Shown: positions 1 through 22,223 of the stretch, one piece after another
Layout of the letters: every line of letters starts with the position of its first letter
Numbering within the stretch: position 1 is the stretch's first letter
Translations under genes and position numbers: made by a program
DNA from: a virus
Reading direction: 5' to 3' (one strand)
DNA: 22,223 nt
IMG/VR virus record: IMGVR_UViG_3300025168_000754
Location: 1-22,223 of that record
Notes under the pieces: model-generated
Told to the model about the DNA's origin: nothing
Database searches by the model: none
The model's input: the letters and a program-made list of their open reading frames with translations, nothing else

Positions 1-110
1 GTAGGTCTGCCTTTTACAGTTTTACCTTCGAACTGTCTTTCTCTAGGTTCATCCCATTCTGTTATTCTAGGTTCATCGTCTTTAAAATAATGTTTTATAT
101 AATGTATCAT
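1..110 (-). CDS. Start of an unrecognised phage gene (partial)
   Basis: This is the first 36 codons of a minus-strand gene that runs off the left edge. Its ATG at 110-108 overlaps the TGA stop of the primase gene as ATGA, the coupling expected in a phage operon. The visible protein begins MIHYIKHYFKDDEPR and is charged. It repeats the tetrapeptide DEPR at residues 12-15 and again at about 20-23. No domain can be recognised from so short a piece. Its position just downstream of a primase suggests a replication-associated gene, but that is only context. Confidence 0.6.
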   Translation of the reverse strand, partial: MIHYIKHYFKDDEPRITEWDEPRERQFEGKTVKGRP

Positions 111-1630
111 AATAAATTATCGTTAAAATCAGGCAGGTCGTGTGGCTCATCTTGAGCTTTAAACTCATCTATATGCCACACATTAATACCTTTACCTTTA
201 ATATTGAAAAAGAATGGTTCACCGTTAAGTTGTTTAAGTTTAGATGTTAATCTGTTTCTTTGATATTCTTTAAAATTATTTCTGTGTAAATAATCCATCA
301 AATCTAACAACCTAAAATACGTTTTGCCATTATCTGTCCAAGGTTTATGTAGTAATAGCTCATCTCTTTCTCTAGCAGGTCTTTCTGTACAAAAAGATTC
401 TAACAACTCCATAAAATGACCTTCCGTAGAACTTTCTTTAGGTACTTCTACTATTGTGATAACGTCTAATAACTGTTGTATTATTTGTCTCCACACGTTT
501 TCTTTTACTTTAGGTGGTATTTTATTAAGAGCGTCCATACACTTACGCTGAAACCTGTTTTGGTTTAACAAATCGTCTGTCTCTAACTCTAATCGACCAC
601 CTTCTACATCAAGAAACCATATAGGCGGGTCACTGTCTTGTTTCGTGAGGTTACTAAACAAAGGCGTACCTCCGTTAGCTCCTATACCAAACTTACGTGT
701 TCTACATAAAGGGCTATTACAATGACTAGCTATAGGTTGGTCATTACATTTATAAAAATAATCTTTTCTTTGTAGTTGTTTAGCTACTGTTAATACTTCT
801 TGTGCACCTAATGGAGGTTGCATAAATTTTATATTTACATCCTCTAATCTTTTCTCCCAATCATCTGGAAATTTCTTTCTTAAAAATACACCGACATTAA
901 ACAAACCTGAGTTTCGTGAGCCTTTAGGAAAACCCTGTACTACTAAATGCTGTATACAAGGAGGGGCTTGGTCTAACCAGTCCATAGTTTCTGTTAAAGG
1001 ACTAGCTTCTAATTTTTCTAAATCTTTTGGGTTTAATTCTATTTCTGTACAGTAATTTAAAAACTCCTCAGGAGTTAATGCTGTACCTTCTTTACCGTAA
1101 GCATACCTAGTAGAGTTCTCTCCACCAAAATAAGGCATGTTTAAAGTACTGCCTCTATCGCCACGCTCTAGTAATAATTGTGTTTGTTTAGGAAATATTT
1201 CTGCTTGTCCGTAACCGATAGAAGCTGCTATTTGTCTTAGTTTTCTTTGCAACATAGATGCTGTTATTGGTTCAGTGAGGAATATATAGATATGAGCTCC
1301 GCCACTTTTACTACGACAAAGAACTAAAGGTAGTTTTTGTTTTGCTATTTTTATAGCTAAATCTTTTAAATCTAGCTGATATTCATCAACATCTATAGCT
1401 CCCCATACACAATTATTATGTTCATCTATAGGAACTATACCTACACTTTGACGACCAGACAAATGGTCTTCCCATAACTTTAGTAAGTCGTTATCAGATA
1501 ACTCCTTCGATATAGTAATGTTTTTACCACTTGCCTTTCCATCTTCTCTAGTTTCTTTTGTAGCTGTAAAAGTTCCGTACGCTTGACGTAATCCTGCATA
1601 ACGTGCAGCAAAGTCCTTTGCTAACGGCAT
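107..1630 (-). CDS. TOTE-type / archaeo-eukaryotic (AEP) primase-polymerase
   Basis: This 507-aa protein is probably the phage primase, or a primase-polymerase acting in genome replication. The N-terminal half looks like the TOTE conserved domain of the AEP superfamily. It has a DxD metal-binding motif in AIDVDEY (D80, D82) followed by SKSGGAHIYIF (residues 107-117), whose histidine is the usual nucleotide-binding residue. A cysteine/histidine cluster at C295, H303, C304 and C309, followed by RTRKFGIG, matches the zinc-binding motif downstream of the catalytic core in many AEP primases. The C-terminal third (about 330-507) has no domain I recognise. The gene ends in an ATGA overlap with the next gene and lies 14 bp downstream of the 257-aa gene. 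No DNA polymerase is visible here, so whether it also acts as polymerase is open. Confidence 0.85.
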   Translation of the reverse strand: MPLAKDFAARYAGLRQAYGTFTATKETREDGKASGKNITISKELSDNDLLKLWEDHLSGRQSVGIVPIDEHNNCVWGAIDVDEYQLDLKDLAIKIAKQKLPLVLCRSKSGGAHIYIFLTEPITASMLQRKLRQIAASIGYGQAEIFPKQTQLLLERGDRGSTLNMPYFGGENSTRYAYGKEGTALTPEEFLNYCTEIELNPKDLEKLEASPLTETMDWLDQAPPCIQHLVVQGFPKGSRNSGLFNVGVFLRKKFPDDWEKRLEDVNIKFMQPPLGAQEVLTVAKQLQRKDYFYKCNDQPIASHCNSPLCRTRKFGIGANGGTPLFSNLTKQDSDPPIWFLDVEGGRLELETDDLLNQNRFQRKCMDALNKIPPKVKENVWRQIIQQLLDVITIVEVPKESSTEGHFMELLESFCTERPARERDELLLHKPWTDNGKTYFRLLDLMDYLHRNNFKEYQRNRLTSKLKQLNGEPFFFNIKGKGINVWHIDEFKAQDEPHDLPDFNDNLL

Positions 1631-1644
1631 ACATTATCTCCTTA

Positions 1645-2418
1645 TTAGATAGTATTATTAACAACGTCGTTTTGCTGCTCTTGTTTTACATCAACATCAC
1701 CCGACCTAGCAGCACCCATGAACTCTTTAGCCATCATAGCTATAGACATATCAGTTGCTCCTTCTTGGTTAATGCTATAAGCATTCCAGCTACCTTTATC
1801 GTTAGACTGAGTAATACTACTTAGATTATAAGTATAAGCAAACATAGGAGCTTCTACAGACTCTCCTCTAGCATTCTGTACTCTAGCCATTCTCAACATA
1901 GTTAACCATTTTCTAGCTACTCCTAATTGAGTAGAAGTAAACGCAAGTACTGCTTGTTGTGCTGTACCATCTTTAACAACTAAAACGAAAAACTGAGCTG
2001 TTTCGACAATCTCATTTCCTTCAGGAGTATAGTATCTTCTAGTTTCAGGGTCTCTAGTACATTTAGAAAGTACCGATATATCATGACTAGCATTAACTAG
2101 ACCGCCACCTTTTTCTCTAGGAATCCACTCGATGTACTTTTTATTATAAGCACAAGGAACTATAGAAATACCTTTCTCTCCATCGTAAGCCTCACCAGTA
2201 ACCGTATTGTACAAGTCACCCGCACCCGCACCCGCTACATAGCTTCCGTGTTGTTTTTGTAGTTGTGGTGACATAGGTTGTAGAACTCTTATAAAAGGAA
2301 TCGCAAAATCCTCTGTAGTAGTTTCTTCTAACCCTGTACCTCCTGACAGTAAACTATCGTCAAACGTGCTTACTGCTGTAGATTTGGCTTCCGCCACTTC
2401 ATTTTTATTCTCTGCCAT
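1645..2418 (-). CDS. Conserved phage protein, possibly ssDNA-binding
   Basis: This 257-aa soluble protein has no signal peptide or membrane segment. The N-terminal 35 residues are low-complexity and acidic. The core contains FAIPFIRVLQPMSPQL, a feature I associate with phage proteins of about this size encoded next to primases and annotated as ssDNA-binding or DNA-metabolism proteins. The C-terminal tail (residues about 240-257) is rich in Asp, Gln and Asn, and an acidic tail is common in phage SSBs. It sits between two genes of the replication cluster with gaps of 14 and 4 bp, which favours a replication or recombination role. I see no definitive OB-fold signature, so the function is inference from context and composition. 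Confidence 0.6.
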   Translation of the reverse strand: MAENKNEVAEAKSTAVSTFDDSLLSGGTGLEETTTEDFAIPFIRVLQPMSPQLQKQHGSYVAGAGAGDLYNTVTGEAYDGEKGISIVPCAYNKKYIEWIPREKGGGLVNASHDISVLSKCTRDPETRRYYTPEGNEIVETAQFFVLVVKDGTAQQAVLAFTSTQLGVARKWLTMLRMARVQNARGESVEAPMFAYTYNLSSITQSNDKGSWNAYSINQEGATDMSIAMMAKEFMGAARSGDVDVKQEQQNDVVNNTI

Positions 2419-2422
2419 AATA

Positions 2423-2998
2423 TTAATCCTTTTTAATAATAGCTTTAGTACCTATATAGATACCAAAAGGCTCGGTTGGTATATCGTTCCCACTAGTAAA
2501 CTGCTCTTTTACAAAAGCTTTTAGCGTACTAGGGTGAACACTTTGACGTACTTCAGGTGATAGTCCTCTGGATTGTAAAGCTGATACAGTTTCATCAACT
2601 ATAACGCTTTCCTCACGACCGAACTTTAAAAGAACTTCGTTCTTTATTAATCCTTCGTGTCCATTAGATACTAACCAATCGTACGCTTTTTCTTGGTTTG
2701 CCTTCGATATATGAGCATTATAAAACTCATTAATAGAGATTTTTTCTCCACTACTAAGTGTTATTTGAGTAAGACCTGCGGATTGCATCGCATCAGGTAA
2801 TTCTTGCTCCGAAGTTAAACGAAGTTCTTCTTTTTTAGCTTTTAAATCAGCTTCTAAACCAGCTACTTCTGTAGCAAGTTGAAGTTGTTTATTAGCTAAA
2901 GTAGAAACTGTTGAAAGCTCTCCATCAGAAACATCGTTGTCCCATTGCTGGGCATCAGTTGTTCCTACTAGGTCTTCAAAAGTTGGTTTTTCATTCAT
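2423..2998 (-). CDS. Unrecognised phage protein with coiled coil
   Basis: This 191-aa protein has an acidic N terminus. A strongly charged helical stretch follows at about residues 35-70 (KQLQLATEVAGLEADLKAKK and onward), which should form a coiled coil. A globular C-terminal half contains ISINEFYNAHISKANQEKAY. I recognise the overall pattern from small replication-cluster proteins of marine podovirus-like phages but cannot assign a function. It starts 8 bp inside the upstream 108-aa gene and stops 4 bp before the 257-aa gene, so it is translationally packed into the same operon. No membrane segments or cysteine motifs are visible. Confidence 0.6.
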   Translation of the reverse strand: MNEKPTFEDLVGTTDAQQWDNDVSDGELSTVSTLANKQLQLATEVAGLEADLKAKKEELRLTSEQELPDAMQSAGLTQITLSSGEKISINEFYNAHISKANQEKAYDWLVSNGHEGLIKNEVLLKFGREESVIVDETVSALQSRGLSPEVRQSVHPSTLKAFVKEQFTSGNDIPTEPFGIYIGTKAIIKKD

Positions 2999-3317
2999 CT
3001 ATTTCTCCTTTCTGGTGTAAATCGATATCAACGGGATAATATAATCCTTCCTGTCTATCCCATTTTAATATACTATATCTACCTCGATTATAAAATGCAG
3101 CGATAGAACACGCTACTCCTATGGCGGCAGGGTCGCCTATTAATAATAAGTAATCACCCTCTTTGTAGTCTTGAAGAAGTTTCTTCATCCTACGAACAGA
3201 CGGAGAAGCACTTAACATAATTTGTGTGTTAGAAGGCAACAAGACTTCGAAATCTCCATACTGTCTAGCAGAGGCGATATTTCTTCCTTGAACTTCTTGT
3301 ACAACATATACTGTCAC
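2991..3317 (-). CDS. Unrecognised small phage protein, first gene of leftward operon
   Basis: This 108-aa protein is the first gene of the leftward replication operon. The start is GTG at 3317-3315. It is supported by an AAGGAG ribosome-binding site about 8 nt upstream and by the lack of any early in-frame ATG. The protein has a small alpha/beta look. It contains the segment GDYLLLIGDPAAIGVACSIA, a hydrophobic strand-turn-helix, then YSILKWDRQEGLYYPVDIDL. This composition is familiar from short hypothetical proteins next to SSB-like genes in marine phages, but no function is known to me. Its end overlaps the following gene by 8 bp. Confidence 0.6.
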   Translation of the reverse strand: MTVYVVQEVQGRNIASARQYGDFEVLLPSNTQIMLSASPSVRRMKKLLQDYKEGDYLLLIGDPAAIGVACSIAAFYNRGRYSILKWDRQEGLYYPVDIDLHQKGEIDE

Positions 3318-3507
3318 TATTTTTCTCCTTTCTTATTTCTAGTTACGTTTTAAATAATATATACGAATAACGGCAAAGTAAAGTTATTAGCGATATGTCT
3401 TTTAAGAATTAAAAATATTTAATAAAAAAATTTTTCTAAAACTACTAATAATAGTAATAGAGTAATACTGACTTTAAAAAATTTCAATGTTTTAGAGATT
3501 ATACCAA

Positions 3508-3555
3508 TATTAGATTTAGTTTAATCAGTATTAGAAACTCTATAATTCTATTAGA
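3508..3555 (+). repeat. Three phased TATTAGA direct repeats (iteron/operator-like)
   Basis: TATTAGA occurs exactly at 3508-3514, 3529-3535 and 3549-3555, giving spacings of 21 and 20 bp, close to two helical turns. The third copy is part of a short inverted repeat, CTCTA-n9-TAGAG. Shorter TTAGA matches lie on either side (3492, 3624). The array sits upstream of the helicase start in the divergent region. It could be a protein-binding operator or iterons. In DNA this AT-rich a 7-mer can recur by chance, so confidence is limited. Confidence 0.35.
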
Positions 3556-3606
3556 GGGCACAGAGAAAACTTTTATCTTGGGCTATAAATCAATTAGTAT
3601 GTAATA

Positions 3607-3612
3607 TATAAT
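3607..3612 (+). promoter_or_regulatory. Candidate -10 box for the helicase gene
   Basis: A perfect TATAAT lies 24 bp upstream of the helicase ATG. No convincing -35 sits at the right distance: TATAAA at 3584 has 17-bp spacing but matches TTGACA poorly. The ribosome-binding site AAAGG is 5 nt before the ATG. In such AT-rich DNA a TATAAT alone is weak evidence. Confidence 0.3.
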
Positions 3613-3636
3613 CTAATCAGAAATTAGAAAGGTAAT

Positions 3637-5079
3637 ATGAAATATAAATTTAAAACAACACCATACGACCATCAGTTATTAGCGTTAACTAAATCCTGGA
3701 ATAAGAAAGAGTATGCTTATTTTATGGAAATGGGAACAGGTAAATCTAAAGTTCTAATAGATAATATAGCTATACTTTATGATAAAGGAGGGATAAATGC
3801 AGCAATAGTTGTAGCTCCTAAAGGGGTATATAGAAACTGGTCAGAGAAAGAAATACCTGCCCATATGCCAGACCATATAGAAAAATACATAGGTGTGTGG
3901 ACTCCTAATCCTACTAAAAAACAAAAACATGAATTAATGAAATTGTTTGAGGTAACAGACGATTTAAAATTATTAATAGTAAACGTAGAAGCTTTTAGTA
4001 CTAAGAAAGGTGTAGCTTTTGTTGAAAAATTTATACTTGCTCATAACGTATTAATAGCTGTAGATGAATCAACAACAATTAAAAACCCTAAAGCACAAAG
4101 AACTAAAAATTTATTAAAGTTAGCAGTAAATACTAAGTATAGAAGAATACTTACAGGCTTTCCTGTTACTCAATCACCATTAGATTTATATAGTCAAAGT
4201 ACTTTTTTATCCCCACAACTACTAGGTTACTCATCTTTTTATTCTTTTCAAAACAGATACGCACAGTTGATTAATAGAAATATGGGAACGAGAACTTTTA
4301 GACAAGTCGTAGGTTATCAAAATTTAGAAGAACTAACCACAAATGTAAATGAGTTCTCTTATAGAGTACTAAAGAAAGAATGTCTAGATTTACCCGATAA
4401 GATATATCAAAGAAGAGAAGTAGAATTAACAACAGAACAAAAGAAAGTTTATAAACAATTAAAAGATTATGCTATAGCTGAATTAGATTCACATGAAATA
4501 GTTAGTGTAACCTCAGTACTTACACAAATATTAAGGCTACATCAAGTAGTTTGTGGGTTTGTTAAACACGATAACGGAGAAGAAGTAGAAGTATCGAGTA
4601 ACCGTTTAGATGAATTAATAAATATTTTAGAAGAAGTACAAGGTAAAACAATTATATGGGCTAATTACCAATACGATATTAAAAGAATATTAAAAACGTT
4701 ACATAATATAACAGGAGTAGCAAGTGTAGCTACTTATTATGGTGAAACACCTGATGAAGAACGCCAAGAAATAATAAGAAGATTCCAAGACCCTAACTCA
4801 GAATTAAAATATTTAATCAGTAATACTCAAACAGGAGGTTACGGTATAACACTCACGGAAGCAAGTAACGTAATTTATTATAGTAATAATTATGATTTAG
4901 AAAAACGACTACAGTCTGAAGACCGTGCTCATCGTATAGGTCAAACTAATAAAGTAACTTATATTGATTTAGTTGCTAAAGGAACTGTTGATGAAAAAAT
5001 TGTTAAAGCCCTACGAAACAAATTAGACCTAGCACAAGAAGTACTAGGTGATGAAAAGTGGAAAGACTGGATAGGTTAA
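3637..5079 (+). CDS. SNF2-like DEAD/DEAH-type helicase
   Basis: This 480-aa superfamily 2 ATPase is of the compact SNF2/DEXH type used by phages, probably a DNA translocase or helicase in replication or repair. Walker A is EMGTGKSKVL (K36). The Walker B box reads AVDESTTIKNP (D143, E144), so the DExH box is DEST. ILTGFPVTQSPLDLYSQ (about 171-187) is the motif III region. The second RecA domain carries IIWANYQYDIKRIL, then TGGYGITLTEAS, then the SNF2-characteristic motif VI QSEDRAHRIGQ (arginines 430 and 433) and GTVDEKIVKAL. It is the only convincing plus-strand gene in the window. Its TAA stop overlaps the stop codon of the opposing late-gene operon, leaving no space for a terminator. Confidence 0.9.
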   Translation: MKYKFKTTPYDHQLLALTKSWNKKEYAYFMEMGTGKSKVLIDNIAILYDKGGINAAIVVAPKGVYRNWSEKEIPAHMPDHIEKYIGVWTPNPTKKQKHELMKLFEVTDDLKLLIVNVEAFSTKKGVAFVEKFILAHNVLIAVDESTTIKNPKAQRTKNLLKLAVNTKYRRILTGFPVTQSPLDLYSQSTFLSPQLLGYSSFYSFQNRYAQLINRNMGTRTFRQVVGYQNLEELTTNVNEFSYRVLKKECLDLPDKIYQRREVELTTEQKKVYKQLKDYAIAELDSHEIVSVTSVLTQILRLHQVVCGFVKHDNGEEVEVSSNRLDELINILEEVQGKTIIWANYQYDIKRILKTLHNITGVASVATYYGETPDEERQEIIRRFQDPNSELKYLISNTQTGGYGITLTEASNVIYYSNNYDLEKRLQSEDRAHRIGQTNKVTYIDLVAKGTVDEKIVKALRNKLDLAQEVLGDEKWKDWIG

Positions 5080-5783
5080 CGCATACCTTTTAAAAGTTTT
5101 GAAAATTTTTCAGCATCAGACAATATCATAGAATCTCTGTCAGACATACTTCTTCCCGTTTGAGTTCTAGCTTTATCAGCATTTTCATAAAATGAAGCAG
5201 GTATATTTTCACCTGTCATTTTTTGAAACAAACTCGGTATCATTTTAAGGTCTGCATCTGATACACTTCTTCCCGTTTGACCTTGTAAGCTTTCCATAAT
5301 CATTTGTCTTAACATATCAGCATCGGATAAAGACCTACCACTTTCAGCATACATAGGTCCACCCATATCTTGATACATAGGTCCACCCATATTGTAATCT
5401 AATGGTCCACCCATATTAGCGTACATTGGTCCACCGTTCATAGCCATTTGAGGTTCTTGACCACCACCTTCAGCAGCAGACATTAACATAGCTTTAGCGT
5501 TATCTAAAACAGCAACAGCCGCAGGAATATCACCTTTAGCTCTACCTACAACAGCTTCGGCTAACATCATAGCGTCTTGTTCTATGTTCATAGGAGCTTC
5601 TTCCATAGGTGATTCTCCTTGCATAGCTATTTCACCCATTCCTGGTTCAGGCATTGAAGGTCCACCCATTGAAGGTCCACCCATTGAAGGTCCACCCATT
5701 GGTGGTTGCGGTCCACTCATTGGTGGTTGCGGTCCACCTTGTGGTAGTCCTGCTATTCCTGTTAATCTTTCATTAGGGTCCAT
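5076..5783 (-). CDS. Repetitive Gly/Pro/Met-rich virion-associated protein
   Basis: This 235-aa protein is the last gene of the leftward virion module. Residues 14-50 are short GGPSM and GPQPPM repeats. Residues 117-148 are four 8-residue repeats of the MGGPMYxx type. The C-terminal 90 residues carry three copies of a sharper motif: SGRSLSDADM (148-157), TGRSVSDADL (170-179) and TGRSMSDRDS (209-218). A related sequence, QTGRTLSDKDL, is found in the 587-aa protein upstream. Segment TGENIPASFY (190-199) resembles TGQEVPPSFY in the 1167-aa protein. These shared motifs argue for a role in the same particle, but no family is recognised. An ATG after GGAGAT supports the start, and the stop overlaps the helicase stop. 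Confidence 0.65.
   Translation of the reverse strand: MDPNERLTGIAGLPQGGPQPPMSGPQPPMGGPSMGGPSMGGPSMPEPGMGEIAMQGESPMEEAPMNIEQDAMMLAEAVVGRAKGDIPAAVAVLDNAKAMLMSAAEGGGQEPQMAMNGGPMYANMGGPLDYNMGGPMYQDMGGPMYAESGRSLSDADMLRQMIMESLQGQTGRSVSDADLKMIPSLFQKMTGENIPASFYENADKARTQTGRSMSDRDSMILSDAEKFSKLLKGMR
5349..5435 (-). repeat. 24-bp tandem repeat inside the 235-aa gene
   Basis: The core GGTCCACCCATAT (plus-strand reading) recurs at 5356, 5380 and 5404 and in shortened form at 5428, an exact 24-bp period. A 20-bp stretch is identical between the first two units. The array encodes four 8-aa units of the MGGPMYxx type. Strong nucleotide identity suggests recent slippage or expansion. Confidence 0.8.
5652..5738 (-). 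repeat. 15-bp and 21-bp tandem repeats inside the 235-aa gene
   Basis: CATTGAAGGTCCACC is repeated three times at 5652, 5667 and 5682. It is followed by two near-identical 21-bp units at 5697 and 5718. They encode GGPSM-type and GPQPPM-type repeats. The near-perfect DNA identity points to recent expansion. Confidence 0.8.
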
Positions 5784-5785
5784 AA

Positions 5786-7018
5786 TTATCTCCTTGGTCG
5801 GAATCCCGCTTGGAATACCTGTGTTGTCATTGTATCACCTTGTTGACTTTGAGGCAACCTCATGATACCGTTATTATTTATTCCTCCACCTGCATTTAAT
5901 CTATATACAGGAGGTGGAACTTGTGGTGGTTTAGGTGGAAGTTTTCTTCCTCCGCCGTCATCTGGTAATTTTGGTAACTTTATAGGTGGTGGTGGCTCGA
6001 ATCCTGGAGCTGAACCAAATAATCTAGGGTCCATAGCTCTTGACCTATTAAAAGGCATTGCTCCACTATCCGTTGCATATGGTGTATACGCATTATTTAT
6101 TGGCTTCCCTGTATACGGATTTATAGGTCCACTAGGTCCACTAGGTCCACTTTGCGGCGGTGGAACGTACGGCGGTTCTTCAGGCGGAACGTACGGCGGG
6201 TCTTCAGGCGGGTCTTCAGGAGGCATATACGGAGGCGGCACTTGTGGTGGCGGTGGTGGTGGCTCATCTGGTGGAGGAGGTGCATCGGGCGGTGGTCTTC
6301 TTCTTGGAGGTGGCGTAAACGGCGGCTCTTCTATTGGTGGCTCAAACGGAGGTGTAAACGGCGGGTCTTCTCTAGGAGGTGTAAACGGCGGCTCATCTCT
6401 ATCTCTTGGAGGTGGAAACGGTGGTCTAAACGGTGGTCCGTCTATTGGTGGCACATCTCTTGGAGGCTCAAACGGAGGATATTCTATTGGTGGTTCAAAA
6501 ATATATGGATTTCCAGGAGGAGGTGGAGGTGTATAAATAGGTGGTTCGTCTACAGGAGGTGGAGGCGTAAATATAGGGTCTTCTCTAGGAGGTGGAGGCG
6601 TAAATATAGGGTCTTCTCTAGGAGGAGGAGGTGGCGTAAATATATCTTTAAAAGGATTTTTAGGAGGTGTAAATATAGGTGGCTCATCTCTAAAAGTTGG
6701 GGGTGGTGTAAATATAGGTTCTTCTTCGAACACGGGAGGCTGTCTAAAGGAAGGAGGGTTTATATTCATTTTAGGTTCTGGTGGAAGTAAAGAAGCCAAT
6801 CCTTGTTCTTTTTCCGTAGCCGCAGTGCTTTTAAAATCAGCAACATCAGCTTCGTACTGGTCAGTAGCGTTTTTTATAGAATCATTAGCTTCTTTTCTAG
6901 AAAGTATAGCGTCTACAATAGGGTCGTTTTGTAAAGATTCATAATCAAAAGACATAGGTGTTGTACCTGATACGCCTCTAATACCCATTCCTCTATCAAA
7001 ATCAAATCCTCTTGCCAT
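5786..7018 (-). CDS. Extremely proline-rich virion-associated protein
   Basis: This 410-aa protein has a central segment (about residues 70-300) that is almost entirely short proline-rich repeats such as FTPPPPPREDP, PPFTPP and EEPPYVPP, with regularly placed acidic and aromatic residues. Such sequence should form extended polyproline-II rods. The N-terminal 65 residues are ordinary and charged. A GPSGPSGP stretch near 290-300 is collagen-like, and the C-terminal 110 residues include PDDGGGRKLPPKPP. The overlap with the 1167-aa gene is a single base (TAATG). Its position among putative ejection proteins suggests a virion or assembly scaffold role, but no family is recognised. The Gly-rich and Arg/Trp-rich open frames on the opposite strand are artefacts of its biased codons. 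Confidence 0.65.
   Translation of the reverse strand: MARGFDFDRGMGIRGVSGTTPMSFDYESLQNDPIVDAILSRKEANDSIKNATDQYEADVADFKSTAATEKEQGLASLLPPEPKMNINPPSFRQPPVFEEEPIFTPPPTFRDEPPIFTPPKNPFKDIFTPPPPPREDPIFTPPPPREDPIFTPPPPVDEPPIYTPPPPPGNPYIFEPPIEYPPFEPPRDVPPIDGPPFRPPFPPPRDRDEPPFTPPREDPPFTPPFEPPIEEPPFTPPPRRRPPPDAPPPPDEPPPPPPQVPPPYMPPEDPPEDPPYVPPEEPPYVPPPQSGPSGPSGPINPYTGKPINNAYTPYATDSGAMPFNRSRAMDPRLFGSAPGFEPPPPIKLPKLPDDGGGRKLPPKPPQVPPPVYRLNAGGGINNNGIMRLPQSQQGDTMTTQVFQAGFRPRR
6554..6645 (-). repeat. 33-bp tandem repeat in the proline-rich gene
   Basis: A 33-bp unit beginning AGGAGGTGGAGGCGTAAATA (plus-strand reading) starts at 6554 and 6587, with a diverged third copy at 6620. It encodes the 11-residue repeat FTPPPPREDPI. 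Many shorter degenerate copies extend across 6150-6720. Confidence 0.75.
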
Positions 7019-10000
7019 TATCTAGCTCCATTTTCTATATCTAATACTCTAGTTGGTATTGAAGTAACACTGTCATAATAATTATCTGCGTTAAAAAAGT
7101 TTTTCTCAGGACTTCTTTGAATTTTATCTTCTTTATCGTAGTATTTTAGTTCATTAGCTAAATCCATCGAAGCAACACTACCCCATGAAACTAAAAAACG
7201 TATATAAGCGTCTTTTCTTATTTTACCCTGTGCCCAATCTAATTGTTTTTTAAGAGCTTTATGGTCAAGCATCATCTCTGCCATAACTTCTCTTTGGTTT
7301 TCCCCCATACGTTTTGTAAACGCAGTAGTTCTTCTTCCGAATTGTGTTAAAGGCTTAATCCAAGTTTTTCTTACGTACTCCCAAATACCTTGGGTAGATT
7401 CTAAAGCTTGTGAGGTAGCTCTTGTGTCTATTGGTCCTTCAGCTTCTTTAGTAACTAAATTAGCCCACCTTTTAAACTGTACCATGTAAGCGTCGCCGTC
7501 TTTACCTAATAAAGGTTTAATAAAACTTTCAAAAGTTAATTGTTTTCCAACCATATCTTCAGGACCAAACCCGTCAGATATTACTTTTACAAGAGCATCA
7601 TAGTTTACAACTCTTTCAGCTGACGCTCTTCCTGCTTCAGGAACTACTACGTTTTGTGTTAACCAACGTAATGTTGCTGTTTTTATTTGTCCTTCTAATA
7701 ATTCGTTTCCTTTCGCAAGTTTCATCATTTGTTCTATATCAAATAAGATAACGCCTGATTCTTTTTGAGATTTAGAAGCATTTAAAATATTATCAATAAA
7801 ATCATAAGGACTAGCTGCAGGATTATCAGGTGCAAATTTATTTCTTAATGTGTTTGTAATTGCATCATATTCATCCATTTTTATTTGGAATTTTTTAAAG
7901 TTTTTAGGGTTGAAACCAAAAACTTGTGAAGGTTCTTCTCCATAAAGTGCTTTTATAGTACCCCTGTTTTCTCGCATGAATTTTGAATAAGCCGTTGCTT
8001 TTTTACTTGCTGATAAATCAGCATTTTCTAATATATTGTTTTTAATCCAATCACCGAATTGTTTTTGTAATTGAGGAAGTTCATTACCATCTCCTTGTGA
8101 TTTTATAACTTTAACAAAATTATCTATTTGACTATTAGGCTGATTTTTAACATTGGTAGTAAGTATATAATCTATAACTGATTCAGGACTATCACTAGCT
8201 TGAATTGTTTTAAAAATTTGAGCATTAGAATCTTTCATTGCTCTCCCTTGGGCTTGCCAAGCTTCGGCTAAATCAACACCCCAGTTATTTTCTTGTTTCC
8301 ATTTTTCTAATTCGAGAGCATTAGGATTTTTACCTGTTTGTTGTTTATATAATTCAACCCCTTTATCATCGACCATTTTTTGCATTTGTTTTTCTATGCC
8401 GTGTTCTAACTCTCTTGCAGATGCTCTAAGTACGTCGTTATTGGTTTTACTAGCCATATCATTTAAACCGACTCTTACCATATCCAATTCTTGTAAACTA
8501 AAATTAATTTCATCAGCTCCACTTAATTTACTACCTGATGCATTTCTTCCTTGAAGTCTATTTCTTAACCCTTCAGGTATTCCTTTAAAAAATTCATCAG
8601 CAGCGTCACTTCTGTCTTTAAAATTAAAAATATTTTTAGCTTTTTTATTATTAATTTTTTTCCACTCAGTAGCGGGTTTTCTTGTAAACCCTGCTCCTGT
8701 AAACAGTTCAGAATAACGAGGGTCTGATTTTACGGCTGTCCAATTTTCGCTCGCAGCTGCTGAATAATTTTTTCGTATATCTTCTAATTTAGTTTGGTAT
8801 CTTGTAAATATTTGAGAACCTGATGCTCCTGGATTAACTACATCATCAAGCACTAAAGTTGAACCGTCTGTTAATTCGTCTTGTGTGTTTTTCCAACTTG
8901 TTTGTAAATTTTCTATAGCTTCTTTTATAGCTTTTTCTATGTTTTCTATTTCACTTCTAGCAGCCCCTCTTAATCCTTGACCTACCGTTAAACCTGTAAC
9001 ATCTCCTGTTATTCCTTCAGCGTAATAATCATTAATACTTTTTAAAAACCTGTTTATAACATCTCTATTATTTTCTTTAAATCCTGTATATACTATCCAT
9101 GACTTACCTGAAGGGTCAGCGTTTCGTAAAAATATATGTTCAATAGTATTTGCGTCTATATTACCAGTAGACCCTGAAAGAGTTGGTTGCCATTTACCTA
9201 TTTCTTCCCCCATTAGTTCTGTCATTTCAGCAATACCGTCTCTAATATCTTGATTAACTCCTGCTTCACGACCGTAAGCAATTTCTCCTTGTTTACCTCC
9301 TCGTGCAGTTCCTAAACCTGCTTCTTCTCTAGCCGCTTGTTCGTATAAATCATCCATTTGTTGATAAAAACTAGGTGGAACTTCTTGACCCGTAAAACGT
9401 TTCCAAACAGAAGGAATAAATTTAATAGCACTTGTAATAGCAGCAGTTCCTGCAAAAGATAAAGCACCTATCATTGCAGATTCACTTAAAAGTTCATCAA
9501 AATCTCTATCAACATACCCTAAACCTTTCCCTACTGACATTCTTACAAAATCTCCTCCTGCTGCTCCTGTTGCAGAAAGAAAAGACATAACACCTATATC
9601 TTTTAAACGACCTAATACTGCAGGGTCTAAATAAGCCATTTCTCTAGCCCATGCCTGTGACCCTGTTTTTAAAGTTTTAAATTTACTACCTTTTAAAACC
9701 TTATCAAAACCCTTCGTTCCCGCAACAGTAAGTCCTATATCAGCAGCTATTGCGGGACCTTCTTTTTTTAAAAACTCTTTTACATCTTGCATATCGATAA
9801 AAGGACTATTAATAATTTTATAAGTATCTTCACCCTCGTTTTTAAATTTAATACCTAGTTCAGGTTTTTCAGGATTAATATATTTAAAATCTCCATTAAT
9901 TCCTAGTGCTTTAGAATAATAATCTAAATCGTCTACGGTTACATTACGTGGTAAAAAACCTAGATTTTTTTGAAACTTTTCACTGCCTTTAAAATCTATA

Positions 10001-10521
10001 ACATCTGTTGGATTAACCCCCCAAGTAGCTATTTCTTCAGCTCTTTCTGTTCTAAATGCTTTATTAGGTTCGATACGCATATCGAGGTCTCTTTGGGAAA
10101 GAGGATTGTATCCTATAAAAATACCTTGTTCTTCCATAGCCCTTATATTCTGAGCTTCTAGAGAATTATATAATTGAAGCCTTTTATAGTCCTCAGGCTG
10201 GTCTCTTTGCATATTAAAGTCGTATGGGTTATTGTTATACGGTTTAATTCTTTGTTGCATTATTCGTTTAGCACGGTCATCTATTTGAGATTCTAAATCA
10301 GGGTATTTATCTCTGTCATATAAACTAAAATATTCCGATTTTATTTCAGGAAACTCAACTAATGCTAATGCTCTTAATTCATCATCACTAATTACTTGTC
10401 CGTATGTTTTATTGTTTTTAGGTAACTTTCTATCTCTTAAAAGTTCAGCACCCTTGTTTAAATTATTTTCATAGTTTTGAAAACGTTCGGTAGCTACCAT
10501 ACCTTCTGGAATATCACTCAT
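7018..10521 (-). CDS. Large internal virion / DNA-ejection-type protein
   Basis: This 1167-aa protein is the largest in the window. It is mostly charged, helical and without a signal peptide. Three Gly/Ala-rich hydrophobic stretches are embedded in it at about residues 255-270, 308-330 (IGVMSFLSATGAAGGDF) and 346-372 (SAMIGALSFAGTAAITSAIK). The pattern of long helical regions plus a few buried amphipathic or membrane-seeking segments fits internal core proteins that leave the virion and cross the host envelope. No transglycosylase or polymerase motif was found. Residues 377-386 (TGQEVPPSFY) resemble a segment of the 235-aa protein. The gene overlaps its upstream neighbour by 8 bp and its downstream neighbour by 1 bp. 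The function is inferred from size, composition and context. Confidence 0.65.
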   Translation of the reverse strand: MSDIPEGMVATERFQNYENNLNKGAELLRDRKLPKNNKTYGQVISDDELRALALVEFPEIKSEYFSLYDRDKYPDLESQIDDRAKRIMQQRIKPYNNNPYDFNMQRDQPEDYKRLQLYNSLEAQNIRAMEEQGIFIGYNPLSQRDLDMRIEPNKAFRTERAEEIATWGVNPTDVIDFKGSEKFQKNLGFLPRNVTVDDLDYYSKALGINGDFKYINPEKPELGIKFKNEGEDTYKIINSPFIDMQDVKEFLKKEGPAIAADIGLTVAGTKGFDKVLKGSKFKTLKTGSQAWAREMAYLDPAVLGRLKDIGVMSFLSATGAAGGDFVRMSVGKGLGYVDRDFDELLSESAMIGALSFAGTAAITSAIKFIPSVWKRFTGQEVPPSFYQQMDDLYEQAAREEAGLGTARGGKQGEIAYGREAGVNQDIRDGIAEMTELMGEEIGKWQPTLSGSTGNIDANTIEHIFLRNADPSGKSWIVYTGFKENNRDVINRFLKSINDYYAEGITGDVTGLTVGQGLRGAARSEIENIEKAIKEAIENLQTSWKNTQDELTDGSTLVLDDVVNPGASGSQIFTRYQTKLEDIRKNYSAAASENWTAVKSDPRYSELFTGAGFTRKPATEWKKINNKKAKNIFNFKDRSDAADEFFKGIPEGLRNRLQGRNASGSKLSGADEINFSLQELDMVRVGLNDMASKTNNDVLRASARELEHGIEKQMQKMVDDKGVELYKQQTGKNPNALELEKWKQENNWGVDLAEAWQAQGRAMKDSNAQIFKTIQASDSPESVIDYILTTNVKNQPNSQIDNFVKVIKSQGDGNELPQLQKQFGDWIKNNILENADLSASKKATAYSKFMRENRGTIKALYGEEPSQVFGFNPKNFKKFQIKMDEYDAITNTLRNKFAPDNPAASPYDFIDNILNASKSQKESGVILFDIEQMMKLAKGNELLEGQIKTATLRWLTQNVVVPEAGRASAERVVNYDALVKVISDGFGPEDMVGKQLTFESFIKPLLGKDGDAYMVQFKRWANLVTKEAEGPIDTRATSQALESTQGIWEYVRKTWIKPLTQFGRRTTAFTKRMGENQREVMAEMMLDHKALKKQLDWAQGKIRKDAYIRFLVSWGSVASMDLANELKYYDKEDKIQRSPEKNFFNADNYYDSVTSIPTRVLDIENGAR

Positions 10522-12277
10522 TTAGATACTCTTCTATAGGTGATTCAACATAAGGGTCAGGAAGATTGATAACGGGTATTCCGCTTCCTGTTATTTGAGA
10601 AGCCGCTTTTTGGTTTCGCCTATACATTTCAGGTAGTGGGCTAACATGACCAAACCATTCGTCTATTAAAGGTTCACCTCTCCTATTTAGGATTCGACTT
10701 TTTTCTCCATAACGTGTTCTAAAATCAGTAAAACCATAATTTAAATAATCACCCCACTTTTCTTCACCCTCGGGAGTTGTAACAGGGTCATAGAAAAAAT
10801 CAAGTAAAGAAACTGCTCTTTTATCTGAGCCTGGTTCATACTGACGCATATCTCCTTTATTTAATCTTATTTGTATATCAGCATCTTGCCCTGCGATAAG
10901 TGTATCTACGGCACGTAATAGATTAGTTTCTAATACTCTCGAGTCATTACTAGCTCCAGAACCAACTATTTCTAAATGATATGCTAAATCTTTATCGGAT
11001 AAAGTTCTTCCTGTTTGACCGTTAGCTGAAGCAAACATATAGGCTAATTGTAAAAAACTTGCTTTCGTAGCAACTTGGTTATAACTAACTCCTGTAAATA
11101 AGTCTTTAATACTTTGTCCATTATTAACTTCTTTATAAGCACCATCTAAACTATTAATTGCTTTATCTAATTCTTCTTCAGTAATTGACGTAGGGTCTTC
11201 TTGGTATCTAGTAAGGATTACTGCAAGGTCTTTTGCATTATAACCTGTTCCTTTTGAATTGTACAAAGTAGAACCACTACCTCCGTCTTTTGTATTACTG
11301 AAATAACTATCAGCGTTTCCTTTACTTACTCCGTCTTTAGCTCTAGTGTAAAAACCAGACAAATTAATAAACTCATTCCAACCATTATTACCAAGGGTTA
11401 CAAATTTTGCAGTCGTTGAAGCAGGGTCTATCGTTTCTCCGTTTATCGCGGGATTTAAATTATCTACGATTAAATCATTAGCTACCCTAACAACCTGCAT
11501 AACTGCTGCATCTTTTACTTTAAATTCATCAGTTAATTCTTTTAAATTAATAATTTGTTTGTTAGCAAATTTACTAACATCAGTACCACCTTGTCCTGCG
11601 ATATACTCAATATAATTTTCTCCTAATGGAGTAAGACCTTTGTCGGTATACCCGTAACGTTTACCGTCTGTTGGATTAAAAATACCGTCTATCAAACTTT
11701 GTTCACCTAATGCGGCTTTGTCTAAATCAAAAAAAGTTTTTAACTGGTAAGGGTCTTGTTCTAACTGTTTATTTAAAAAAGCACCTCTAGCTGTTATTTT
11801 TGCTCTTTGGTCAGATTTTTCAGCATTCCTCATATTTATAAAGGATTTACCGTAATTAACAGACCCTTGGTCTAACGAACCAGCAGCTAATATATGAGCT
11901 AATTCAGTCATTCCGAAACCTTGCGAAGTTTTTTCAGGCACTCCGTACTGATTATACGTATCTATTTGAGCTTGTATTTTTTGATTTCTTTTTATGTCAT
12001 CTAAAGTTTCAGGGTCCTCTACAAAACTACTAGTAATTTTTGCTAAATAATCTTTATCCGAAGTTTGTTCTTTACCATCGAATAACCCCATAATACCTTC
12101 AACAGCCAAAGGTAAAAGAGGAGCTAGTTTATCTTTTGTTGATAATTCTATAGGTTCTCTATTGGGTTGTCTTCTAGCCGTAGGAAACCTCATTTGACTA
12201 GGACTTAATTTAACAGGGGTAATACCCGTTATACCGTTTTTACCGCCGAATGTTGGAAATGGAGCAAATTTAGCCAT
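10514..12277 (-). CDS. Virion module protein with GRTLSDKD motif
   Basis: This 587-aa protein has no signal peptide. A short hydrophobic patch at about 51-66 (LAPLLPLAVEGIMGLF) follows a basic N terminus. The rest is charged and probably largely helical. Residues 422-431 read TGRTLSDKDL, matching the motif found three times in the 235-aa protein. A weaker echo, TSDKDYLAKI, occurs at about 72-81. The surrounding region (about 395-465) looks like a helical domain. The gene starts at a TAATG junction with the 489-aa gene and overlaps the 1167-aa gene by 8 bp. A second internal or ejection protein is the best guess from context. I do not recognise a named family. Confidence 0.6.
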   Translation of the reverse strand: MAKFAPFPTFGGKNGITGITPVKLSPSQMRFPTARRQPNREPIELSTKDKLAPLLPLAVEGIMGLFDGKEQTSDKDYLAKITSSFVEDPETLDDIKRNQKIQAQIDTYNQYGVPEKTSQGFGMTELAHILAAGSLDQGSVNYGKSFINMRNAEKSDQRAKITARGAFLNKQLEQDPYQLKTFFDLDKAALGEQSLIDGIFNPTDGKRYGYTDKGLTPLGENYIEYIAGQGGTDVSKFANKQIINLKELTDEFKVKDAAVMQVVRVANDLIVDNLNPAINGETIDPASTTAKFVTLGNNGWNEFINLSGFYTRAKDGVSKGNADSYFSNTKDGGSGSTLYNSKGTGYNAKDLAVILTRYQEDPTSITEEELDKAINSLDGAYKEVNNGQSIKDLFTGVSYNQVATKASFLQLAYMFASANGQTGRTLSDKDLAYHLEIVGSGASNDSRVLETNLLRAVDTLIAGQDADIQIRLNKGDMRQYEPGSDKRAVSLLDFFYDPVTTPEGEEKWGDYLNYGFTDFRTRYGEKSRILNRRGEPLIDEWFGHVSPLPEMYRRNQKAASQITGSGIPVINLPDPYVESPIEEYLNE

Positions 12278-13746
12278 TATACTTGTTGTGTAGGTGGACG
12301 ATTATAATCATAAGGACCGCCACCACCTCCAGCATTTCCTCCACCACCTCCGCCTCCAGCAGCACCGCCACCAGTTCCAGGAGGAGTATAAGGTCCACCT
12401 ACTGCTCCACCACCACCAGTTGCAGGAGGAGTATATCCACCATTATATAATCCCATTAGCCCTGTTCCCATACCACCTGTAGGACCGTATTGGTTATTAA
12501 AATTAGGAGCTCCGCCAGCATAGCCGTAGCCTCCTGCCATAGGTCCAAGAGAAGCAGTAAGTGCTCCAACGTTTTGTAATGTTTGCATAGGTAAATTGTA
12601 TTGACCTGTAAAGTTTTGGTAATTTAAATCCATTAATGATTGTTGTCTACCTCTACCTAGTCCACCCATACCCATCATTGATGAAATATCTGCTTGTTGT
12701 AATTGTGGTAACACTTGTGCCATTTGACCGTATTGATTACCGAAACCTGCTAAACCTTGACCACCTTGGAAACCCATACCAAACTGTTGTTGACCTAATT
12801 GTCCTAATTGATTACCTCTACCTAATGCTGCTTGGGCTTCTTGACTTGCAAAAGTTCCTTCTTGTCCCGCTAGTTGACCTAACTGTCCTGCTCTACCTAG
12901 TGCTGCCTGTGCTTCTTGTCCTGCGAAACCTCCTCGTTGACCTGCTATTTGAGATTGTAATCCTGCGAAACCTGCTTGTCTTTGTTGTTGTGCTTCAAAT
13001 GCTTGTTGTGCTCTATTAGCTGAGTCTTGATAACCCCCGCTACGAATAGCTCCTACTTGTTCTGCTGCTCCTCGTGCTACATTTTCTGCTAGTTCATCAC
13101 GTCTCATTCTTGACCTAGAACCTCCGAAAGCTCCCGCACTAACTGCTTCGTCTCTCATTCCCATATCGCCTTTAGCTAAACCTTCTCGAACATCTCTCAT
13201 AGTTTGTTCTACTACTTGGTCTTCGAATGGGTTATAAAAACTTCCTATACCTTGTGGGTTAAAACCACCCGTAGAACCATAACCACTAAGTTCTGCTCTA
13301 CCTAAACCGCTACGTGCTCCACTATAATCAGGAGTAGCTCCACCTAGTTCAGATACTGAACTTGCGATACCTGTTCTAGCTCCTGTAAAATCTGGAGTAG
13401 CTCCTCTAGTTTGTGCAAGAGCTTCATCAGTAGTTCTAGAACCTGTTCCTTGTCCTTGTCTAATACTTCGACCAGCTTCGTCTAATAAATTAGATTGCTG
13501 TCCTAAATACGGTCTATAACTACCTATAGCAGAATCAGCAAGTTCCATACCATATTGTTCTCTTGGGTCGAAATCAGCTACTCTTTGTCCTGTATATGTA
13601 TACGGACTAGAATCAGCTTGACCGTAATTTTGAAACTGTTGTCTTAAAAATTGTTGTGCAAAAGGAAATACGTCCCCTTGTAAAAATTGCCCTATATACG
13701 GGGCGGGTGCCTGACTTGAATACTCTTGGTCTTCTCTACTAGCCAT
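12277..13746 (-). CDS. Gln/Gly-rich virion (tail or ejection) protein
   Basis: This 489-aa protein has an N-terminal region containing PYIGQFLQGDVFPFAQQFL. A recognisable core at about residues 163-215 holds FYNPFEDQVVEQTMRDVREG followed by AFGGSRSRMRRDEL. I associate this pairing with a virion protein widely found in marine podovirus-like genomes. Residues about 240-330 are Gln/Ala/Gly repeats such as GQEAQAALGRAGQLGQLAGQ. The C-terminal 90 residues are almost pure Gly/Pro/Tyr low complexity. Such composition is common in tail or ejection components. The gene overlaps the 342-aa gene by 8 bp. A structural role is likely; the exact position in the particle is unknown. Confidence 0.65.
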   Translation of the reverse strand: MASREDQEYSSQAPAPYIGQFLQGDVFPFAQQFLRQQFQNYGQADSSPYTYTGQRVADFDPREQYGMELADSAIGSYRPYLGQQSNLLDEAGRSIRQGQGTGSRTTDEALAQTRGATPDFTGARTGIASSVSELGGATPDYSGARSGLGRAELSGYGSTGGFNPQGIGSFYNPFEDQVVEQTMRDVREGLAKGDMGMRDEAVSAGAFGGSRSRMRRDELAENVARGAAEQVGAIRSGGYQDSANRAQQAFEAQQQRQAGFAGLQSQIAGQRGGFAGQEAQAALGRAGQLGQLAGQEGTFASQEAQAALGRGNQLGQLGQQQFGMGFQGGQGLAGFGNQYGQMAQVLPQLQQADISSMMGMGGLGRGRQQSLMDLNYQNFTGQYNLPMQTLQNVGALTASLGPMAGGYGYAGGAPNFNNQYGPTGGMGTGLMGLYNGGYTPPATGGGGAVGGPYTPPGTGGGAAGGGGGGGNAGGGGGPYDYNRPPTQQV

Positions 13747-14767
13747 ATCTTTTATTCCCCATATCGTTAAACTTATTTAAATTAGCAACACCTTTAGCAT
13801 GACTGCCTCCGCCTGCTGCATCTACCGCCGCTTTTGATAACATATATTCTCCGTTACTAGCCATTACAGGAATTAAATCGTCTCTAGGACCTCCTGGACC
13901 GTTCATTACTCCACCTTGTGGCATAAACATAGGTCTTTTTAATACTTTACCTTCTTTAGCAAAAGTAACACTTGAACCACCTAACGGTGTTATATTTTGT
14001 AATTGATTTCTTCTTCGTGCTGCGTTGCCTGCGGGTAGTGTTCTGGTACTAACTTGACTACCTTTTTGTTCAGGCATATCTTTTAAAGCAGCCATAAGTA
14101 CGTTACCTATAGCTCCAATACCTGCTTTAAATATTTCAGGATTAGCTTCAGCGTAATCATTTATTTGTAATCCCATGTTTTCTAAACCAGTAGGAACTTC
14201 TTCCAAAGTCATTTCATCGGTCATAACTCCAGGAACATCTGTTTCAAATTGAGGAGTAAAATTAGTTATTAAATTTTTAGGGTTTTGTTTTAATTCTAAC
14301 ATGTTTTTTTGGTCTACCATTACATCAGCTAAATCAGGTTCTGCTACAGAAGTAAAATCAAGAACTTCTCCAGAAGAAGGACGTTCACTCATGAAATTAA
14401 TATCAGGGAAAAGTTCTTTTATTTGTTCTAAAGTACTAATACCCCCACCATCAGCTTTTTCTAATACTTTGCCGTAAGCAGCATTTACTACACCACCTCC
14501 TTCTTCAATACCTAATTGTTGTAATAACATAGCTAGTTGTTGTTCTTCATCCATTTCAGGTTGCATCATATTTTCATATTTAAAATCACCAAAATCTTGA
14601 ACTTCGCTACCTGCTACAGGAGTAAACTGACCGCCGTCTCCTGGTTGTAAACTTGGAGAAGTACCACTACCAATAGCTGCTTTAGGGTCTTTTTGTCTAT
14701 TAGAAGCAACTTTACCAGCAAGTAAACTACCTAAAGTTCCTATAACTGCACCAAGAACAGCAGACAT
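13739..14767 (-). CDS. Virion protein with C-terminal GPGG-DD-LSxGEY domain
   Basis: This 342-aa protein begins with a Gly/Ala/Leu hydrophobic segment (AVLGAVIGTLGSLLAGKVAS) like the N termini of small phage membrane-active or ejection proteins. The middle is acidic. The C-terminal 65 residues carry GGVMNGPGGPRDDLIPVMAS followed by NGEYMLSKAAVDAAGGG. This conserved module is found at the C termini of many phage virion or tail-associated proteins. An internal glycine-rich segment at about 212-226 (FKAGIGAIGNVLMAAL) is mildly hydrophobic. The start codon follows an AGGAG site inside the preceding 35-aa gene, and TAATG overlap couples the two. It is the first large gene of the virion module. Confidence 0.7.
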   Translation of the reverse strand: MSAVLGAVIGTLGSLLAGKVASNRQKDPKAAIGSGTSPSLQPGDGGQFTPVAGSEVQDFGDFKYENMMQPEMDEEQQLAMLLQQLGIEEGGGVVNAAYGKVLEKADGGGISTLEQIKELFPDINFMSERPSSGEVLDFTSVAEPDLADVMVDQKNMLELKQNPKNLITNFTPQFETDVPGVMTDEMTLEEVPTGLENMGLQINDYAEANPEIFKAGIGAIGNVLMAALKDMPEQKGSQVSTRTLPAGNAARRRNQLQNITPLGGSSVTFAKEGKVLKRPMFMPQGGVMNGPGGPRDDLIPVMASNGEYMLSKAAVDAAGGGSHAKGVANLNKFNDMGNKRYG

Positions 14768-14874
14768 TAAAACCTACTCCTAGTTTTTATCTTTTTTCCT
14801 TTAGACGTGTATATAACAAAACCAGAACGGCTTTGTGCTTTTTTCTTATAAATCTTTTTGTTTACTCCAACCAT
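14767..14874 (-). CDS. 35-aa basic protein, first ORF after the late leader
   Basis: This small gene was found by reading the gap between the cyclase and the virion module. ATG at 14874-14872 is preceded by AGGAAA about 4-9 nt upstream. The ORF encodes 35 residues starting MVGVNKKIYKKKAQSRSGF and very rich in Lys and Arg. It stops in a TAATG overlap with the 342-aa gene. A good ribosome-binding site, perfect coupling and marked basic character make it likely to be real. It resembles the other tiny basic proteins at 20709-21379 in character. It may bind nucleic acid, or act mainly as a leader ORF that couples translation of the virion operon. Confidence 0.6.
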   Translation of the reverse strand: MVGVNKKIYKKKAQSRSGFVIYTSKGKKIKTRSRF

Positions 14875-14910
14875 AGTTTTCCTGCGTTATCTTAACGTTT
14901 TGCGAGTTAA

Positions 14911-14942
14911 AGCTCACCCCGTAAGCTGCAGCACAATAGCTG
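14911..14942 (-). promoter_or_regulatory. Two adjacent hairpins in the virion-operon 5' leader
   Basis: In the minus-strand transcript, AGCTTAC and GTGAGCT pair across a GGG loop (14911-14927; 7 bp including one G-U). Just upstream, CAGC and GCTG pair across a 6-nt loop (14929-14942). The segment is clearly GC-richer than its surroundings. It lacks a proper U-run, so it does not look like a standard intrinsic terminator. It lies in a leader of about 70 nt between a candidate promoter and the 35-aa ORF. An RNA stability, processing or attenuation element is possible; I recognise no known riboswitch. Confidence 0.4.
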
Positions 14943-14950
14943 ATACATTG

Positions 14951-14980
14951 ATTATATATCAAAAAGTATATATTTTTAAA
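14951..14980 (-). promoter_or_regulatory. Candidate sigma70-like promoter for the virion module
   Basis: On the minus strand, TTTAAA (14980-14975) and a perfect TATAAT (14956-14951) are separated by 18 bp. The -35 matches consensus at four of six positions. The promoter overlaps the last codons of the cyclase gene and would start transcription near 14944, about 70 nt before the first ORF. This is the only sizeable gap on the minus strand between 5076 and 22223, which supports a transcription boundary here. Confidence is limited by AT-richness. Confidence 0.4.
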
Positions 14981-16692
14981 GCTTTTTCTTTACCTTTTAC
15001 TTTCATAGGTTTTAAAGGTTTAAGAACAACACCGCAATATTTTTCTGTTTCTTCACCAATAAGTATATTTACACCCGCTTCTTTAGTAGCTGATTCTAAT
15101 CTAGCAGCTGTATTTACTGCGTCTCCAATAGCTGAATAATCAAACCTTGTATCGCTTCCCATATTACCAATAACAGCTTCTCCTGTATTTACACCTACTC
15201 CAATAGCTACCCCAATATCTGCTTTTATTATATTTTCTTGTATTTCTTTAGCACACTCTACCGCTAATTGTTCGTGATGTAATAAATCCATAGGAGCATT
15301 AAAAATAGCCATCATTGCATCACCGATAAATTTATCAACCATTCCTCCTCGTTTTTGTACACACTCTACTTGTACAGTTAATGCTTTATTCATTATTTCG
15401 GTAACTTCTTCAGGAGGTAACGTTTCAGATAATGCTGTAAACCCTCTGACGTCTGTAAATAAAAAAGTACATCTTCTTTTTTCACCACCTAGTTTTAATA
15501 AATTTGGATTCTTTTGTAATTGTTTAACTTGTCTAGGGTCAAGGTAATGTTCAAATTGTTTCTTAATTTGTTGTCTTAATTTATATTGTTCTCTAAACCT
15601 TAAATAGAAAGCTATAGCTCCTGTAATAAACTGAGAAATTAAAGACCAAGTAACATCTATTAAAACACCTGTAGTTATTGTGTAATAACCGTAGGAAGCC
15701 GTTAAAGCCGACGTAAGTAAAGCTAAACCTAACCCCCACGTTATACCTAAATAACTTATAAAAACCCATACGAGCCCTACAGACGCTATAAAAATAAGAA
15801 GTTCTAAAGCTAAAGCATAATCTGGTATATACGGACTATCTTGTATAAGTATTGACTCGGCTAGTGCTGCTTGTATTTTATGAGGTTCAAGTAATCCTAC
15901 AGGTGTAGCAATTTGCGGCATGACTCCGTTAGCAGTAACACCTACAAATACAAACTTACCGTTGACTTCCATTTCTTGTAAATCTGTTTCTGGTGTATCT
16001 ACCCATGATATCCATTTACGACCAAGACTATCTGTTTTAACAGGAGGGATACCGCGTATAGCTATTTCTTGTATACCGTTATCGTTAGTAGTAATAATGT
16101 AAGTTTTAACACCGAACAATGCTTTATATATTTGCGTACCGAAAGAAGCTACCCAACCTTCAGGAGTTCTTAACAGTAAAGGAACACGTCTAACTAATTG
16201 GTCTACTTCGGTGGGAGCACTGGCGATTCCTTGTAATATATTTTCGTAGGTGTAGAAATTTTCCTTGACTCCCTTAGTAAGTATACCACCAACATCATTA
16301 CCTTTTATAACAGTTCCTGTAGTTTTAGGATACTCTCCGCTATTAGTTTCAAACATAGCTAATACACTAGGAGCATAACCTAAAGACCTAGCAAATTCTT
16401 CATCCCCCATAAGTCTATCGGGTTGTGGAAAACTAATTACCCAACCAACACCTAAAGCTCCTTTGCCTAATATATCAAGTTGTATATCAGCTAATCTTTT
16501 TCTAGGTAACGGATACCCTCCTTCACGTTCAACGTCTTCTTCTGTTATATTAAGGATAACAAAGTTACTAGAAGGCTTTTGTTGTTTTACAAAAGTATCA
16601 AATGTTTTTAATTTAATTATTTCTGTAGGCGTTGATTGAAATAATAAAGGTAATACTAATAAAGGTAATACTAATATTATTAATTTTTTCAT
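14959..16692 (-). CDS. CHASE2-domain class III adenylate/guanylate cyclase
   Basis: This 577-aa inner-membrane sensor cyclase is predicted to make cAMP (or cGMP) in the cytoplasm in response to an envelope signal. An N-terminal membrane anchor (residues 4-19) leads into a periplasmic CHASE2 domain (about 25-285). That domain shows LVRRVPLLLR, GKFVFVGVTANGV and the ATPVGLLEPHKIQAALAES region typical of the family. Three membrane helices follow at about 293-312, 315-337 and 343-365. The class III catalytic domain (about 405-577) keeps both metal aspartates (D414 in FTDVRGF, D458 in KFIGD), K454 and D518 (in RFDYSAIGD), which suit adenine binding, and the transition-state pair N527 and R531 in NTAARLE. 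All key residues are present, so it should be active. It starts at a TAATG overlap with fecR. Adenylate is favoured over guanylate specificity, with moderate confidence. Confidence 0.92.
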   Translation of the reverse strand: MKKLIILVLPLLVLPLLFQSTPTEIIKLKTFDTFVKQQKPSSNFVILNITEEDVEREGGYPLPRKRLADIQLDILGKGALGVGWVISFPQPDRLMGDEEFARSLGYAPSVLAMFETNSGEYPKTTGTVIKGNDVGGILTKGVKENFYTYENILQGIASAPTEVDQLVRRVPLLLRTPEGWVASFGTQIYKALFGVKTYIITTNDNGIQEIAIRGIPPVKTDSLGRKWISWVDTPETDLQEMEVNGKFVFVGVTANGVMPQIATPVGLLEPHKIQAALAESILIQDSPYIPDYALALELLIFIASVGLVWVFISYLGITWGLGLALLTSALTASYGYYTITTGVLIDVTWSLISQFITGAIAFYLRFREQYKLRQQIKKQFEHYLDPRQVKQLQKNPNLLKLGGEKRRCTFLFTDVRGFTALSETLPPEEVTEIMNKALTVQVECVQKRGGMVDKFIGDAMMAIFNAPMDLLHHEQLAVECAKEIQENIIKADIGVAIGVGVNTGEAVIGNMGSDTRFDYSAIGDAVNTAARLESATKEAGVNILIGEETEKYCGVVLKPLKPMKVKGKEKALKIYTF

Positions 16693-17807
16693 TAATCACT
16701 TTGAGTAATAGTAATAATACTATCACTTCCTCCGTTAACTTTAATTATATTAGAAACACCATCTTGTATCAAAATAACAGTATAAGCTTCACTACCGTTT
16801 AAATCAACACGAACACTTTCATTAACCTGTCTTCTTAGACTAATAACGTTTCCTGTTATTAAAGCTGTTATTTGTGTATCGGGGTCTTTACCTAATAGTG
16901 TGCCTGTTATTTGTGTACTAGTAGCTTGGGCGAGGGCATCTTCTTCTTCTGCTATAGCTAGTGCATCTAATACATTAAGCAAATCTTCTAAGTAATTTAC
17001 ATCAAGGTAATTTATATCTAATTCTGTAAACTCTAAATCGTCACCTGATAAAAAATCTTCAGCTAAATAATCTATATCTAAATCATTAAAATCTAGTATA
17101 TTAGCTTTTTTAGTTGTTACTTCTTCTTGTATTATTACTTCTTCTTTCGGTGGCGTAACAATTAACATATTATCAATCATGTCTAAAGTTAAATCTAATA
17201 TTACAGGTTTACTAGGTGCTGATTCAAATACGCTTACTGTAGTTGCTTCATAAGGTTTATTTAATAAAACGGTTCCCATAGCCGTAACTACCTCTATCTC
17301 ACCACTAGATAAACCAAAAGCATCAGGAAGAAGTATTATCAATGACCTGCCTAATTCATCTACAGTAGCTGTAAAATCAGTTCCACGAATTGCTATATTC
17401 GCTGTAGGAGTTCTAAGTTCTATATTTTGTTTATCTATACGGTTTAGATTGCCAGTAATAAACCGTGCTGTCCCAAGACCAAAGGTAAGAGCCATTTTAG
17501 ATTTGCTTGGGTCAGGGTCGTAAATGTATTCATCTATAAGCAGTTGTGAGTGTTCGGTTAATTTTACTACAGAGTCATCAAGAAATCTAATAGCCATTCT
17601 GCCATTAGTAGTTATAGCTTCATCATTACTTTGAATAGAGAATTTTAAATTTGCTTTGTAAGGTTTATCTCTTACTATTTGAGCTGAACCATTTAGTTCA
17701 GATATATCTCCAATATCAGCAGCTTGTGCTTGTACCTTGGTCGTTTTGAATGACGCACACAGTAGAAGAAGCATTGCCGCCAATTGATATAATTTTAAGC
17801 CAGTCAT
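16692..17807 (-). CDS. Periplasmic FecR-domain protein with curlin-like C terminus
   Basis: This 371-aa exported protein has a signal peptide (LAAMLLLLCASF then KVQAQA, likely cleaved near residue 29). Residues about 62-150 form a classic FecR domain: ITTNGRMAIRFLDDSVVKL, then ALTFGLGTARFITG, then TPTANIAIRGTDF. Residues 220-290 are strongly acidic with pseudo-repeats DIDYLAEDFL and DINYLDVNYL. The last 30 residues contain ILIQDGVSNIIKVNGG and end in SIITITQSD. This follows the curlin pattern QxGxxN (Q348, G350, N353) and suggests a curlin-type beta-strand unit. The ATG at 17807 lies 92 bp inside the curlin-like gene in a different frame. An internal ATG at 17774 is an alternative, but the longer start gives a better signal peptide. 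FecR genes next to CHASE2 cyclases suggest a periplasmic signalling pair; the direct link is inference. Confidence 0.85.
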   Translation of the reverse strand: MTGLKLYQLAAMLLLLCASFKTTKVQAQAADIGDISELNGSAQIVRDKPYKANLKFSIQSNDEAITTNGRMAIRFLDDSVVKLTEHSQLLIDEYIYDPDPSKSKMALTFGLGTARFITGNLNRIDKQNIELRTPTANIAIRGTDFTATVDELGRSLIILLPDAFGLSSGEIEVVTAMGTVLLNKPYEATTVSVFESAPSKPVILDLTLDMIDNMLIVTPPKEEVIIQEEVTTKKANILDFNDLDIDYLAEDFLSGDDLEFTELDINYLDVNYLEDLLNVLDALAIAEEEDALAQATSTQITGTLLGKDPDTQITALITGNVISLRRQVNESVRVDLNGSEAYTVILIQDGVSNIIKVNGGSDSIITITQSD

Positions 17808-18447
17808 TATCTTGTGTACTCAGTTGTTGAATATTAAATGTTCTTTGTCCGCCTGTATGGTCTAACCAAAAATATCCACCTGCTGAAGCATTAACACCAG
17901 TACCTGTATAATTTACTGTATTATCAGAACCATCTATATCCATGTAATTGGTTGCTCCATCTATATTAATATTTGATGTAACTGTGTTATTAGAGCCTTG
18001 AATAATCCAGTCAAGATTAAGAGAAGCTGCTATTGCGGTAGTACCTTGATTTAAAGTAAATGTATTGCTACTGCCTGTAACTGCTACGTTTTGGTCAGTA
18101 CCATCTGAGCTATAAGTATTAGTTGGGTCTACTTGTATAGTAAAAGAATTAGTACCGCCCGTAAAATTATATAAACCTGTAAAAGTGTCAGCGTATATAT
18201 CACCTAAAAATTTATTAGTTGCACCAATCATATTAATATCGAGTGTCATAGTAGTGCCGTCTAAATCAAATGCAGTTAAAGACCCTGGAGTAGAATTTAA
18301 ACCACCTATAATATTTGATATGCCTAGTTGTTCTAAATCTATGTTAGCTCCAGCACCTGACTGGTCAACATATATCTCGTTGTCCGCTGCGTATAACGGA
18401 AATAAAGCAAGACATAGCAATAACTGTATGTACCTGTTCATCATCAT
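17716..18447 (-). CDS. Curlin-like secreted fibre protein
   Basis: This 243-aa protein has a clear signal peptide (RYIQLLLCLALFPLYA, cleavage near residue 20-21). The mature N terminus reads IYVDQSGAGANIDLEQLG, fitting a curlin repeat with Q29, G31, N35, Q40 and G42. The rest is Asn/Thr/Ser/Gly-rich beta sequence with spaced SNTFTLNQG, SNNTVTSNIN and SDNTVNYTG units, as in divergent curlins of marine bacteria. It ends with two cysteines (VCVIQNDQGTSTSC). It begins 4 bp after csgG and is the natural substrate candidate for that pore. Three consecutive ATG codons (18447, 18444, 18441) are possible starts. Curlin assignment rests on repeat character, export signal and neighbours. CsgA and CsgB roles cannot be separated, so no symbol is given. 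Confidence 0.78.
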   Translation of the reverse strand: MMMNRYIQLLLCLALFPLYAADNEIYVDQSGAGANIDLEQLGISNIIGGLNSTPGSLTAFDLDGTTMTLDINMIGATNKFLGDIYADTFTGLYNFTGGTNSFTIQVDPTNTYSSDGTDQNVAVTGSSNTFTLNQGTTAIAASLNLDWIIQGSNNTVTSNINIDGATNYMDIDGSDNTVNYTGTGVNASAGGYFWLDHTGGQRTFNIQQLSTQDNDWLKIISIGGNASSTVCVIQNDQGTSTSC

Positions 18448-18451
18448 AATC

Positions 18452-19288
18452 TCATTCTACCTTGTTTTCTTGTTTTTGTAAAACCCAGTAACCTTTATCA
18501 TATCCTAGATTAACTATTTCTAAGACACCACCTTCTATAGCCTTCATTAGTGCTATAGTCGATGACTCGTTTCTAGCGTTGCCTAACTCTATTTCTACTA
18601 ACTCTGTATTAGCCTCAATAAACCTAAACACGTCTTCAGATTTACCGTAACTAAATATAGTTTTTTGACTCAGCACTTCTAACAATACCTCACCCGTAGC
18701 TACAGAAACCATTCTTAAAGAAACTGTTATATTATCTTCTCTATACTGTACGCTACTACCGATACCAAGATACCTAGCTCCTATACCTCCAGATTCTAGG
18801 TTAGCTTCATAAGATATAACAGCACCTTCTATTAAAATACCAGCAAATAATAATGGTGCTAATTGTTTTTTCTTTTCTTCCTCTGTTGCAAATTTTTCTC
18901 TAGCTGACCTGATAAGCTGACGTTCTTTTGTAAGATTGTCAAGACCAACCCTTTCTACAACTCTAAAGAACTTTCCATTACCTGCATGTTTTAAAGCTCG
19001 TATAAGCAATGCATTCGGTTGTTGGGTTATAACACTACTGAATAAAGCAAACTCGCTATTACTTTTTCTTTGTCCTGTTTGGTCTGTAAAAGATGTTGGG
19101 TATACAGCAACAACAGGACTAACGGTAGGTACTGCTGCGTTCTTTAATTGTTTAGACTGTAAATCTTGAATAGATACTACGTCGTGTTTTTTAAACCTTT
19201 GTTCGTATGTATCTTCTCGTTGGTCAAGTATAGAACAACTAGAAAGTAAAAGTACCAATAGGTATTGTGATTTCTGTAACTGTGCCAT
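18452..19288 (-). CDS. csgG: CsgG-type curli secretion pore lipoprotein
   Basis: This 278-aa protein aligns along almost its whole length with CsgG, the outer-membrane lipoprotein that forms the nonameric curli export channel. It has a lipoprotein signal peptide with lipobox LSSC (C18). It also has VAVYPTSFTDQTGQRK, KFFRVVERVGLDNLTKERQL, GGIGARYLGIGSS, VSLRMVSVATGEVLLEV and GVLEIVNLGYDKGYWVLQ, each with a clear counterpart in E. coli CsgG. In the constriction-loop region the sequence is EFALFSSVITQQ. The phenylalanine corresponding to F56 appears kept, while the preceding Asn seems replaced by Leu. The ATG at 19288 sits 50 bp inside csgF in another frame, which is needed to supply the signal peptide, with GGA as a weak ribosome-binding site. 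No csgE is visible. Confidence 0.93.
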   Translation of the reverse strand: MAQLQKSQYLLVLLLSSCSILDQREDTYEQRFKKHDVVSIQDLQSKQLKNAAVPTVSPVVAVYPTSFTDQTGQRKSNSEFALFSSVITQQPNALLIRALKHAGNGKFFRVVERVGLDNLTKERQLIRSAREKFATEEEKKKQLAPLLFAGILIEGAVISYEANLESGGIGARYLGIGSSVQYREDNITVSLRMVSVATGEVLLEVLSQKTIFSYGKSEDVFRFIEANTELVEIELGNARNESSTIALMKAIEGGVLEIVNLGYDKGYWVLQKQENKVE

Positions 19289-19754
19289 CTGCTTCCGTTA
19301 TCTTTAGCGTTAATGTAACACCATCACTAGTATATTCAATAGTGTTACCTTCTAGAGTTATTGTACCTGAAGACGAGGGTGTTTCTCCAAACAGGTTGTT
19401 TACCAACTGTCTGGATAGTTCGGCATAGACTCGTGATTCTAAGTTCCTCATGAATCTAGCTAATGTACTGTTTTCTTTTTCTCGTTCTATTTCATCTTGT
19501 AAAGCTTTTATTTCTTCTTTAATAGTTAACTTACGACTAAACTCTTGGTTCTCAATTGTAAGGTAATGAGATGATGTTCCTATACCGTTAAAGCTAGGGG
19601 ATTTAAATTTATGAACTATTTGGTCAGCTTTAAGGTTTTGTACAAATATGCCTATAACTAAAGCTAAACCTACAGCGATAACAAACCATGCTATTCTAGT
19701 CTTTTCTAGTTCTTCTTCTATTGCTTCTTGTGTTGTTAATTTCTTTTTAGCCAT
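19239..19754 (-). CDS. csgF: CsgF-type curli assembly factor
   Basis: This 171-aa protein resembles CsgF, which plugs into the outer mouth of the CsgG pore and couples secretion to nucleation. After a hydrophobic export segment (AWFVIAVGLALVIGIF) the mature part begins DQIVHKFKSPSFNGIG, matching E. coli CsgF TMTFQFRNPNFGG. The C-terminal portion (LESRVYAELSRQLVNNLFG, then TDGVTLTLKI-like and DGTVTEITIPIG) matches the CsgF C-terminal region. The start at 19754 (MAKKKL) is preferred over the upstream ATG at 19790 because AGAGGG lies 7 nt before it and the preceding gene stops 10 nt upstream. A roughly 20-residue charged cytoplasmic extension (TTQEAIEEELEKTR) ahead of the signal segment and a longer central charged helix (about residues 72-105) are unlike E. 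coli CsgF. Confidence 0.87.
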   Translation of the reverse strand: MAKKKLTTQEAIEEELEKTRIAWFVIAVGLALVIGIFVQNLKADQIVHKFKSPSFNGIGTSSHYLTIENQEFSRKLTIKEEIKALQDEIEREKENSTLARFMRNLESRVYAELSRQLVNNLFGETPSSSGTITLEGNTIEYTSDGVTLTLKITEADGTVTEITIPIGTFTF

Positions 19755-19764
19755 TATAAACCCT

Positions 19765-19956
19765 CTAATGTATAACTCTTTCTTCAACATCTTCTTCGAT
19801 ATTAATATCTAAAATACCTACTACAATTAAACCAATCATATCAGCTTCCCATTCGGCTTCTTCTAAAGTTTCAGCATAAATCATAGGTCCATTAAAAACT
19901 TTATTGTTTACTTTAAACTCTGTTGTAAAAATTTTTTTAGTCTTTACGTTGGTCAT
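19765..19956 (-). CDS. Small unrecognised phage protein
   Basis: This 63-aa protein starts MTNVKTKKIFTTEFK and ends in an acidic tail. The central YAETLEEAEWEADMIGLIVVG suggests a beta-strand and helix fold seen in short hypothetical proteins of marine phages. There is no signal peptide and no convincing membrane helix. It overlaps the holin-like gene by 20 bp and stops 10 nt before csgF, so it marks the junction between the lysis genes and the curli cassette. Function unknown. Confidence 0.55.
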   Translation of the reverse strand: MTNVKTKKIFTTEFKVNNKVFNGPMIYAETLEEAEWEADMIGLIVVGILDINIEEDVEERVIH

Positions 19957-20287
19957 TGCGGTCCGCCTTTGCTATTCTATCTGTATTCATAAGTTGAGGT
20001 ACTCCAAGTATAGTTTTTAATAAAGTGTCTTGTCTGATAATTTCATTATCTACAGACCTAACTCTATCTATTAAAGCTACTAAAATACCATGTTGTGAAT
20101 CTAATTTCTGACCCAACCTTTCTTCTATTTGAGCTATTTGTGCTGATACTTTTTCATCAAGTACATCTACTTTAGTTTCCATTCCGTCTATAATTTTATT
20201 AATAAGTTTCCAAATAAATAAACCTAAACCGATTGCTGCTGCTATAGGAAAGCCAACTTCATTAATTAAAGTAACTACCGAATCCAT
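19937..20287 (-). CDS. Holin-like protein: one membrane helix plus coiled coil
   Basis: This 116-aa protein has one N-terminal membrane segment (GFPIAAAIGLGLFIWKLI, about 12-29). A long charged coiled coil follows (about 33-90, with EKVSAQIAQIEERLGQKLD) and the tail is hydrophilic. This architecture resembles BhlA/UviB-type holins and some phage spanin-like proteins. Proximity to a lysozyme gene supports a lysis role, but the same shape occurs in other membrane-anchored phage proteins. It ends overlapping the 63-aa gene by 20 bp and begins at a junction with the nuclease gene stop. Function is inferred from topology and context. Confidence 0.55.
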   Translation of the reverse strand: MDSVVTLINEVGFPIAAAIGLGLFIWKLINKIIDGMETKVDVLDEKVSAQIAQIEERLGQKLDSQHGILVALIDRVRSVDNEIIRQDTLLKTILGVPQLMNTDRIAKADRNDQRKD

Positions 20288-20709
20288 CAGATTACTGGTT
20301 CAAACTTACCGAGTTCAATTAGTTTTTCTCTATTAATTAAATGTTCTGCTTCAACATCATCTTTAGATTGACCAAAATAAGCTACTGCTAAAAACTTCTT
20401 TATCATAGCTTCGTTTATATTTAAACCATCTACAACAACGTTCCCTAAAACTCTACCATACTTACCTCTGGAGTCTTTTAGTTTAGTTTGAATAATAACT
20501 TTAGAGCCGTTTTCTACAGCTTCTTTTAAAAAAGCCGAAGCCATTTTCCCTCTAGCTTTTTCATCTAAGTCACGAGTACGTGACTCAGGAGTATCAATAC
20601 CGTATAGACGAACACGAGACTTAAACATAATATCAAATCCAAGATTTAATACAACATCAATAGTATCTCCATCAACGACTCTATCAACTTTACAACTATA
20701 CTCATACAT
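20287..20709 (-). CDS. Staphylococcal-nuclease-type (SNase/thermonuclease) endonuclease
   Basis: This protein of about 140 aa is of the SNase family, a calcium-dependent nuclease of the OB-fold type. The catalytic set is visible: DRVVDGDTIDV (metal Asp), RVRLYGIDTPES (Arg, Asp and Glu of the active site) and GKYGRVLG (second catalytic Arg). No signal peptide is present, so it should act in the cytoplasm, perhaps on host or nicked DNA, or after lysis. The ATG at 20709 forms a TAATG overlap with the upstream gene. In-frame GTG codons at 20715 and 20721 are alternatives and lie closer to the AAGG ribosome-binding site, so four extra N-terminal residues are possible. Confidence 0.88.
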   Translation of the reverse strand: MYEYSCKVDRVVDGDTIDVVLNLGFDIMFKSRVRLYGIDTPESRTRDLDEKARGKMASAFLKEAVENGSKVIIQTKLKDSRGKYGRVLGNVVVDGLNINEAMIKKFLAVAYFGQSKDDVEAEHLINREKLIELGKFEPVI

Positions 20710-21002
20710 TAGCACTTCCACCTTTTTCTTGCTTGTCGCAATCTTGAGTTTGGGTCTTTAGCAGCTTTAGGAAACTTTTTCATTTGTCCTGCAGACCTAG
20801 CACAATAAGACTTTCTTCTTTTAGCTGCTTTACTTCCTTTTTTAACTTTACCTGTAACTGCTGTTTTTAATTTACTTCCTGGATTTTTTCTTTTATAAGC
20901 GGCAACTCCTTTTTTAGTCATTCCCGCCCCTGATTTAGTCTTTCTATAATTACCACCTTTACCTGTGGTTCGTCTTATAGATTTTTCTTTTTTCCTAGGC
21001 AT
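20709..21002 (-). CDS. Lys/Arg-rich conserved phage protein (DUF6321-like)
   Basis: This 97-aa protein is highly basic. It contains the pattern GAGMTKKGVAAYKRKNPGSK, then KAAKRRKSYCARSAGQMKK, then KDPNSRLRQARKRWKC. I recognise this as a small conserved phage protein family, probably DUF6321, of unknown function. Three cysteines (in SYCARS and the terminal WKC region) and the charge suggest nucleic-acid binding or a capsid-packaged basic protein. It is joined by one-base TAATG-type overlaps to the genes on both sides, inside a run of three Lys-rich genes between lysozyme and nuclease. Confidence 0.75.
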   Translation of the reverse strand: MPRKKEKSIRRTTGKGGNYRKTKSGAGMTKKGVAAYKRKNPGSKLKTAVTGKVKKGSKAAKRRKSYCARSAGQMKKFPKAAKDPNSRLRQARKRWKC

Positions 21003-21190
21003 TAGGCTTTCTTTTTGGGTTTTTTAGCTGTCTTAGCAGAACGTTTAAAAGCAGCTGCGGTAGGAGCCCCTTTAGCTCCTTTTTTACGCATCTTTTTTCC
21101 TTCCTTGCGTTTTTTGTTTATATTGTAATAAAGACCTTTTCTAGCAGTTCTACCGTCTTTAGTTTTATGTGTTTTCTTTTTTGCTGGCAT
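21002..21190 (-). CDS. Small Lys-rich phage protein
   Basis: This 62-aa protein is about one-third lysine. The ordered part is KTKDGRTARKGLYYNINKKR, followed by a histone-like tail of KKGAKGAP and AKTAKKPKKKA repeats. Similar short proteins accompany the 97-aa type in marine phages. DNA binding or condensation is plausible from composition, but no function is known. The ATG at 21190 has GGAG about 6 nt upstream, and the stop overlaps the next gene start by one base. Confidence 0.65.
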   Translation of the reverse strand: MPAKKKTHKTKDGRTARKGLYYNINKKRKEGKKMRKKGAKGAPTAAAFKRSAKTAKKPKKKA

Positions 21191-21205
21191 TTTTTCTCCT
21201 ATGTT

Positions 21206-21379
21206 TTAAACTTTTTTTCTAGCTTTTTTCTTAGCTGTTGTACTTAATTTACTAAAGTGAAATAGCTTTACACTATTTTTACCGTGAGTTTTACCTGAGT
21301 GTAAAGTACCGTTAGGCATTTTATGAGAACCTCCTTTATGAAGGGTACCGTCTTTTTTGTAATGTTTAACACCTTTCAT
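21206..21379 (-). CDS. 57-aa His/Lys-rich phage protein
   Basis: This gene was found by reading the gap between lysozyme and the 62-aa gene. ATG at 21379-21377 is preceded by AAGGAG, an ideal ribosome-binding site. The 57-residue product begins MKGVKHYKKDGTLHKGGSHK and repeats the unit DGTLHKG / NGTLHSG (residues 10-16 and 23-29). It then continues into a basic helical tail ending KKKARKKV. Histidines are regularly spaced in the N-terminal half. Short proteins of this type occur in marine phage genomes. A metal- or nucleic-acid-binding role is possible but unproven. It directly follows the lysozyme stop without terminator. Confidence 0.7.
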   Translation of the reverse strand: MKGVKHYKKDGTLHKGGSHKMPNGTLHSGKTHGKNSVKLFHFSKLSTTAKKKARKKV

Positions 21380-21380
21380 T

Positions 21381-21824
21381 TTATTCTCCTTTTAAAACCC
21401 TATCTTTCAATCGTATAGCTCTGGGACCTACTTGTATAGCCCAACGACTATCTAACATTTCAACTGCTGCTTTATCCCATTTATGTTCTTCCATAGCTTT
21501 TAAGAATTTTTTAAATTTTAACAACCTTGTTATACCTAAATTAAAACACATATTAGCCATAACTCTTTGTAAATCTTCAGGTAAATCTTTCCACCATTCC
21601 ATATTTCTATCTAAATCATCAATAACGTTTTGAATATCTTTTTCAAAACATTCTGTAATTCTTTCTTTAGAAACAGGAGTATCTACTACTTGTCCATGTT
21701 CAGGGTCTGTTTCTAATATTAAATGCCCTATACCAAAAGTCGGGTACCCTAAATGGTCTAAGTATATTTTATCAATACATCCTTCATCAAAAGTTAATTC
21801 GTCTTGTAATTTAGTCATATCCAT
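21381..21824 (-). CDS. T4-type lysozyme / endolysin (GH24)
   Basis: This 147-aa muramidase should cleave peptidoglycan at lysis. The GH24 catalytic triad is visible in the order E-D-T: TFDEGCIDKIYLDH followed by LGYPTFGIGH matches the T4 lysozyme arrangement. FNLGITRLLKFKKFLKAM and WAIQVGPRAIRL match conserved C-terminal regions. The open frame extends upstream to 21986, but the start at 21824 (MDMTKL) is chosen because AAAAGGGG lies 7 nt upstream, the extension overlaps the 108-aa gene, and the protein then has the normal family length. No signal peptide is present, so a holin would be needed; a candidate lies at 19937-20287. Confidence 0.9.
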   Translation of the reverse strand: MDMTKLQDELTFDEGCIDKIYLDHLGYPTFGIGHLILETDPEHGQVVDTPVSKERITECFEKDIQNVIDDLDRNMEWWKDLPEDLQRVMANMCFNLGITRLLKFKKFLKAMEEHKWDKAAVEMLDSRWAIQVGPRAIRLKDRVLKGE

Positions 21825-21835
21825 AATATCCCCTT

Positions 21836-22162
21836 TTATAATATTTCTATTATTGTATCTCCACCAGTTGATACACTTATTTGTCCAAGAGACATAGTTC
21901 CCTGAACTCCTTTTTCTGTTCCTGAATAAATATCTACCCATTTTGTTCCTGTCCAAAGTTGTAATTGTTGAGTTGCTAAATTCCAAATAATATCGCCAGT
22001 ATTAAATTGATTAAGGTTCCTTTCAGTTTCATTAACGTTTACAGTTGAACCAATATTAACTTTATTTAAACTTAATTCTAATACTCTAACTAATCTGTTA
22101 AAAAGTTCTGGTGAAAGAGGTCCTATAGCAACAGGTAATTTAGTTTCTAGTAATTTACCCAT
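21836..22162 (-). CDS. Small virion-like phage protein
   Basis: This 108-aa protein begins MGKLLETKLPVAIGPLSPEL. It carries the segment IIWNLATQQLQLWTGTKWVD (about 58-77), a pattern I associate with small phage structural or fibre-associated proteins. The C terminus is Gly/Ser/Thr-rich and beta-prone. There are no membrane segments. The start is a TAATG overlap with the gene entering from the right, and the stop lies 11 bp before the lysozyme start. A virion role is a guess from context. Confidence 0.6.
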   Translation of the reverse strand: MGKLLETKLPVAIGPLSPELFNRLVRVLELSLNKVNIGSTVNVNETERNLNQFNTGDIIWNLATQQLQLWTGTKWVDIYSGTEKGVQGTMSLGQISVSTGGDTIIEIL

Positions 22163-22223
22163 TATCTTTTACCGTCAGGTTGTACCGTTATACGAGTTGC
22201 TCCTGCTCTAAAACTCATACCTA
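22162..22223 (-). CDS. C-terminal end of an unrecognised gene (partial)
   Basis: This is the last 19 codons of a minus-strand gene entering from the right edge. They read GMSFRAGATRITVQPDGKR and stop in a TAATG overlap with the 108-aa gene. It is too short for any assignment. Frame continuity and coupling support that it is coding. Confidence 0.55.
   Translation of the reverse strand, partial: GMSFRAGATRITVQPDGKR

Follow-up and report, generated by a model that had tools for sequence, protein, structure and literature searches.

Composition and surroundings of the cassette

The window analysed here, a stretch of 22,223 nt from a virus record, comes from a marine phage of the SAR11-infecting kind, and its helicase is among those closest to HTVC023P-type phages. 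It carries five co-directional genes encoding CsgF, CsgG, a curlin-like subunit, a FecR-domain protein and a CHASE2 sensor joined to a class III cyclase (Table 1). They are as tightly packed as the preliminary description had it: the ORFs of csgF and csgG overlap by 50 bases, those of the curlin-like gene and fecR by 92 and those of fecR and the cyclase gene by 1, and csgG is separated from the curlin-like gene by 4 bases. The span given there was 14959–19754; its lower limit stands, and its upper limit is an internal Met of CsgF, the ORF of which reaches 19790. Pfam matches bear out the assignments of CsgG, CsgF, FecR, CHASE2 and cyclase, and the predicted domain make-up of the last protein agrees with a putative envelope-sensing cyclase.

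Table 1. Features of the cassette and of the genes at its start (positions in the window).
Feature	Position	Strand	Details
Holin-like short protein	19937–20287	−	116 aa; one transmembrane segment and likely coiled coil; PHROG
ORF overlapping both neighbours	19765–19956	−	63 aa; ORF list
CsgF-like protein	19239–19790	−	183 aa; Pfam CsgF 6.1e-16, residues 43–177
CsgG outer-membrane secretion pore	18452–19288	−	278 aa; lipobox-like Cys18; Pfam 4.9e-46
Curlin-like secreted subunit	17716–18447	−	243 aa; predicted beta-solenoid; family profile
Periplasmic FecR-domain protein	16692–17807	−	371 aa; Pfam FecR 2.6e-9
Curlin-like C-terminal tail of FecR	16695–16910	−	residues 300–371; ends hydrophobic-x-hydrophobic-x-Gln; weak profile support
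CHASE2 sensor and class III cyclase	14959–16692	−	577 aa; Pfam CHASE2 1.5e-23, cyclase 7.2e-19
CHASE2 domain	15787–16659	−	residues 12–302; Pfam
Cyclase domain	14980–15477	−	residues 406–571; Pfam

All five genes are under purifying selection, with median dN/dS values relative to the window of 0.10–0.16 (pairs of 75–98.5% protein identity with unsaturated pS only, dS near 1; the cyclase value comes from 13 pairs only). Scans for promoter-like and terminator-like consensus sequences gave no excess over chance (23 promoter-like sites, 27.3 expected; 3 terminator-like sites, 2.4 expected).

The placement of the cassette between lysis and virion genes holds on the upstream side, where there are a lysozyme gene (21381–21986) and the holin-like gene, while on the downstream side the genes look virion-like by weak matches only. 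Two window proteins, of 1167 and 489 aa, had no match in the phage collection searched. The 63-aa ORF, which overlaps both csgF and the holin-like gene at the start of the cassette, gave nothing above the Pfam curated cut-off and nothing in PHROGs.

A histidine kinase has been reported upstream of the type VIII secretion (T8SS) module of related phages (PMC9599517), and the 116-aa protein is, from its position, probably the 'HK' of that paper. None of 40 relatives of this protein carries a kinase domain at E ≤ 0.01, which argues against the kinase label. The PHROG holin family phrog_4898 matches the window protein (1e-4) and 6 of the 40 relatives (best 2.4e-5), and all 40 match phrog_18771, which has no assigned function. 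From these profile matches, the gene before csgF probably encodes a short holin-like protein and not a histidine kinase.

Curli components and the tail of FecR

Components of type VIII (curli) secretion, CsgG, CsgF and a curlin-repeat subunit (the latter via its family profile), are all encoded in the cassette. Positions 4–263 of the CsgG family profile align with solved CsgG (3.6e-72), and Cys18 is kept in 13 of 13 diverse alignment rows. CsgF has a long N-terminus ahead of a hydrophobic segment at 28–46, which is followed by the conserved mature part; it is 42–43% identical to CsgF of the phages HTVC008M and Melnitz, and in a single-sequence search matched no solved structure. CsgE was found neither in the record of the window nor in 13 other viral records (the window and some of these are probably fragments; the E. 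coli control was positive). According to PMC9599517, CsgE is not universal and is missing from alphaproteobacterial modules.

The curlin assignment, made with less assurance than the others in the preliminary description, is supported at the level of the family and not by the window sequence alone, which matched nothing significant in Pfam (DUF3060 at 0.0083 was below its cut-off). In a family profile built from 62 sequences, positions 16–225 of 227 match the curlin-repeat structure 8c50 (2.7e-7), and the profile also matches CsgA of E. coli (8enq, 1.4e-4). Pfam Curlin_rpt is matched by 19 of the members (best 3.7e-9), and Q29, Q40 and Q208 are invariant across all 62. The AlphaFold2 model (pLDDT 85.5) has an N-terminal signal-like helix and is otherwise all-beta. 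Structure searches with this model do not single out CsgA: Foldseek returned nothing at E ≤ 0.001, with CsgA only at E 9.6, and VIA-align gave CsgA a Z of 8.0 at an rmsd of 8.7, ranked below unrelated beta-solenoids, the top rows being SufB/SufD and pectinase-like solenoids. Judged by its family profiles, the predicted product is a curlin-family subunit.

The FecR model consists of a signal-like N-terminal helix, a FecR fold at about 29–214, a low-confidence linker at about 215–295 and a C-terminal beta domain at about 300–371. Pfam and structure comparison both place it with the FecR/PupR signalling proteins; comparisons with the full model by Foldseek and VIA-align probe mainly the FecR domain, which aligns with the PupR signalling domain at Z 15.4 (rmsd 2.6, 136 aligned). 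Proteins of the FecR/PupR type are anti-sigma membrane proteins that occur beside an ECF sigma factor and a TonB receptor. Neither partner was present among the window proteins scanned (part of the ORFs of a fragmentary record), which speaks against iron-dependent sigma signalling through FecR, and a simple hydropathy scan showed no transmembrane segment in it.

The C-terminal part of the phage FecRs ends in a pattern (hydrophobic-x-hydrophobic-x-Gln) which, as defined post hoc once tails had been inspected, occurs in 83 of 84 distinct FecR tails and in 10 of 927 other likely genes. Among 80 phage FecRs clustered at 40–90% identity, the ending is found in all clusters (6/6 to 65/65 representatives), and Gln369 is the sole invariant column beyond residue 220. 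The tail matches curlin profiles at E 1e-4 and 1.7e-3 (AC, CsgF and CsgG tails, 0.08–0.89), matches that are low in probability (57 and 16%); two alignments put it on different curlin repeats, and a sequence search of the PDB with the tail returned no curlin. The same ending is seen in only 27 of 78 first and 23 of 30 second curlin tails, because podophage curlins have extra residues past the Gln.

Seven complete bacterial FecR tails lack the curlin-like ending of the phage proteins. They come from eight hand-picked, non-random bacterial loci, one tail (L229) being truncated at a contig end; CHASE2 proteins lie nearby in four of the eight, with a cyclase in three cases and a SpoIIE phosphatase in the other. 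The FecR profile also has matches in 139 of 385 genomes of one class (that of G022); the matches listed go no further than position 248 of the 363 in the profile, so the tail does not show in them. The curlin-like C-terminal strand of phage FecRs is an addition of the present analysis; the accessible text of PMC9599517 does not mention it.

Gene order and known counterparts

Scans of viral contigs gave 402 and at least 580 confirmed stretches, of which the best 80 of each were taken. Leaving out L084 (same genome as L002) and L001 (a piece of the window), and adding the window, HTVC008M (L002) and Melnitz (L003), 162 loci, the window among them and the others found through CsgG, were compared for the order of the profiled genes. 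Among those reaching far enough, csgF precedes csgG in 142/142, a curlin gene follows csgG in 140/140, fecR lies downstream in 123/123 and the cyclase gene downstream in 67/68; a second curlin-like gene is present in 23/68. The five-gene order recurs widely on viral contigs, and because so many share it, a phage–bacterium chimera at the ends of the cassette is very unlikely. These loci were not deduplicated (123 distinct CsgG C-terminal halves among 162 CsgG), and the CsgG of L004 is 100% identical to that of the window. The arrangement is present in both podophage- and myophage-type genomes. At one locus, L103, a transmembrane/coiled-coil gene sits between csgF and csgG.

The full arrangement had initially been thought undescribed, but the gene set itself is already known. 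In pelagimyophages as well as HTVC023P-type podophages, Wittmers et al. (2022, PMC9599517) described the order csgF-csgG-csgA/B-fecR-(csgA/B)-cyclase. They also reported transcripts, the presence of the module in ocean phages at 65 of 65 stations examined, and that it supplies a function the host genome lacks. Their module shares genes, order, phage type, FecR and cyclase with the window; it differs in the histidine kinase given upstream; at that place the window and its relatives encode a short transmembrane/coiled-coil protein without a kinase domain. The cultured phage HTVC008M, as well as Melnitz, carries csgF, csgG, a curlin-like gene, fecR, a second curlin-like gene and a cyclase gene in the order common to the window (PMC7029224, PMC9004378). 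Unlike these two, the window lacks a second curlin-like gene.

Bacterial curli operons have CsgF, CsgG and a curlin-repeat protein in common with the phage cassette, and differ from it in CsgE, not found in the phage records searched, and in the surroundings of csgG, where FecR and a CHASE2 cyclase are present at none of 10 bacterial loci (flanks were short in some; L181, a fragment, and L221, a weak match, excluded). The other half of the cassette has its counterpart in Campylobacterota, where CHASE2 adenylate cyclases cluster with a FecR-domain protein as in the phage, with a phosphodiesterase and a TPR protein, and not curli genes, as the partners described in the available part of that report (PMC9239204).

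The cyclase and the possible role of the cassette

The window cyclase has all six catalytic residues of its class: a metal-binding Asp pair (D414, D458), the adenine-selecting K454 and D518, and the transition-state residues N527 and R531. D414, K454, D458 and R531 are kept in 70/70 phage cyclases, and D518 and N527 in 63/70, so that the complete set is present in 63 and two residues are lost in 7; the Melnitz cyclase, unlike that of the window, has lost two. Among 99 genomes apparently belonging to the SAR11 family (species representatives, possibly incomplete; the window's own host may lie elsewhere), only 2 exceed the cyclase cut-off, both via phage contigs, none has an E. coli-type cyclase and 4 have a cNMP-binding domain; this domain was absent from 17 phage records. 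Because cyclases and cNMP-binding domains are so scarce there, control of the host by cAMP acting on a CRP-type receptor appears unlikely.

The cassette is best explained as a phage type VIII (curli) export unit coupled with a bacterial-type FecR–CHASE2 cyclase sensor pair, a reading given about an even chance. During infection, the presumed time of action, CsgG and CsgF would form an outer-membrane pore, and the curlin-like beta-solenoid subunit would be secreted onto the infected cell's surface, possibly forming fibres, or would stay in the periplasm if export stalls. The curlin-like C-terminal strand of periplasmic FecR may pair with curlin subunits, and the FecR domain would inform the CHASE2 domain of subunit load or export, changing the cyclic-nucleotide output inside the cell; this direction of signalling, and any target, are presumptive. 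Superinfection control, which the preliminary description named along with surface fibres and an aid to release, is conjectural, as are these two. The near-constant company of csgF, curlin, fecR and cyclase genes with csgG, the profile matches to solved curli proteins, the FecR–CHASE2 partnership in some bacteria, the conserved ending of the FecR tail and the transcripts reported in PMC9599517 support the export-and-sensor reading. It is weakened by the failure to find CsgE, the lack of visible clumping in Melnitz infection (PMC9004378), the lack of a PDB curlin for the FecR tail and the low probability of its profile matches, the minority of first curlin tails that share its ending, the poor Foldseek match and high rmsd to CsgA, the 7 cyclases that lost two catalytic residues and the rarity of cNMP-binding domains. 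In a more specific form, offered tentatively, two bacterial modules would have been fused through a FecR that gained a curlin-like strand; this would read (or anchor) the fibre subunit directly and so convert the export of curli into cyclic-nucleotide signalling, within a host family seemingly without class III cyclases and almost without cNMP-binding receptors.

The conserved FecR tail offers a testable idea of how the cassette is controlled and, with the catalytic residues and the receptor scarcity, leads to specific tests; the results argue against cAMP–CRP type control and the histidine-kinase label.

A lysis role of the pore has been proposed for Melnitz (PMC9004378), and the CsgG–CsgF pore could be an outer-membrane permeability or lysis-timing device gated by the curlin-like and FecR proteins. 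This alternative survives best, although it is unlikely: it would suit the lack of a CsgE gate in the records searched, the overlap with the holin-like gene, the nearby lysozyme gene and the Melnitz infections without clumping, but leaves unexplained the constancy of curlin after csgG and the second curlin-like genes, and in 8 of 51 loci with full flanks (from the same best 80 of 402 and best 80 of at least 580) the holin-like gene is found only elsewhere. Moreover, csgA and csgB are missing from Melnitz according to PMC9004378, yet the Melnitz-3 record annotates two curlin-repeat genes.

Next in rank, and likewise unlikely, FecR would serve not as a sensor but as an anchor or nucleator, with its FecR domain in the periplasm, its linker passing through the CsgG pore and its tail seeding or holding the fibre outside. 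The linker of about 80 low-confidence, probably disordered residues that joins the two folded parts in the model is consistent with this, as is the resemblance of the FecR domain to the 'cell surface anchoring domain' 5ix9 (Z 7.2, rmsd 2.2, 72 aligned; sequence profile match 0.0011, the entry there being named an antifreeze protein). The PupR-type signalling domain fits better, however, and a CHASE2 cyclase gene follows fecR.

That the cyclase product acts on a non-CRP target, for instance in the host's nucleotide physiology or in a defence system, with FecR and cyclase loosely tied to export, is improbable. The scarcity of cNMP-binding domains and E. coli-type cyclases and the intact catalytic residues of most phage cyclases would favour it, but no effector was identified, and fecR and the cyclase gene accompany the curli genes at almost every locus that extends far enough. 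A virion role for the curlin-like protein, for example as an amyloid-like decoration, was suggested in the preliminary description and would suit the adjoining, presumed virion genes (weak matches), but is very improbable given the signal-like helix of the curlin model, the CsgG and CsgF partners and the occurrence of the cassette in two phage morphotypes.

Layout of the cassette and lineage of the phage

The window is a virus record of 22,223 bases. The preliminary description had listed five co-directional genes (csgF, csgG, curlin, fecR and a CHASE2 cyclase), and this cassette was confirmed: the ORFs lie on the minus strand, with Pfam matches for CsgF, CsgG, FecR, CHASE2 and the cyclase domain. 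Four of the five genes already have a phage family in PHROGs. Successive genes overlap by 20 bases (transmembrane/coiled-coil gene and 63-aa ORF), 26 bases (63-aa ORF and csgF), 50 bases (csgF and csgG), 92 bases (curlin and fecR) and 1 base (fecR and cyclase); csgG and the curlin gene, 4 bases apart, are the only neighbours in this run that do not overlap. These overlaps suggest that the genes from the 116-aa protein to the cyclase form one co-translated unit. The next gene beyond the cyclase is separated from it by 191 bases.

Genes of the cassette and its upstream flank
Feature	Position	Strand	Remarks
TM/coiled-coil protein, 116 aa	19937-20287	minus	First in transcription order
63-aa ORF	19765-19956	minus	Second in transcription order
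CsgF	19239-19790	minus	Pfam above cut-off
CsgG	18452-19288	minus	Pfam above cut-off
Curlin-like protein	17716-18447	minus	Own sequence unrecognised by Pfam
FecR-domain protein	16692-17807	minus	Pfam above cut-off
CHASE2-cyclase	14959-16692	minus	Pfam above cut-off, CHASE2 and cyclase

The helicase of the window is 56% identical to that of phage 023Pt_psg01, 50% to HTVC027P and 47% to HTVC023P, and also 56% to that of DSL-LC04 (host recorded as Gammaproteobacteria); its primase is 44% identical to that of DSL-LC04 and 39% to 023Pt_psg01. By these identities the window comes from a pelagiphage of the HTVC023P type or from a near relative of one, and the host is presumably SAR11. Two virion-region proteins had no match in the phage collection searched. 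The window also encodes a primase-like protein (107-1630) with a match to the AEP-TOTE primase domain, a 410-aa protein with long proline-rich stretches (5786-7018) and two small lysine-rich proteins (20709-21190), of which the 97-aa one matches DUF6321.

Conservation and the published module

Two CsgG queries of viral contigs, with the best 80 loci kept from each, gave 160 loci. Omitting L084 (the same genome as the HTVC008M locus) and adding the window and the loci of phages HTVC008M and Melnitz left 162 annotated loci, which include near-identical contigs and hold 123 distinct CsgG C-terminal halves. Conservation across viral metagenome contigs had been proposed as a check on the cassette, and the order, judged among profiled genes in those best-matching loci that reached far enough, was kept: csgF is the next gene upstream of csgG in 142/142, curlin the next downstream in 140/140, fecR shares their strand in 123/123, and so does the cyclase in 67/68. 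The exception, L145, has sufficient downstream sequence and carries its cyclase upstream, divergent and on the other strand. A second curlin-like gene was present in 23 of the 68 loci that reached far enough. Median dN/dS against the window was 0.06-0.16 for six genes (13 to 78 pairs per gene).

The full arrangement is already known. In the part of Wittmers et al. (PMC9599517) available, the module with FecR and adenylate cyclase is described for nine HTVC023P-type genomes as well as for pelagimyophages, and its transcripts are reported; the available parts of PMC7029224 and PMC9004378 deal with the genes of the myophages, for which sibling capture and lysis timing are put forward. In HTVC008M and Melnitz the genes follow the order seen in the window, with a second curlin-like gene added. 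Searches of open-licence papers listed no further one on the module. What remains of interest is the tail of the FecR protein, together with the missing receptor.

According to the same part of PMC9599517, csgF is always preceded by a histidine kinase, sometimes two, which was omitted from trees together with CsgA/B as short, diverged and/or paralogous. At this place the loci studied here instead encode proteins of 79-128 aa, one or two per locus, that show a single TM segment and, from the alignment, a likely coiled coil; by position they are probably the published kinase. Among 51 loci with full flanks this gene is directly upstream of csgF in 43 (doubled in 24 of them) and only elsewhere in eight. 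No kinase domain was found in 40 of these proteins; all 40 match phrog_18771 and six a PHROG holin family.

The curlin-like protein and the FecR tail

A profile of 62 relatives of the window curlin matches the solved curlin-repeat protein 8c50 over nearly its full length (2.7e-7) and CsgA (8enq, 1.4e-4), and 19 of the 62 match Curlin_rpt, bearing out what had been a softer call. The AlphaFold2 model (pLDDT 85.5) shows a signal helix followed by an all-beta region. Foldseek did not single out CsgA (E 9.6), and in VIA-align (Z 8.0, rmsd 8.7, 105 residues) it ranked below SufB/SufD and pectinase-like solenoids. The curlin assignment is thus carried by the family profiles, to which the model adds a predicted beta-solenoid-like fold.

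The FecR model (mean pLDDT 73.4, pTM 0.50) contains a FecR fold that matches the PupR signalling domain (Z 15.4, rmsd 2.6, 136 aligned) better than it does the cell-surface anchoring domain 5ix9 (Z 7.2). A low-confidence linker leads to a C-terminal beta domain (pLDDT about 78-86). The pattern [hydrophobic]x[hydrophobic]xQ, defined after the FecR tails had been inspected, lies at most 4 residues from the end in 83/84 distinct FecR tails, against 10/927 other likely genes; it occurs in 0/118 CsgG, 0/69 CsgF and 1/78 cyclase control tails. Because the tails are related, 80 were clustered, and all representatives kept the pattern at 90, 70, 50 and 40% identity (65/65, 19/19, 10/10 and 6/6). The strict form ends 27/78 first curlins and 23/30 second curlins; podophage curlins have the same strand as the FecR tail, followed by additional residues. 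Against curlin profiles the FecR tail gave E 1e-4 and 1.7e-3 at low probability (57 and 16%; controls, E 0.08-0.89), and a second alignment placed it on different curlin repeats. The tail is probably curlin-like, though not proven to be so.

The cyclase, bacterial relatives and contigs in bacterial bins

Residues D414, K454, D458 and R531 are present in all 70 phage cyclases. D518, an Asp that selects adenine, and N527, the transition-state Asn, are present in 63, both being lost in the same seven (the Melnitz locus L003 and loci L125, L130, L132, L147, L148 and L152), whose cyclases may be inactive. The family to which the Pelagibacter MAG behind L164 belongs, apparently that of SAR11, was covered by 99 genomes; a cNMP-binding domain was found in four of these and in none of 17 phage records, making a CRP-type response to the cyclase product unlikely. 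E. coli-type cyclase was absent from the 99. CsgG, and class III cyclase over the cut-off, were each found in the same two genomes (G411 and G413), which contain the phage-like contigs L164 and L176; one sub-threshold cyclase match lay elsewhere.

Unlike the phage cassette, 10 distinct bacterial curli loci had no FecR or CHASE2 cyclase by profile within flanks that reached at most about 10 kb and were in some cases shortened by contig ends. The pairing is shared with bacterial FecR-CHASE2 cyclase clusters, one of which is described in Campylobacterota in the available part of PMC9239204. Four of eight bacterial FecR loci, picked by choice, had a CHASE2 protein within the fetched stretch (three cyclases, one SpoIIE phosphatase), and the seven of the eight FecR tails that are complete all ended unlike the phage ones. 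The phage set therefore appears to join curli export to a FecR-CHASE2 sensor pair. In G124, a genome apparently of the SAR11 family, a FecR gene lies 1.3 kb from a CHASE2-SpoIIE gene (L231), so some hosts may have their own FecR-CHASE2 pair; here the output domain differs, being a SpoIIE phosphatase.

The phage cassette, whole or in part, occurs in 12 of 18 CsgG loci from genome contigs (L164-L174 and L176), binned with Pelagibacter, Synechococcus, Flavobacteriaceae, Saprospirales, Rhodobacteraceae and Pirellulales MAGs; these are most likely mis-binned phage DNA. A csgG relative is also present in the 1499-base record OR851715.1, which carries the label Salmonella phage and is possibly host DNA deposited as phage.

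Follow-up and report, generated by a model that had tools for sequence, protein, structure and literature searches.

The window analysed here, an entire viral record of 22,223 bases, carries on its minus strand an open reading frame of 577 codons (14959..16692, with its ATG at 16692 and its stop at 14959), whose 577-amino-acid product was classified as a CHASE2-class III adenylate cyclase on the basis of the reading frame, Pfam, an AlphaFold model and Foldseek. The CHASE2 domain (residues 12-302; 15787..16659, minus strand) was recognised by Pfam with an E-value of 1.5e-23 and a score of 84.1 bits against a family cut-off of 26.3, and the Guanylate_cyc catalytic domain (residues 406-571; 14980..15477, minus strand) likewise scored far over its cut-off (E 7.2e-19). 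Hydrophobic segments were found in the sequence at residues 1-23 and 289-326, and the AlphaFold model, which is confident (mean pLDDT 88.9), contains helices at residues 293-340 and 348-380. The CHASE2 domain thus adjoins both membrane helices and an output domain, in keeping with membership of its family, and would form a periplasmic sensor between the N-terminal helix and the next membrane helices. Foldseek paired the cyclase part with class III cyclases in the PDB, such as CyaB 3r5g (target-normalised TM 0.82). The original prediction of a complete membrane sensor cyclase on a phage was therefore confirmed by the reading frame and both domains. An assembly accident was ruled out, since a separate contig, L371, independently carries a near-identical stretch (99.5% identity across window 14795-22223).

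Inspection of the catalytic domain revealed the two metal aspartates (D414 and D458) and the transition-state Asn and Arg (N527 and R531) that mark class III cyclases, as well as K454 and D518. The metal aspartates and the N527/R531 pair had been predicted to be kept, and they are also invariant in window-type copies. K454 had been correctly singled out as well, though its proposed pairing with D518 did not hold. In adenylate-type class III cyclases the adenine-selecting pair is either Lys with Thr/Ser, the class IIIb pattern, or Lys with Asp. The selecting position lies 7 residues ahead of the catalytic Asn; it is Thr in solved adenylate cyclases and S520 here, and in ungapped alignment S520 matches the Thr of Pseudomonas aeruginosa CyaB 3r5g, bPAC 5mbg and Spirulina CyaC 1wc1. 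Across 81 window-type sequences this position holds Ser (n=37) or Thr (n=44) and nothing else, and in a separate sample 9 of 59 copies, intact in other respects, have Ala in place of D518. Judged from the alignments and from conservation, then, the adenine-selection partner of K454 is S520, not D518. Because K454/S520 fits class IIIb adenylate cyclases, the product is predicted to be cAMP in preference to cGMP, which narrows the earlier 'cAMP or cGMP' to its first half.

The cyclase closes an operon of five genes, all on one strand, in the order CsgF-CsgG-curlin-FecR-cyclase, so the suggested tie to curlin production is borne out at the genomic level. CsgF (19239..19790, minus strand; Pfam E 6.1e-16) is followed by the CsgG curli secretion pore (18452..19288, minus strand; Pfam E 4.9e-46), by a curlin-like fibre protein in the CsgA/B position (17716..18447, minus strand), assigned by position and by homology to annotated curlin genes with no Pfam curlin match above cut-off, and by a FecR-domain protein of 371 amino acids (16692..17807, minus strand; Pfam FecR E 2.6e-9, model and Foldseek), whose stop codon overlaps the cyclase start (TAATG). 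Among relatives' contigs long enough to judge, FecR lies directly upstream of the cyclase in 55 of 57, and curlin, CsgG and CsgF were found in 46/47, 41/42 and 38/39, respectively; L004, probably a bacterial contig, is counted among the misses. Nucleotide identity to many relatives is about 80-85% and is bounded near window 14777 and 19657-19670, and the structural proteins outside the cassette share just 32-61% identity with relatives. Since the nucleotide matches start and stop at its edges, the curli cassette behaves as an exchanged module. Upstream of CsgF lies a holin-like membrane protein of 116 amino acids (19937-20287, minus strand; phrog_4898, E 1e-4), and a phage lysozyme (21381-21986) is also located upstream of the operon. 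No kinase domain was detected by Pfam in the genes preceding CsgF, the holin-like gene included. As a side observation, in L246 the FecR and cyclase genes are separated by an additional ORF (1694-2857) that by eye looks like a DNA cytosine methyltransferase.

The FecR-domain protein has a single, signal-like N-terminal hydrophobic helix (residues 3-20) with the FecR domain immediately after it, and its periplasmic FecR fold was confirmed by Pfam and by Foldseek matches to PupR and to a putative anti-sigma factor. Neither the model nor the sequence contains a cytoplasmic anti-sigma segment ahead of the membrane helix, making a role as an iron anti-sigma regulator unlikely; this working label was corrected, as was that of the adenine-selecting residue. 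The C-terminal tail (16695..16817, minus strand) is curlin-repeat-like, as judged by conservation and by beta strands in the model: it has two Gln-ending strands 21 residues apart, and it is conserved in phages and Caulobacteraceae; in the 43 sequences compared, Q369 never varies and Q348 hardly does. By analogy with curlin, this tail could couple the FecR protein to the fibre or to the CsgG pore. In Campylobacterota, most CHASE2 cyclases are found together with a FecR-domain protein (PMC9239204), and outside curli operons 8 of 20 alphaproteobacterial CHASE2 cyclases have a FecR gene nearby, a proportion that led us to reject the notion that FecR accompanies every CHASE2 cyclase. Gene neighbourhoods of this kind suggest that FecR and CHASE2 may form a sensor pair.

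A phage-borne cyclase as such is not new, and one at the end of a curli operon is of a kind already known, having been annotated in HTVC008M and Melnitz and described within a cluster (PMC9599517). That study reported CsgF, CsgG, CsgA/B, FecR and an adenylate cyclase (its 'AC') in HTVC023P-type podoviruses and pelagimyoviruses, found the cluster to be expressed in metatranscriptomes and of alphaproteobacterial origin, and described the cassette as widespread in marine phages. The genes and order of this pelagiphage type VIII secretion/curli cluster match those seen here, with two differences: the cluster has a second curlin between FecR and the cyclase that is missing in the present record, and a histidine kinase reported always directly before CsgF, where here a holin-like neighbour without a Pfam kinase domain is found. 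In HTVC008M, gp019 ('adenylate/guanylyl cyclase', NC_020484) is a full-length CHASE2 cyclase with 34% identity and the same catalytic residues, located after CsgF-CsgG-curlin-FecR-like genes and separated from FecR by an extra curlin-like gene. Melnitz EXVC044M (MZ577097) has the same operon, again with a second curlin-like gene, and its cyclase is 29% identical, with Asp at position 520, Ser in place of the catalytic Asn and ~100 additional, mainly C-terminal residues. A further likeness, compared by description only, is to Sinorhizobium meliloti CyaD1, CyaD2 and CyaK, which also join CHASE2 to a class III cyclase; in the portion of PMC13001267 drawn on here, these sense via an outer-membrane partner, NsrA, and act via the bacterium's own CRP-type receiver, Clr, and no curli link is described. 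What the present analysis adds is the near-universal retention of the cyclase, the dN/dS figure, the bacterial operon counterparts and the Melnitz-type active-site changes.

The cyclase has about 600 viral relatives, and among the 80 closest, gathered by a cyclase-anchored search, five catalytic residues were kept in all; the metal aspartates, K454, N527 and R531 were kept in 81/81 window-type copies. As searching with the cyclase favours intact copies, we gathered curli-bearing viral contigs by FecR or CsgG instead, and in this cyclase-blind sample, of which 147 contigs were long enough to judge, the cyclase was intact in 142, interrupted in 1 and absent in 4. All 92 window-type copies of the blind sample again kept the metal aspartates, K454, N527 and R531. 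Across its 142 intact cyclases D414, K454, D458 and R531 were always present, and N527 was replaced by Ser in 22, each from the set gathered with the Melnitz CsgG. Melnitz-type copies of the cyclase-anchored set have Asp at 520 and Ser at 527 in 78 of 79 cases. Related phage copies with degraded sites, the outcome named in advance as refuting the original prediction, were therefore not found in this lineage: window-type copies were intact in both samples, but the Melnitz type has S527/D520. This paired change, Asn to Ser together with Asp at the adenine-selecting position, is branch-wide in the Melnitz type (L003 8917-10968, loci L165-L244).

The cyclase is under strong purifying selection, with a dN/dS of about 0.10: by the simple NG86 count method, the median over 66 window-type pairs (88-99.5% identical and mutually non-independent) was 0.098, that of the cyclase domain alone was 0.068, and the window gave 0.111 against L024 and 0.096 against L014. 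Taken with the Pfam E-values and the viral relatives, this figure excludes a chance ORF, and a pseudogene was rejected likewise, given the Pfam domains and the intact copies in the cyclase-blind sample. The phage cyclase is thus real and, as far as its residues can tell, probably active as an enzyme. It is not strictly required, since four curli contigs with enough sequence are without it and one has it interrupted.

The same arrangement, CsgF-CsgG-curlin-FecR-CHASE2 cyclase, was found on a 705-kb contig of Hyphomonas TMED17 (L251) and on two Caulobacteraceae MAG contigs (L248 and L254), whose cyclases are 33-35% identical to that of the phage and which, unlike the phage record, have a cellular gene context. 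Several other candidates were discarded: the Acinetobacter 'phage' hits H7/H8 were not accepted as phage evidence, as isc and mfd genes aboard their contig make it probably bacterial, and L245-L247, L249, L250 and L252 (Pelagibacter, Neomarinimicrobiota, Maricaulis and Flavobacteriaceae MAGs) were not accepted as bacterial copies, these contigs being short, with several showing phage-like genes or placed amid phage cyclases by the tree, and hence taken as probably viral. When a quick tree was rooted on the non-curli cyclases, every curli-linked cyclase, whether from a phage or a bacterium, fell into a single clade separate from the other CHASE2 cyclases. The branching order of the bacterial-curli, window-type and myoviral groups was unsettled both in this tree and in a larger one, and a nesting of podovirus cyclases inside myovirus copies was not reproduced in these thinly sampled trees. 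These data indicate that, in some Alphaproteobacteria, FecR and the cyclase are part of the curli operon itself and are not a phage addition.

Considering these findings, we favour the reading, to which we assign a probability of roughly 0.6, that a class IIIb membrane adenylate cyclase and the upstream FecR-fold protein make up the sensory part of a curli (type VIII secretion) operon carried by the phage. This reading builds on the gene content and order, the intact active site, the purifying selection and the clade shared with bacterial curli cyclases, all of which were observed. In the proposed mechanism, the FecR protein would be exported, and its curlin-like tail would meet curlin or the CsgG/CsgF pore; this contact would alter the periplasmic CHASE2 domain, and the change would pass through the membrane helices and the long helix that follows to the cyclase, which, by analogy, would work as a homodimer. 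cAMP would then be made once fibre export reaches a given state, most likely to feed back on the making of curli or on the infected cell's envelope state.

Among 147 genomes from the family presumed to include the host (that of MAG G001, titled Candidatus Pelagibacter; completeness unreported), class III cyclases occur in 2, each 3-4 kb from csgG, and the cNMP-binding domain PF00027 in 9. Of the PF00027 proteins inspected, two full-length ones carry what look like FNR-type N-terminal cysteines, and others match weakly within long proteins. Nor did 20 viral records, made up of the window, six relatives of 41-63 kb and 13 others including HTVC008M and Melnitz, give any PF00027 match, and a PF00027 receptor of the phage's own was rejected on these grounds. 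With the domain rare in the presumed host family and absent from these viral records, the cAMP output appears to be unread by any recognised receptor; either the actual host is not the presumed one, or the receiver is of a different kind, and folds other than PF00027 may bind cAMP. A tentative extension, in our view doubtful, is that the phage brings a second-messenger loop to hosts lacking both a class III cyclase and any recognised cAMP receptor, with an undescribed phage- or host-encoded receiver and a curli-export checkpoint. The role of cAMP in a SAR11-type cell, and the control of a phage-made fibre, thereby become a testable question, made concrete by a cyclase that is almost universally kept and strongly selected though the presumed hosts appear to be without cAMP receptors.

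The same scarcity weighs on the idea of a more general reprogramming of the host, also part of the original prediction and taken here to mean that phage-made cAMP drives a host CRP-type regulon independently of curli. Such a role would agree with the conserved active site and with the use of the CRP-type Clr by S. meliloti CHASE2 cyclases (PMC13001267); however, a recognised cAMP receptor is missing in almost all presumed host-family genomes and in the 20 viral records, the full-length cNMP-binding proteins inspected are FNR-like, and the cyclase gene is nearly always locked to curli genes, so we regard it as unlikely. That the gene is a passenger, having arrived with a bacterial operon and been retained through linkage alone, might be argued from the bacterial contigs with the same operon and from the curli phages without a cyclase, yet it is made improbable by a dN/dS of about 0.10, invariant catalytic residues and 142 intact copies out of 147 in the cyclase-blind sample.

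Nor do we find it at all probable that the enzyme is a guanylate cyclase, or cyclises some other nucleotide, with host signalling or nucleotide-based immunity as its target. The nearest Foldseek and phmmer matches do include the guanylate cyclase Cya2 2w01, but Cya2 has Glu at the position of the invariant K454 and Gly at position 520, where the window-type copies have Ser or Thr, which disfavours a guanylate cyclase identity; interference with nucleotide-based immunity, as once proposed, is unsupported, with no immunity gene or context seen. Scarcely credible is a part in lysis timing, another of the early suggestions, in which the cyclase would relay envelope state to lysis genes: the mere proximity of the holin-like and endolysin genes upstream of the operon speaks for it, no mechanistic link does, and myoviruses carry the same cyclase beside tail/baseplate genes. 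The sensory end of a curli operon thus remains our preferred reading.

As to the phage itself, its helicase and primase match the HTVC023P-type lineage, the best helicase matches being to HTVC023P-type phages at 47-56% (023Pt_psg01, HTVC027P and HTVC023P), and two structural proteins match none in the phage collection. Adjoining the structural genes are a very proline-rich protein (window 5786-7018, minus strand), for which no Pfam or PHROG match was found, and a glycine/methionine-rich protein (5076-5783, minus strand). The primase (window 107-1630, minus strand) carries an AEP-TOTE-type domain (Pfam E 2.1e-12) common to HTVC023P-type and other phages.
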